Of a stretch of DNA of 47,402 nucleotides, positions 1 to 47,402 are shown one piece after another (position 1 is the first letter of the stretch; the number at the start of each line of letters is the position of its first letter). Made by a program: the position numbers and the translations under genes. The stretch comes from a virus. The notes under the pieces were generated by a model. It saw only the letters and a list, made by a program, of their open reading frames with translations. It ran no database searches and was not told the DNA's origin. The stretch is taken from the IMG/VR virus record IMGVR_UViG_3300044695_004323, positions 1 to 47,402 of that record. The stretch is one strand, 5' to 3'.

Positions 1-2
1 GT

Positions 3-575
3 GCCTTGGTTGCTGGCGTGGCCAGCGTAAACGGGCAGACAGGGGCCGTAACCGTCAACGCTGGCGTATCCAGCGTCAACGGCCAAACCGGCAACGTGAA
101 TCTCAGCTTTTCCTCGCCTGGCCACACGCACACAGCCGGGGAGGTCGGACTGCCGTCGATTTCGGTCGGTGCCATTACCACAACGCAGGGCGCCTCCAGC
201 AGCGATTACTACGACGTGTGGGGGCTGTCCGTGAACCTGCCGTCCGCTGGCGCATACGATGTGCGGGTTGTTCTGTTGGGGGCAAGCACCAGCGCCGTGT
301 CTGGCGGCGCGCTGGTCGCTATCAACGGCTCGTCCTACGTGGGCTCTGCGCCACCAGTTGGCTACGCCCTATACGGCGGCGCCGAATTGGTTGGCAACAC
401 CGCACAGGCCATGTCTGCGTCTACGTCCGGCGCGTTGTCGGCTGCTTTTGTTTACGCCACATCCGCCGCTGCCACGCTGGCCGTTCGGTTCAACTCCGCC
501 TCTCCGCCAGACAACGCCCATCTAGTGCCCGGGTCGCACATTATCGCCATTCGGTGCGGCGACGGGCCGTCCTGA
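3..575 (+). CDS. Tail fibre / tail tip protein, 5' truncated
   Basis: The frame is open to the left edge, so the N-terminus is missing; the first usable codon in view is TTG at 6. Two copies of the motif SVNGQTG lie close together near residues 7 and 22, followed by an HTHT motif, an arrangement typical of phage tail fibre shaft and collar segments, where HxH pairs can bind metal. The rest is rich in Ala, Gly, Ser and Val, as expected for a beta-rich adhesin. It precedes a LamG-like gene in the same orientation, which supports a tail role. Receptor-binding function is inferred, not shown. Confidence 0.7.
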   Translation, partial: ALVAGVASVNGQTGAVTVNAGVSSVNGQTGNVNLSFSSPGHTHTAGEVGLPSISVGAITTTQGASSSDYYDVWGLSVNLPSAGAYDVRVVLLGASTSAVSGGALVAINGSSYVGSAPPVGYALYGGAELVGNTAQAMSASTSGALSAAFVYATSAAATLAVRFNSASPPDNAHLVPGSHIIAIRCGDGPS

Positions 576-602
576 CCGTCACTAGATCACCGAGGCAAGC
601 CC

Positions 603-2159
603 ATGTGTGCGATGAATCCACGGCTGCTGCGACCCAAGGCGAGCGGCTTCAACCCTAAGAGCATCGCCGGGCTTTCGCTGTGGCTGGACGCGGCCGACGC
701 CAGCACCGTGACCATTTCCACTGGCGTGTCAGTGTGGGCCGACAAGAGCGGCAACGGCCGCAACGCCTCCCAAGCCACGGGCGGCAAGCAGCCCGCCTAC
801 AGCAGCACCATCAACGGCAAAAACGTGGTGACGTTTCAGGGCACCGATGACACCATGCAAATCGGGGCGAACGCCGCTTTCAACGCGACGAGCCAGACGA
901 TCATTATCGTCGCACGCCAGAACGCGAACGCCAACCAGGCTTTGTGGTACAAGGCCGACAGCAACTCTGCGGTCGGCGTGATTACGAGATACCGCACTGC
1001 CAACGTATTTTGGCATTACCAGAAGAGTGACGGCACAGCGGAAACGCTGGCTGTTGCCAATACTAACTCTAACGTCAACGTATTTGCCACCGTGTTGGAG
1101 CCTGCAAATCAATCAGGCTTTGTGAACGGCACCCCGGTATCTACCGCCAACGTCACTACCGCCTATGACAACAACAGCGGGCCATGGCTGGGGTCGCGGC
1201 GAGACGTGGGCGAGTACCTGCAAGGTGACATTGCCGAGGTCTTGTTCTGGAACCGCGCGCTGACTGCCGCCGAGCGAGACAGGGTGCAGAAGTACCTTGG
1301 CAAAAAGTGGGGGATCACGGTTGCGTCAGTGCCAAGCGTGGCGAACCCTGAGGCGCAGGACTGGATTTCCAAGACTTACGTCAACGGCGGCACTGTCAGT
1401 GCGAGCACGGCAGCGGCGGTCAGCGCGTTCTGCGATGCCATTGACGCGGCATCCATCCGCGACCGCTTCTATCGGCTCAACCTGTTCGCCGGTACGGGGC
1501 TCAACGCCTGCCTCGTTCCGCTGTACCGTGGGCAGTCACGCACCGGCACGCAGTACGGGAACACCGCCGATACCAATACCAACTTTGTCAGCGGTGACTA
1601 CGTCGAAACGGGTGCCAGTGGCGGGCTGCAAGGACTACGAACGTCTACCAAACGGCTAGAGACGGGCCTTGCGCCGGCTGAGTTCAGCGGACACAACTTT
1701 CACGCCTCGTCGTATGAGTGCGCCACCAGCGATACGAGCTACGATCCATCGATGGGTGCCTGGCGCGGGGCCAACAGCACTGGCTTCTACATAGGCACAG
1801 CCGACAATACGACGCAAATCGATTTTTCACAAGTCAATAACGCTATTCGGGTGACGGCAACTCCCCCAAACGGCCATATCATTGGAACGCAGACGGGCAA
1901 TCGAACCGGGGCAGTCTTCCGCAACGGTGTTTCTGCTAGCACCAGCTACGTCGGCGGCGGAAACACCAGCTCTGACTGGTCGTTGGTTACTTGGGGGATT
2001 GCGATCTTCAGTTACCAAACGGCAGCCGGAACTTTCCCCGATTACTCCAGCGCGCGGCTAGGCGGATACTCCGTTGGCCTGTCCCTGAACGGCACGCAGG
2101 CTTCCGCCTTCTACACCGCTATGAACGCTTTCCAGACCTCGCTGACGAGGAACGTATGA
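603..2159 (+). CDS. LamG/concanavalin-like tail protein
   Basis: 518 residues. Residues about 16-235 have the pattern of a LamG-like jelly-roll (ISGL-type start, SLWLDAADAS, WADKSGNGRNA, then a beta-rich stretch ending in ALTAAERDRVQKYLGKKWGI). This pattern is common in phage adhesins that bind carbohydrate. The second half, starting near QDWISKTYVNGGTVSAS, is a separate beta-rich region that I cannot name. The start is the ATG at 603; an ATG at 612 is an alternative. The next gene overlaps its stop as ATGA, so the two are translationally coupled. Probable host-surface binding; the ligand is unknown. Confidence 0.7.
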   Translation: MCAMNPRLLRPKASGFNPKSIAGLSLWLDAADASTVTISTGVSVWADKSGNGRNASQATGGKQPAYSSTINGKNVVTFQGTDDTMQIGANAAFNATSQTIIIVARQNANANQALWYKADSNSAVGVITRYRTANVFWHYQKSDGTAETLAVANTNSNVNVFATVLEPANQSGFVNGTPVSTANVTTAYDNNSGPWLGSRRDVGEYLQGDIAEVLFWNRALTAAERDRVQKYLGKKWGITVASVPSVANPEAQDWISKTYVNGGTVSASTAAAVSAFCDAIDAASIRDRFYRLNLFAGTGLNACLVPLYRGQSRTGTQYGNTADTNTNFVSGDYVETGASGGLQGLRTSTKRLETGLAPAEFSGHNFHASSYECATSDTSYDPSMGAWRGANSTGFYIGTADNTTQIDFSQVNNAIRVTATPPNGHIIGTQTGNRTGAVFRNGVSASTSYVGGGNTSSDWSLVTWGIAIFSYQTAAGTFPDYSSARLGGYSVGLSLNGTQASAFYTAMNAFQTSLTRNV

Positions 2160-2470
2160 CGCTGGGCGACCTGACGCTACCGATCCCGCTAGAGACTGCC
2201 CGAGGGCTGGCTCTGGTGTTTACGCCGCAACTGGCGGCTCGGCTCGCGGAACTACACGCCGAGCATGGGACGACCAACTGCGTGCCAGTGCCGCAGGCTC
2301 TGACTGACGGCCGGTTGATGCTGTCGGCCGACGTTCTCACCGAAGTCGGGCCGGGCGGCCTGCTGTACGCCATGTGGGAGGCCGCAGACAAAGCCGTGCT
2401 GGGCGAGGCAGTTGAAGTGCTGCCGGCTGCGGAAGCCTTGGCGTTGTTGCCGCCGGAGCCGTCGCCATGA
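2156..2470 (+). CDS. Hypothetical protein, 104 aa, tail region
   Basis: Starts with ATG inside the stop codon of the LamG gene (ATGA at 2156-2159) and ends in the same kind of overlap with the next micro-gene. The frame is open upstream, but the coupled ATG is clearly the better start. The product is Leu/Ala/Glu-rich and probably helical, with no motif I recognise. Its position suggests a tail accessory or assembly role. Confidence 0.6.
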   Translation: MTLGDLTLPIPLETARGLALVFTPQLAARLAELHAEHGTTNCVPVPQALTDGRLMLSADVLTEVGPGGLLYAMWEAADKAVLGEAVEVLPAAEALALLPPEPSP

Positions 2471-2559
2471 CCCTCCGGCATTTCCTCCTGTTCATGGTCC
2501 TCTCCGCAGCCATCCTGGCCGCCATGATGGCCGGTTTTCTGGTGTTTCTGCGGGCCTAG
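2467..2559 (+). CDS. Membrane micro-protein, 30 aa
   Basis: A 30-codon frame beginning in an ATGA overlap at 2467-2470 and ending in TAG at 2557-2559. Nearly the whole product after MTLRH is one hydrophobic segment (LLFMVLSAAILAAMMAGFLV), ending in LRA, so it should span the membrane once. The exact coupling to the preceding gene argues that it is real despite its size. Function unknown; a holin-like or tail-associated role is speculative. Confidence 0.5.
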   Translation: MTLRHFLLFMVLSAAILAAMMAGFLVFLRA

Positions 2560-2584
2560 TTTCAGGGCAATAGTCCCTAGAGCC

Positions 2585-3472
2585 ATGCCTGCAACCACCT
2601 ACGCCAATCTCGTCCAGTACCTCATCGTCTCGTCCTACGGGGGCCCGCAGGACGCAGAGCAGAAGGACATTAAACAGGCCATCATCCGGGCCTACGACGA
2701 GCTGACCACCATGCGGGACTGGTCCTACTACCATGTCCACGGGCGGGTCATTTTGGAGGCCCCGTATTCGACCGGGACGGTCACCTCTAGCGGTGTGACC
2801 GTCACGCTGACCGGCGGAACGTGGCCCACATGGGCGGCTACTGGGGCGTACCTGAAGGTAGGCGAGGAAATCTGCCGCGTGGCCACCCGCAGCTCCGGGA
2901 GTGTGGTCGTCCTTGATTCAACGCTGAAGCTGAAGGCTGATGTCACAGGCGAGTCCTACACCCTGTACCGCAGTGTGTACCCGCTGCCGTCCGACTTCCG
3001 AAACATGGACGAGCCGAGCGACGAATACAACTGGTGGTCTGGCCTGTACGTGACTCCGGACGAGGCCATGAAGATCGAACGGGTGTCGAACTCCTCTGGC
3101 GAGCCGTACCACTGGACGGTCATCAAAGACCCGGACTCCGGCGGGTGGGCCATTAAGCTGATCGGCTATCCGACCAAGCAGGAAACCATCGACTTCACGT
3201 ATCGCCGCTCCGCCACGGACATTTCCTCGCTGGCCCCAGACAGTGCCACTGCCCTGGATATTCCGGCCCACATGTCCACGGCCATGCACAGCGCCGCTGA
3301 GTATTGGCTGGCCCGCATCCGCAAGACCGGCGAAGACAAGGCTTACCAGTTCTACCAGCGGGATCTCCGACTGGCGCTGGAGCAGGATCAGCTTGCCCCG
3401 CTTTCCGGACGTTCCCGTGAGATATGGCATGACGGTGGCTGGCGCAGCCCGCTGAGGCCCGACGTAGGATGA
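2585..3472 (+). CDS. Putative tail adaptor / tail tubular A-like protein
   Basis: 295 residues. The N-terminus is helical with an acidic/basic stretch (DAEQKDIKQAIIRAYDEL), followed by a beta-rich centre and a C-terminal helical part. It lies directly upstream of the nozzle-type tail protein, where podoviruses carry the head-tail adaptor (T7 gp11 or P22 gp4 position). The assignment rests on position and general layout, not on a diagnostic motif. It has its own ATG at 2585 after a short gap and couples to the next gene by ATGA. Confidence 0.45.
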   Translation: MPATTYANLVQYLIVSSYGGPQDAEQKDIKQAIIRAYDELTTMRDWSYYHVHGRVILEAPYSTGTVTSSGVTVTLTGGTWPTWAATGAYLKVGEEICRVATRSSGSVVVLDSTLKLKADVTGESYTLYRSVYPLPSDFRNMDEPSDEYNWWSGLYVTPDEAMKIERVSNSSGEPYHWTVIKDPDSGGWAIKLIGYPTKQETIDFTYRRSATDISSLAPDSATALDIPAHMSTAMHSAAEYWLARIRKTGEDKAYQFYQRDLRLALEQDQLAPLSGRSREIWHDGGWRSPLRPDVG

Positions 3473-3738
3473 TCGTCATCGACAAGTGGCAGGGCTTGGT
3501 CACCAACGCCTCGCCATACGCCATTGCTAGCGGTGCCGCGGTGACGCAAGTCAACGTGCAGGTCATCGTCCCAGGCCAACTGACAGTCCGGCCTGGCATG
3601 GTGGCGGCTACGTGGTCATCGTTGTCTGCTGGAACATCGCCTGTCAGGCGTGTGTTCCGCGCACCCTGCGGCGGAAGCGAGCGGCTGATTTACCAGGACG
3701 CGGCCGGCATTGTGAGAGCAGGCACAGGGCCAGCATGA
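3469..3738 (+). CDS. N-terminal piece of nozzle-type tail protein (separate reading frame)
   Basis: 89 residues, starting in an ATGA overlap with the preceding gene. The N-terminus (DKWQGLVTNASPYAI, then NVQVIVPGQLTVRPGM) looks like the opening strands of phage tail tubular B/nozzle proteins. It stops at TGA 3736-3738, where the large downstream gene begins in the -1 frame, again as ATGA. It may be a natural split of one tail protein, or joined to it by a -1 frameshift. Either way it belongs functionally with the next gene. Confidence 0.6.
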   Translation: MIVIDKWQGLVTNASPYAIASGAAVTQVNVQVIVPGQLTVRPGMVAATWSSLSAGTSPVRRVFRAPCGGSERLIYQDAAGIVRAGTGPA

Positions 3739-6326
3739 CGCTTGCAGCCAGGACCAGCGGTGGCGTGGTGGCGGCCGGCATTTCGGCCGCTGGCACCGGC
3801 TACACGGCTCCGCCGAGCGTCGGGTTCTCCGGCGGCGGCGGCGCTGGTGCAGCGGCCGTCGCCCACATGGCCGGCACGCAGATTGAATCGATTGTCATCA
3901 CCAATCAGGGGACGGGATACAGCAGCGCCCCGACTGTGTCTTTCACGGGTGGCGGCGGAACGGGGGCTGCGGCGACAGCGGCGGTGTTCTCCGGCACCCT
4001 GCTGCCGATGTCATTTTTTCAGGGGCGGTCAGGCGAGGTCTATGGCGTCGATGGTGCCGGGAGAGGGGTTCGCATCGACTGCGGAGCCACGCAGGCCATC
4101 AGCATTGGCGTTCAGAAGCCCGCCTTGGCCCCGGCTGTGACGGCGGCGGCGACGGTGACCGGCAGGCATGTGGCCGCCATCCAGCTCGTCCGGAGCGGCA
4201 TCGGCTATCACTCCACGCCGAGCGTGACCATCAGCGGCGGAACGCCGACCAAGGCCGCAACCGGGCGAGCCGTTATGCGTAACGGGCGGCTGGAGGCGGT
4301 GATCGTTCAGGAGGCCGGAGCCGGGTATAAGTCGCAGCCGAGCGTCACTATTAATGGAGGCTTTGCCAGCGAGCCATCCTTCGGCCTGTCTGTTTCCGGC
4401 AAAGTGGATTCGGTTTCGATTGTCAGCGGCGGCGCGGGATACGTTTCCGACGAAACCAAATCCCCAACCGTCGTCTTCAGCACGGCACAAGGCCTGACGA
4501 ATGCTTACGCCGTTCCGCTAGTAGATGAGCAGGGGAGGATCTCTGCCATCCAGGTTCTGGCGGCCGGCACTGGCGCCACTACGACAGGCGTTACGGCTTC
4601 CATTGTCGGCGGCGATGGCTCCGGGGCATCTCTGGCCGTCTCGCTGCGCTATACCGTCACTGGCGCAACGGTGATCTCCGGCGGTACGTCGCATGCAACG
4701 CCGCCAGTGTTGACCTTTCGGCCAGCCTTGCCGGACGCAAGTGGCTTTGGCGGGCTGGCCTCGGCAACGATTTCGTCTGGCGCCGTGACCGGTGTAACGA
4801 TCATTGCCGGAGGCGATTACGCTGCGCCGCCATCCCTGGTTGTCGAAGACACGCGGGCCGACGCGGTAGCCGTTTTGGAGCCTGGCGTCCTCGGTAAATA
4901 CTTCTGCGCCGTTCGCTACGTGGACGAAGCCAGGAACTCAGTGTCGTCAATCTCTGACCTGAAGGAGGTGGAGACGCTGAACGGATCGGATGGCTTCTCA
5001 TGGTCATTCACCCACACGGCCGTTGACCCGCGGGTCAGCGCCATGGAGCTGTGGCGAACAACGGCCAACCAGGCTGTCCTGCTGTACCGCGTTGCAACCA
5101 TCAAACGAACGGACCCTGAGTGGAGTGCGGGGTACACCGACACACTGGCCGACCGCAGCCTGACTGACGCCGACCGAGCCGGCTACGCCATGATGCCCGT
5201 CACGCTCCCAAGCGGCCAGATCAACGCCCGTCGCTTCGGCGTCCTGCCAGGCAACTATGCGGTCGGCGTCATGTTTCAGGACAGGGCCTGGTTTGCAGCC
5301 GACACGTCAGGCAATGCTCCAAACAGCCTGATGTTTTCGGAGGTTGACGAGCCTGAGAGTGTGCCGCTTGAAAACGAAATCGTCTTGCAGGAGAACGCAG
5401 GCGAGAGGGACTCTATCGTCACGCTAGTGCCCCTGGGTGGCGAGATGCTGATAGCCCAGACCGGCCACCTGTACTCGCTGAGGTACGTGGCGCAGCCGGT
5501 CATTGACGCCTCCTTCACCCTGGTCGCCTACCGCGGCGTACTGAACTCCCGATGCGCTGCGGTAATGGGTGGAGTGGCGTTCTTTGCCGACAGCTATGGG
5601 GTGTATGCGTTTGACGGTTCGCAGGAAAAGCCGCTCTCGGCGGCCGTGGACAACTACTGGCGTGACGGCGTTATCGATTTCAGCAAGTCTCACTTGTTCC
5701 ACGTCTCCACGGACTACGACACCAAGGTTGTCCGCTTCCACTATTGCAAGTCCGGCGACTCCGAGCCGACACGCGCCCTTTGCCACTGCCTTGCCACGGA
5801 GGCGTGGTGGGAGGAGGAGTATCCAGCGGCCGTGACGGCGTCAGCTCCGGCCGTGATGGCGGGCAGGCGGTCCAAGGTTTTCGGCACCGGGGCGGGGGGG
5901 TTCTTTAAGGCCAGCGGAACCAGCGACACGGCAGGATCGGTTGCCTGGCTCTACCGTTCCGGCAACATGGTCCTGAACAATGATCCGGCCCGCAGCATCG
6001 GATTTGTCTACAGCCCCACTGCGACATCGACTCCCTTGCGGCTCTCGCTTCACTACAACGGCAGCACGGCAGCTAGGACGAACGCGGTTGCATCCGACCG
6101 CGGGAATGGCTTTGTCAGTGCGGCCGGCGCAACGCAGGCCGTGCTAGATATGGCCTCTACACGTTCCTCGCTTGGCCCGGCCACAGGTTACGCCCAGGCC
6201 ATGTTTGCGGGCCGCTTAGATCCGCGTTCGGCCGGGGCTGATCGCCACGTCGCCATTGGCATGGCCGGAACACAGTCGGCATCGCCCGTCAAGATCCACG
6301 GCGTAACCGTAGAGGGAGTCGGCTGA
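3735..6326 (+). CDS. Large nozzle / tail tubular B-like protein with inserted repeats
   Basis: 863 residues from the ATG at 3735, which is coupled to the preceding stop; the frame is open further upstream but that part overlaps the 89-residue gene. The first half holds about seven degenerate repeats of roughly 40-45 residues with the core GxGYxxxPxVxFxGGG, a beta-rich adhesin-like array. From about residue 375 onward comes a region resembling the beta-propeller part of podoviral tail-nozzle proteins (GKYFCAVRYVDEARNSVSS, then MELWRT, YSLRYV, and GVAFFADSYGVYAFDG). It probably forms the distal tail tube. The repeat insert is unusual for this family. Confidence 0.6.
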   Translation: MTLAARTSGGVVAAGISAAGTGYTAPPSVGFSGGGGAGAAAVAHMAGTQIESIVITNQGTGYSSAPTVSFTGGGGTGAAATAAVFSGTLLPMSFFQGRSGEVYGVDGAGRGVRIDCGATQAISIGVQKPALAPAVTAAATVTGRHVAAIQLVRSGIGYHSTPSVTISGGTPTKAATGRAVMRNGRLEAVIVQEAGAGYKSQPSVTINGGFASEPSFGLSVSGKVDSVSIVSGGAGYVSDETKSPTVVFSTAQGLTNAYAVPLVDEQGRISAIQVLAAGTGATTTGVTASIVGGDGSGASLAVSLRYTVTGATVISGGTSHATPPVLTFRPALPDASGFGGLASATISSGAVTGVTIIAGGDYAAPPSLVVEDTRADAVAVLEPGVLGKYFCAVRYVDEARNSVSSISDLKEVETLNGSDGFSWSFTHTAVDPRVSAMELWRTTANQAVLLYRVATIKRTDPEWSAGYTDTLADRSLTDADRAGYAMMPVTLPSGQINARRFGVLPGNYAVGVMFQDRAWFAADTSGNAPNSLMFSEVDEPESVPLENEIVLQENAGERDSIVTLVPLGGEMLIAQTGHLYSLRYVAQPVIDASFTLVAYRGVLNSRCAAVMGGVAFFADSYGVYAFDGSQEKPLSAAVDNYWRDGVIDFSKSHLFHVSTDYDTKVVRFHYCKSGDSEPTRALCHCLATEAWWEEEYPAAVTASAPAVMAGRRSKVFGTGAGGFFKASGTSDTAGSVAWLYRSGNMVLNNDPARSIGFVYSPTATSTPLRLSLHYNGSTAARTNAVASDRGNGFVSAAGATQAVLDMASTRSSLGPATGYAQAMFAGRLDPRSAGADRHVAIGMAGTQSASPVKIHGVTVEGVG

Positions 6327-7522
6327 TGCTTACGCAGATGATGCCGGCTCTCATCGACGCCCTCAGGCAAGCGTTGCCGCCTGCTGCGATTGGCCCCCTG
6401 GCTCAGTCTCTAGGCAACTGTGCGCAGCCGCTGACGCACCGGGCTGGCATCAATCTTCCGGGGGCCCGCCGGGCCAATCAAAACGGCACTGTGGGCAGCG
6501 GCGCCTGGAACCCGTCGCAGTACCAAAACCTCTTTCCTGGGGGCGACACGTACAACTCAGCCAACTACCACACACAGGTGGACATCGGCGGGATGAACGT
6601 GAACTGGAATGAAGGCAACCGCTACGACTCGCAGTTCTATTTTCCGACCAATCAGGTCTTTCAGCAGAATCAGTATTTCGGCGGCCCGACCATTAACAAC
6701 ACGGGCGGCGCCAACATTGACTACATCACCAATGAGTACTTCGACGGCGACACCATCAACGTCACCAACTTGACGACGACAGTCATTAATGGCGACCCAG
6801 TTGCGGGGCCGGCTGGACCGCCCGGGGCTCCCGGAAAAGACGGTCAGCGCGGCGCGCCAGGAGCGCCCGGTGTTGGCTTTGGTGCGCTGCCTCCTGGATT
6901 CTTTGGGCCGATCCGCTACCTGTCTGGCGACCCCGATGTCCAGTTTCAGACTCGCCTGCCCATGAAGAAGCACAGGTACATCAAGGATGCCTGGGTGCGA
7001 AAGGAGATCACGGTTGGCGTGCCCACTAACGCCATCTCTGGCGGCACTGTCACCGTGACGGCGAGTTCAACAAACTTCACCATTCCGACTAACGCCATAT
7101 CTGGCGGCACGCTGACATTCTCCCCGGAGCCCGTCCAGGTTGTCGTCCCAACCGCGCTGACATTTGACCCCGAAGCCTGCGCCGTGACGGTCAGCGCAAC
7201 CACCACCTTCTGGGCGTTTCCCTATTTGCCCTCCTACCAGACCGTCAATGGGCAGGCGGCAAGCACGCAGACGGTTACGGTGGCCGCTACCACGGCCGTT
7301 ACGGCGTCCTTGTCTTCGGTGGCTGCTAACGCCATGACCATTTACGCCGCCACCACGGCCGCCAGCCAGAAAGCGTCAGTGCAGGCAGCCGGCGGGTTTG
7401 TGATCAAGGGGGCAGACGCGGATTTCTGGGAGCGGAACCCGGACACCGTGGAGGTTTCCCACATCACAAACAAGAAACTGGCCGGCATTAAGTCCGTGGA
7501 CATAACGGTTTACCGGAAATAG
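6326..7522 (+). CDS. Tail protein with collagen-like repeat
   Basis: 398 residues; the A of its ATG is the last base of the preceding TGA. The N-terminus is a short amphipathic helix, the middle is Asn/Tyr/Thr-rich, and there is a run of Gly-X-Y triplets (GPAGPPGAPGKDGQRGAPGA) typical of collagen-like trimerisation stalks in phage fibres. A nine-residue motif, PTNAISGGT, occurs twice close together in the second half. Likely a trimeric fibre or appendage. Function is inferred from the composition and from the adjacent tail genes. Confidence 0.6.
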   Translation: MLTQMMPALIDALRQALPPAAIGPLAQSLGNCAQPLTHRAGINLPGARRANQNGTVGSGAWNPSQYQNLFPGGDTYNSANYHTQVDIGGMNVNWNEGNRYDSQFYFPTNQVFQQNQYFGGPTINNTGGANIDYITNEYFDGDTINVTNLTTTVINGDPVAGPAGPPGAPGKDGQRGAPGAPGVGFGALPPGFFGPIRYLSGDPDVQFQTRLPMKKHRYIKDAWVRKEITVGVPTNAISGGTVTVTASSTNFTIPTNAISGGTLTFSPEPVQVVVPTALTFDPEACAVTVSATTTFWAFPYLPSYQTVNGQAASTQTVTVAATTAVTASLSSVAANAMTIYAATTAASQKASVQAAGGFVIKGADADFWERNPDTVEVSHITNKKLAGIKSVDITVYRK

Positions 7523-7546
7523 GGACATTAGTAGGTAGGAGACATC

Positions 7547-8869
7547 ATGTTTCGACCCTTGAACTCACGGTCTGGCGGCGGCTCTGGCCAGTACCGGTTT
7601 AGCGGCAGCCCCGAGGCCATCCTGGCTGCATCCAACGCCCACCAGGCCGAGATGCAGGCCAATGCCCAGATCGGCGCTGCGCAGGCCCAGGCTGCCGGGC
7701 AGGCGGCCATGGCACAAGCCAACCAGAACGCCGCCCTGTACCAGCAGCCAGCCAACTTCGCCAACGCATTCGGCAACGCATACAACTCATACGCCCAAGG
7801 GATGGGCGGTGCATACGCCGCCCAGGCTGGCGGGCTGGGCAGCATTGCCACAGCTCTCGCCAATGAGCGTGGCAACCTGTATGGCGCCAACGCCATGATG
7901 GAAGCCGCCCGAATGGGGGCCCTTGGCAACCTTGGTTCGGCCGGCATTGGGGCCTACGGATCCATGGGCAACGCGGCCATGGGGGCATGGGCTCAGAACC
8001 AAAACGCCTACAACAACGCTGCGGCCACCATGCACGCAGCCAATCAGTCTGGCCTGGCTGGATACGGAGCTGCTAACGCCGCAGCGCAGGGCAACGCCTT
8101 GGCCTCCCAGGCGTCTGCGGCAGGAAACATCGGCGCGGCCAGGGCTGGGGCCATGGGCCAGATCGGCCGCGCCCAGATTGGCGCTAATGCGATTGCCGGG
8201 CTTGGCCTTGGAAGCCCGGGGTTCGGAGGATCATTCAGCGCAAATGGCGTCGGCGGCCCCATTGGCAGCGGATCATTCTCTGGCCAGGGCATCGTCCCTA
8301 CTCCTTCTCCCGGCGGCGGCATGGGCCGATTTATGACCGAAGCCGATGTGTTCGGGGGCGGCCCACTTTCAGGGCTCAGCGGCAGCGTGAGCGATCCTGG
8401 CATCGTCAGCGGACTTCAGTTCAACGCCAGGGCCGGGATGAGGCAGCTGGATGACCAGCACTACTCATCCCGTGGCATGCCGTCCCAGATGATGAACCAA
8501 GGGCTCGCCGGGCTGCTTGCCCTGACCAATCAGTCGCAGGGCGCCCTTCGTTCCGGCGCTAATCAGTTCTACGACAACCAGAGGTACGCAGGCGATCAGG
8601 CCATGAGCCGTTTCGATACGCTTGCGAGCGGAGTCCAGGGCGGCCTTGGCGGTGCGATGATGGGGCTGCAATCAGGATTTAACACGGTTGGCAACCAGAT
8701 CCAGGGCATGTGGGACAACTCTCTCGCCAACCTTCCGCAGTTTACGACTCCCAGCAGTCAGCTCCGGAGAGCCCGTGACGCCCAGATGCTCCAGGAGCGG
8801 TACAGAAACGAAGACAACGCCGCCGGCCGCCCTATGGGCGCCCGTTTCCCAACAGTCCGCTACATGTGA
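7547..8869 (+). CDS. Ala/Gly/Gln/Asn-rich internal virion-type protein
   Basis: 440 residues, strongly enriched in Ala, Gly, Gln, Asn and Met, with long helical stretches such as NAQIGAAQAQAAGQAAMAQA. Low-complexity helical proteins like this, placed after the tail genes and before a very large protein, are typical of podoviral ejection (internal virion) proteins. The start ATG at 7547 follows a good Shine-Dalgarno sequence (TAGGAG). It overlaps the next gene by TGATG. Exact function not determined. Confidence 0.55.
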   Translation: MFRPLNSRSGGGSGQYRFSGSPEAILAASNAHQAEMQANAQIGAAQAQAAGQAAMAQANQNAALYQQPANFANAFGNAYNSYAQGMGGAYAAQAGGLGSIATALANERGNLYGANAMMEAARMGALGNLGSAGIGAYGSMGNAAMGAWAQNQNAYNNAAATMHAANQSGLAGYGAANAAAQGNALASQASAAGNIGAARAGAMGQIGRAQIGANAIAGLGLGSPGFGGSFSANGVGGPIGSGSFSGQGIVPTPSPGGGMGRFMTEADVFGGGPLSGLSGSVSDPGIVSGLQFNARAGMRQLDDQHYSSRGMPSQMMNQGLAGLLALTNQSQGALRSGANQFYDNQRYAGDQAMSRFDTLASGVQGGLGGAMMGLQSGFNTVGNQIQGMWDNSLANLPQFTTPSSQLRRARDAQMLQERYRNEDNAAGRPMGARFPTVRYM

Positions 8870-9198
8870 TGCAACTCACATACAACACCAACCTGCCGTT
8901 TCAGCCTCCTGTCCCAGACAGGCAGCAGGCGCTTGAGAGCCTGGCTGCCGCCCCCAGGCACCCGCAATACGGGTCCAACTACGCGGACCTCAGCCGGGCG
9001 TACGCCATGGAAAATGCCGGGAACTACAACCGCGCAGCAGACCAGGCGAACTTCGCCTACGCCGCTGGGCAGCAAGGCGCGCAACAGCAGCTTGCGCTCA
9101 GTGGCCTGCGAGCCATGGCCGACGAACAACAGCTCCAGCGAGGCCTTGGCATGTCTAGGCTTCAGACACTTCAGGGAGCGCTCAGCGCACTCCTATGA
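8869..9198 (+). CDS. Small Gln/Ala-rich virion-region protein
   Basis: 109 residues from the ATG in a TGATG overlap; an in-frame GTG lies three bases upstream. The product has the same Ala/Gln/Asn-rich helical composition as its neighbours (QANFAYAAGQQGAQQQLAL) and no catalytic motif. It is probably part of the internal virion group. It couples to the next gene by ATGA. Confidence 0.5.
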   Translation: MQLTYNTNLPFQPPVPDRQQALESLAAAPRHPQYGSNYADLSRAYAMENAGNYNRAADQANFAYAAGQQGAQQQLALSGLRAMADEQQLQRGLGMSRLQTLQGALSALL

Positions 9199-9587
9199 CA
9201 AACAACCAGGTCAATCTCTGGCAGGGGCTCCCGACACCCCCATCGACGGCTCCGAGCGCGTCTGGCACGGCCAGGGCCTACGCTTCCGCTGACCCTCGCT
9301 TCAATCTGAAGCAATATGACCGCGCCGGCATGAGCCGCGGCCGAGGGCAGGCGGCCATGGCTGGGATCAGCGCCGCCCAGAACTTCTCTCAGGGCATTGC
9401 AGACGTTTACGACAACCAGCTCAAGCAGCAGACGGCCAATGCCGACGCCATGCTTCAGTTGCAGCAAGGCCGGGAGGGTTACGCACAAGCGCTTGGCGGG
9501 CTGCAAGCGCAGGCCAACTACGCCGATCAAATGGCAGCCCTCCAGCGGCAGGGCATCTTGTACGGGCTTCTCGGAGACTTGATGTGA
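9195..9587 (+). CDS. Small Gln/Ala-rich virion-region protein
   Basis: 130 residues, ATGA-coupled to the preceding gene and TGATG-coupled to the next. It has a disordered N-terminus and a helical C-terminal half (DNQLKQQTANADAMLQLQQG) like the preceding two proteins. The three adjacent genes may be diverged relatives or parts of one internal structure. No specific function is visible. Confidence 0.5.
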   Translation: MTNNQVNLWQGLPTPPSTAPSASGTARAYASADPRFNLKQYDRAGMSRGRGQAAMAGISAAQNFSQGIADVYDNQLKQQTANADAMLQLQQGREGYAQALGGLQAQANYADQMAALQRQGILYGLLGDLM

Positions 9588-9832
9588 TGAAGATCGATTT
9601 CGATCTGCGGGACCTGAACCGGCCCGCTCTGGAGCGGCTCGTCAAGAAACTGCTGACGGCTTCCGACGACGAAGAGAAGGAGATCATGGAGCGTCTCGGC
9701 AAGGAGGCCCAGTCCAAAGACGACGCCACCAAGGAGTCCGCTGACCTGGCCGACTTGAAGGAAGAGAAGAGCGGCAAACCTTCGCCCATCGACATGGAAG
9801 CCGAGCCGACGCGGAGGAAGCGAGATGGCTGA
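9587..9832 (+). CDS. Small acidic coiled-coil protein
   Basis: 81 residues from the ATG in a TGATG overlap. Highly charged, rich in Asp, Glu and Lys, with helical segments (ERLVKKLLTASDDEEKEIMERL) consistent with a short coiled coil and a disordered basic tail. It overlaps the next gene by eight bases. Possibly an assembly or chaperone-like factor for the virion proteins; this is inference from charge and position only. Confidence 0.5.
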   Translation: MKIDFDLRDLNRPALERLVKKLLTASDDEEKEIMERLGKEAQSKDDATKESADLADLKEEKSGKPSPIDMEAEPTRRKRDG

Positions 9833-10931
9833 TTACCTTGGCATTGGCAGCAAGATGGTCCGCGGTGCCCCCAAGGTCCGCGTGACGAGCCCTGTCCTGG
9901 CCCGCTACCTGGACGATCTCCGCTACGCCCAGCAGGCACGGGACCTGGATCGGTTCTACGGCCGCATCCCTCCTGATCCTGGGCCGTTCGACAACATCAA
10001 CCTCCCGGAGCCGCCGGACCCGGTCGCCGCAGAGCGGGCCGTGGGTGCCGCCCCGCGGACCTGGCTGGAAAACGCCGAGATGGCCAGGAGCATGGAGCCG
10101 CAGCCGGCTCCGCCGCTCACGGACATGCTGCTGGACAACGACCGCAGGCGGGCCCTGATTTCAGGCCGCCTGGACCGCCTGACGCCCGAGCAGCGGGCCC
10201 GCTCGCTGCCGGCTGTCGGCCAGCAGTACGCCGCCGACCGAGCCGCGGCCCGGGCCGCACAGATTAAGGGGGACGCGGACGCCAGGACGGCTGGCGCGTT
10301 GACCGCTGCCGCGGGCGTCGGTGCCGCTGCGTTTGCGGCCCGTGTCGCCCAGGAGCGTGAGGCCAACCGCAAGGCCCGTGATGCGAACGCAGCCATGGGC
10401 GTCGATAGTGCCGTCAGGGACATCGATATCAACACCGACGCCGACGTGTACGTGCCTGACGGGTACGTAGGGGCGTCGGCCGAGGATGTTCCGGACCTCT
10501 TCGCAGACGACACCTACCTGCCTCAGCCGGCTGGTGCGGATGAGATTGCGTTGATGGACCAGATGGAGGAGGACGTGGCGGCGATCCGGCCACGCATGCC
10601 GCGCACGCTTCTGCCGCGTGACTATGCGTCCGAGGATCTGGTTCGCCGGCTTTCGCAGCCGCAGGAAATCAGTGTGGCGGACATGTTTGCCGAAGACCCC
10701 ATGGTGAACCTGGAGCCGGACTCCCCTGACGATGCGGTCGCCAATGCCCCTGGACCTGGGCTCCCGGTGGGTCGCAACATGGACATGGAAGACCTGCCTG
10801 GGCCGCAGATGCGCTCCGTGCGAGTCCTGATCCAGGCCGGGATCCCGGCCGGGCGGGCGATGGACATTATCACTAAGGGCGCCAGCATGTCGCCCGACGA
10901 GTACCGCATGGTGACCGGAGGCCGACGCTAA
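9825..10931 (+). CDS. Virion-region protein, function unknown
   Basis: 368 residues. The N-terminus is basic, followed by Pro-rich linkers, an Ala/Arg-rich helical centre (TAAAGVGAAAFAARVAQERE), an acidic region and a C-terminal helical part with a Met-rich stretch. The mixture of helices and linkers fits an internal or connector-associated protein. It overlaps its neighbours on both sides by a few bases, within the same transcription unit as the tail genes. Confidence 0.5.
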   Translation: MADYLGIGSKMVRGAPKVRVTSPVLARYLDDLRYAQQARDLDRFYGRIPPDPGPFDNINLPEPPDPVAAERAVGAAPRTWLENAEMARSMEPQPAPPLTDMLLDNDRRRALISGRLDRLTPEQRARSLPAVGQQYAADRAAARAAQIKGDADARTAGALTAAAGVGAAAFAARVAQEREANRKARDANAAMGVDSAVRDIDINTDADVYVPDGYVGASAEDVPDLFADDTYLPQPAGADEIALMDQMEEDVAAIRPRMPRTLLPRDYASEDLVRRLSQPQEISVADMFAEDPMVNLEPDSPDDAVANAPGPGLPVGRNMDMEDLPGPQMRSVRVLIQAGIPAGRAMDIITKGASMSPDEYRMVTGGRR

Positions 10932-12511
10932 TGGCTCTGACGCTTACCCCCGGCTCTGAGTCCCGCCTGGATGGGGCGCCGGGGCAGGCATTGCCTAGCT
11001 ACGCCGACATGGTGGAACAGTTCGCCATCTACCTGGTGTCCCAGGATTCCGAAGGTGCCTTGTATGGCGGCGATCCGGCCAACGCCCGCGCAGACGCCAT
11101 CCGGATGGTTAAGCAGCAAGAGGCTGCCCAGCAGGCGAAGGCTCAGCAGCGGAACGCAGCCGGCCAGCAGCGAGTGGCCCAGGCGGATGCCGACCGCGAC
11201 CGCATGCGTGCCAGCCGGCAAGGCATGGCCCCTGAGTCGCTCCCGATGGACGAGTACGGCGCCGTCAGCGGCCGTACTGTTCAGGAGGCCAATCGCCCCT
11301 TGGCTGAGGCTGAGGCGGCCCTGGCCATGGAGCAAACCGCGGCCGATCAAATCGTCCGCCGCTTGCGTGAGGGCACGCCGACGTTTGAGGCCCAGGGCGA
11401 CCTGGACTTCTTGCGTGAGCGTGGCGAGCGAAACCCCATGGCTGGCCCAGGCCGCACCGACATGGCCATGCGGGGCCAGATCCGGGAGCGACGTGGCCAG
11501 TACTACGAGATGCCGGACGGCACCCGCATCCCGGTTGGGCGTGAGCCGACCGCCGCCGAGATCCGCGGCGAGCGGGGGTGGCAGGACTGGACTGATGAAA
11601 CTCCGGGCACGGAGCGTCAGGCCCTATACAACCCGCAGGGCTACGAGCAGTTCCGTGAGGGGGCGCGGCAGGACATTCGGGACCGGGCGCGTGAAAATGC
11701 CGTTGAGTACGGAACTGGAACCGACCGCAACCCAGACCTGACTGCTGACCAGTTGACTAAGCGGGCTGTGCGGGCCGAATCCGAGGAGAGAGTGCGCGTC
11801 GGACAGCGTGGCCGGTTCTACGAAGAGAGGCTAAGGGCAGACGCTGGACTTCCGACGCGGCCTCTTGGGCCGAATCCGTCGATTGAAGATCTGGAGCGGG
11901 CAGCGTACGCGCAGAGATATGCGAAGCGTCAGCGTAGTCTAGAGTCCCGTGAGCAGAACCGCATCGACCAGGCCATGCTTGCTGGCGGCCAGCCGACCGG
12001 CGGCCCCGGTGGAACGCGCGCCGCAACAAACGCCATTAACCAGCTTGGCCCTGGCTGGCGTGAGATTGCCCTGCTTGACCGACTGACGAACGGCCGTGTT
12101 GGCGGCCCCACGCCGCTGGGCGTTGAGCAGTTCCAGGCCGGAGCCATTGCGCAGGGCGTTGGGAGGGCGCTGACTGGCGTCTTGTCCAACATGGACCCAA
12201 ACCAAATGGCCATGGCCGCCCGGCTGAAGGAGCAGGAGCGGCTTGACACAATCTACGCAGACGCCGACGCATTTGTAGAGGATCAGTTTGCGTGGAAGGC
12301 GGATGTGACGGGGGCCAGCGAGTTTACGATTGAAGAGCAGCAGCGGACCATTCAGTATCTCACTGGCAAGTACCGCATCCCTCTCCAGGAAGCCCAATCT
12401 ATCGTTGACTCTATTGCGGCAGGCCGGGTGGCTGGCGGTGCTGCTGCGCCGGCCATGCCGATGCCAGGCCGCATTGGTCCAGCTGAGTCGCTTCCGCCAG
12501 CTGGACGATAG
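10931..12511 (+). CDS. Virion-region protein, coiled-coil rich
   Basis: 526 residues; the start ATG shares its A with the preceding TAA. Long Arg/Glu/Gln-rich helices make up much of the protein (for example RMVKQQEAAQQAKAQQRNA and EERVRVGQRGRFYEERLR), interrupted by Pro/Gly-rich linkers. It precedes the giant internal protein gene, the usual place of a second ejection protein in podoviruses. No enzymatic motif is seen. Confidence 0.5.
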   Translation: MALTLTPGSESRLDGAPGQALPSYADMVEQFAIYLVSQDSEGALYGGDPANARADAIRMVKQQEAAQQAKAQQRNAAGQQRVAQADADRDRMRASRQGMAPESLPMDEYGAVSGRTVQEANRPLAEAEAALAMEQTAADQIVRRLREGTPTFEAQGDLDFLRERGERNPMAGPGRTDMAMRGQIRERRGQYYEMPDGTRIPVGREPTAAEIRGERGWQDWTDETPGTERQALYNPQGYEQFREGARQDIRDRARENAVEYGTGTDRNPDLTADQLTKRAVRAESEERVRVGQRGRFYEERLRADAGLPTRPLGPNPSIEDLERAAYAQRYAKRQRSLESREQNRIDQAMLAGGQPTGGPGGTRAATNAINQLGPGWREIALLDRLTNGRVGGPTPLGVEQFQAGAIAQGVGRALTGVLSNMDPNQMAMAARLKEQERLDTIYADADAFVEDQFAWKADVTGASEFTIEEQQRTIQYLTGKYRIPLQEAQSIVDSIAAGRVAGGAAAPAMPMPGRIGPAESLPPAGR

Positions 12512-12522
12512 CGTGAGCCGCC

Positions 12523-15500
12523 ATGTCTCAGTCGCCACTGTTTGACATGTTCGGTGAGGACGAGGAGGTTCTTGGCCTCCTGCCGGCCCGCAAGAAGCGG
12601 CGTGTCGAAGACCTGATGTCAGAGGAGGAGCAGGCCTCCATGCTCCAGAACCTGGCCTACGCCGGGGCCTCTGGGCTCTCTGGCGTTGGCTGGCTGCTGG
12701 ACACGCCGGGCTCCATGGTGCGTGGCCTGCTCTCTGAGGGCCCCATGAAGGCCCTCTCGGCCTTGTGGGAGACGAGCGACGACCGGGTGACCGGGCGGGA
12801 GTTGGCGAGGCAGTACGGCCTGGCCGGCAAGGAAGATAACTGGGGCAACTTCAGCGGCGGTCTGGCGGCTGAGGTGCTGCTGGACCCGCTGACCTACGCC
12901 TCCTTCGGTCTGGCTCCGCTTCTGGGCGGCGTGGCCAAGACGGCAGCCGGCAAGGCTGCCACTAAGGCTGGCCTGCTGACTGGCGACCTGGGCCTGATGG
13001 CCAAGCAGATCGCTGACCGCGGCGCCCGGGGGGCCGGCTACGGGAAGATGGCCCTCCAGCGGGAGACGCCGGAGTTCTTCATCGAACAGCTGCGGCAGCT
13101 TGATCCCCAGCGGGCCGATGACCTGCTGGCCCAGTTCCGCAACGTGGCCGGCGACCAGGCAGACGCACTCTTGAACCAGAGGATGTCGGCCAGCAACCGG
13201 ATCTCCATCCCGGGGATCTATGATGGGGCGACCGACCTTTGGGACAAGCTCATTCCAGGTGCCGGCGACCTCATCACCAGTCAGGCCGACCGCATCGGAC
13301 AGGCTGCCCTGGCAAACAAATACACCGGCCCAGTGCTTCGCAACATGCGGGGCATGTTTGACTCCCGGGTGCTTGGCAGAACCTCTGAGGCAGACCAGTG
13401 GCGGGCCCGTGCCGTCACTGAGGCCGAGCGGCTGGGCAACATCGACGCCGACAAGTGGATTGGCGAACGCATTCCAGCCATAGCCAATGAGATCGGCATG
13501 GAGCGGTGGCAGAAGAACGACTTCCGCCGCCAACTTTCCGACGCCTTCGGCCTGGCGATGGAGAAGCAGACCGGAACGGAAGCATGGCGTGAGCTTCCCG
13601 ACGAGATCCGCAGCCTGTTCGACGGCGGCGGCGGCAGCATGCTGGTTGACGAGGCCAGGGCTTTCCAAGAGCGTGCCATCCAGCGAGCCGAGTCCTTAGG
13701 CCTTCCCTTGGCAGAGACGAAGCTGCCATTCGACATCGGCTATCTGACACGGCAGAAGGTGTTCCCTGAGAACCCCGTGATGCCCAAGGGGTATGAGGCC
13801 GCCACCAGCAAGGCTATCGACAGCGGCACTGAGCTGTTCGGCCTGCCTGGCGAGGCCTCACGCCGTGACTGGACCCGCGCCTTCCCGCGGTGGGTCTTGA
13901 ACAAGATGGCCAAGGACGGGGGGTTCCAGGACAAGCTTCGCCGCATTGATTCCCGTGCCAGTCCCGAAGCTGCAATGACTGCTGTAGACGACTGGCTGCA
14001 AGACAAGGCGAAGGATTACTGGCTCCAGACCAAGCGCAATGGCGTGGCCGGGCCATACTCCTATCTGATGGATGACCTGGAGGCTGGGTCCGCTGAGGCA
14101 ACTAAGGCCCTAGAGAAAGCCCGCGGGCTGTATGGCGAACTGGCAGACTCCGTGGCCTCGCTGCCGACCAACTACTCCAAAGAGGGGCTGCCGTTCTACG
14201 GTGACGCCCTGTCTGACTTCACTAACTACGTGCGCTCCCGTGGACGAACGGAGCGAGTGGGCCAGACGCTGTACGACGAGCTGGCTAAGGCGGCGATCAA
14301 CTCACCCAACGTGCCGTCCTTCAGCTCCTTTACGGCGCGTGAGGCGCTCCAGAAGTTTGGCCTGGACATCGACGCCGGCCGGGCCGTTGACCAGGCTGGC
14401 AACGTCACGCAGCGTGGCAACGCCGAAAGGCTGCTACAGGACGCCCTGGACCGCAACCGCTCCATGGCTGGCGTTAACCCGGTGGACGCCGGGCGCGGCG
14501 ACGTGTACTTGGATGTGGACAACCTCCGCATCCCGCAGGATCTGGTCGAAAGCCTGACCGCTGGGGTGCAGCGAGCGAGGGCGCCAGCTGAGGCGACGGG
14601 GCTGCTGAAAAGCTACGACAACTTCCTCCAGCGGTTTAAGACGCTGGCGTTGCTTTTCCCAAGTCGCTATACGAGGGACGGGTATTCAGGCTCCTTCGCT
14701 GCGGCCACGCAGGGGCTGTTCAATCCATTTGATTCTTACGCCGGCCTTCAGGCTGGCCGCGGAAACTACAAGCCGCTTGCTCGCCGCCTTGGGCCTGGGC
14801 TTTTCCGCAAGGCCGCCCCTGGGTACGAAGACCTGTCGGAAGAAGACAGGATCATCAAGTGGTTGTCGGAAGCCAGCGGTCAGCGGCTCACCGACTTCAA
14901 CATCCTGGACGACATGGGCCGGAACGCCAGCAACCTGACCACGCCGGACCTGTTTCCTGGATCTGCGGGGCCGTACCTCCAGGGCGTGGGCGGCAAGATG
15001 GATCCGCGCACGGGCGCTTTCTACAACCCGTTCGCCCTCCGCCGACGCAGCGGCAACCCCAACTGGCTGCTGGCGGCCGGCGATGCGGCGGCAACGGCGA
15101 GCGACTCCTGGAATCGGATCGGCACCTACCTCACGGCGGTTCGCCAGGGGTACGTGCCAGAAGCCGCCAAGGCTGCATCGGACCTGACGCAGGTGGTGTA
15201 CCGGCCGGAAGCGTTTAGCTCCTTTGAGCGAGACGTAATCAAGCGGTGGGTGCCCTTCTACTCATACACCAAGGGCATTGCCCCGCTTGTTGCCGACAAC
15301 CTGGTCAACCAGCCGGCCGGGCTGATGGGGCAGAGCATCCGCTTTGTGAACCGGGCCGGTGAGCCCTCAGAGGATCGATTCGTCCCTGAGTACCTGCGTC
15401 AAAGCGCAGCGATTCCGCTAGGCGGAAACGTGCCGTTCCTGGGGCTGAACACGCCGGGCGTGACGCGGTTCCTGACGAACATCGACCTGCCGCATGAGGG

Positions 15501-16101
15501 CCTGCTAAACCTCTTCACGCCTGGCATGGGCAACACGCTCACGGCGCAGGTCGGCAACAGCCTCATGCGGACGGGCCAGAACATCCTGGGCCAGACCACG
15601 CCGGCCCTGAAGGGCCCGCTGGAGTACATCCTGGACCGCCAGTTCTTCACGGGCCGGCAGCTCAGCGACCTGTATTCGATGCTGGAGCATGACTTCGGCC
15701 CCATCGGACGGCCGGTGGAGCAGATCATCTCCAACGCCCCCGGCGGATCCCGTGCCCTTGGGCTGATCCGCCAGGCACGGGACGAGCGGATCAGCCCGTC
15801 TGAGCGTGCGGCCAAGATGCTGTTCAACACGCTGACCGGCATGAAGCTGCAAGACGTGGACCAGGATCGCACCGTCCGGCTTGCAGCCCGCTCCGCCCTG
15901 AACGAACTGCTCCAGCAGGCTGAGGGCGTGGGAACCTATGAGAACCTGTTCATCAAGCCTGAGGCCCTCCAGCAGCTCTCGCCGCAGGAGCAGCGGCAGT
16001 ACCTGCTGTACCGCGTGTTGCAGAGCCGAGCCGCACGGGAGGCCCGGGAGAAGAAGAAGCAGGAGCTTCAGGACCCGATGCAGATGCTGGGCATCGGCTA
16101 G
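12523..16101 (+). CDS. Giant internal virion (ejection / polyvalent) protein
   Basis: 1192 residues. Helix-rich throughout, with Gly/Ala-rich segments in the first quarter that could interact with membrane. The last 500 residues resemble the C-terminal region of phage large polyvalent proteins of the LPD38 type (SYDNFLQRFKTLALLFPSRY, later RDVIKRWVPFYSYTKGIAPL). Such proteins are packed in the capsid and injected with the DNA. The family name is from memory of pattern and is not verified. The stop codon overlaps the stop of the convergent integrase gene by four bases. Confidence 0.55.
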   Translation: MSQSPLFDMFGEDEEVLGLLPARKKRRVEDLMSEEEQASMLQNLAYAGASGLSGVGWLLDTPGSMVRGLLSEGPMKALSALWETSDDRVTGRELARQYGLAGKEDNWGNFSGGLAAEVLLDPLTYASFGLAPLLGGVAKTAAGKAATKAGLLTGDLGLMAKQIADRGARGAGYGKMALQRETPEFFIEQLRQLDPQRADDLLAQFRNVAGDQADALLNQRMSASNRISIPGIYDGATDLWDKLIPGAGDLITSQADRIGQAALANKYTGPVLRNMRGMFDSRVLGRTSEADQWRARAVTEAERLGNIDADKWIGERIPAIANEIGMERWQKNDFRRQLSDAFGLAMEKQTGTEAWRELPDEIRSLFDGGGGSMLVDEARAFQERAIQRAESLGLPLAETKLPFDIGYLTRQKVFPENPVMPKGYEAATSKAIDSGTELFGLPGEASRRDWTRAFPRWVLNKMAKDGGFQDKLRRIDSRASPEAAMTAVDDWLQDKAKDYWLQTKRNGVAGPYSYLMDDLEAGSAEATKALEKARGLYGELADSVASLPTNYSKEGLPFYGDALSDFTNYVRSRGRTERVGQTLYDELAKAAINSPNVPSFSSFTAREALQKFGLDIDAGRAVDQAGNVTQRGNAERLLQDALDRNRSMAGVNPVDAGRGDVYLDVDNLRIPQDLVESLTAGVQRARAPAEATGLLKSYDNFLQRFKTLALLFPSRYTRDGYSGSFAAATQGLFNPFDSYAGLQAGRGNYKPLARRLGPGLFRKAAPGYEDLSEEDRIIKWLSEASGQRLTDFNILDDMGRNASNLTTPDLFPGSAGPYLQGVGGKMDPRTGAFYNPFALRRRSGNPNWLLAAGDAAATASDSWNRIGTYLTAVRQGYVPEAAKAASDLTQVVYRPEAFSSFERDVIKRWVPFYSYTKGIAPLVADNLVNQPAGLMGQSIRFVNRAGEPSEDRFVPEYLRQSAAIPLGGNVPFLGLNTPGVTRFLTNIDLPHEGLLNLFTPGMGNTLTAQVGNSLMRTGQNILGQTTPALKGPLEYILDRQFFTGRQLSDLYSMLEHDFGPIGRPVEQIISNAPGGSRALGLIRQARDERISPSERAAKMLFNTLTGMKLQDVDQDRTVRLAARSALNELLQQAEGVGTYENLFIKPEALQQLSPQEQRQYLLYRVLQSRAAREAREKKKQELQDPMQMLGIG

Positions 16102-16925
16102 AGGACTGACGGCAGCGGCTCGCCGTTCAGCCCGCACTCCTCTTCGTAGAGTAGGATGTCAACGTAATGACGTTCTGCGAGCCCATCGGTCCTGTGACCC
16201 AGCTTCTGCTTGGGTGACATGCCCTTGACCTTGGCGTATGTCGCACAGCTCTTGCGGAGCGTCCGCGTTGATCCGCTCAGGCCTGCCCGCTCTACGCACT
16301 CTGCCACCCACTGCTGGATGGTGTTCAGCGCAGCGAAGTCTCCAAAGATGCGGGGACGCTTCGGCAGGGCCCTGCACGCGGCCAACGCTTCGTCGGTAAA
16401 AACCGCAACGTGCGGGGTTGACGTTTTGTTTTGCCGCACATAGATTTTGCGGCCGCGGATTTGATCCCATCGCATGTCGATGAGGTCGCCGGCGCGGAGG
16501 CCTGTGGCGTAAGCCGTCAAGAACCAGGCCTCCAAGAAGGATGCTTTCGGGAAGAGGTCATGGATAAGACCCGGCGTGCGACGAGCCGTCTCCACCAGAT
16601 GTTTGATTTCCGTGAGCGACCACGCCACGGGAAGCGGGGGTGGGACCTTGACGCGGCGGAAGCGTTCAACTATACAGGTGTTCAGACCCAAACGGCGGGC
16701 TTCGGCCATGAGGGTCGTAAGCATTCTGCGGTGGTTAGCGACTGTATTGGGGGCCAATTTGGAGAGGGCCTCAGTGAGGTAATCGTCCGCCATTTGGGTG
16801 GTCACGTTTTCGACGTGCCAGGGGAGCCGCTTAGTGAACACCAAAAGCTGCTCCAAATAGCCTGGTTTGGCCCCGATCCGGACGGCGTATCGCTTGGCAA
16901 ATTCTTGGAGTAACATTTCTTGCAC
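16098..16925 (-). CDS. int: Tyrosine recombinase / integrase
   Basis: 275 residues. The catalytic domain shows Arg144 (TGLRAGDL), Lys167 (RQNKT), Arg224 in RTLRKSCAT, His244 in LGHR and the nucleophile Tyr254 in RHYVD, ten residues after His244 as expected. The His normally at box II (HxxR) is Arg221 here, a known tolerated variation. The N-terminal 100 residues form a SAM-like core-binding domain. It is the only leftward gene between two rightward blocks, next to an intergenic stretch that may be the attachment site. Probable site-specific integration and excision of the phage. Confidence 0.85.
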   Translation of the reverse strand: MQEMLLQEFAKRYAVRIGAKPGYLEQLLVFTKRLPWHVENVTTQMADDYLTEALSKLAPNTVANHRRMLTTLMAEARRLGLNTCIVERFRRVKVPPPLPVAWSLTEIKHLVETARRTPGLIHDLFPKASFLEAWFLTAYATGLRAGDLIDMRWDQIRGRKIYVRQNKTSTPHVAVFTDEALAACRALPKRPRIFGDFAALNTIQQWVAECVERAGLSGSTRTLRKSCATYAKVKGMSPKQKLGHRTDGLAERHYVDILLYEEECGLNGEPLPSVL

Positions 16926-16964
16926 CCTGACATTCCCGCCAAAATGAGGCGTGTCAAGTGCGTC

Positions 16965-17000
16965 GGGCAGCTAGCTCAGTTGAATAGCTGTTCGATGGCA
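16965..17000 (+). other. tRNA-like 5' half, candidate attP core
   Basis: The sequence GGGCAGC-TA-GCTC-AGTTGAA-TAGC resembles the acceptor 5' strand, the T8/A9 pair and the D-arm of a tRNA, followed by a weak anticodon-like segment. No matching 3' half or T-arm follows. It lies about 40 bases upstream of the integrase start, where attP sites commonly sit, and integrases often target tRNA genes. An alternative is chance similarity. No attL/attR pair can be seen in this window. Confidence 0.3.
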
Positions 17001-17056
17001 CTTTTCACGGCGGCCACTCTGGCCGCGACGGCTCTGACCTTGTTGGTCATGGGCTT

Positions 17057-17087
17057 CCCTCAGGCGTTTTTCGTCTGCTTGAGGGAG
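17057..17087 (+). promoter_or_regulatory. Hairpin just upstream of the exonuclease start
   Basis: CCCTCAGGC (17058-17066) pairs with GCTTGAGGG (17078-17086), nine pairs with one G-U, around an 11-base T-rich loop. It ends eight bases before the TTG start at 17095, so it could control ribosome access or mark a boundary of the early transcript. No U-tract follows, so a terminator is less likely. Confidence 0.45.
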
Positions 17088-17094
17088 GCCTTCC

Positions 17095-17976
17095 TTGGAC
17101 ACCGTCGTTAGCAACTATACGCCCGGCTGCATCCTGGTTCAGGACGGGTTCAAAACCCTCCGTAACCAGGCTGAAATCGATGCCGTCTACCGGCTGGATG
17201 ATGGACACTACACGCGCTCGTACGTCACCTCTGTCATGGAGTACGGCGGGCTGGGCCAGGAGATGCTGGACAATGGGGAACGTCTGTTCACCGGAAACTC
17301 GGCCACCGATTTCGGCACCCTGGTGGACCGTGCGATCCCTGCTCTCGTCTGCGGCGGCGATCTGGAGAGCCTGTACGCGGTGCCTCCGGAAGAGGTCCTC
17401 AGCAACGGGGCCCGCCGCGGCAAGGAGTACACCGCCTGGAAGGATCAGCTTGGGGACAAGCTGGAGATATCCGGAGCTGACTGGTATCGGCTCCAGAAGA
17501 TCGTCGGCAACGTCTGGCGGCACCCGGCCGTGCGGGCGATCCTGGAGAACACAGAGGACTGCCAGGCTACCTTCCGCTGGACCGACGCCGCAGGGCACAA
17601 GCGGAAGGCTCTAGCGGACGGCGTCACGCCTGAGTTCGTCTGGGACTTCAAGACCACCAGCTCCAGCTGGAAAGAGCTGTACCGCAGCTGCATGAACTTC
17701 GGCTACCTCGTCCAGGACGCCTGGTACGAGGAGGGCGCCATCTCCTGTGGGTGGGAGCCGCACCGCCTGCGGTTCGTCTTTGCCCAAACGCAGAAGCCGT
17801 TCGGCGTCCGCGTCTACACGTTCCCGCAGGAACTGATCGAACACGCCAGGGAGCGGGTCCGCGTCACGCTGGACCAGATCGCCCTGCGACGAGAGCTGGG
17901 GCTGTATCGCAGCCCTGAAGATGAGGAGTGCATGGAGCTGGAGTTTCCAGCATGGACCAGAGGAGGTGATCGATGA
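17095..17976 (+). CDS. RecE-like exonuclease, PD-(D/E)XK (DUF3799 type)
   Basis: 293 residues from a TTG start following a GAGG-like ribosome site. The catalytic core is visible: KRKALADGV with Asp175, WDFKTT with Asp184 and Lys186, and the downstream YLVQDAWY with Gln207, the motif order of RecE/exonuclease VIII and lambda-exonuclease-like proteins. These degrade the 5' strand of duplex ends to give 3' single strands. The next gene encodes an ERF annealing protein, so the pair forms a phage recombination system. Length is typical for the family. Confidence 0.75.
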   Translation: MDTVVSNYTPGCILVQDGFKTLRNQAEIDAVYRLDDGHYTRSYVTSVMEYGGLGQEMLDNGERLFTGNSATDFGTLVDRAIPALVCGGDLESLYAVPPEEVLSNGARRGKEYTAWKDQLGDKLEISGADWYRLQKIVGNVWRHPAVRAILENTEDCQATFRWTDAAGHKRKALADGVTPEFVWDFKTTSSSWKELYRSCMNFGYLVQDAWYEEGAISCGWEPHRLRFVFAQTQKPFGVRVYTFPQELIEHARERVRVTLDQIALRRELGLYRSPEDEECMELEFPAWTRGGDR

Positions 17977-18653
17977 TGGTTGATCATGCGTTGCCGGGGC
18001 TGACATCCAGCCCCGACACAATGGATTTGGTGAAGGCCCTTGTGGCTGCCCAGGCGAAGTTCCCTGCCATTGAAAAGGGCGGGAGCAACACCTTCGGCAA
18101 GTACAAGTACATGCGGTATTCGGACATCTGCGAGGCCTTGCGTGAGGCCTTGAACGGTGCCGGCCTGATGCTGCCGCAGGTCTGCCTGACCCGCGTTGGC
18201 CAGGAGTGGATTGCCGTAGGGACCCTGCGGCATGTGAGCGGTCAGTTCGTCACCAGCCTGTGCCCGCTCTACCTGGGCGTGGACAAGTCTGGTGCCCCGC
18301 GGCTGGACATGCAGTCGCTGGGGTCGGCCTACACCTACGCCAAGAAGTACCTGTTGCTTGGCCTGGTGGGGGCGTGGGCGGAGGACGACGACGACGCCCA
18401 GCAGACGATGCCGCCGCAGTCGGCCAGCAAGCCGGCCGGGCGTGACCGCAGCCTGGAGATCGAACAGGCGGCGAAGCATGAGATCGACCGCGCCCCAGGT
18501 GACGCAGAGGTCGCCAAGGTGCTGTCGCTGGTGAAACTCCGGGTGAGCGAGAAGGTCGCCAGCCCGGATGCGTTGCAGCGTGTGACTGAGTACGCGGAGT
18601 CGAAGAAGAAGAAGAAAAAGAAGGAGGTGGTTGCTAATGGCCAGCCTGAATAG
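17973..18653 (+). CDS. erf: ERF-family single-strand annealing protein
   Basis: 226 residues; the ATG at 17973 sits in an ATGATG overlap with the exonuclease stop after a strong GGAGGTGA site. The N-terminal 150 residues carry the ERF signature (FGKYKYMRYSDICEALREAL, then GSAYTYAKKYLLLGLVG). The C-terminus is acidic, then ends in a Lys run. ERF proteins anneal complementary single strands, here the product of the adjacent exonuclease. The codons for the terminal Lys run are an A/G tract whose end forms the ribosome site of the SSB gene. Confidence 0.8.
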   Translation: MMVDHALPGLTSSPDTMDLVKALVAAQAKFPAIEKGGSNTFGKYKYMRYSDICEALREALNGAGLMLPQVCLTRVGQEWIAVGTLRHVSGQFVTSLCPLYLGVDKSGAPRLDMQSLGSAYTYAKKYLLLGLVGAWAEDDDDAQQTMPPQSASKPAGRDRSLEIEQAAKHEIDRAPGDAEVAKVLSLVKLRVSEKVASPDALQRVTEYAESKKKKKKKEVVANGQPE

Positions 18654-18969
18654 CTGCTCGTTCACGGGGAACCTGACCCGGGACGCGGAGGTGAAGTCTG
18701 TCGGTGAGAACGAAGTGGCGACGTTCGCCATTGCGGTGAATGACCGCAAGGGCGAGCCCATGTTCCTGAACTGTGACCTGTGGCGTCCGGGTGGCGTCGG
18801 CTCGTACCTGACCCGCGGCAAGCAAGTCGCCGTGAGCGGCGAGCTGCGTTGCAAGCGGTACGAGAAGGACGGCCAGAAGAGGGAGATCTGGACCCTGGAA
18901 GTGAAGAACCTGGCCCTGCTGGGCGGGGCCGAGAAGCGTGAGCGGGAAGAGGCCGCTACGCCCTTCTGA
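18637..18969 (+). CDS. ssb: Single-stranded DNA-binding protein
   Basis: 110 residues from the ATG at 18637 with AAGGAGG nine bases upstream; a TTG at 18631 is less likely. OB-fold SSB pattern: SCSFTGNLTRDAEVK, FAIAVNDRKG, FLNCDLWRPGGV, VSGELRCKRYEKDG and LEVKNLALLGG. The acidic tail is short and ends in ATPF, so the typical C-terminal acidic tip is reduced. It overlaps the ERF gene by 17 bases and works with the exonuclease and ERF proteins at replication forks. Confidence 0.85.
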   Translation: MASLNSCSFTGNLTRDAEVKSVGENEVATFAIAVNDRKGEPMFLNCDLWRPGGVGSYLTRGKQVAVSGELRCKRYEKDGQKREIWTLEVKNLALLGGAEKREREEAATPF

Positions 18970-19008
18970 GACGGGCACTGGCTAAGGATGGCCACGGCGA
19001 ACGGATTG

Positions 19009-19039
19009 GCCGGCTGGGGGCGGGATGCCCCCGGCCGGC
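19009..19039 (+). promoter_or_regulatory. 13-bp hairpin between ssb and the helicase gene
   Basis: GCCGGCTGGGGGC (19009-19021) pairs with GCCCCCGGCCGGC (19027-19039), 13 pairs including one G-U, with a five-base loop. It ends about 12 bases before the helicase ribosome site. There is no T-run, so it is more likely an mRNA stability or translation element than a full terminator. Confidence 0.5.
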
Positions 19040-19060
19040 ACCGCCGACACGGAGGGAGCG

Positions 19061-20569
19061 ATGCAGGCAAGGGATTACCAGCGGGCGTGCGTTGACGCCA
19101 TCATCGACGCCATGGCGGACGGCCATAAGGGCATCCTGGTGGATGCCTTCACGGGCGCCGGCAAGACCGTCATCTTCAGTCTCCTGGCACGGGAGTGCTT
19201 CAACTCCAAGGTGCTGATCCTGGGGCACCAGCGTGAGCTGGTCTGGCAGGCCGCCGACAAGATTGACGCCATCGTCGGTGAGGACGCCCAGGTGGAGATG
19301 GCCCAGTTCTGGGCGCAGGACGGGCGGGTCACCGTCGCCTGCACACCGACCATCATGCGGGGCCGGCACAGGCGGTTCCTGGGGCACCGGATCGTCATCG
19401 TTGACGAGGCCCACCGGCAGATGTCGGAGGCCATGCTGAGCGTCTTGCGTGAGTTCCAGGAGCATGGCGCGCACATAATCGGCTTCACGGCCACGCCGTT
19501 CCGGATGGACGGCAAGAGGCTGATGGACTTCTACGACCACCACGCCTTCTCCATGGGGTTCCAGGCCGGCATCGACCAGGGTTGGTGTGCCCCCATCAAG
19601 GCCAAGATCGTCAAGTGCAACTACCTGGACCTGAAGCGTGTCAGGGTGGTGGGCAAGGAGTATTCCGCCTCCGACTTGGACATGATCCTGGGCTGCTCCC
19701 GGGCGCTGCATCAGATGTGCCTCACGGTGCAGAAGCATCGCCGCGGCCCGGCCCTGGCGTTCCTGCCTGGCGTGAACACGGCCCAGGAGCTGGCCAAGCT
19801 GGCGAGCCGTGAGTACGGCATTCGGGCGGAGTTCATCTGCGGCGACACCGGCATCCAGCCGGAGGACGAGCGGAACCGGATTATGAACCTGTTCCGCAAG
19901 GGCGAGATCGAACTGCTGTGCAACTGCATGGTGGCAGCCGAGGGCTTCGATGCCCCGGTCGCCCGGACGGTGTTCATGTTCAGGCCGACCCGCTCCAGGA
20001 CGCTGGCCCTCCAGATCTGGGGCCGCGTCATGCGTCCCCTGCCCGGCACGGTGGATGGCCTGGAGACGCCGGAGGAGCGGCACGCGGCGATTGCCGCCAG
20101 TGCCAAGCCGGACTGCCTGATCATCGACATGACCGACTCGCTGAACGATCACAGCATCGTCACGGCCGTGGACATGTTCGCCAGGGAAGACACGCCGGAA
20201 GAGGTGCGGCGTGAGGCACGGGAGCGGGCGGCCGACGAGGACGCCGAGCCGGAAGGCCCAGAGGACCTGATCGCCCAGGCGGCTGAGAAGCTCCGCAAGG
20301 CCAAGCTCCTGGAGGAAGGTCTGGCTCTGCTGCATGGCCGGGCTGCCGGTGAGTTGCATGACCAGGACGTGACGGTCGCCGGCAAGAAGAAGTGCATCTC
20401 TGAATACAAGGTCCCCATCCGGGGCAAGTTCGCTGGTCGCACCATGGGAGAGGTTGACGATGGATTCATCGAATGGGCACTACGCAACCCCGCCATCAAA
20501 GGCTGGCAGCGGTCCTACTTCAGCCGAGAGCGTCAGAGACGACGCACTCTTGCAAGACACGTTGGATGA
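19061..20569 (+). CDS. SF2 DEAD/DEAH-box helicase
   Basis: 502 residues from the ATG preceded by GGAGGG; an upstream ATG at 19025 lies inside the hairpin. Motifs are complete: Walker A TGAGKT (31-36), motif II DEAH (115-118), motif III TATP (143-146) and motif VI QIWGRVMR (318-325). This is the architecture of phage replication/recombination helicases related to UvsW and RecG-like proteins. The basic C-terminal tail (RSYFSRERQRRRTLA) overlaps the start of the next gene by about 110 bases. Confidence 0.85.
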   Translation: MQARDYQRACVDAIIDAMADGHKGILVDAFTGAGKTVIFSLLARECFNSKVLILGHQRELVWQAADKIDAIVGEDAQVEMAQFWAQDGRVTVACTPTIMRGRHRRFLGHRIVIVDEAHRQMSEAMLSVLREFQEHGAHIIGFTATPFRMDGKRLMDFYDHHAFSMGFQAGIDQGWCAPIKAKIVKCNYLDLKRVRVVGKEYSASDLDMILGCSRALHQMCLTVQKHRRGPALAFLPGVNTAQELAKLASREYGIRAEFICGDTGIQPEDERNRIMNLFRKGEIELLCNCMVAAEGFDAPVARTVFMFRPTRSRTLALQIWGRVMRPLPGTVDGLETPEERHAAIAASAKPDCLIIDMTDSLNDHSIVTAVDMFAREDTPEEVRREARERAADEDAEPEGPEDLIAQAAEKLRKAKLLEEGLALLHGRAAGELHDQDVTVAGKKKCISEYKVPIRGKFAGRTMGEVDDGFIEWALRNPAIKGWQRSYFSRERQRRRTLARHVG

Positions 20570-20774
20570 GATTGCGGAGCTGTTCCGCATCAAGGAGGCG
20601 TTTCCGTTTGCTGAGGAGAAGCAGGATGCAGACCAAGAAGAAGAGCAATCTGGTAGCCCTGGCTGGTGGCGAAGAGTTAAGGACTGGTGCTTCGGGCGTT
20701 CCGCTCGCACTCGCACCCGACCTGCAACGGATGGTGATCGTCAACAAGCAGACGCCCCGCAAGGTGGCGCGTGA
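20460..20774 (+). CDS. Small acidic protein overlapping the helicase 3' end
   Basis: 104 residues. The ATG at 20460 has AGAGG six bases upstream. The middle (DALLQDTLDEIAELFRIKEA and the acidic stretch after it) looks like genuine helical protein, whereas the N-terminus overlaps the helicase and the C-terminus overlaps the next gene in another frame. The real product may be shorter than drawn. No known motif. Confidence 0.4.
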   Translation: MDSSNGHYATPPSKAGSGPTSAESVRDDALLQDTLDEIAELFRIKEAFPFAEEKQDADQEEEQSGSPGWWRRVKDWCFGRSARTRTRPATDGDRQQADAPQGGA

Positions 20775-21198
20775 CCTGGGTATCTCCGCCGACGTTGCCC
20801 TGAGGATCCTGAAGCTGCTGCGGCGGCACGGCCTACCCAGCACCGACCGGCTGATCCTGCTGTCCATCGGCTATCCGGATCGCACGTACGCCGAGATCGC
20901 CGCTGCGTTCCATACCACGGTTGATCATGTCAATGACGTAGTTCTGCGGGCGTCGTCCCTCCGCAGGGCAGAGCCCCTCTCCACCGAGCGGTGGGAGGAT
21001 TTCACCGATGACACCATGACGCAGGACGAGCTTTACGCCCGTGCTGCTGAGGTGAGGAGGTTGAATGAGTTGGACCAAAGAGAAGTTCCTGGCCGTCCTG
21101 TCGGATGCGCACCGCGCCGAGAAGGCGTGGGTGGATTCGGCCAGAGGCAGCGGAGCCGCCGTGGCCCACGGCAGAAAGATTGTGCTGCCAGGCCATGA
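20626..21198 (+). CDS. HTH-type putative DNA-binding protein
   Basis: 190 residues from the ATG at 20626, which has GAGGAG seven bases upstream. Two helix-turn-helix-like segments are visible: KQTPRKVARDLGISADVALR and YAEIAAAFHTTVDHVNDVVL. Likely a transcription or replication regulator. The last 45 residues run through the start of the next gene in a different frame and look like shadow sequence (GFGQRQRSRRGPRQKD), so the stop may have drifted downstream. A shorter product starting at the ATG at 20731 is possible. Confidence 0.6.
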   Translation: MQTKKKSNLVALAGGEELRTGASGVPLALAPDLQRMVIVNKQTPRKVARDLGISADVALRILKLLRRHGLPSTDRLILLSIGYPDRTYAEIAAAFHTTVDHVNDVVLRASSLRRAEPLSTERWEDFTDDTMTQDELYARAAEVRRLNELDQREVPGRPVGCAPRREGVGGFGQRQRSRRGPRQKDCAARP

Positions 21199-21661
21199 CC
21201 CCAGGAAGGACTTCTGCCCGACGCCCGACGCGGTCGGCCTGGTTCAGCTGGAGATCAAGGTCAGGACGCTGAAGTTCACATGCCCGGACGATTACCCATA
21301 CCCAACGGTGTTCGTAGATGACCAAAACGGCCTGTCCAAAGGCCCAGAGCCCTTCGCCTGGATCTTCCTCAGCAAGCACACCGGCGCCTGGGTCTGGACA
21401 TCCTGTCTTGACCGCAACGACGAGTGGCAGTTCCAGGAAGTCTACGACTCCATGCGAGGCTTTACCGTCACCACGCTCGTCGCCCCCAGCAAGTACCTGC
21501 GGCCAGCCGACCAGCTGCTCAGGATGCTCTTCAAGGGAGACGGCCTCCAGTACGTGGAAGGAGAAATGGGAGCGTTCAGAGGACCGGAACCGGAACCTAG
21601 CAAGTGTGATCCGGCGCCTAGAGGCAGAGGTCGAAAGGCTCCGAAAGATCCTGGTCGATAG
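21065..21661 (+). CDS. Hypothetical protein; 3' end changes frame
   Basis: 198 residues. The body from SWTKEKFLAVLSDAHRAEKA to about LLRMLFKGDGLQYV reads as a genuine mixed alpha/beta protein. After that, this frame becomes Pro/Arg/Gly-rich, while the +1 frame reads a convincing coiled coil (SVIRRLEAEVERLRKIL) to a stop near 21731. An indel or a programmed +1 shift at about 21550 would fuse the two. It overlaps the previous gene by 134 bases. Family unknown. Confidence 0.6.
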   Translation: MSWTKEKFLAVLSDAHRAEKAWVDSARGSGAAVAHGRKIVLPGHDPRKDFCPTPDAVGLVQLEIKVRTLKFTCPDDYPYPTVFVDDQNGLSKGPEPFAWIFLSKHTGAWVWTSCLDRNDEWQFQEVYDSMRGFTVTTLVAPSKYLRPADQLLRMLFKGDGLQYVEGEMGAFRGPEPEPSKCDPAPRGRGRKAPKDPGR

Positions 21662-21717
21662 TTGGGGCGACGTTCCCGGTGAACACACATACACTAAGGA
21701 CACCAAGGAGCGGCATC

Positions 21718-21987
21718 ATGGAGATACGTGAGAACAAGGTGCGGGTGGTGCAGCCGCGGTTCGTCTTGGACGCGGTGCTGGTTTGCGAGGGCGACGACCC
21801 TGGCTTTGAAGTGGACCGGGCTGCGATGCAGCAGTGGGCCGACGACCACGCCGAGATCCTGAACGACGCCCCGTACGACCGGATCTGCACCATAGTCGCC
21901 ACGGAGTTCCCCCGCGTGGTCACCATCGAAGTGACCGACGCCGAGACGGGCTGCGGCGTGATCGTTCACCCATGGACCGGAGCATGA
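21718..21987 (+). CDS. Hypothetical protein, 89 aa
   Basis: Starts at the ATG at 21718 after AAGGAG. A mixed alpha/beta sequence (VRVVQPRFVLDAVLVCEGDD, then TIVATEFPRVVTIEVTDAET) suggests a small folded cytoplasmic protein. It is followed by an ATGA-coupled membrane protein. I do not recognise the family. Confidence 0.6.
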   Translation: MEIRENKVRVVQPRFVLDAVLVCEGDDPGFEVDRAAMQQWADDHAEILNDAPYDRICTIVATEFPRVVTIEVTDAETGCGVIVHPWTGA

Positions 21988-22127
21988 GCGCCCCCCTGAT
22001 CATCGTCACCGGCTGCATCTACGCCTACGTGGCGTGGGAGCAGTTCATGAAGGGGAACGACGGCATGGCCCTGGCCTACATGGGATACAGCGTCAGCAAC
22101 ATCGGCCTCTGGATGGCAGTGAAATGA
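21984..22127 (+). CDS. Small membrane protein, 47 aa
   Basis: Starts in an ATGA overlap with the preceding stop. Residues 3-18 (APLIIVTGCIYAYVAW) form a transmembrane segment, and the C-terminal half (GMALAYMGYSVSNIGLWMAV) may form a second. A two-pass or hairpin inner-membrane protein is likely. Function unknown. It is coupled downstream to a 24-codon gene. Confidence 0.55.
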   Translation: MSAPLIIVTGCIYAYVAWEQFMKGNDGMALAYMGYSVSNIGLWMAVK

Positions 22128-22198
22128 CGCTAAAGGCGGAGCCCATGGGCATCAACACCATCAGCCGGGAAGCCTACGAAGGCGACATCGCCTCATGA
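22124..22198 (+). CDS. Micro-protein, 24 aa
   Basis: A 24-codon frame that begins in an ATGA overlap with the stop of the preceding gene and ends in an ATGA overlap with the next start. This double coupling is the main evidence that it is translated. The product is polar (ending SREAYEGDIAS) and has no known motif. It may act mainly as a translational bridge between its neighbours. Confidence 0.4.
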   Translation: MTLKAEPMGINTISREAYEGDIAS

Positions 22199-22380
22199 AG
22201 GACGCCGGCTACTGGCTCATCACCGTGCAGGTCAAGCACTGCTCCGGCTATAGCACGCTTGCAATCGACAAGCACCCCGCTGAGTACATGACAGAGAACC
22301 TGGGGAGTGAGTATCTGGTGTTCGCTCTGCCAATCACCAGGGCCCAGTACGAAGCGTTCGACAAGGCATACGGCGGCTGA
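22195..22380 (+). CDS. Hypothetical protein, 61 aa
   Basis: Starts in an ATGA overlap. A short mixed alpha/beta product (YWLITVQVKHCSGYSTLAID, then YLVFALPITRAQYEAFDKA). Not recognised. It sits in a run of small early-type genes between the replication set and the HNH gene. Confidence 0.55.
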   Translation: MKDAGYWLITVQVKHCSGYSTLAIDKHPAEYMTENLGSEYLVFALPITRAQYEAFDKAYGG

Positions 22381-22398
22381 CGCTAGAGGACGGAACAT

Positions 22399-22704
22399 AT
22401 GGGCGTGAACGACATCGTCACCCGGCTGCGACAGTGGGCGATTGCCACCGACGCCGTCCCGGCAAGCGACCTGATGGATGAGGCGGCGGCCGAGATCGAA
22501 CGGCTGCGGTCGCAGCCCTGCCCATACGTCACCGGCAGCGTGACCCGCTATTGCACGCTGACGCCGCTCACGCTCACCGACGCGGAGCGGGAGGCGATTG
22601 CGTGGTTTTCGGAAGCCGGCAAGCCGCTGGCACGCCTGACGCAGAGCCACAACCTTGAGCAGTACAGGGCCACGCTTCGGGGGCTGCTGGAGCGACTGAA
22701 ATGA
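22399..22704 (+). CDS. Hypothetical protein, 101 aa
   Basis: Starts at the ATG after a short gap with a weak AGAGGA site. The N-terminal helix (NDIVTRLRQWAIATDAVPA) and DEAAAEIERLRSQ resemble the small phage proteins that begin with a VTRLR motif, a common but uncharacterised group. The C-terminal part is helical. Coupled to the next gene by ATGA. Confidence 0.55.
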   Translation: MGVNDIVTRLRQWAIATDAVPASDLMDEAAAEIERLRSQPCPYVTGSVTRYCTLTPLTLTDAEREAIAWFSEAGKPLARLTQSHNLEQYRATLRGLLERLK

Positions 22705-23303
22705 ACGCCGACATCCCTTACCTCCGATGCTGGGTCAGGCTCCCCTACGTGGCCAACCGGATTGGCCTGGAGGAGGGCTACGCCTTCGCCATCCAGTCCT
22801 ATCCCGGGCGGGCCCTGGCATTCCATGTGATGCTGAAGAGCGGCGCCCACTACCGCGGCGTGCCGATCCACGCCCTGGCCCTGAACAATGAGGCGCCGGC
22901 CAGGCCGCTGCACCATTGTCAGCTCTGGGACTGCTTTACATTCCGCCCGGTGGTCCATGTATTCCGGTATCTCCAGGACCATGAGGCCCTGTGTTACACC
23001 CGCGGCGGGACGGTAGGCGGCACCTACCTGTTCACAGTGGACTGGCTGCCGGATGACGCCGGGCCAGGATTCACGCACCGCCCCGAGCAGAACAAGTGCG
23101 CCCACGTCATGGCCCTGGACGACGGGAACCTGGCGGCGTTGCCGACCAACCGCATCGCCTTCAAGGACGGCTACTTCATCGGCAGCGCGCCGAGCCCGCG
23201 TGCCAAGGGGTACGTGGTCCAGGATCAGATCTGGCAGGCGGAGGACTGCTCCCAGTTCGATGCCAGCACCGATGACAACTACATCTATGAGGACGAGCGA
23301 TGA
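22701..23303 (+). CDS. Hypothetical protein, 200 aa
   Basis: A beta-rich, aromatic-rich soluble protein (YLRCWVRLPYVANRIGLEEG, HHCQLWDCFTFRPVVHVFRY, YLFTVDWLPDDAGPGFTHR). It contains several His and Cys residues but no recognised catalytic pattern. ATGA overlaps at both ends show that it belongs to a tight operon. Function unknown. Confidence 0.6.
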   Translation: MNADIPYLRCWVRLPYVANRIGLEEGYAFAIQSYPGRALAFHVMLKSGAHYRGVPIHALALNNEAPARPLHHCQLWDCFTFRPVVHVFRYLQDHEALCYTRGGTVGGTYLFTVDWLPDDAGPGFTHRPEQNKCAHVMALDDGNLAALPTNRIAFKDGYFIGSAPSPRAKGYVVQDQIWQAEDCSQFDASTDDNYIYEDER

Positions 23304-23368
23304 TCACCTTCCTTGGCCTCACCTTCGCCGTTGTAGTCGCCCTGGCGTATCGCTGGCGCTACATCTGA
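23300..23368 (+). CDS. Membrane micro-protein, 22 aa
   Basis: A 22-codon frame starting in an ATGA overlap and ending in TGA. It encodes one hydrophobic segment (MITFLGLTFAVVVALAYRW) with a basic end, consistent with a single-pass membrane peptide. Similar tiny coupled genes occur at 2467, 29710 and 32096, which supports it. Function unknown. Confidence 0.45.
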   Translation: MITFLGLTFAVVVALAYRWRYI

Positions 23369-23404
23369 CCGTACACGCGGTGCCATCATTTTCTGGCAGC
23401 TGAA

Positions 23405-23650
23405 CACCGCATTAGAAATCAACGCAGCGCCAGCCTAATGAAAGCCGGCCGAACGCCGGAGCGGCTAGTCCGCAGAAGTCAGCGTGGTCCGTGCGAAACC
23501 CCAGGCTCCGGGCTGGTACTAGATCCAGCGAACACCCCTACGTCCTGGTCGATAGCCGAGACAACCCCAGATAAGACGGCACCACGCCGCAGGCAACCAA
23601 GCCACCGGAAGGGCGAATCCCCCTTCTCGGCAGGGAAGGGGTCTGGAGAT
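23405..23650 (+). ncRNA. Strongly structured putative RNA upstream of the HNH gene
   Basis: Stems seen: CATTAG/CTAATG (23410-23415 with 23435-23440), CCGGC/GCCGG (23445/23455), GCGG/CCGC (23461/23470), GCTGG/CCAGC (23512/23525), a terminal CCCCTTC/GAAGGGG hairpin (23620/23635), and a long-range helix of 11 pairs with one bulge joining 23482-23492 to 23576-23587. The 3' strand of that helix directly follows CAGATAAG, and GATAGCCGA lies just before. That arrangement recalls HEARO/omega RNAs that precede IscB-type HNH genes; a group I intron remnant is the main alternative. No convincing coding signal lies in this stretch, although the HNH frame happens to be open through it. Confidence 0.5.
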
Positions 23651-23665
23651 ACCGCGTTGGCACGG

Positions 23666-24058
23666 ATGAATAAGCAGCAGCAGGCGGAGTGCATGGAGTG
23701 GGTCCAGCTGCACCGCTGCTGTGCGATCTGCTGGTGGCCTGAGGGTGACGGGCGCAGGGCCCTGCACGTTCACCACATCTGCGGTGGCCCGGCCCGCAAG
23801 CATGACATCAGGAATTACTGCCGGCTCTGCTCACGCTGCCATGAGGTTCTCCATTCAGGTCGCCTTGCGGGTAACTATCCCGACCTGAACAATAGTGCAG
23901 TGCTGTGGGCGAAGCAGGAGAGCGACCCGGACAACTTCGATCCGGACTTCCTGGCCAGCCTGCGGCACCGCAAGTGGCTGGGCTACGACCCGGAGCCGCC
24001 CGACCAGTGGTACCTGGACGAGCGGCAGACAAACCTGAGCAAGGCACGGAAGCCATGA
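23666..24058 (+). CDS. HNH endonuclease
   Basis: 130 residues. A zinc-stabilised HNH core is visible: Cys19/Cys22 (CAIC), HVHH with His36-His37, and CRLCSRCHEVLH with Cys55, Cys58, His59 and His63. The start is taken as the ATG at 23666; a TTG at 23657 has a better-placed GGAG. There is no RuvC domain, so it is not a full IscB. It directly follows the structured RNA and is ATGA-coupled to the next gene. It could be a free-standing homing nuclease, a packaging-type nuclease or an RNA-associated enzyme. Confidence 0.7.
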   Translation: MNKQQQAECMEWVQLHRCCAICWWPEGDGRRALHVHHICGGPARKHDIRNYCRLCSRCHEVLHSGRLAGNYPDLNNSAVLWAKQESDPDNFDPDFLASLRHRKWLGYDPEPPDQWYLDERQTNLSKARKP

Positions 24059-24321
24059 TCTGTCACAGGATTGACGACGTGTTTGACGAGCTGTCGGAAG
24101 TGAACCCGGACGCCCTCCTGGCGGACGGCCTGGAAGACGCCTACCTGGGGTACGTGATCAACACCCGCCACAAGAGCGTGGCGGTGTACGACGCAGACAA
24201 GTGCGTGGAAATCATGATGCGGGACGGCCTGACTGAAGAAGAGGCCCTGGAATACCTGGAGTTCAACACCTTCTGCGCCTACGTGGGCGAAGACGGCCCA
24301 CTCTTTGTGAAGGGATCCTGA
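24055..24321 (+). CDS. Hypothetical protein, 88 aa
   Basis: ATGA-coupled to the HNH gene. Acidic and helical (DDVFDELSEVNPDALLADGL, then MMRDGLTEEEALEYLEFNTF). The pattern TEEEALEYLEFN with an aromatic tail resembles small phage proteins of unknown role. Its last base is shared with the ATG of the next gene. Confidence 0.6.
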   Translation: MICHRIDDVFDELSEVNPDALLADGLEDAYLGYVINTRHKSVAVYDADKCVEIMMRDGLTEEEALEYLEFNTFCAYVGEDGPLFVKGS

Positions 24322-24824
24322 TGGGCAGGGCCCAGCGGCAGAAGGGGAAGCGTGGCGAGCGGGCGGCGGCCAAGGCCGTGTCGTCGGCGCTGCGGGTAAA
24401 CGCCCGGCGGGGCGTCCAGTTCAAGGGCGGGGCCGACTCGGCGGACATTGAAGTAGAGATCCCGGGCGTCCACTGGGAAGTCAAGTTTGTGGAGCGTGAG
24501 TCAGTGCGGACCTGGATGGCCCAGGCCCAGGCTGAGTGCGGTGGCGGCGTGCCGGTGGTGCTGCACAAGCGGAGCCGTGAGGAATGGCTGGTGACCTTGC
24601 CACTGGAGCGGCTGTATGAGTTCGTCCAGCGACTGGAGGAGGCTGCTGGTCAAACGCTTCAAGCGTTGGGCGGAGCGGAAGTTTCCCGTGAACTTCCCGC
24701 TGAGGTACTACCTGCGGGCGCCGCAGCGGCTGCCCGGGATGCACGGGTATTTCCAGTACGAGGAGGACGACGAGCGGGGGGTGATCGTTGTCGCAGACAA
24801 CTCCCCGGCCGACGTGTTGATTGA
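24321..24824 (+). CDS. Holliday-junction-resolvase-like PD-(D/E)XK nuclease
   Basis: The first 110 residues match the Hjc/VRR-type fold: KGKRGERAAAKAVSSAL with a conserved Glu, GGADSADIEV with the metal Asp, and WEVKF as the (D/E)xK motif. A helical end follows (LERLYEFVQRLEEA). The last 55 residues are Ala/Arg/Gly-rich and overlap the next gene by about 209 bases in another frame, so they may be a stop drift rather than a domain. Likely resolves recombination intermediates made by the exonuclease/ERF system. Confidence 0.65.
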   Translation: MGRAQRQKGKRGERAAAKAVSSALRVNARRGVQFKGGADSADIEVEIPGVHWEVKFVERESVRTWMAQAQAECGGGVPVVLHKRSREEWLVTLPLERLYEFVQRLEEAAGQTLQALGGAEVSRELPAEVLPAGAAAAARDARVFPVRGGRRAGGDRCRRQLPGRRVD

Positions 24825-24954
24825 CACCCTATGCGAGGAGCTAGCGCATGCCCGAACCACTCACCTCTGCACTGAAGATGAAGACCCCCACACTGCCAGT
24901 TTCTGGGCTGAGTACGGACGAATCGTCATGGCCGCACGGGAACACAGATGGTGA
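24616..24954 (+). CDS. SprT-like metallopeptidase-type protein, degenerate motif
   Basis: 112 residues. The segment VLIDTLCEELAHARTTH resembles the HExxH zinc motif of SprT/ImmA-like peptidases, but the first His is Glu (EELAH, 74-78), so zinc binding may be altered. His83 and His92 could act as further ligands. The N-terminus is basic. It overlaps the nuclease gene upstream by 209 bases and the next gene by 107 bases in different frames. Activity is doubtful. Confidence 0.55.
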   Translation: MSSSSDWRRLLVKRFKRWAERKFPVNFPLRYYLRAPQRLPGMHGYFQYEEDDERGVIVVADNSPADVLIDTLCEELAHARTTHLCTEDEDPHTASFWAEYGRIVMAAREHRW

Positions 24955-25219
24955 TCCCTACCGGGCAATCTGCGACGAGCTGTACCGGCTGCTGACCCGG
25001 AAGCGGGACTACTACGGGTGCGGCGAGGACCCCCTGGAAAACGCCCTGGGCGTGGCCGACGACGGCATCGACCCGGTGACCTACCAGCTGGCCAGGATCG
25101 GAGAAAAAACCCGCCGGATGCGTGGGCCGCTGGAGACAATTACTAGACAGAAGACCCTCATGGACATTGCCGGCCACGCCGTGGTGGCCATTGCCTGCGA
25201 AAGGAGACTGCATGATTGA
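24848..25219 (+). CDS. Nmad1/DUF1599-like protein
   Basis: 123 residues from the ATG at 24848, which has GAGGAG seven bases upstream. From residue 36 the pattern KRDYYGCGEDPLENALGVAD, then YQLARIGEKTRRM and KTLMDIAGHAVVAIA matches the all-helical phage family DUF1599 (nucleotide modification associated domain 1). Related domains often accompany nucleotide or DNA modification, but no substrate can be inferred here. The first 35 residues overlap the upstream gene. Confidence 0.65.
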   Translation: MPEPLTSALKMKTPTLPVSGLSTDESSWPHGNTDGDPYRAICDELYRLLTRKRDYYGCGEDPLENALGVADDGIDPVTYQLARIGEKTRRMRGPLETITRQKTLMDIAGHAVVAIACERRLHD

Positions 25220-25538
25220 CAAGTTTGTGGTAGTCCGGTGGCTGCTGAGCCACGTCCAGGTGCTGCGGGAGATCTCCGCCATCGTCGCCGGCTGGGCGGA
25301 TGCGGAGTCGCTCAGCGCCAAGCTGGAGATCGTCTACAAGGTCGCCCAGGCCCTGCTGCCGGTCATCGAAACCTTCCCCCTGTTCCAGGCCCAGGCCCTG
25401 CCTGTCAGCCCGGAGGAGGCGGAGGAGGAGCTGAAGACGGTGGAGGCCATGGCCATCCCGATTCCGATCCTGATCAATGTCATCGCCCCGATTGTTGTCT
25501 CGCTCGTTCGTCTCCTGCTTTCCAAGGATGACGAATGA
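25212..25538 (+). CDS. Small protein with C-terminal membrane segment
   Basis: 108 residues from the ATG at 25212 after AAGGAGA. The N-terminal two thirds are helical and soluble-looking. The segment AIPIPILINVIAPIVVSLVR near the C-terminus is a transmembrane helix, followed by an acidic tail. It sits directly before a subtilisin-like protease gene. A holin-like or protease-anchoring role is possible but unproven. Confidence 0.55.
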   Translation: MIDKFVVVRWLLSHVQVLREISAIVAGWADAESLSAKLEIVYKVAQALLPVIETFPLFQAQALPVSPEEAEEELKTVEAMAIPIPILINVIAPIVVSLVRLLLSKDDE

Positions 25539-26428
25539 GCCAGGTCGTTCACCTGCCACCGTACCACGTTGACGCCGTCGCACATGCCGTCCCCTCCTCC
25601 GGCATCGACTGGCATCTGTCAGGGTACGGGATCCCCTCCCTCTGGGCGCGCACCCAGGGGGAGGGGGTGCGGGTGGGCGTCCTGGACACGGGCGTCTGCG
25701 AGGCCCACCCGGCCTTCTACGGGTCGGGCATGCTGCACCGCAACTTCACCAAGGACTGCACGGCCTTCGATTCCAACGGCCATGGCACGCATGTGGCCGG
25801 GATCATCGCCGCCCGCGGCGAGATGATGGGCATCGCCCCAAAGGCGAGCATCATCAGCTGCAAGGTGCTGGGGAACGACGGCTCCGGGTCCATGGATGCC
25901 GTGGCCAGGGCTGTTCACTTCGCCGTGGAGTTTGGCTGCCACATCATCGTCATGTCGCTGGGATCCCCGGTCGGCAGTGCCAGGCTGGAGAAGGCCATCA
26001 TGGCCGCCTCTGCGGTGGGCGTGCCGGTGGTCTGTGCGGCCGGGAATGACGGCGGGCCGGTGTCCTACCCGGCGGCCTACGGCTATACGATTGCGGTCGG
26101 TGCGGTGGACAGGGAACGCAAGATCTGTGAGTTCAGCTGCCGCGGCCGGGAGATCGACGTGGCTGCCCCCGGCCACAAGATCCGGTCCTCCTGGATCCAG
26201 GGAGGGTACGCCACCCTGTCCGGGACCAGCATGGCGGCACCGTTCGTCGCCGGGGTCCTGGCCCTGGCCACGGCCGAGAACAAGTGCCGGCCGCTGGGGT
26301 CCCAGGCCCGGGAGATCATCCGCCAGACCAGCACGGACTTGGGCCCCCCCGGGAAGGACAATGACTATGGGTGGGGTTTGATTAACCCGTCAGCCATTCT
26401 GGATCAGGGGGTTTGCGAGATCCTATGA
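25535..26428 (+). CDS. Subtilisin-like serine protease (S8)
   Basis: 297 residues with an intact S8 catalytic set: Asp51 in VLDTG, His83 in NGHGTHVAG, oxyanion Asn171 in AAGND and Ser232 in SGTSMAAP. Residues 1-40 are a short pro-like segment; no signal peptide is seen, so export would need a holin or lysis. It is ATGA-coupled to a membrane-segment protein upstream and to a single-pass membrane protein downstream. Subtilases are rare in phages. A role in lysis, envelope degradation or virion maturation is plausible. Confidence 0.85.
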   Translation: MSQVVHLPPYHVDAVAHAVPSSGIDWHLSGYGIPSLWARTQGEGVRVGVLDTGVCEAHPAFYGSGMLHRNFTKDCTAFDSNGHGTHVAGIIAARGEMMGIAPKASIISCKVLGNDGSGSMDAVARAVHFAVEFGCHIIVMSLGSPVGSARLEKAIMAASAVGVPVVCAAGNDGGPVSYPAAYGYTIAVGAVDRERKICEFSCRGREIDVAAPGHKIRSSWIQGGYATLSGTSMAAPFVAGVLALATAENKCRPLGSQAREIIRQTSTDLGPPGKDNDYGWGLINPSAILDQGVCEIL

Positions 26429-26637
26429 CACTTCCCCAGATCATTTCCCTGGTGGCGGCTGTCATCGTCGCCAGCCTGTACCTGCGGGACCTGGTTCCGA
26501 CAGGGATTGTTAAGCGGGAACCGGAGACGCTTGGTCACCTCCGCAACATCATCGCCGTGCGGGACGCCTACAAGACCCCTGAGGTCACGGCCCGCTGTAA
26601 CGCCCTGATGGAGGCCCTGCTGGGCATCAAGCCATGA
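26425..26637 (+). CDS. Small single-pass membrane protein, 70 aa
   Basis: Starts in an ATGA overlap with the protease stop. The N-terminus is a transmembrane helix (PQIISLVAAVIVASLYLRDL), followed by a cytoplasmic or periplasmic helical domain. It may be a holin- or spanin-like partner of the protease genes around it; this is based on topology and context only. Confidence 0.6.
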   Translation: MTLPQIISLVAAVIVASLYLRDLVPTGIVKREPETLGHLRNIIAVRDAYKTPEVTARCNALMEALLGIKP

Positions 26638-27044
26638 AGCATGTCCTGGCCGCCGTAGTGGCGGTCGCCCTTGTATGGGCGTTCTATCCAGCCAGCGGCA
26701 CCACTCCGGTTGTGGTTGCCCCTAAGAGCCCGGTCACTGCTGCCCTGTCCCCGGCAAGCCGGCAAGACAAGGCCCGCGTGGCCGCCTTCTACTCGGCCCT
26801 GGCCGACGTTGTGGAGCGGGACCAGGCCGTGATCACCACGGTCGGAGAGTTCCGGGAGCTTCACTCCAGGAGCCTGGACCTGGCGTTCAAGGGGACAGAC
26901 CTGCCGGGAAAACACCCGGGCCTGGACGTGGCGATCAACGCCCAACTGGTGGCAGCTGTAGGGACGGACGATGTCCCGCTCCCACCGGCCAAGCGGCAAG
27001 CCCTCGTCCAGGCCCTGAAGGATGTAGCGAATGCCGCCCGATGA
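26634..27044 (+). CDS. Exported or membrane-anchored protein, 136 aa
   Basis: The N-terminus has a basic residue followed by a hydrophobic stretch (MKHVLAAVVAVALVWAFYPA), a signal peptide or anchor. A Pro/Thr-rich linker and a helical domain follow (KARVAAFYSALADVVERDQA). There is no lipobox Cys. It lies between the two protease genes and overlaps the papain-like gene by 14 bases. A periplasmic partner in the lysis/envelope module is possible. Confidence 0.6.
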   Translation: MKHVLAAVVAVALVWAFYPASGTTPVVVAPKSPVTAALSPASRQDKARVAAFYSALADVVERDQAVITTVGEFRELHSRSLDLAFKGTDLPGKHPGLDVAINAQLVAAVGTDDVPLPPAKRQALVQALKDVANAAR

Positions 27045-27981
27045 ACCGCTCTTCGACAGCACCGACGAGCTGGTCCGTGCCTACGAGGCCGGCGGGTTCA
27101 AAGGCTACCTGCCCTCCGAGCGAGACAAGCAGGAGTTCCTGGAGTCCAACCCCGTCAAGGCCTTCGCCGCCCCAAGCAGCGGAGCCGGGCAGCGTGCCCT
27201 CCTCTGGGGCTACACGCTGGCGTTGGACCCGGGGGCGTATTCTGAGAGGCAGGTAGTTGGTGACTGTGTCAGTCATGGTTCACGTAATGCCCGGGATCTG
27301 ACGCGCGCTGTGTCCCTGCTGGTCGCCGGCCAGCCCTTCGCCTGGCACTGCCGCACCGCCACGGAGCCCACCTACGGGGCGCGTGGTCACGGCGGGGAAG
27401 GCATGTCACCTGCCCGCGCCAGCCGGTTTGAACGGGACACGGGATTCTGCCCGCGGGAGAAGTTCGACGGCGTGGCGGACCTGTCGGTGTACGACGGTCA
27501 CCTGGGTGCCCGGTGGGGCAGGCAGGGTGGCGTGCCAGAGAACGTCCAGGCCCTGTGCCGCCGCAACAAGGTGGGCACCATCACGCTGATCAACAGCGTG
27601 GAGCAGGCCCGGGACGCCCTGTTCAATGGATACGGGATCCACTCCGGGCAGAACGCCGCCTGGTCATCGAAGCCAAACAGCCAGAACATCCACGGCCGCA
27701 GCAGCCCTGGCTGGGCCCATGACATGGCCACGGTGGGAATGGACTTCACCCGCAAGCACTGGCCGTTCGACGTGTTCTTCATTGCGAACAGCTGGGGAAG
27801 GTGGAATACGCCGGTGCCTGATTGGCCCAGCGACTATCCGGCTCAGCCGGCCGGCATGATCGTCACCAAGGCCGATGACTGGGATGTCTGTGTTAACGGC
27901 GGGGACTGCTGGGTGTACTCCGACGTGCAGGGCTTCCCGCCCCGTGCGTTGCCGGACCTGGGGAGCATCGGCCGCATATGA
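27031..27981 (+). CDS. Papain-like cysteine protease
   Basis: 316 residues with a C1-type catalytic layout: Gln74 and Cys79 (QVVGDCVSHG), His230 (GWAHDM) and Asn253 in IANSWG. The order and the NSWG motif are characteristic of papain-fold peptidases. There is no signal peptide. It is the second protease within 1.5 kb, after the subtilase, and is coupled by overlap to its neighbours. Probable targets are envelope or cell-wall proteins, or phage precursor proteins; this is inference. Confidence 0.75.
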   Translation: MPPDEPLFDSTDELVRAYEAGGFKGYLPSERDKQEFLESNPVKAFAAPSSGAGQRALLWGYTLALDPGAYSERQVVGDCVSHGSRNARDLTRAVSLLVAGQPFAWHCRTATEPTYGARGHGGEGMSPARASRFERDTGFCPREKFDGVADLSVYDGHLGARWGRQGGVPENVQALCRRNKVGTITLINSVEQARDALFNGYGIHSGQNAAWSSKPNSQNIHGRSSPGWAHDMATVGMDFTRKHWPFDVFFIANSWGRWNTPVPDWPSDYPAQPAGMIVTKADDWDVCVNGGDCWVYSDVQGFPPRALPDLGSIGRI

Positions 27982-28175
27982 TCTGGAACGAATATACGCC
28001 GGACTACCTGGCGATTATCGCCACCCAGGCCGCGGTGATGTCGCTGGTGGACGAGGCCCCTGCCCCACCCAAGCCGCCGCTACCGAACTGCCCGCAGTGC
28101 AAGGGCACCGGCAAGATCAGGACCGGCGACGGTCAGAACTGGACGGCCTGCCCATGCACAGAGAGAAAAGAATAA
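27978..28175 (+). CDS. Small zinc-ribbon protein, 65 aa
   Basis: ATGA-coupled to the papain-like gene. The C-terminal half contains CPQCKGTGKI and CPC, the pattern of a DnaJ-type CxxCxGxG zinc-binding hairpin. Such tiny CxxCxGxG proteins are common in phages and are thought to bind nucleic acid or proteins. The N-terminal half has a short hydrophobic helix. Confidence 0.6.
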   Translation: MIWNEYTPDYLAIIATQAAVMSLVDEAPAPPKPPLPNCPQCKGTGKIRTGDGQNWTACPCTERKE

Positions 28176-28183
28176 CGGAGCGG

Positions 28184-28360
28184 ATGATGCGAGTCTCTGC
28201 TTCTGACGGCAAGGAAACCTGGGTGTACCAGTTCCCGGAGCCGCTGTGGCGGAAGGCCGTGAAGCGGATCATGCAGGACATGCGGGAGGCCAAGCTGCCA
28301 GAGGAGGCGGCCGGCGGCATCCTGGAGATGATTACGGAGGGCGTGGTTAATGGAGACTGA
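28184..28360 (+). CDS. Hypothetical protein, 58 aa
   Basis: Starts at an ATGATG with CGGAG just upstream. A helical, basic/acidic small protein (LWRKAVKRIMQDMREAKLPE). The frame is open further upstream but overlaps the zinc-ribbon gene. It overlaps the next gene by 11 bases. Not recognised. Confidence 0.5.
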   Translation: MMRVSASDGKETWVYQFPEPLWRKAVKRIMQDMREAKLPEEAAGGILEMITEGVVNGD

Positions 28361-28550
28361 TCAGATCCTGTTGCTCGCCACGCTGGTGGCAGCCGTGGTT
28401 CCTTGGGCCATGAGCATTCATGCCAAGGTCAGCACCATCGCCCACGCTATGGAGGGCTTGCCAGAATTGGTCCGTGAGTCGCAGTTGAAACTAGAGCGGC
28501 ATGAGCAAGCGATCCAGGCTCTCCAAAAAGCAGCAGCTGCTGGTCACTGA
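28350..28550 (+). CDS. Membrane-anchored coiled-coil protein, 66 aa
   Basis: The N-terminal transmembrane helix (ILLLATLVAAVVPWAMSIHA) is followed by a short coiled coil (LVRESQLKLERHEQAIQALQ). This is the layout of small phage spanin-like or holin-like proteins. It is the last gene before the sigma-like factor and overlaps it by 50 bases. A lysis role is inferred from topology and the protease neighbours. Confidence 0.55.
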   Translation: METDQILLLATLVAAVVPWAMSIHAKVSTIAHAMEGLPELVRESQLKLERHEQAIQALQKAAAAGH

Positions 28551-29382
28551 ATATGCTGACATGGTCACGGTGGTGGCCCGGTGCTTCGTCCAGAACAGGC
28601 CGTCATGGCAGCGTTCTGGACTGATCCCGGAGCTGGAAGGCGAAGGGTATCTCGCCCTGTGCCGCGCCGCCCGCACCTACAACCCGGCCCTGCTGCCGTA
28701 CCCCAAGGCCTACTTCGCCAGGGCCATTCTCAACGCCATGCTAAAGAGCATCCGCCGCCTGACCCGCACGCCAGGGGACCGGGTGGGCCTGGACGTAGCG
28801 GAGCAGGAGGCGGCGATCTTCGACCAGCGGGACGACCTGGCCGACGCCATCGCCGGGATGGACGAACGGGACAAGGCGATGGCGATCTGCCGCTTCATCA
28901 GGAAGCAGCGGATCGTTGACCTGGCGGCGGAGTTTCAGCTGAATATCCGCTCAGCGTCCCTGGCATCACGTCGCCTAGCAAGGCAGATCGGGCAACGATT
29001 GGGAATCCCAGACGAGCAGCCTGTGCCAGGTTGTGAATCTCCGACAGGGAATACCAGACGCCTTTCCCCGGGTCGGTGTGTTTCTTCCCAGGCTTCGTCA
29101 CCCGCTCCCGCATCAGCGTCCAGCCGATCTGCCGGTAAGACTGGCCCTCGTCAGCCATCGTCGCCACCCGCTCAGCCAAAGACCGCTCGGCCAGGCAAGG
29201 GACGTAGCGGGCATCCCGCCCCTTCCCCTGCTTCAGCCACCCGTAAGGACGAGCGCCGCCGTAAGGCCGCCCGTGCTTGCGTAGATAGGCGGCAATCTCC
29301 CGGGTCCGCTGGCCGATCATCTCCCGTTCAAACTCAGCGAACGAAGCCAGCTGGTGGAAAAACATCCGGCCGGCGGGGGTAG
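28501..29382 (+). CDS. Sigma-70-like RNA polymerase factor
   Basis: The first 170 residues carry the pattern of a small sigma factor: region 2 at about 43-90 (ELEGEGYLALCRAARTYNPA, then YFARAILNAMLKSIRRL) and region 4 HTH at about 113-168 (RIVDLAAEFQLNIRSASLAS). The remaining 120 residues are Ser/Pro/Arg-rich and lie antisense to the serine recombinase gene, so they are probably read-through rather than a domain. Such phage factors redirect host polymerase, here probably to late genes. Convergent overlap with the recombinase gene is 485 bases. Confidence 0.6.
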   Translation: MSKRSRLSKKQQLLVTEYADMVTVVARCFVQNRPSWQRSGLIPELEGEGYLALCRAARTYNPALLPYPKAYFARAILNAMLKSIRRLTRTPGDRVGLDVAEQEAAIFDQRDDLADAIAGMDERDKAMAICRFIRKQRIVDLAAEFQLNIRSASLASRRLARQIGQRLGIPDEQPVPGCESPTGNTRRLSPGRCVSSQASSPAPASASSRSAGKTGPRQPSSPPAQPKTARPGKGRSGHPAPSPASATRKDERRRKAARACVDRRQSPGSAGRSSPVQTQRTKPAGGKTSGRRG

Positions 29383-29713
29383 CCAGGTCGATGCCCAGGT
29401 CCATGATGATGCACCTGATGCCCCGCTCCTGCCAGCAGTGAACCGTGTCGGCAGCGTCACGCACGCTGCGGAAGACTCTGTCAACCTTGTTGAAGACCAG
29501 CGTGTCGCCTGGATCCATGGAGTCCCAGAGCAGCCTGCCCTGCGGCCGGTTGCGGAGCGGGACGCGGGCCGTGACATCCTCGTCTACGAAGATGTGGGCA
29601 ACGTCCAGGTCCTCCTTCTTGGCCAGGTCCATGATCTTCTCACGCTGGTTCTCAACGCTGTTCTCCTGGTCATCGGTGCTGACGCGGACGTATCCCCACA
29701 GCCTGCCCATCAT
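28898..29713 (-). CDS. Serine recombinase (resolvase/invertase family)
   Basis: 271 residues. The N-terminal catalytic domain has the nucleophile Ser12 in YVRVSTDDQ, the family motif KVDRVFRSVRDAADT, and the helix FHQLASFAEFEREMIGQRT. The C-terminal part has a short HTH-like DNA-binding region (GQSYRQIGWTLMRERVTK, WYSLSEI). The last 30 residues are antisense to region 4 of the sigma-like gene. It is the last gene of the leftward operon. It could invert a tail or promoter segment, resolve multimers or integrate the phage; no matching sites were identified. Confidence 0.8.
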   Translation of the reverse strand: MMGRLWGYVRVSTDDQENSVENQREKIMDLAKKEDLDVAHIFVDEDVTARVPLRNRPQGRLLWDSMDPGDTLVFNKVDRVFRSVRDAADTVHCWQERGIRCIIMDLGIDLATPAGRMFFHQLASFAEFEREMIGQRTREIAAYLRKHGRPYGGARPYGWLKQGKGRDARYVPCLAERSLAERVATMADEGQSYRQIGWTLMRERVTKPGKKHTDPGKGVWYSLSEIHNLAQAARLGFPIVARSALLGDVMPGTLSGYSAETPPPGQRSAAS

Positions 29714-29778
29714 TTCCCCCGCTGAGAAAGCCAGAGTAGAGCAATCACACCAGCCGTACCTATCAGCATGTCAAGCAT
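29710..29778 (-). CDS. Membrane micro-protein, 22 aa
   Basis: A 22-codon frame starting eight bases before the end of the upstream gene and ending in an ATGA overlap with the recombinase start. The product is a single hydrophobic segment (MLIGTAGVIALLWLSQRGK) with a basic C-terminus, a typical single-pass micro-protein. Coupling at both ends supports translation. Function unknown. Confidence 0.5.
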   Translation of the reverse strand: MLDMLIGTAGVIALLWLSQRGK

Positions 29779-30139
29779 CGTTGTCCTCCATGAGCCGCCG
29801 TGCCTGCTCGTCGGTGGTCATGCCAAGGTCACGCATGTGCTGGACGGCATCACGCACACCCTGGTCATTGACCTCCTTGGACTGCGGCACGTACCTGGCC
29901 GGCTGCCAGAAGTTGGACATGAGCTTCCAGCCATCCGGCAGGGCAACAAATGGGAAGGGAACTCGGCCAGAGTCATCGTCATCTAGCATGTCCCACAGGT
30001 CATCCTGCGTGGCGGGCCGGTCCTCCAGTTCGCCTGTAGGTACGAACGCTCCATACTCCCAGGCGACTGGGATATCCATTAGCCGCAGGCCTTGGTTTGG
30101 GTCGCCGCCCCTGGCCAGGATCAGGTACATGTAACTCAT
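29771..30139 (-). CDS. Hypothetical protein, 122 aa
   Basis: Start at the ATG at 30139, with GGAGG seven bases upstream and an ATGA overlap with the preceding gene; a longer frame exists but is less likely. Acidic (DDLWDMLDDDDSGRVPFPFV) with an aromatic-rich middle and a helical C-terminus. No recognised family. Confidence 0.6.
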   Translation of the reverse strand: MSYMYLILARGGDPNQGLRLMDIPVAWEYGAFVPTGELEDRPATQDDLWDMLDDDDSGRVPFPFVALPDGWKLMSNFWQPARYVPQSKEVNDQGVRDAVQHMRDLGMTTDEQARRLMEDNDA

Positions 30140-30468
30140 TTGGTCCTCCTCACCCACCAGCCACTCCGCCGCAGGAAGTCACGCGCCGCCCGCTTCATAC
30201 TCACCTTCACTTCCTTGTCTTCCGGATCCATGCCACGCAGCACACTCATGGCAGACTCGCTGAGCATGGTGTTCCAGGAAGCGTGGACTGCCTCCAGCCA
30301 CACTGCCGTCAGCCCGGCGAGAACGACGTTGGCCATGCCGCCGTCAGTCTCTTGGTTCCGCTTGTGCTGCTGGGCATACAGGTCATGGATGCGCTCCCGT
30401 AGGTCATCTGCCACGTCCATGGCTAGTTGACGCGGGCACGTCTCGGCATCGGCCTTGTCGAAAATCAT
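30136..30468 (-). CDS. Hypothetical protein, 110 aa
   Basis: Start at the ATG at 30468 with GAGGAGG upstream. A helical protein with MDVADDLRERIHDLYAQQHK in the N-terminal half and a basic C-terminus (MKRAARDFLRRSGWWVRRTK) that could bind nucleic acid. ATGA-coupled to the next gene. Not recognised. Confidence 0.55.
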   Translation of the reverse strand: MIFDKADAETCPRQLAMDVADDLRERIHDLYAQQHKRNQETDGGMANVVLAGLTAVWLEAVHASWNTMLSESAMSVLRGMDPEDKEVKVSMKRAARDFLRRSGWWVRRTK

Positions 30469-30495
30469 CGGCACCTCCTCTCGCATTCTACCGGA

Positions 30496-30693
30496 TCAGT
30501 GGGGCAGGACCTGTTCCTGCTCCACCCGCCTCAGCACTCGCAGCACCATCTCCCCGCGGGTCGCTTCCAGCATGGCGTAGTCATCCTGGTCGCCCTGCCA
30601 GCTGGCCTCCTCATATTCCACCAACTCACGCTCCACGCACCGGATCAGGTATGCCAACTCCTGCGGTGTCAGCACCAGTGTGGCTTCAAGCAT
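30496..30693 (-). CDS. Hypothetical protein, 65 aa
   Basis: ATG at 30693 overlapping the end of the HTH gene by eight bases. A helical acidic product (LTPQELAYLIRCVERELVEY, then YAMLEATRGEMVLRVLRRVE), a pattern seen in small uncharacterised phage early proteins. No motif of known function. Confidence 0.55.
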   Translation of the reverse strand: MLEATLVLTPQELAYLIRCVERELVEYEEASWQGDQDDYAMLEATRGEMVLRVLRRVEQEQVLPH

Positions 30694-30976
30694 GGCCCAC
30701 CCCCACGTCGATGGTGAAGGTCAGCGGCGCCGGCTCCACCTGCACCTGGACCGGGGCGGCCAGGCGGAGCATCGGCTTGGCTGCGATCCGCTTGACGTTG
30801 CCGTTCTTCAGCCTGGGCAGGCGGATACCACGCTTGGCCAGGGCATGCTTGCGGCAGGTCAGGGTGCTGTAGGTGATGCCCATCAGGTCGGCCAGGTCAC
30901 GCAGGGTGAGGCCGGCACTGTGGGCTTGGTTGTACTCGGCAATGAAGGTCGGGGCATCGAACCGCAGGGAACGCAT
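30686..30976 (-). CDS. Small HTH DNA-binding protein
   Basis: 96 residues from the ATG at 30976, preceded by GGAGAG; a longer frame upstream spans the hairpin and is rejected. The N-terminal half has an HTH-like segment (LTLRDLADLMGITYSTLTCR) followed by a basic stretch with KRGIRLPRLKNGNVKR. Likely a transcriptional regulator in the early operon. Preceded by a 12-bp hairpin in the intergenic gap. Confidence 0.6.
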   Translation of the reverse strand: MRSLRFDAPTFIAEYNQAHSAGLTLRDLADLMGITYSTLTCRKHALAKRGIRLPRLKNGNVKRIAAKPMLRLAAPVQVQVEPAPLTFTIDVGVGHA

Positions 30977-31005
30977 AGCTTCTCTCCGTGAAGTCAAAGG
31001 GAACA

Positions 31006-31037
31006 GTGGCGAGGGGGCTTGGGCACCCCCTCGCCAC
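31006..31037 (-). terminator. 12-bp intercistronic hairpin (terminator-like)
   Basis: GTGGCGAGGGGG (31006-31017) pairs perfectly with CCCCCTCGCCAC (31026-31037) around an eight-base loop, between the stop of the DUF932 gene and the HTH gene. In the leftward direction it is followed only by a weak T-rich run (TGTTCCCTTTG), so it may attenuate or stabilise rather than fully terminate. Confidence 0.5.
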
Positions 31038-31074
31038 ATGACAGTCCGACAACGCATCGGCCTGCCGTCAGGGA

Positions 31075-31803
31075 TCAGACGGCCAGCAGTTTGCTGCCAA
31101 CCTCGGCATCGACCACGCCGTGCAGACGCTGGGTCCGCTGCGGCAGGTCGCCGTACTTCTTCAGGACTTCGGTCACGCTGTTGAAGTAGGACCACAGCGT
31201 GGGGGCCTGGAACTCCGGGTGGCTGGGCGAGTCGTATTCGTCCAGCACTTCGGAGATCGCACGGGCCGGGATCGCCTTGGCCCGGTAGGACCGCAGCACC
31301 AGGTCATGCAGGTGCGGCAGGCCACGCACCTCAGCCTGCTTGTAGGCTTCGATCCGCTTGGCCTGGTGGCCACGCTTGTCGATCAGCTGGGCCACGCCCT
31401 CATTGACCAGCCGGGGCAGGCGGTCCAGCACCAGGCGGCTGTGCTTGGTCTTGACCACCACCTCGGCCGAGAAGGCCAGGTTGTCGCAGACGAACACCCG
31501 GGATCCCAGGCAGAACGACACGGGGAAGGACTTGTCATGGCTGTTCCGCAGCCCGATGACAGTGGCGTAGTCCGTGCCGCCGGCCAGGGTGATGACGCCG
31601 AACATCCTGGCTCCGCCCGCCGATAGGGCGAAGTTGGAGTCGGTAATCTCCAGGCCGCTGGTGGCGATGGACTGCTCCACCATGCGGACCACGTCGCCGT
31701 GCGGGACGGGGGTCCAGGTGTGAGTACCGACCGGAGTGGTGGCGTCTTCGATCTCGTTGCGGCCTACGACCCGGCCGCCAGCGTGGACAATCAGACCAGT
31801 CAT
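31075..31803 (-). CDS. DUF932 phage/plasmid-like protein
   Basis: 242 residues. The ATG at 31803 follows AAGGAGG. The order FALSAGGARMFGVITL, IGLRNSHDKSFPVSFCLGSR and VFVCDNLAFSAEVVVKTKHS is typical of DUF932 proteins found in phages and plasmids, whose biochemical role is not established. It lies directly downstream of an intrinsic terminator-like hairpin, with only about 15 bases between the T-run and its start codon, so its expression may depend on read-through. Confidence 0.7.
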   Translation of the reverse strand: MTGLIVHAGGRVVGRNEIEDATTPVGTHTWTPVPHGDVVRMVEQSIATSGLEITDSNFALSAGGARMFGVITLAGGTDYATVIGLRNSHDKSFPVSFCLGSRVFVCDNLAFSAEVVVKTKHSRLVLDRLPRLVNEGVAQLIDKRGHQAKRIEAYKQAEVRGLPHLHDLVLRSYRAKAIPARAISEVLDEYDSPSHPEFQAPTLWSYFNSVTEVLKKYGDLPQRTQRLHGVVDAEVGSKLLAV

Positions 31804-31816
31804 GGGAACCTCCTTA

Positions 31817-31854
31817 GGGAAAAAGAAAACCCGGACGGCACGCTGCCGCCCGGG
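31817..31854 (-). terminator. Intrinsic terminator upstream of the DUF932 gene
   Basis: In the leftward transcript, CCGGG (31854-31850) and CCCGG (31834-31830) close a stem containing CGGCA/TGCCG, followed at once by TTTTCTTTTTCCC. This is a canonical stem plus U-tract. The same tract TTTTCTTTTTCCC follows another stem at 37674-37686. It should end transcription from the upstream small-gene operon, possibly only partly. Confidence 0.65.
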
Positions 31855-31865
31855 TAATGGGCATC

Positions 31866-31889
31866 AGTACCGTACATGCGTACAGTACT
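31866..31889. promoter_or_regulatory. Operator-like inverted repeat
   Basis: AGTACCGTAC (31866-31875) and GTACAGTACT (31880-31889) form a dyad matching at nine of ten positions across a four-base spacer ATGC. The length and spacing fit a binding site for a dimeric repressor. It lies between the preceding small gene and the terminator. No other copy was noticed. Confidence 0.35.
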
Positions 31890-31907
31890 CCGTCGATTAA
31901 CTAGCCG

Positions 31908-32099
31908 CTACGGACGATGGACTTCGATTTGGACCTCCTCTGTGGGCCGCCAGTGAGCGTCGGCGTACCGGCTCGCTGCCAGCACCGACTCCCTCTCTTC
32001 CTTGTCCAGCCCGCCAGCTTCCGCCTGCATGACGGTGGCGGAGCGGGCAACGATCAACCACAGTCCGTGCCGCACCTTCTCTGTCAGCCTTGGTTTCAG
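31908..32099 (-). CDS. Small protein, 63 aa, probable CTG start
   Basis: The reading frame that looks like protein (LTEKVRHGLWLIVARSATVM, then DKEERESVLAASRYADAHW) has no ATG, GTG or TTG at its beginning. It has a CTG at 32099 placed six bases after a perfect AGGAGG and overlapping the upstream TGA as CTGA, exactly like the ATGA couplings elsewhere. A GTG in another frame overlaps the ribosome site and gives a product rich in Arg and Ser, which I reject. Function unknown. Confidence 0.45.
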   Translation of the reverse strand: MKPRLTEKVRHGLWLIVARSATVMQAEAGGLDKEERESVLAASRYADAHWRPTEEVQIEVHRP

Positions 32100-32170
32100 T
32101 TGTCACCTCCTATCAGTGTCAGGATCAGCCTCACCACCAGCAACACAACCTCTACCGTGCGGTCATCCAT
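32096..32170 (-). CDS. Hydrophobic micro-protein, 24 aa
   Basis: 24 codons from the ATG at 32170 with GGGAGG upstream. The product has an acidic N-terminus and a hydrophobic core (VEVVLLVVRLILTLIGGDN). Its last codons (GGA GGT) supply the ribosome site of the next gene, and its stop overlaps that gene's CTG start. A membrane peptide or leader peptide is possible. Confidence 0.45.
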   Translation of the reverse strand: MDDRTVEVVLLVVRLILTLIGGDN

Positions 32171-32173
32171 GAC

Positions 32174-32491
32174 CTACTCCCTCCCCTCTGCCTTGGCAAT
32201 AACCCGCTTCACGGCGACGAGCCGCTTGCAAAGGTTGTCCCTGTCGTTCTCCGAATCCACCTGTGCCTGCGCCAGGTCAAGCGCATCTGCTGCCAGCCGC
32301 AGGGCGTCCAGCATCTCAGGGGCACAGGCGATGAGGCGGGCATTGGCCGCAGACTCAGGAACCTCTCGGCGGGTGCTGTTCAGTGGTACCGGCTGATGCC
32401 CGTCATCCCGAAGGAAACGCCAGTCGCCCAGCTTCAGTCGCTGGTTGCGCGTATAGAAGTATGGACTCCACGGTCCCGGCGTATGACTCAT
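32174..32491 (-). CDS. HTPGPW-type phage protein with AAPELL-like core
   Basis: 105 residues from the ATG in a TGATG overlap. The N-terminal SHTPGPW and the segment AANARLIACAPEMLDALRLA are the hallmarks of a very widespread, functionally undefined phage protein family. It ends IAKAEGRE; the codons for EGRE (GAG GGG AGG GAG) form the ribosome site of the next gene. It is one of a tandem group of related small genes. Confidence 0.65.
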   Translation of the reverse strand: MSHTPGPWSPYFYTRNQRLKLGDWRFLRDDGHQPVPLNSTRREVPESAANARLIACAPEMLDALRLAADALDLAQAQVDSENDRDNLCKRLVAVKRVIAKAEGRE

Positions 32492-32742
32492 CACTCTCTC
32501 CCCTCTGCTAGTCGGATAGCATCTTCCATGTCCTGGAAACTGTTCCCACTGGAGGCGTCCTCCCAGTCGAACAAGTCCTTCTCTACGATCAGGCTGACAG
32601 CCTGCTTCAGTTGGTAAAGCAACTCAGGGGCTGCGGCAAACAGCGTGGCAAGCCGCTTGCTGGCCACATAGTCCGCAGCGATGGCATCACCCTGGTGGAT
32701 TTCGCAGTGGTTGCCACGGTCGATCACGGTCATGTCACTCAT
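32491..32742 (-). CDS. AAPELL-family small protein
   Basis: 83 residues from the ATG in a TGATG overlap. It shares with its neighbours the segment LFAAAPELLYQLKQAVSLIV and the C-terminus RLAEGRE, whose codons supply the next ribosome site. Probably a diverged relative of the HTPGPW protein lacking that N-terminus. Role unknown. Confidence 0.6.
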   Translation of the reverse strand: MSDMTVIDRGNHCEIHQGDAIAADYVASKRLATLFAAAPELLYQLKQAVSLIVEKDLFDWEDASSGNSFQDMEDAIRLAEGRE

Positions 32743-32960
32743 CACTCCCTCCCTTCTGTGTCCATTTCGTCGTTCATGTACTTATGCACCTTGGCCTCAA
32801 GCCCATCTAGGTAATCGTCGTTGAGATCAAGGTGCGTACCAACCGCTTGTCGGGCCGAAGACAAGGCCCACCACGCAGCCTCCATCAGTTCGATGAACTC
32901 CTCGTCACCGATGCCACACTTTGCCAGTGCGGACAAGTATTTTTTGCTAACTCCGGGCAT
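32742..32960 (-). CDS. Small helical protein ending EGRE
   Basis: 72 residues from the ATG in a TGATG overlap. Helical (SALAKCGIGDEEFIELMEAA, then GLEAKVHKYMNDEMD) and ending TEGRE like its neighbours, although the AAPELL segment is absent. The shared ending is probably kept because it encodes the ribosome site of the next gene. Function unknown. Confidence 0.55.
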   Translation of the reverse strand: MPGVSKKYLSALAKCGIGDEEFIELMEAAWWALSSARQAVGTHLDLNDDYLDGLEAKVHKYMNDEMDTEGRE

Positions 32961-33253
32961 CACTCACCCCTCCCTTCTGCTTTGGCAATGACCGCATCGC
33001 ACCGCGGTTCCATCGCCCACCATTCATCTGCATTGCAGCCCCGGATTCCGCCGTCCGTAGAGGCGTATTTCAGCAGCGAAACTGTTCGACGCAAGCATTC
33101 CAGCAGCTCCGGTGCCGCCGCCATCAACCGCTGGCGAGATCGCAAGTCCCGCTCAGTAAGGCCAGCGAAGTGCCGTTTTTCCATGGCTGCAAACGTGCCT
33201 ACCGGGGCCTGCCCCTGCGGGGCCGGCGGGTACTTACTGTCTGGGTATGGCAT
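32960..33253 (-). CDS. AAPELL-family small protein
   Basis: 97 residues from the ATG in a TGATG overlap. Contains RLMAAAPELLECLRRTVSLL and ends IAKAEGRGE, clearly related to the proteins encoded at 32174-32742 and 37330-37638. The N-terminus is Pro-rich. Part of the tandem family of the leftward operon. Confidence 0.6.
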   Translation of the reverse strand: MPYPDSKYPPAPQGQAPVGTFAAMEKRHFAGLTERDLRSRQRLMAAAPELLECLRRTVSLLKYASTDGGIRGCNADEWWAMEPRCDAVIAKAEGRGE

Positions 33254-33459
33254 CACTCGTCCTCCAAAGTCATTGGTGTGATCAGTTTGATTAGCCTACG
33301 CCAACCGTTAGCCTTCTCCTCACGCTCCATCCGCTCGTCGGCGTCGTAGAAGTCGCTGTCGCGTGTGTCATGCAAGTCGTATTCGATCTCGTCCGCTGCC
33401 TCGCCAAGTGCGATGAGGATGTCTGTCCACTCGCTCTTCGTAGGTGTGTACTGTGGCAT
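33253..33459 (-). CDS. Hypothetical protein, 68 aa
   Basis: Start at the ATG at 33459 in a TGATG overlap with the zinc-ribbon gene, with GGAGGG upstream; the open frame extends further but without support. An acidic helical protein (ILIALGEAADEIEYDLHDTR, then MEREEKANGWRRLIKLITPM). Not recognised. Confidence 0.55.
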   Translation of the reverse strand: MPQYTPTKSEWTDILIALGEAADEIEYDLHDTRDSDFYDADERMEREEKANGWRRLIKLITPMTLEDE

Positions 33460-33668
33460 CACTCCCTCCACGTTCCGCCCGGGCCACGCTGCCCGGACCT
33501 GCTGAAACCGATCTGTTCCGATGGGCGTCGGCCCAGGAACTTGCCGCACCTGCGGCAGTGAGTCTCCACCCACCCGGCGCGCCAGGGAGAATCCCGGTCA
33601 CGCCACTCATGCTGCCCCCACTCACAGGGCTTCGGCGGTTTGCTGCTTGTAGTACTGGAGGTCTTCAA
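33459..33668 (-). CDS. Small zinc-binding protein, 69 aa
   Basis: Best start is a TTG at 33668 inside the upstream gene, since the first Cys of the probable metal site is only 14 residues in. Cys and His are arranged CEWGQHEW then HCRRCGKFLG, a zinc-ribbon-like pattern. The C-terminus ends TWRE, whose codons contain GGAGGG for the next gene. Overlap with the upstream gene is 47 bases. Confidence 0.5.
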   Translation of the reverse strand: MKTSSTTSSKPPKPCEWGQHEWRDRDSPWRAGWVETHCRRCGKFLGRRPSEQIGFSRSGQRGPGGTWRE

Positions 33669-33990
33669 CCGTCCGCTTCTCCAGGATCTCGCAGCACCGC
33701 TTCAGCCACTGCTTGCGGGGCTTGCTTGACACGTTGGTGACGAGGCCGATCCACCTCCGCACCCAGCCCTCCACCTCGGCTGGCTTCACCTCATCATCGA
33801 TGTACATGTAGTTAAGGCCAAGCCGTTTCTGGTGGATAAGGCGGAACACCCACTCGTCCACGTTCTTCTCCGTGATGCTGCCCAGATCCAGCGCCATGGT
33901 GGCCCAGATCAGGGCGTGCCGGATCCCCTTCTCCTCGTCGGTCTGCGGCAGGGGCTCGGCGCACTTGTTCGTATCCCAGTCCAGGCTCAT
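33622..33990 (-). CDS. Hypothetical protein, 122 aa
   Basis: A well-formed gene whose ATG overlaps the upstream stop. Helical with aromatic residues (IRHALIWATMALDLGSITEK, VEGWVRRWIGLVTNVSSKPR). No motif of known function. Member of the small early-gene run. Confidence 0.6.
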   Translation of the reverse strand: MSLDWDTNKCAEPLPQTDEEKGIRHALIWATMALDLGSITEKNVDEWVFRLIHQKRLGLNYMYIDDEVKPAEVEGWVRRWIGLVTNVSSKPRKQWLKRCCEILEKRTVEDLQYYKQQTAEAL

Positions 33991-34292
33991 CAGTCGTCCT
34001 CCATTTCGTAGGCAAACCCGTCAGATACCTCGTCCCAGTCCGCAAAGAAATGCCGCAGCGACTTGGTCAGCCGTGCCACCTCCATGCCCAGGCAGAACCC
34101 GGCAGACCACACCCTGTTGGGGCAGTGGCTCTTGCCAAGGCTGTGTTCCGGTATGGTCACAGCAATCTGGCTGCGGATCAGTTCCGGAATGTCGCAGTAG
34201 TCCATGTGGCTTTCCGCCTTGGCCGTCAGCGTCAGGCGGCAGAACCCACTGACAACCACACCGTCACGTTCTTCCTGGAAGTCTTCATTCAT
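33990..34292 (-). CDS. Hypothetical protein, 100 aa
   Basis: Start chosen at the ATG at 34292, which overlaps the upstream TGA as ATGA; an ATG 15 bases upstream is also possible. Alpha/beta sequence with several Cys and His residues (VSGFCRLTLTAKAESHMDYC), and the segment VWSAGFCLGMEVARLTKSLR. Not recognised. Confidence 0.55.
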   Translation of the reverse strand: MNEDFQEERDGVVVSGFCRLTLTAKAESHMDYCDIPELIRSQIAVTIPEHSLGKSHCPNRVWSAGFCLGMEVARLTKSLRHFFADWDEVSDGFAYEMEDD

Positions 34293-34501
34293 TTGGACTT
34301 GCTCCATGTCACGGGGAAGATGTTAGTCAGCAGCCTCTGACACCGTAGGATTTCTTCCTGCACGTACTCCTCAGTCCACCCAAGCACACCGCCGGGCACC
34401 TGCCCCTCCAGCCGACCGTTGATCAGGTCATCGGAGTAGTTCAGCAGGGCCCGGCGGGCACAGATGATCTCGTCTCTAGTCAGCTGGTCGCAGCCTGTCA
34501 T
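34289..34501 (-). CDS. Hypothetical protein, 70 aa
   Basis: ATGA-coupled at both ends. Helical (LTRDEIICARRALLNYSDDL, then WTEEYVQEEILRCQRLLTNI). Small soluble phage early protein with no recognised family. Confidence 0.55.
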   Translation of the reverse strand: MTGCDQLTRDEIICARRALLNYSDDLINGRLEGQVPGGVLGWTEEYVQEEILRCQRLLTNIFPVTWSKSK

Positions 34502-34695
34502 TCGTCCTCCTCGTCGGTGTCATCGTCCAGGTAAAACAGGCTGACGAGAACCTGTGCCTCGCCGTTGGCCTCACGCACGCCGTGCAGCCTGACGCCAGGC
34601 TCATTGTCCTTCGGGATGCGGTCATTCCACTCCGGGTAGACCGGGGCGTTGGCAGGCAGTCCTGCCAGCGCCAGTCGCAGTTCGCCTACGGTCAT
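34498..34695 (-). CDS. Small phage protein, TVGEL type
   Basis: 65 residues from the ATG at 34695 with GAGGAAG upstream. The beginning MTVGELRLALAGLPANAPVY matches a widespread small phage protein type (V-G-E-L-x(3-4)-L-x-x-L-P-x-x-A-P-V) with a beta-rich remainder and an acidic tail. Its role is not known. Confidence 0.6.
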   Translation of the reverse strand: MTVGELRLALAGLPANAPVYPEWNDRIPKDNEPGVRLHGVREANGEAQVLVSLFYLDDDTDEEDE

Positions 34696-34874
34696 CAGAC
34701 TTCCTCCTCTATGGGTTCGTCGCACTCATACTGCGGGTTGGTCAGCACCTCCGGCCGGTAGCGGGCGAGCCGCTCCCGCCGGCAGGCTTTGCACACCCGT
34801 GTCAGGGGGATGCCACGGGCGTCGTACTCTATGTAGGACGGCTCGGCTGAGCCGCAGGGGCAGGGTCTAGTCAT
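34695..34874 (-). CDS. Small zinc-ribbon protein, 59 aa
   Basis: Start at the ATG at 34874 in a TGATG overlap. CPCGSAEPSYIEYD and VCKACRRERLARYRPEV give a CxC/CxxC zinc ribbon with a basic patch, suggesting nucleic-acid or protein binding. The acidic C-terminus (DEPIEEEV) encodes the ribosome site of the next gene. Confidence 0.6.
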   Translation of the reverse strand: MTRPCPCGSAEPSYIEYDARGIPLTRVCKACRRERLARYRPEVLTNPQYECDEPIEEEV

Positions 34875-35200
34875 CACTTCACCTCCTCCCAGTAGCATGA
34901 GTCGCAGTAAAAACCCTCTTCGTAATCAGCCGCGTTGTTGCAGTACTCAGACAGGCGATGCTTCCGCTTGCCTTTGTAAGTGACAGTGATGGGCACTCGC
35001 ACCGCAACCCAGTCGCCGCTCTTATCCGCCGGATACGGAGAACCAACCTCAGCGGCAGTTGCCTCTATTCCGTAGTCCTCCAGTTGGCCAAACAGATACT
35101 CTTGCCACTCCTCGTCGCCTGTGATGTTTTCACGCACCACATTGTCGGCCCGCCGCATTGGGTAGCCGTCGTACGTGTAGACGATTCGCACCTTTGCCAT
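34874..35200 (-). CDS. Hypothetical protein with CxxC, 108 aa
   Basis: ATG at 35200 in a TGATG overlap. Beta-rich N-terminal half (VRIVYTYDGYPMRRADNVVR, later VAVRVPITVTYKGKRKHRLS) and a C-terminal CxxC (FYCDSCYWEEV). The last codons (GAG GAG GTG AAG) carry the next ribosome site. Function unknown. Confidence 0.6.
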   Translation of the reverse strand: MAKVRIVYTYDGYPMRRADNVVRENITGDEEWQEYLFGQLEDYGIEATAAEVGSPYPADKSGDWVAVRVPITVTYKGKRKHRLSEYCNNAADYEEGFYCDSCYWEEVK

Positions 35201-35418
35201 CACTCCACCTCCACGCTGCTATCGGTTTCGATCCACACCCTGGCACCACATGACAGGGGCTTGTCCGGGCTGTAAACAATCACGCACGGGCCGTCGATCC
35301 GCACCCGCTTGGCGTATTGGTTGTCCTTGTAGGTCTTCACTGTCAGCACGGGCTCACGCTCGCCGGTCTTCTGGTTGCGGCGGACGACGTGCTGGTTGAC
35401 ATGAACAATCGTCTTCAT
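35200..35418 (-). CDS. Small basic protein, 72 aa
   Basis: First gene after a terminator. The start is ambiguous between ATGs at 35427 and 35418, neither with a good ribosome site; the latter gives MKTIVHVNQHVVRRNQKTGE. Beta-rich, basic N-terminal half (VLTVKTYKDNQYAKRVRIDG) and an acidic end. Not recognised. Confidence 0.5.
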   Translation of the reverse strand: MKTIVHVNQHVVRRNQKTGEREPVLTVKTYKDNQYAKRVRIDGPCVIVYSPDKPLSCGARVWIETDSSVEVE

Positions 35419-35452
35419 GGTGTGCATCCGTACAGGTATGGGGAAGACAAAT

Positions 35453-35521
35453 AAAAAACCCCGGCGGGTACTTAGGACTTTTTCCCCGCCGGGGCCCCAA
35501 CAGGAGCGGGCCCGAAGGCCC
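35453..35521 (-). terminator. Composite terminator (UUCG hairpin plus 10-bp GC stem and U-tract)
   Basis: In the leftward transcript a GGGCC-TTCG-GGCCC hairpin (35521-35508) comes first, then CCCCGGCGGG pairs perfectly with CCCGCCGGGG (35494-35485 with 35468-35459) around a 15-base A-rich loop, followed by TTTTTTATTTG. This is a strong intrinsic terminator between the genes at 35530 and 35418. Confidence 0.75.
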
Positions 35522-35529
35522 ACCCACAG

Positions 35530-35853
35530 TCACTCACATTCTATCAACCTGTCTCCCAGCACAGCAAGCCGTTCGCTTGCCTGGAGTCGCAGGTACTCAC
35601 GCTGCCCGCCGACAGGATGGCAGCGGTGGCGGAACTCATGGAACAGGAGGTGGGCGCGGCGGATCGTACCCATGTACTGCCACGCCTCACCACAGTCGGC
35701 GTTGTAGCACACGGTCGGCTGCGGCTGGTCCGCATTGACGTAGTGCTTTGCCAGCCTGTCCCACATGTAGTCCCACTCCGCTGTGTCCCGCTGGACAAAC
35801 AGCACTTGGCGTTCAGTCTGCATTTCCATCAGTGGCAGGTGATCGTCTTCCAT
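35530..35853 (-). CDS. Hypothetical protein, 107 aa
   Basis: ATG in a TGATG overlap with the upstream gene. Contains VCYNADCGEAWQYMGTIRRA and LLFHEFRHRCHPV; the latter, HEFRH, matches the HExxH zinc-peptidase consensus, but no third ligand pattern is clear. Ends before the composite terminator. Possible small metalloprotein; function unproven. Confidence 0.55.
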   Translation of the reverse strand: MEDDHLPLMEMQTERQVLFVQRDTAEWDYMWDRLAKHYVNADQPQPTVCYNADCGEAWQYMGTIRRAHLLFHEFRHRCHPVGGQREYLRLQASERLAVLGDRLIECE

Positions 35854-36311
35854 CAGAGGGCTCCTGACTTCACGGCGTGCAGCAGGGCGACCGCCAGTTT
35901 CTGGTAGTCGATGTACTCGGCCACCGAATCCATGTCGATATGCCCGGCGATGTCCTCCAGATCCAGCTCCTGGGCCAGGTCGGACACGCTGATCTCGCCG
36001 GCAATGTCGGACCAGTCCAACGCACTGGCGATCTCACTGTGGTCAACCTCTCCGGCGATGTCGGCAACGTCGAACTGCTGGGCCAGTTCTTCGATGCTGA
36101 CGTGTTCAGCCAGCGTCTCGTATTCAATGGCGTGGTCTGGCTTCACCTGGCCAATGATCTCTTCCATGAAGCGTGCCCGGTCGAAAGGGACAAGCATGGC
36201 GATCTTGCCCAGGTCAACTCGTCCCGCGGCCACAGTGGCGATGGTGTCAATGCGTTGCTTGATGCAGTTGTCAATGAAGCGAGACAGTCGGTTCTTCAGG
36301 TTGTCAAACAT
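35853..36311 (-). CDS. Protein with DIAGE-type helical repeats
   Basis: 152 residues. ATG after AGGAGG. The C-terminal half is built of imperfect short repeats around the core DIAGE(V/I)D/S (VADIAGEVDHSEIAS, WSDIAGEISVSDLAQ, LEDIAGHIDMDSVAE), probably a regular acidic helical array. The N-terminal helix is basic (MFDNLKNRLSRFIDNCIKQR). Could act as a scaffold or DNA mimic; no homologue recognised. Confidence 0.55.
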   Translation of the reverse strand: MFDNLKNRLSRFIDNCIKQRIDTIATVAAGRVDLGKIAMLVPFDRARFMEEIIGQVKPDHAIEYETLAEHVSIEELAQQFDVADIAGEVDHSEIASALDWSDIAGEISVSDLAQELDLEDIAGHIDMDSVAEYIDYQKLAVALLHAVKSGAL

Positions 36312-36323
36312 CAGGGTTCCTCC

Positions 36324-36962
36324 TCAGTCGGCGGCAAGGGGCATGATCACGGCTTCAAACTTCACTTCGGTGTAGGCCCAGAAGTGGACGGCACTCTGCT
36401 TGTCCGTGGCGGAGACATGCACCTCGTCGTAACCGGACTGGATCGCAGTCTCGGCCATGTCCCGCACGTACTTGGCATCCAGGCGAACCTTGACGCCGGC
36501 CATCTCCAGGTCCATGCCCAGTTGAAACGCCTTGGGCTGTGCCTTGATGGCTGCCCGGGCTTGTTCACGCAGAGCAACAACGCCCACGGTGCTGGCCTTT
36601 GCCTTGGCTGGCGGGTACAGCGCGTCCTCAGTCCGCGGCCAGCGGGCATCGGTCACGGTCGGCGTCACGGAGGTGCCGACGTTGCGTCCGTACAGCGTGA
36701 CATCACCGTTCAGGCTGGCGAAGTAGCCGCCATCACTGACGCCGACAGTCTTCAGCGCCTTGGACAGCACCTTGCCTTCCAGTCGGTACTCACACTCCGG
36801 ACCCTCGCTCGCCCAGGTCAGGCGGCACAGTCGCCGCCCGTCCGTAGCCTCGGCAAAGACGAAGCCACCTGCCCGCCTGAGCCGGACGCAGCGGAGTGGG
36901 TAGCGGCTTTCTTCGGTGTCGGCCCACTTGGTCAGGGCAGCGATTGCTTTAGGGATATACAT
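36324..36962 (-). CDS. Sliding-clamp-like protein (DnaN-type fold)
   Basis: 212 residues. FVFAEATDGRRLCRLTWASE matches the V-A-T-D-G-H-R-L strand signature of bacterial beta clamps, preceded by a helix and followed by repeated beta segments (VLSKALKTVGVSDGGYFASL, then VTLYGRN). Bacterial clamps have about 370 residues and three domains, so this is a short version with two at most. It could serve as a phage processivity clamp or bind the host clamp loader. Confidence 0.5.
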   Translation of the reverse strand: MYIPKAIAALTKWADTEESRYPLRCVRLRRAGGFVFAEATDGRRLCRLTWASEGPECEYRLEGKVLSKALKTVGVSDGGYFASLNGDVTLYGRNVGTSVTPTVTDARWPRTEDALYPPAKAKASTVGVVALREQARAAIKAQPKAFQLGMDLEMAGVKVRLDAKYVRDMAETAIQSGYDEVHVSATDKQSAVHFWAYTEVKFEAVIMPLAAD

Positions 36963-37333
36963 CAGGAGTCCTCCTCGTCGGTGTTGGGGATGGTCTGTCC
37001 GGTGGCCTTGGCAATGTCACGCAGCCATCGTTGGTCTTTTGGGTGCATGTCGCCGTACTCTTCCACAAGGTCGTCGAAGAAGCCTTCCTTGCCCTCATAC
37101 GGGCTGGTGTAGAAGGACTCCAACTTCCCGTCACGCAGCATGCACACCTGGAACTCTTCGTTGACCAGGAACACATGCCCACTGTTTCGGTTGAAGGCTG
37201 GCCGAACCTTGGTGTCGTCAAAGTCATTCGGCAGGCCGTGGTCGCCCCACGCCTGCATGATGTCGATCAGCATGTGACGCTCCCGTGAGCAGGAGCAGAT
37301 GTCTGCGAAGTCTTCGGTGTAGTAGTCGCTCAC
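36962..37333 (-). CDS. Hypothetical protein, 123 aa, GTG start
   Basis: GTG at 37333 overlaps the upstream TGA as GTGA and follows GGGAGAG. Acidic and aromatic-rich (YYTEDFADICSCSRERHMLI, FLVNEEFQVCMLRDGKLESF). No recognised family. TGATG overlap with the clamp-like gene suggests coordinated expression. Confidence 0.6.
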   Translation of the reverse strand: MSDYYTEDFADICSCSRERHMLIDIMQAWGDHGLPNDFDDTKVRPAFNRNSGHVFLVNEEFQVCMLRDGKLESFYTSPYEGKEGFFDDLVEEYGDMHPKDQRWLRDIAKATGQTIPNTDEEDS

Positions 37334-37638
37334 TTGCTCTCTCCCTTTGCTTTGGCAATGGCCTTGCGGGCCGCTGCACAGGTGTCGTTGTCCATGTCGT
37401 CCCAGTCGCCCAGGTAGATCAGCAGTTCCTCGCACGCTGCGAGGAGATGCGGGGCTGCCGCCAGCAGGTGTGCCGTGCTGTCGTAGTCACCCTCGCCGTC
37501 CGAATACACCTTGGCGACGATGAACTTCTCGCCATTCGGCATGTCGGAGTAGACGAACCGCTTTGCTCCCTGATCGGCCGGGTAGTTGTTGAACTCGCCG
37601 CCAGACTTGGCGTACCAGACGCCGCCGATAACGCTCAT
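37330..37638 (-). CDS. AAPELL-family phage protein
   Basis: 102 residues from the ATG at 37638, with GGAGGTGA seven bases upstream. Contains HLLAAAPHLLAACEELLIYL and ends IAKAKGESK, making it a relative of the tandem group at 32.2-33.3 kb but 4 kb away. It is the first gene after a structured region with a U-tract. Function unknown. Confidence 0.6.
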   Translation of the reverse strand: MSVIGGVWYAKSGGEFNNYPADQGAKRFVYSDMPNGEKFIVAKVYSDGEGDYDSTAHLLAAAPHLLAACEELLIYLGDWDDMDNDTCAAARKAIAKAKGESK

Positions 37639-37655
37639 CACTCACCTCCGAATGC

Positions 37656-37785
37656 GCAGGCAGTCGCCTGCTGGGAAAAAGAAAAGCGTGGCCGGTTCAG
37701 GGGAACCGTTTAACAACCCGCAAACACCTAGCGACGGGTTAGCACCACGCAGAAGCAGCGGCTAAGAACCCTTCACGTCGGGTTC
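37656..37785 (-). ncRNA. Multi-hairpin leader/terminator region
   Basis: In the leftward transcript: a GAACCC/GGGTTC hairpin (37785-37766), then an outer GCGTGG/CCACGC stem (37750-37745 with 37691-37686) enclosing two hairpins, AACCCG/CGGGTT and CGGTTC/GAACCG, which forms a three-way junction. It is followed by TTTTCTTTTTCCC and a GCAGGC/GCCTGC hairpin just before the ribosome site. The junction plus U-tract acts at least as a terminator; a separate small RNA is possible. It fills most of the 207-base gap 37639-37845. Confidence 0.5.
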
Positions 37786-37845
37786 AGCAACACGGCCGCC
37801 AGCGTTCCACCGCCGACATGACGCCGTGCTGCCTTGTTTAGCCGC

Positions 37846-38199
37846 TCACTGTCGACAAAGCAGCCGTCGCATGTCTGCGATCCACTGCGGATCGGCCAGA
37901 GCGGTTTCGCACTTCCACCCAGCCCAGAATGTTTTACGCATGTCAGCGGCAGCGCCCAGGGAATGCAGGATTGTGCCCGCAGTGTATTCAGATAAGCCGT
38001 ACCGACCGGCAAGCATGCCAAGAGTGGCCCACCCTTGTTTGCTCAGGGCCTCTTGGGCATTGCGCCGGCCTTCCCAGAAGGAATCGAACTTGTCGCTATC
38101 CGCCATGCTGTCTGCCAGCTGGCTGGCATCGCCGGGATGCGGATTGGCCGCTGATCGGCAGCCCATGGCCCAGGCGTTGATGTCAATGATTGGCTGCAC
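37846..38199 (-). CDS. Hypothetical protein, 117 aa, GTG start
   Basis: GTG at 38199 lies six bases after AGGAGG; the longer frame upstream is antisense-like and has no support. Helical, with many Ala and Trp residues (FWEGRRNAQEALSKQGWATL, TFWAGWKCETALADPQWIAD). It overlaps the upstream gene by 17 bases. Not recognised. Confidence 0.55.
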   Translation of the reverse strand: MQPIIDINAWAMGCRSAANPHPGDASQLADSMADSDKFDSFWEGRRNAQEALSKQGWATLGMLAGRYGLSEYTAGTILHSLGAAADMRKTFWAGWKCETALADPQWIADMRRLLCRQ

Positions 38200-38419
38200 G
38201 CTGCACCTCCTGTCGGTTGATGATCTGCTCCAGTCTCTTCGCACGTTCACGGTAGAACGTGTCATCGAACACCGCGCACCGCAGCGCGGCACGCAGGCGA
38301 GGGCCGACGACACCGGTCTGGTCGGCAGTACGCCACTCAGCCCACAGCGCGTCTTCCGAACGCGGGGCAGTTTTGGCCTCCTGCTCCATGGCCACGGATA
38401 GGATATACATGTCCAGCAT
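38183..38419 (-). CDS. Hypothetical protein, 78 aa
   Basis: ATG at 38419 follows GAGGTG; a GTG 12 bases upstream is possible. A helical small protein (MYILSVAMEQEAKTAPRSED, then FYRERAKRLEQIINRQE). It follows the GP88-like gene in the same operon. Not recognised. Confidence 0.5.
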   Translation of the reverse strand: MLDMYILSVAMEQEAKTAPRSEDALWAEWRTADQTGVVGPRLRAALRCAVFDDTFYRERAKRLEQIINRQEVQRAANH

Positions 38420-38427
38420 CACGCACC

Positions 38428-39312
38428 TCACGCTGCCAGGTAGTACTCAGGTTCAGCCTCGGCGGGGTGTACGCTCCCCACCAAGTCGATGCCGGTCGGC
38501 ACCGCAAACTCCGACTCGCAGGCATCCTCACGCTTGTCGCCTGAGGCTTTCAGCCGCAGGCCGACGCACACATCCACAGGGTCAGTGAACCGCAGGTCCA
38601 GCCGGTCACCGTCCACCACCTGCCAGACCTTTCCGTTGGGGTCAGTCCAGGTGGCAGGCAGGTAGCCGAACTCACTGCCCCACGGGTTCCACACAGTGTC
38701 GAACACCACGGCGATGTTCGATCCGGTGCGGTAGACACGCTCCCAGTCCTTGTCCTGCGTGCCGTCGTTGTAACTGTATGTCAGGTGGTAGTTAGCCGAA
38801 ACAGACCCCAGACGCTCAGAGCATTTGGTGTAGTCCCAGAACCGCCAGCCATAGTCAAACATCCACGGGAACAACTTCTGCCAGTTGACATCGGAGTCCA
38901 CATTGGCACGGGCTGCGATGATGTAGTCACTAGCATTGCGGGTGATCTTGTCCATCTCCCGCCGCAGGTAGGCACCGAACGTCCGGGGGTTCTCACTGAG
39001 CCACCGTGTCAGGTTGATCCGGGCCGCACGCACAAAGTCCGACTGACCATGCCCAGCCTCCCAGGTGACACAGGGGCCAGAACACATGGACAACCCCCTG
39101 CGGTTGGCCCACTGTCCAATCTCATAGACATCCTTGCCATCATCCAGCATTGACTGCATCACAGACCTTCTCAGGGCCCGTGGGCAGGTATTGACACCAG
39201 CACTGTCAGAGGAGGCCAGGGAGATCGTATAGACCTTGTATTCCTCTCCGTGGTGGCTGATCTTCGTATTGCTGTCACCGTCCTGAATGATCTGTGCAAC
39301 CTTGTAGGCCAT
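38428..39312 (-). CDS. GP88-domain-like phage protein
   Basis: 294 residues from the ATG at 39312 with AGGAG seven bases upstream; the frame stays open for another 390 bases, but that part is low-complexity and covers the repeats. Features NTCPRALRR, CSGPCVTWEAGHGQSDFVRA, then RWLSENPRTFGAYLRREM, ANVDSDVNWQKLFPWMF and FWDYTKCSERLG follow the order of the mycobacteriophage Gp88-type domain, which has conserved Cys and a YDYTK-like motif. Biochemical function is not known. First gene of the leftward early operon. Confidence 0.65.
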   Translation of the reverse strand: MAYKVAQIIQDGDSNTKISHHGEEYKVYTISLASSDSAGVNTCPRALRRSVMQSMLDDGKDVYEIGQWANRRGLSMCSGPCVTWEAGHGQSDFVRAARINLTRWLSENPRTFGAYLRREMDKITRNASDYIIAARANVDSDVNWQKLFPWMFDYGWRFWDYTKCSERLGSVSANYHLTYSYNDGTQDKDWERVYRTGSNIAVVFDTVWNPWGSEFGYLPATWTDPNGKVWQVVDGDRLDLRFTDPVDVCVGLRLKASGDKREDACESEFAVPTGIDLVGSVHPAEAEPEYYLAA

Positions 39313-39327
39313 TGACGTACTCCTGTT

Positions 39328-39418
39328 GGCTGTCCGCATCACATGGGTCAGGCTGTCCGCACCTGCCCGCAGCACTTGGCTGTCCGCATCAGCCGCTGCC
39401 CGCATGGCTGTCCGCACC
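39328..39418. repeat. Iteron-like direct repeats GGCTGTCCGCAYC
   Basis: Four copies of GGCTGTCCGCA(T/C)C start at 39328, 39351, 39378 and 39406, with related CTGCCCGCA elements in between. The array lies between the GP88 start and the large dyad. Such arrays serve as replication-initiator or regulator binding sites. The rest of the gap 39313-39704 holds a GGCCCC/GGGGCC hairpin near 39482, a run of GCCGAAA-like repeats at 39505-39545 and the dyad listed separately; no gene is supported there. Confidence 0.55.
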
Positions 39419-39567
39419 ACTGAGGAGGGAGGCCGGGGGCCAGAGTCACGCTCCGCCGGGGGTCGCCGGGGAGCCTCCACGGCCCCAGAGGGGGCCTGAA
39501 ACCGCTGAAAACAGGCCGAAAACGCGGCCGAAACGGCCGAACGGCGGGCGGCGTTCGCCGTCTTTAT

Positions 39568-39634
39568 AAGTCGGCGCGCTCGCCGGAAAAAAATCGACGC
39601 CGCCGCCGGATTTTTTTGGCCAGCGCGCCGACTT
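39568..39634. promoter_or_regulatory. Large dyad with 13-bp arms and inner A7/T7 tracts
   Basis: AAGTCGGCGCGCT (39568-39580) is perfectly repeated in inverted orientation at 39622-39634. Inside, GCC and A7T pair approximately with AT7 and GGC, giving an extended cruciform or hairpin. It sits between the leftward early operon and the rightward genes, next to TTTATAAG (39563-39570), a possible -10 element. A bidirectional control site, terminator or replication origin element is possible. Confidence 0.55.
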
Positions 39635-39704
39635 AGGGTGTCGGCCGAACGAACGGCCGACCGGCCGCCCCGCCGATCCGGGGCACCAACAGGGAACGCA
39701 ACCA

Positions 39705-39908
39705 ATGTCCGCCACCTACGAACTCCGCCCCGCCACCAAGACCGCCCCCGCCACGCTGGTGGTGACGATCCCGGTGAACGCCGACGCCCCGCTGAGCAGC
39801 ACGGGCAAAACCCGGCTGGTCGCCACCACGCACGGCAACCAGCCGACGCCGATCACCATCAACGGGCAGGTGGTCAAAGTCGGTTTGACCGCGTTCTACA
39901 AGGCCTGA
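39705..39908 (+). CDS. Hypothetical protein, 67 aa
   Basis: ATG at 39705 with AGGGAA upstream. A beta-rich small protein (TYELRPATKTAPATLVVTIP, then TPITINGQVVKVGLTAFYKA). It begins the rightward GC-rich group after the dyad. Not recognised. Confidence 0.55.
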   Translation: MSATYELRPATKTAPATLVVTIPVNADAPLSSTGKTRLVATTHGNQPTPITINGQVVKVGLTAFYKA

Positions 39909-39920
39909 GCCGTCGCAGCC

Positions 39921-39954
39921 GCCGCCGGGGTTGCAACACCGCAGCCCCGGCGGC
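39921..39954 (+). terminator. 10-bp GC hairpin between small genes
   Basis: GCCGCCGGGG (39921-39930) pairs perfectly with CCCCGGCGGC (39945-39954) around a 14-base loop, 12 bases after the stop of the preceding gene. No T-run follows, so termination would be factor-dependent or the element stabilises the mRNA. Confidence 0.45.
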
Positions 39955-39986
39955 ACCGCCGCACCACCACCCAAGGAGCCGAACCA

Positions 39987-40205
39987 ATGGCCGTTACCCT
40001 AGAACTCTCCGCCGACTACCACGGGCCGCAGGGCCGCATTGTGACCGACTACCACAACCACCGACTCCCCAGCATCACGGCCGCACTAGCCGTGACCGAA
40101 TCCACATGGCAGCGGGTCGGACGCCGCCGGGGAACGCAGTTACACGTCCGCATAACGCCAGACGATGGTATGCCGATAGTCACACGCCGATTCCGGCGAG
40201 ACTAA
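39987..40205 (+). CDS. Hypothetical protein, 72 aa
   Basis: ATG with AAGGAG ten bases upstream. Mixed alpha/beta with a basic C-terminus (SITAALAVTESTWQRVGRRR, then MPIVTRRFRRD), possibly nucleic-acid binding. It begins MAVTLELSADY, superficially like the previous gene's MSATYELRPA. Not recognised. Confidence 0.55.
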   Translation: MAVTLELSADYHGPQGRIVTDYHNHRLPSITAALAVTESTWQRVGRRRGTQLHVRITPDDGMPIVTRRFRRD

Positions 40206-40217
40206 TAAAATACTAAC

Positions 40218-40246
40218 TTGCACACCCCACCCCAGCCGATTACAAT
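40218..40246 (+). promoter_or_regulatory. Sigma-70-like promoter
   Basis: TTGCAC (40218-40223), a 17-base spacer and TACAAT (40241-40246), in a short A/T-rich island of an otherwise very GC-rich region. The -10 element matches the consensus at five of six positions, the -35 at three. It is followed by a CCACGG/CCGTGG hairpin (40254-40272) and the gene at 40294 with a good ribosome site. Confidence 0.5.
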
Positions 40247-40293
40247 CACAGCACCACGGCCGGACACCGTGGAAACCAGCAGGAGCCGATACG

Positions 40294-40941
40294 ATGAACT
40301 TTCCCCACGCGACCGCCGACCAGTGGAACGTTGCACAGCGAATGATCCGCGGCATCCTCAGCCGCCACAACGTCTACGGGGCCGACGCAGACGACGCGGT
40401 TCAGGCATGGACGCTGGACGTCATGACGCAGGACTACCGGGAGACGTGCCCGGTCTCGCCCATGTCAGCCGCCTCAGGGGCACGGTGGAGGGTTGCCCGA
40501 TACGGTATCGGTGCCCTAACCCGGTCCATGCGGCAGGGACGCTACCGGCCGCAGGCCGACCAGCGGATCGGACTAGAACAGCCGCAGCCCGACCGCGACC
40601 CGTTGCCAGTGGTGAACACGGCCCCCAGCAGCGTAGACCCTGCCACGGCCGTGGAGATTGCCGAAGGCTATACATACGCCCGACGAATGGCAGCCCGCAA
40701 TCTCGGCATGACGACCAGCGGCTACGCCCTTGCGGCTTTGGGCTGGGGGCCGCTTGACGAGGAAGACGCCGCCAAGGCTAGCCCCAGCGTGCCGCAGTGC
40801 GGCCCCGGCTACACGCCGCCGACCGCAGGCGACAGCGGCAGCGTCGGCAGCACGGACCCGAACCCGGCCAGCCGTAACGCGGCCCGGTTGCGGTGCCTGA
40901 ATGACTGGCGACGGGTGGCAGGGTTGCCGCCGCTCCGCTGA
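40294..40941 (+). CDS. Hypothetical protein, possible sigma/regulator-like N-terminus
   Basis: 215 residues. ATG after AGGAG, downstream of a near-consensus promoter. The N-terminal helix pair with NVYGADADDAVQAWTLDVMT loosely recalls sigma region 2 (DAEDxVQ), and VEIAEGYTYARRMAARNLGM with TTSGYALAALG could be a helical region 4-like part. The C-terminus is Pro/Ser/Gly-rich. The sigma-like reading is weak; treat as unknown. Confidence 0.55.
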   Translation: MNFPHATADQWNVAQRMIRGILSRHNVYGADADDAVQAWTLDVMTQDYRETCPVSPMSAASGARWRVARYGIGALTRSMRQGRYRPQADQRIGLEQPQPDRDPLPVVNTAPSSVDPATAVEIAEGYTYARRMAARNLGMTTSGYALAALGWGPLDEEDAAKASPSVPQCGPGYTPPTAGDSGSVGSTDPNPASRNAARLRCLNDWRRVAGLPPLR

Positions 40942-40944
40942 ACC

Positions 40945-41493
40945 ATGGAAAACGCCCCGCCCGCCGCAGACCCTCAGGGGAGCGCGGGCGGGGCAGACCA
41001 CCGAACACGCTCCGCAGCAGACCCGCCGCCGCCTGATCATCGGCCGCGGGCGAGCGATCCCCAGCCGGGGAACGAACGGCAGGCCGAACGAATCGCCACG
41101 GGGCGAGGGGTGGCCGCGCCGAACGTCAGGAGCGAATCCCCCGCAAGCGCAGCGGGGGACACGCCGCCGGGGACCGTGGCCGATGAGGCCCGCCCCGGCG
41201 GCAACCGTACACGCGGGGCGGCAGCCGTTCGCCCGTACGCTCCGGCCGCCACGGCTACGGTGACCACTACACCGGGGAACGCCCGTAGGCGGACGGCCAC
41301 CGGAGCAAACGATGGCGGGGACGCCCGCCATCGGTACGGACGGACGGCCGCCGCCTTGATGACGACCAGGCGGTGGCGATGCACCACCACCGACCCAGCC
41401 GCCGCCGCCGCCGACCACGCGGCCGGACTGCGAGCCCCGGCACCAGGTCGCCGCGGGGGGGTGCCGGCATACGAACCCCCGCCGAACGCCTAA
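40945..41493 (+). CDS. Doubtful Pro/Ala/Arg-rich open frame
   Basis: 182 codons from an ATG four bases after the preceding stop. The product is low-complexity, rich in Ala, Pro, Arg, Gly and Thr with no predicted fold. The opposite strand is open too, so openness here reflects base composition. It could be a disordered protein or non-coding. The stretch 41494-41818 after it holds repeats and hairpins, listed separately, and no gene. Confidence 0.3.
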   Translation: MENAPPAADPQGSAGGADHRTRSAADPPPPDHRPRASDPQPGNERQAERIATGRGVAAPNVRSESPASAAGDTPPGTVADEARPGGNRTRGAAAVRPYAPAATATVTTTPGNARRRTATGANDGGDARHRYGRTAAALMTTRRWRCTTTDPAAAAADHAAGLRAPAPGRRGGVPAYEPPPNA

Positions 41494-41612
41494 CCCGTTG
41501 ACGCCGCAGCGGTTGCGGCCGATGGACGCCCGGCCCGGACGCCCGCCGATGGCACCCGCCGAGGGGCCGGACGGCCGGCCGTGACCGCCGACCGTGACAC
41601 GCTGGCGGCGCG

Positions 41613-41707
41613 CGCTCGCTCGCTTCGCTCGCTCGCTTTGAGCGGTACGCATCGCAAGCGATGCTGGCCGCTTCAGTTCAGCGGTACGCCTCGCAAGCGA
41701 GGCTGGC
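41613..41707. repeat. Tandem GCTCGCTC repeat and two covarying repeated hairpins
   Basis: CGCTCGCTCGCTT occurs twice head to tail (41613-41638). Then a 28-base unit, AGCGGTACGC-x-TCGCAAGCGA-y-GCTGGC, occurs twice (41641-41668 and 41680-41707). Each forms a 7-bp hairpin with AA between the arms; x/y is A/T in the first copy and C/G in the second, a compensatory change that keeps the pairing. This implies selection for the hairpin as RNA or single-stranded DNA. Confidence 0.65.
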
Positions 41708-41728
41708 TTCGCCGGAACCGCCCCCCTG

Positions 41729-41780
41729 CCCCCCCCCGCTGCGCGGAGGGGGGTATGTCATACCCTCTCCTGGATTTTTT
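41729..41780 (+). promoter_or_regulatory. Attenuator-like pair of exclusive hairpins before late genes
   Basis: A C9 tract and GCTGCGCGG pair with the G6 run at 41748-41753 (CCCCCCCCGC with GCGG-A-GGGGGG). The same G-run can instead pair with TACCC downstream (GGGGTA-TGTCA-TACCCTC), a stem followed nine bases later by T6. The two folds exclude each other, as in transcription attenuators. The gene at 41819 starts 39 bases after the T-run. Confidence 0.45.
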
Positions 41781-41818
41781 CACACATCCGGGATCGGCGT
41801 GACCGGGCACTCTCTTCC

Positions 41819-42433
41819 ATGGGAGGCCTGTCACCGGCAGCTGTCGCACGCCTGGATTCGCTGCTTAGCCGGCTTGGCCGCTATGCGTCGAAGGATCGCC
41901 GCGTTCACGCTGGCGTGGCCTTTGATCCCATGGACGGCATTGGCGGCGTGCCGGATGCGGCCAACGTGGACTACCGCGGCTTCATGGCCTACATGCGGCC
42001 CAAGTCGTTCCTGGACCTGAATCCCCCGCGGGATCTTGCCGAGCGGCCCGTGGATCACATCCGTGAGGCTATCCAGGCTGGCGAGCCGCTTGGGACTCCA
42101 ATGCTCTATGTGGAACGCACGCCTGATGGTGGGTGGGCTGTAAAGGGCCATGAGGGCAGGGGCAGGATGTCGGTGCTGAGTGAGATGGCGCCGCAGTCTC
42201 TGTTCCCTGTGGCCGTTCACCCGTATGGATCTGTGCGGGCCAGGGACCTTAGCCCTGAGGACGTGTTGGGGTGGATCAGGCCTGACAGTCGGGGTGGCGT
42301 GATGCCGACGCGGCCCCGCGTTTCGTTCCTGAACCGCCAGCCTCACGCCCGGTGGGGAGAGTCTGACGCGGAGTACATGGGCGGGCTGATGCCTGACTTG
42401 GAATCGCTGCTGCGAGAGCTGCCGCCGCGGTGA
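41819..42433 (+). CDS. GHEGR-domain polyvalent-type protein
   Basis: 204 residues from the ATG at 41819 (weak ribosome site). The middle contains FLDLNPPRDLAER, then IREAIQAGEPLGTPMLYVER and VKGHEGRGRMSVL, the pattern of a small domain found in phage large polyvalent proteins (GHEGRHR type). The activity of that domain is not established. It begins the rightward late-type block with ART-like and peptidase-like genes. Probably a virion or injected protein. Confidence 0.55.
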   Translation: MGGLSPAAVARLDSLLSRLGRYASKDRRVHAGVAFDPMDGIGGVPDAANVDYRGFMAYMRPKSFLDLNPPRDLAERPVDHIREAIQAGEPLGTPMLYVERTPDGGWAVKGHEGRGRMSVLSEMAPQSLFPVAVHPYGSVRARDLSPEDVLGWIRPDSRGGVMPTRPRVSFLNRQPHARWGESDAEYMGGLMPDLESLLRELPPR

Positions 42434-42524
42434 CCGGGTCCCCTTCCGCTCCCAGAGTTTCGCACCCCCCGGGTTTTGCGTGGTCGCTCGCTGGGCACTG
42501 ACCGCATCCGGGGCAATAACTCGC

Positions 42525-43400
42525 ATGGACCCAGCGAGTGCATCCCTCCGCGTCATCCGCGCCCTGTCGAAGGCGGACGATGTACCGCGCGGCGTGATCC
42601 GGGCTTACCACGGTAGCCCGTACAGCTTCTCCCGGTTTGATGCGTCCAAGATCGGTACGGGAGAAGGTGCTCAGTCGTATGGCCATGGGCTGTACTTTGC
42701 TGGGGCGGAGGATACGGCTAGGACGTACCGCAACATACTGAGCGGACGAAGAGATGTCCTAATCGACGGCAGGAGCGTTGGCGATGCCCTGAAAGACTTT
42801 GAAGGCGGAGGGCAGCTTGGATGGTCTTCGACTGAATCACCTGTTAGATCTCCGCAGGCCAACGCCCTGCGGGCTTTGATGGCTGGCGCCTATGACGCAG
42901 ACAGTGTTGACGCCGTACTGGCAAACGCAAGGCGATACGCAGCAGATGCCCCCGCAGCCAGGGCAGCCCAAAACCTGACGGCGCTCCAAGACCTCGCCTC
43001 ACGCGACATTCGTTTGGGAGCGCAGCCTGGCCACATGTACGAAGTAGAGCTGGGCGTGCCAGAAGAGTCGTTGCTGGACTGGGATGCTCCGATCAGCGAC
43101 CAGACTAATGTCCGCCAGAGACTAGGAAGCCTTGGCGATGTTGCCTTGCGTGATCGCCTGACGGGGCGCAACGTCTATGAGCTGATGCAAGCGCAGCATG
43201 GAAATGACCGCAACGCCTCTTCGGTGCTGACGGAGTTTGGCATCCCTGGCATCCAGTACTTCGACGCCGGGTCCCGTAGTCAGCAGCAAGGCACCCGCAA
43301 CTACGTCATGTTCCCCGGCACGGAGGATCGCATCAGCATCCTCCGGCAGTACGGCCTGCTGCCGCCGCTCGTCGGTGCCGCAGCCATGGAGGAGGAGTGA
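42525..43400 (+). CDS. ADP-ribosyltransferase-like phage protein
   Basis: 291 residues from the ATG at 42525; a GTG at 42480 is possible and neither has a clear ribosome site. The segment RAYHGSPYSFSRFDASKIGT, then GEGAQSYGHGLYFAG matches the ART-like domain of phage polyvalent proteins, where R, YHGS and YGHGLYF-type motifs form the NAD-binding core. The C-terminal part (LTEFGIPGIQYFDAGSR, RNYVMFPGTED) closes the same fold. It may modify a host protein after injection; the target is unknown. Confidence 0.7.
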   Translation: MDPASASLRVIRALSKADDVPRGVIRAYHGSPYSFSRFDASKIGTGEGAQSYGHGLYFAGAEDTARTYRNILSGRRDVLIDGRSVGDALKDFEGGGQLGWSSTESPVRSPQANALRALMAGAYDADSVDAVLANARRYAADAPAARAAQNLTALQDLASRDIRLGAQPGHMYEVELGVPEESLLDWDAPISDQTNVRQRLGSLGDVALRDRLTGRNVYELMQAQHGNDRNASSVLTEFGIPGIQYFDAGSRSQQQGTRNYVMFPGTEDRISILRQYGLLPPLVGAAAMEEE

Positions 43401-44206
43401 TGGGCCCTCCCTCTCCATTCCCGATCATGCGTGGCATCCGCCCCATTGCCGGCGATGCCGCCACCGTCATCGGCAAGCGGCTGCCGGTGAGCCTGCCGAA
43501 GACCCAGGCGGTCGATGAGCTGATGGCCATTGACCCGCTCCAGGTGGTGCTGGCCGGCTATGGCGAGCGAGCTGACGAGGCGCTGGCCCGGGCCAAGCTG
43601 TTCCAGGAGAATCAGCCGCTTCAGTACCTGGATGAAGGCCGGTGGCACGCAAACAGGGCGGCTGGAGTCAGCGGCCAGGAGATGCCCCTGCTGACCTACC
43701 CGGGCGCGTCTCTTCCTGGCACCAGGAAGGTCGAAGGTTACTTCCGCCTGGAGCCTGCGAACCCACGGGCGTCGATCCAGGTGGCTCTTGGGGCGCCGGA
43801 TCCTAGGGGCGTTTTCCTGGAGGAGGCCCGGCATGGCATCGACCGCCTGATGCTGCCTGGCGAGAAGCCGGCGGCGGCGTTCCGGGCGCCGAATGCGTTT
43901 GCCAGCCTGCTCTCCGGAAGTCCCTACGGCGAGGCCCAGGATTACATGAAGTACTACAGCCACCCGGCTGAAGTACGGGCCACCCTCTCGGGGCTTTTGG
44001 CTGATTCGCCTGAGTTCATCAGCACCAAGCCCCAGGCCGAAGCGTTACTGGAACAGGCCCGTGAATACGGGACCGTCCGGGAGCGGGCTACTGCGGAAGC
44101 ACTGCTGGGCTCGCAGAAGCTCCGGAACGACTACATCCCCTACCTGTTGAAGGCCCTGTCGGCCGGTGGTGTTGCCGCGGGCACTAACTCCATGGAGGAG
44201 CCATGA
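43400..44206 (+). CDS. Degenerate HExxH peptidase-like polyvalent protein
   Basis: 268 residues; ATG in a TGATG overlap with GGAGGAGG upstream. RGVFLEEARHGIDRL (EEARH at 141-145) and YYSHPAEVRATLSGLL resemble the HExxH plus distal Glu layout of phage polyvalent-protein metallopeptidase domains, but the first His is Glu. The N-terminal half has no recognised motif. Likely a capsid-packaged protein; catalytic activity is uncertain. Confidence 0.55.
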   Translation: MGPPSPFPIMRGIRPIAGDAATVIGKRLPVSLPKTQAVDELMAIDPLQVVLAGYGERADEALARAKLFQENQPLQYLDEGRWHANRAAGVSGQEMPLLTYPGASLPGTRKVEGYFRLEPANPRASIQVALGAPDPRGVFLEEARHGIDRLMLPGEKPAAAFRAPNAFASLLSGSPYGEAQDYMKYYSHPAEVRATLSGLLADSPEFISTKPQAEALLEQAREYGTVRERATAEALLGSQKLRNDYIPYLLKALSAGGVAAGTNSMEEP

Positions 44207-44256
44207 TCGGCCAGATCGAATGGATGGACTGGGAGGACGACCCGTATGGCGAGTGA
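44203..44256 (+). CDS. Micro-protein, 17 aa
   Basis: 17 codons starting in an ATGA overlap and ending inside the next gene. Acidic and Trp-rich (IEWMDWEDDPYGE). Its main support is the coupling. It may only be a translational bridge to the gene at 44246. Confidence 0.3.
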   Translation: MIGQIEWMDWEDDPYGE

Positions 44257-44392
44257 GGACAACATCCGCAAGCTCCGCCCGGGTCTGTGGGCCAACATCC
44301 ACGCCAAGCGTGAGCGCGGCGAGCAGCCGGCCAAGCCGGGCGACAAGGGCTACCCGGACCAGAAGCAGTGGAGGAAGCTCAGTGGCAAGTGA
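44246..44392 (+). CDS. Small conserved-type phage protein, 48 aa
   Basis: ATG at 44246 with GGGAGGA about nine bases upstream. The pattern LWANIHAKRERGEQPAKPGD followed by KGYPDQKQWRKL matches a small basic protein type (W-x-NIHAKRxRG...KPGxKGYP) that occurs next to phage structural genes. Its N-terminus MASEDNIRKLRP is nearly repeated in the next gene. Role unknown, often virion-associated. Confidence 0.6.
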   Translation: MASEDNIRKLRPGLWANIHAKRERGEQPAKPGDKGYPDQKQWRKLSGK

Positions 44393-44657
44393 AGACAACA
44401 TCCGCCGACTGCGTCCCAACCAGCCGGTTCGCACGCCCAACCACCCTGAGAAGTCCCACATGGTCCTGGCCAAGGTTGGTGAAAAGGAGCGCCTGATCCG
44501 CTTTGGCCAGCAGGGCGTGCAGGGCTCTCCGGAGAAGGACGGGGAGTCTGAGGCCTACCGCAATCGCCGGGAGGCGTTCAAGGCTCGCCACGCCTCCAAC
44601 ATCGCCAAGGGGAAGATGTCGGCCGCCTACTGGGCCGACCGGGTGAAGTGGAGCTGA
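44382..44657 (+). CDS. Conserved phage structural-region protein, 91 aa, GTG start
   Basis: GTG at 44382 gives VASEDNIRRLRPN, paralogous to the N-terminus of the previous gene and overlapping its end. The C-terminal part (LIRFGQQGVQGSP, then YRNRREAFKARHASNIAKGK and MSAAYWADRVKW) is a strongly conserved motif in many phage proteins of unknown function close to portal and capsid genes. The last codons, ADRVKW, are duplicated at the end of the following HNH gene. Confidence 0.65.
   Translation: MASEDNIRRLRPNQPVRTPNHPEKSHMVLAKVGEKERLIRFGQQGVQGSPEKDGESEAYRNRREAFKARHASNIAKGKMSAAYWADRVKWS
44634..44651 (+). repeat. 18-bp direct repeat, copy 1 (left flank of HNH gene)
   Basis: GCCGACCGGGTGAAGTGG, encoding ADRVKW at the end of the upstream gene. 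An identical copy in the same frame lies at 45145-45162. Confidence 0.75.
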
Positions 44658-44661
44658 ATGC

Positions 44662-45165
44662 ATGCCGCATCGCCTAGACTTGCCGGCAGACGTTCGCAAG
44701 CACAAGGGCCGGTGGGTCCGCGGATGCCCGGAGTGCGGGCGAGAGGTGTCGCATCTGCGGCGCAACTACTGCGTCCACGCCTCACGCCTCGGCCAGCCCT
44801 GCAAGCGATGCAGCAACCAGGCCAACAACCCCAGCGGAATGCATGGGCCAGTCCGCGTAGCCTGGTTTAACTCTTTCTACAAAAGCGCAATCAGCCGCGG
44901 GTATGACTGGAGCCTGACAATAGACGATCTGGCGGCGATGTATGACCAGCAGCAGGGGCGATGCGTTCTCACTGCGTGGCCAATCGCATGGTCGGAGCGT
45001 GGGTGGGATCACACTGCGTCGATAGATCGCATTGATAATACGAAGGGCTACGAGCTGGAAAACGTCCAGTTAGTGCATAAGTCGGTAAATATGGCGCGCG
45101 GAACGCTGGACGTCCAGCAGTTTGTGGATATGTGCCGTGCCGTAGCCGACCGGGTGAAGTGGTAG
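44662..45165 (+). CDS. HNH homing-type endonuclease
   Basis: 167 residues. N-terminal zinc-finger Cys pairs (CPEC at 22-25; CKRC at 47-50) and a C-terminal HNH core: CVLTAWPI, SIDRIDNTKGYELENVQLVH with Asp-Arg-Ile-Asp, Asn134 and His139, then Asn143. This is the classic layout of phage free-standing homing endonucleases. An identical 18-base sequence lies just before the gene and at its own 3' end, evidence for insertion into a pre-existing gene end. Confidence 0.75.
   Translation: MPHRLDLPADVRKHKGRWVRGCPECGREVSHLRRNYCVHASRLGQPCKRCSNQANNPSGMHGPVRVAWFNSFYKSAISRGYDWSLTIDDLAAMYDQQQGRCVLTAWPIAWSERGWDHTASIDRIDNTKGYELENVQLVHKSVNMARGTLDVQQFVDMCRAVADRVKW
45145..45162 (+). repeat. 18-bp direct repeat, copy 2 (3' end of HNH gene)
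   Basis: Second copy of GCCGACCGGGTGAAGTGG, read in the same frame as ADRVKW at the C-terminus of the HNH protein, three bases before its TAG. With copy 1 it delimits a 511-bp unit. Confidence 0.75.
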
Positions 45166-45771
45166 ATGGCCTGCTGCAAGTGCTGCTGTGGCGGCGTGGA
45201 CTGCACTGAAGGCCAGGAAGGCAAGTGCTGCTGTCTCGGTCTTTATGGTGAGTGCTGCCAAGAGGGCGAGTATTGTTGCTCCGGCGTGTGTGAGCCAGAG
45301 CCTTGCGGCGACCCGTGCGGTGGCCCTTGCCAGTGGCAGCCGGTGTGGCTGAACGACGGTACGTGGAGCCAGGGCTGGGAGTCGATTGCCAGCTGCAACG
45401 AAGGTTGCGCCTGCGCCGAGCCTGACGTGGAGGACGTTGGCACGGAGTCCTCTCCTGCCCAGGCCGAGCCGTACGAAACACCTTGCAGCGCCATTGGTAT
45501 GGCAATGGAGGCGGAGTCCGGCCCCGGCGCAGAGCTGAAGTCGCTCTTGGGGTATCTGGGGATCACAGCAACTCCCTCCTGCCCCTGTAATCAGCGGGCC
45601 AAGGTGATGAATGCGCGTGGCTGCGACTGGTGCGAGGCCAATATCGACACCATCTCCGGATGGCTGGAGGAGGAGGCAAAGCGTCGAAAGCTGCCGTACG
45701 TCCATGCGGCCGGCAAGATTCTGATTCGACTGGCAATCCGCAGGGCCAGGAAGAAGGGCACTGACATCTAG
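45166..45771 (+). CDS. Cys-rich protein with conserved C-terminal domain
   Basis: 201 residues; the ATG directly follows the TAG of the HNH gene. The first 55 residues hold 17 cysteines (MACCKCCCGG, CCCLGLYGECC, CCSGVC), a spacing like disulphide- or metal-rich domains. A Trp-rich linker follows, then a helical domain with further Cys (GAELKSLLGYLGI, CPCNQRAKVMNARGCDWCEA, IDTISGWLEEEAKRR) that I have seen as a separate phage domain. Possible metal storage, disulphide-stabilised virion surface or receptor protein. Confidence 0.6.
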   Translation: MACCKCCCGGVDCTEGQEGKCCCLGLYGECCQEGEYCCSGVCEPEPCGDPCGGPCQWQPVWLNDGTWSQGWESIASCNEGCACAEPDVEDVGTESSPAQAEPYETPCSAIGMAMEAESGPGAELKSLLGYLGITATPSCPCNQRAKVMNARGCDWCEANIDTISGWLEEEAKRRKLPYVHAAGKILIRLAIRRARKKGTDI

Positions 45772-45787
45772 GGAAAGCGAGGGTTTC

Positions 45788-46183
45788 ATGCAAATGCCAG
45801 ACATGCCGGCAGAGCAGGCGCAGTTGATGGACCAGATGAATCAGGAGCGAGAAGCCCAGGAGCGGCGGCAGCGGATGGAACGCGCCCAGGCGGCCCGCTT
45901 GCCCTACAACTTCGGCGGAACGCAGAGCCCGCTGCCGTTTCTGGCCTTTGCCGGTGCCGCTATGGCGCCGGGAATGGCGGCGCATTCAAGCGCCATTGGC
46001 CAGGTTAACAATGCGATCTCGCAGGAGATGCAGTCCCGCGTGGCCCAGCAGCGTGAGGCCCGCCGCATGCAGCATGAGAAAGACATGCTGAGCATGCGCA
46101 TGCAGGCCGGAGGTGGTCAGGAGTCCGGCGGCTTGGACCGCGGCACGGTGATCAGGGAACTGCTGGCTCGCATGCGGGGGTAA
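45788..46183 (+). CDS. Small helical virion-region protein, 131 aa
   Basis: ATG at 45788. Gln/Glu/Arg/Met-rich coiled-coil N-terminus (MDQMNQEREAQERRQRMERA), a short Ala/Gly/Met-rich, moderately hydrophobic segment (PLPFLAFAGAAMAPGMAAHS) and a second coiled coil. Composition resembles small internal virion proteins. No recognised motif. Confidence 0.55.
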   Translation: MQMPDMPAEQAQLMDQMNQEREAQERRQRMERAQAARLPYNFGGTQSPLPFLAFAGAAMAPGMAAHSSAIGQVNNAISQEMQSRVAQQREARRMQHEKDMLSMRMQAGGGQESGGLDRGTVIRELLARMRG

Positions 46184-46189
46184 GGCGCC

Positions 46190-47281
46190 ATGGCTGAACC
46201 TTTTGGGCCTGACGCCGAGCTGGAGGCCCGGGCCGAGCGGCTTCGGCAGGCGCGTCTCGCACTGGCCAAGAGCCGCCGGACTGAGCCGCAGTTGCGGAAA
46301 GGCCTTGGCCTTCCTTACGGGCCGCTATCGCCGGAGCAGTCGCTGGCTGTGTCGGAGGCGGACTCGCAGTCGTACCACGGCAGCCCCGAAGCCCGGGCCG
46401 TGGAGTTCGCAGAGAAGTCTTATGAGCAGGGAGTCGAAGACCACCCCCAAAACCTCCTGGCCTCTGCCATGGCCGGCGCAAAGAAGATGAGTGTGCCGGA
46501 GCTGTCGGGTTTTCAGTGGGCGTACACAAACCCCAGCCTGCTGACGGCCGTGCCGCGGTCGGACGACGATAGGCTGGCCAACGCCCGCCAGATGTACATC
46601 CTGGACAAGATTCGACCTCACACTCAGCGGCACCCATCAGGCAGCCCCCTGGCGATTGACAACTACCACGGCCCAGGGAGTGACATCCTTCAGGAGGCCA
46701 TGGTCAGTGACATGTACTTTCAGCAAAACCCGGACATCCGCAAGATGCTGGAGTCGCCTTATAGGTACGTGCCGGAAGGCTATACGCCCGAAATGGAGAA
46801 GCTCTCTCCCGAGCAGCTGATCACTGAACCGCTGAACCGTGCGACTAGCGCATTGTATGGCGGCCTGGGGCGGTTCTCTGACAACTACCTCGCTTTCGGG
46901 CGGGACATGGCGCGTGGGCAGGGCGGATCTGCCTTCAAGGACTTTGCTTACGCAATCCCCAACCTTGTCAGTCCGGTGTTCCACCGCGGTGGTCCCGGGT
47001 CCGAGCAGGACTGGCGGCCTGATGCCGGTTCGATGGCTTTGCCTATTGAAGCGGCCGGCCAGCTGCCGTTTTTGTTTTACCGGGGCGTCATGCCCAAGCG
47101 AACCTTGCCGGCCGGAGAGCGAATCCGCCAGCTGGTCGATCCGGAAGTACTGAACGCCGCATACAGGTCCGCGGCGCGGCGTCACCACCCGGACGTGGGC
47201 GGCACAACCGAGGCCATGCAGATACTCAACCGACTGCGAGACATGGGCGACGTGCAGGGTATCGCTCGCATGGCGCAGTGA
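46190..47281 (+). CDS. Polyvalent-type protein with C-terminal J-domain-like HPD motif
   Basis: 363 residues. N-terminus helical and charged, with SQSYHGSP near residue 60 echoing the ART-like YHGS motif, then helical and Pro-rich linkers. The last 45 residues (LNAAYRSAARRHHPDVGGTT and the following helix) match helix II, the HPD loop (333-335) and helix III of a DnaJ J-domain, where HPD stimulates DnaK ATPase. It could recruit host Hsp70 after injection or during assembly. Confidence 0.6.
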   Translation: MAEPFGPDAELEARAERLRQARLALAKSRRTEPQLRKGLGLPYGPLSPEQSLAVSEADSQSYHGSPEARAVEFAEKSYEQGVEDHPQNLLASAMAGAKKMSVPELSGFQWAYTNPSLLTAVPRSDDDRLANARQMYILDKIRPHTQRHPSGSPLAIDNYHGPGSDILQEAMVSDMYFQQNPDIRKMLESPYRYVPEGYTPEMEKLSPEQLITEPLNRATSALYGGLGRFSDNYLAFGRDMARGQGGSAFKDFAYAIPNLVSPVFHRGGPGSEQDWRPDAGSMALPIEAAGQLPFLFYRGVMPKRTLPAGERIRQLVDPEVLNAAYRSAARRHHPDVGGTTEAMQILNRLRDMGDVQGIARMAQ

Positions 47282-47353
47282 AAATCGGATTGCGGCATCA
47301 GGGTCACGGACATTCTTTCCACAGGCACACCCCCCTAGCCTGAGAGGAAAGAC

Positions 47354-47402
47354 ATGAGCGACGAAGCACCGCAGGTTGATACGCCGGAGAGCCCGGCACC
47401 TG
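47354..47402 (+). CDS. Start of a gene cut by the window edge
   Basis: ATG preceded by GAGGAAAG; only the first 16 residues are visible (MSDEAPQVDTPESPAP). The acidic Pro-rich start resembles phage scaffold or portal N-termini, but no call is possible. The frame continues past the edge. Confidence 0.5.
   Translation, partial: MSDEAPQVDTPESPAP

Follow-up and report, generated by a model that had tools for sequence, protein, structure and literature searches.

The window, a stretch of 47,402 nucleotides from the linear IMG/VR virus record IMGVR_UViG_3300044695_004323, encodes at 23377-23642 (+) a multi-pseudoknot RNA of approximately 265 nt. The RNA is conserved, and nine or more of its helices are supported, including three pseudoknots (H2, H8, and H10); we put the probability of this structure, and of the membership of 23377-23642 in an RNA family, above 0.95. 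In our reading of the sequence, a 22-aa ORF (23301-23369) is followed by the noncoding stretch and a 130-aa HNH ORF. The RNA occupies the interval from the stop codon of one gene to the start of the next, both in the window and in the majority of the relatives examined. A first-pass annotation of this DNA had proposed a structured RNA directly 5′ of the HNH gene. The RNA is real, its placement was confirmed in the window, where RNA and gene have the same orientation, and the listed stems sit where they had been drawn; the 5′ end lies about 28 nt farther upstream than proposed, at 23377 with the H1/H2 pseudoknot, the 3′ end is near 23642, and the pseudoknots H8 (23555-23561/23625-23631) and H10 (23535-23539/23637-23641) had been overlooked. 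The minimum-free-energy fold was ordinary (z = -0.85), a score that is uninformative for an RNA with pseudoknots; the decision was therefore rested on relatives, in which covariation was far above controls.

Homologous loci were retrieved from IMG/VR by HNH protein search and DNA-pattern search. In the first alignment the left-hand gene varied, the noncoding stretch was conserved, and whole helix strands were altered in step. The following features were assigned.

23377..23642 (+), whole structured RNA, family A subtype A1; covariation (12 + 16 relatives) and covariance model R1 matches in two independent searches
23377-23382 with 23405-23410 (+), H1; pairing maintained via GACGGTGC/GCACCGTC, CGTGC/GCACG, CCGCTGC/GCAGCGG, and others
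23393-23397 with 23429-23433 (+), H2, 5′ pseudoknot; 5′ strand inside the H1 loop
23445-23449 with 23455-23459 (+), H3 hairpin; compensatory U-A/G-C and others
23461..23473 (+), H4 hairpin GCGG[CTAGT]CCGC; C-G, A-U, and U-A all seen at one pair
23482-23492 with 23576-23587 (+), H5 long-range helix; 11 pairs, C23580 bulged
23501-23505 with 23544-23548 (+), H6; A-U replaced by G-C in five of the 12 relatives
23512-23516 with 23525-23529 (+), H7 hairpin with conserved loop TANTNGAT; one position with four pair types
23535-23539 (CCCCT) with 23637-23641 (AGGGG) (+), H10 pseudoknot; compensatory strand changes in relatives
23555-23561 with 23625-23631 (+), H8 pseudoknot; 84 of 84 cells paired (12 sequences) and 13 two-sided changes, with H8 aligned separately after its misalignment in the first alignment
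23571..23575 (+), ATAAG, unpaired, ahead of the 3′ strand of H5; alignment columns invariant
23592..23603 (+), H11, small hairpin GGC/GCC after H5, judged by eye
23605..23629 (+), H9 terminal hairpin; rivals H8 for strand 23625-23631
23657..24058 (+), HNH endonuclease gene; PF01844 (E 2.9e-4) and PHROG 8048 (E 1.8e-5)

The first-pass annotation had suggested a search for covariation in related loci, and covariation was found. In the main alignment (MAFFT, 12 members, built independently of any structure; 53 pairs scored), 86.2% of the base-pair cells were paired, compared with 33-48% when partners were slid by 1-3 columns. Two-sided changes occurred in 71 cells versus 23.6 in shuffles, and 0 of 500 shuffles reached 71; since the member sequences are kin, such shuffle and permutation counts are not strict probabilities, and among the controls the slid-partner comparison weighs most. 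A wider core set of 16 members gave 90.9% paired cells versus 31-46% after sliding, and 73 versus 24.7 two-sided cells. H2, H3, H4, H6, H7, and H10 each showed at least one two-sided change in the 12-member alignment, and the H10 strands read CCCCA/TGGGG (L134), CCCCC/GGGGG (L137), CCCAT/ATGGG (L116), and CCCGGC/GCCGGG (subtype A2). By eye, H11 takes the forms GCCA/TGGC, GGCC/GGCC, GCCC/GGGC, and GCCAA/TTGGC in relatives. An initial permutation test, for which strands had been picked by hand, was selection-biased and was not relied upon. When strands were swapped between phages, own pairing exceeded swapped pairing for H2 (86 versus 52; 0 of 5000 swaps reached 86), H8 (113 versus 70), and the H9 competitor (74 versus 59; 0 of 2000), in tests that lean slightly toward the structure because a motif served to locate the strands. 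The 84 of 84 cells of H8 carry the same slight lean, for the same reason.

A conserved protein-coding frame across the region had been named as one of the results that would speak against the RNA. The frame of ORF 23438-24058 does stay open over 206 codons in the window, but all other relatives carry stops in all three frames together with frame-breaking indels of 1, 2, and 4 nt; the chance that the stretch encodes a conserved protein is negligible, and its non-coding status was upheld.

The 11-pair long-range helix that had been proposed right after CAGATAAG (23568-23575) is proven by compensatory changes, with 10 of 11 pairs changed on both sides. The motifs that had been emphasized beside it fared less well: ATAGC is not conserved, and the invariance within CAGATAAG is limited to ATAAG. 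A terminal hairpin precedes the HNH gene as described, but it is composed of GAAGGG/CCCTTC (6 bp) plus CCG/CGG instead of a clean 7-bp stem. The 3′ strand 23625-23631 has two mutually exclusive partners, the internal strand 23555-23561 (H8) or a local strand (H9), and in most members the local strand is similar to the H8 5′ strand and able to form a hairpin with the same partner. Judged from the sequences, the 3′ end of the RNA is thus bistable, both alternative helices being supported; H8 is the better supported since L110 is devoid of the outer part of H9.

Covariance model R1, built on the RNA core, detected the RNA in 18 of 67 loci with an HNH relative (duplicates counted). A pattern scan independent of the HNH gene yielded many further members, confirmed by R1 at E values of 1e-9 to 1e-27. 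After merging of duplicates by eye, the family comprises approximately 25 distinct lineages of uncultured phages, about 18 of subtype A1 (the type of the window) and seven of subtype A2, which differs from A1 in the sequence of the core and the 3′ domain. INPHARED phages and PLSDB plasmids contained no relatives of the RNA, of the HNH protein, or of another phage protein from the window. The single match in a pattern scan of GTDB genomes (L103) was a chance match in protein-coding sequence; eight further pattern matches (L005, L006, L008, L011, L012, L013, L201, L228) were likewise rejected as chance, with coding-like surroundings or other motifs missing. The whole window gave no Rfam match at gathering thresholds and only chance matches at E ≤ 10 within 23000-24600. 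At E ≤ 10, none of 11 family members (the window and 10 others) matched any Rfam model, among them those for HEARO and group I introns, and the HEARO model had no match in G000.

The HNH gene had been given as 130 aa, which is correct from ATG 23666; the start is probably TTG 23657 because relatives begin with MARM or VARM there, using ATG or GTG. Its product is a small single-domain protein whose nearest solved structure is McrA-like (E 0.017), and NCBIfam and PADLOC searches gave no match. PF01844 is the only Pfam match, in agreement with the earlier statement that a RuvC domain is absent; for a comparison with IshB, the HNH-only OMEGA protein that combines HNH with a PLMP domain, Pfam shows HNH only. 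With the IscB-family model, none of 11 records had a match over the curated cut-off. G011 carries a second HNH (G011:C1:6046-6183, -) that scores higher than the syntenic one against the HNH portion of the IscB model (E 3.5e-9), still far under the cut-off. The HNH gene of the window is followed by small genes for a member of PHROG 13182, a group annotated as unknown function (24058-24318), for a PDDEXK_15 nuclease (24321-24824), and for a product with a weak SprT-like match (24616-24954); L004, L046, and L062 also have ORFs akin to these behind their HNH genes. Two recombinase genes are found elsewhere in the window (16098-16925 and 28898-29713, both on the - strand), one matching phage integrases (phrog_1) and the other matching phrog_95 integrase/DNA invertase.

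The HNH gene typically lies zero to three genes downstream of the RNA on the same strand. It follows the RNA immediately in the window and several relatives; elsewhere the two are separated by a gene that is QSregVF_b-like, endonuclease VII-like, or unassigned. In G001 (L010) the RNA is located at 20068 and the HNH gene at 2776 on the opposite strand, approximately 17 kb apart. An HNH relative was present in 19 of 20 records picked via the RNA sequence, nearly all by RNA pattern alone; conversely, among 49 records picked nearly all by HNH, 38 lacked any R1 match at E ≤ 1, and another had a chance-level match only. Thus, RNA and HNH gene are syntenic neighbors, conserved as such within a single phage group, and not an obligate pair.

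The RNAs are exchangeable intergenic cassettes that belong to family A or to a second class unrelated in sequence. L110 and L112 are approximately 98% identical on both flanks of the slot and carry unrelated RNAs inside it: the A1 RNA of L110 (2710-2992) is swapped for a class B RNA in L112 (2729-2992), with the switch points at the final codons/stop of the preceding gene and at the HNH start codon. L117 (2362-2700) and L119 (2694-3010) have the 5′ half of the RNA in common and then diverge into A2 and A1; their HNH proteins are 95% identical and the gene behind the RNA differs. From these sequences we conclude that recombination took place inside the RNA, leaving the same 5′ domain with a different 3′ domain. 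To our knowledge, based on a search limited to open-licence papers, an exchangeable slot holding unrelated RNAs has no earlier description. Near-identical phages that differ at the slot by the RNA cassette alone are a natural experiment, and function is therefore directly testable by cassette swapping.

Class B is a second large, structured-looking RNA occupying the same slot in phages without family A, and with a strict motif it was found upstream of HNH in at least 21 of 45 loci lacking RNA A. Examples, among others, are as follows.

L112 2729-2992, class B RNA, with only the 3′ half shared
L123 2667-2946, class B RNA
L126 2345-2703, class B RNA
L166 2686-2986, class B RNA

Its motifs are arranged in the order GGCCTGAAG-TCGGCCCCCCGCC ... 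GAGGGGGC ... GACTCC ... GGGAGTC, and by eye the 3′ layout is that of family A (GACTCC inside; GACTTCC...GGGAGTC at the end). Six class B loci had no Rfam match. The terminal hairpin is flanked by a phage-group-specific direct repeat of approximately 6-13 nt (GGCTCC-x-R ... CACC-x-R), the longest match averaging 9.0 within the own locus and 5.6 across loci.

The first-pass annotation had raised the possibility of a minimal HNH-plus-RNA pair; in such a pair the RNA would be an omega-RNA-like guide or scaffold of the adjacent nuclease. The frequent downstream HNH gene agrees with such a role, but the RNA also precedes non-HNH genes, many phages have further genes between RNA and HNH, and the distance of 17 kb in G001 also speaks against a partnership. 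A1, A2, and B RNAs each adjoin near-identical HNH genes (90-99% protein identity). The strongest argument against a pair is provided by L110 and L112: an HNH protein needing a cognate RNA should stay coupled to it, yet here the HNH proteins are 99% identical and the RNA has been replaced. No variable 5′ guide was seen; in the three loci compared (L114, L117, L119) the 5′ flank upstream of the RNA is shared, and guide-like direct repeats showed no clear excess in the 10 family A sequences that passed the filter. The missing HEARO match and the lack of RuvC and IscB point the same way as the cassette swaps, and a guide or scaffold role for the HNH protein is quite improbable.

The alternative raised originally, a group I intron remnant, can be extended to an intact intron or a related ribozyme. 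HNH genes often ride in introns, and the helix order H5-H6-H7-H8-H5′-H9-H8′ loosely resembles the topology P3-P4-P5-P7-P3′-P8-P7′. However, neither RF00028 nor other intron models matched at E ≤ 10, P6 is missing, and a linker of at least 8 nt separates H8 from H5′. The element also lies between whole genes and interrupts none, the L110/L112 exchange spanning stop codon to start codon, and we regard an intron, a remnant, or a related ribozyme as very improbable. As HEARO membership is not supported and group I fails on both model and context, the RNA family is new; well supported and with three pseudoknots, it is absent from Rfam 15. Its kind, a large phage-borne structured RNA, is already known.

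For the function of the RNA we tentatively favor, at a little less than even odds, a cis-acting operon element. The RNA would act within the operon transcript, where H1-H4, forming the 5′ domain, and the core helices H5-H7 and H10 may fold into a compact globule. At the 3′ end, 23625-23631 would be paired either into the core (H8) or locally (H9), one state excluding the other, and this choice could govern later events on the transcript, such as readthrough, processing, or translation of the following genes, in a manner akin to put-type antitermination RNAs or regulatory leaders. The HNH gene would then be a downstream or neighboring gene and not the protein partner of the RNA. A convincing sigma70-like promoter upstream of the RNA was not found in 24 phages, which is a weak argument since phages may use other promoters; together with the filling of the intergenic gap, it is consistent with an element that works on the transcript of which it is part and has a switchable 3′ end. 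The fold is more elaborate than simple cis regulation requires, which counts against the cis-acting reading.

A trans-acting RNA is a plausible alternative that we rate somewhat lower: processed from the operon transcript or made from its own unrecognized promoter, the free RNA would act upon machinery of the host or the phage, for instance in a counter-defence or takeover role, and cassette swaps would then reflect changing targets. Three pseudoknots plus conserved loops, the indifference to the identity of the gene that follows, and the clean substitution by an unrelated RNA between approximately 98% identical phages are in line with this proposal. In L010, L134, and L137, moreover, a good sigma70-type promoter follows the RNA and precedes the gene behind it, so that the RNA there is not the leader of the transcript from that promoter; these three phages speak against the cis-acting reading and fit a separate RNA better. 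Against a trans-acting RNA stand the lack of a detectable promoter or terminator and the occupation of the entire stop-to-start gap.

Beyond the cis-acting reading, the exchange data allow a bolder view that we consider rather unlikely. One slot would accommodate A1, A2, or B, interchangeable RNAs that are unrelated, each contain multiple pseudoknots, and have a bistable 3′ end in common. They would be functional "specificity" molecules that phages trade as whole cassettes, and the variable repeat of class B might even be a recognition sequence.

Among known systems, the omega RNAs of HEARO/IscB/IsrB (RF02033) share with this RNA its large size, the presence of pseudoknots, and a position 5′ of a gene that encodes HNH. 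In OgeuIscB, GATAAG precedes the nexus 3′ strand; here ATAAG precedes a long-range helix strand. Published omega RNAs contain a nexus stem together with a nexus pseudoknot, in which a C-rich loop pairs with G's directly behind the stem (OgeuIscB, PMC9640706; DtIsrB, PMC9581776), the G strand of OgeuIscB being G155-G158 (PMC9640706). The C-rich stretch with downstream G's in our RNA is loosely comparable to this nexus pseudoknot (PMC9640706), but the H10 G strand follows the terminal hairpin. With no model match, no RuvC/IscB, no guide seen, and a non-obligate HNH pairing, the resemblance may be convergence or remote kinship, and it serves as a warning that not every RNA before an HNH gene is an IscB-like guide system. 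GOLLD is phage-associated. Like GOLLD, ROOL, and OLE, family A is a large ornate RNA of a kind whose function is unknown or partly known (PMC12286853); it differs from them in its size of approximately 265 nt, its fold, the lack of an Rfam match, and its swapping as an intergenic cassette. The put antitermination RNAs of HK022-type phages are likewise folded RNAs inside a phage operon. They are approximately 70 nt long and lie near a promoter, other lambdoid phages having a different antitermination module at the equivalent place. Compared with put, family A is longer (approximately 265 nt), and a role in antitermination would be an analogy to it.
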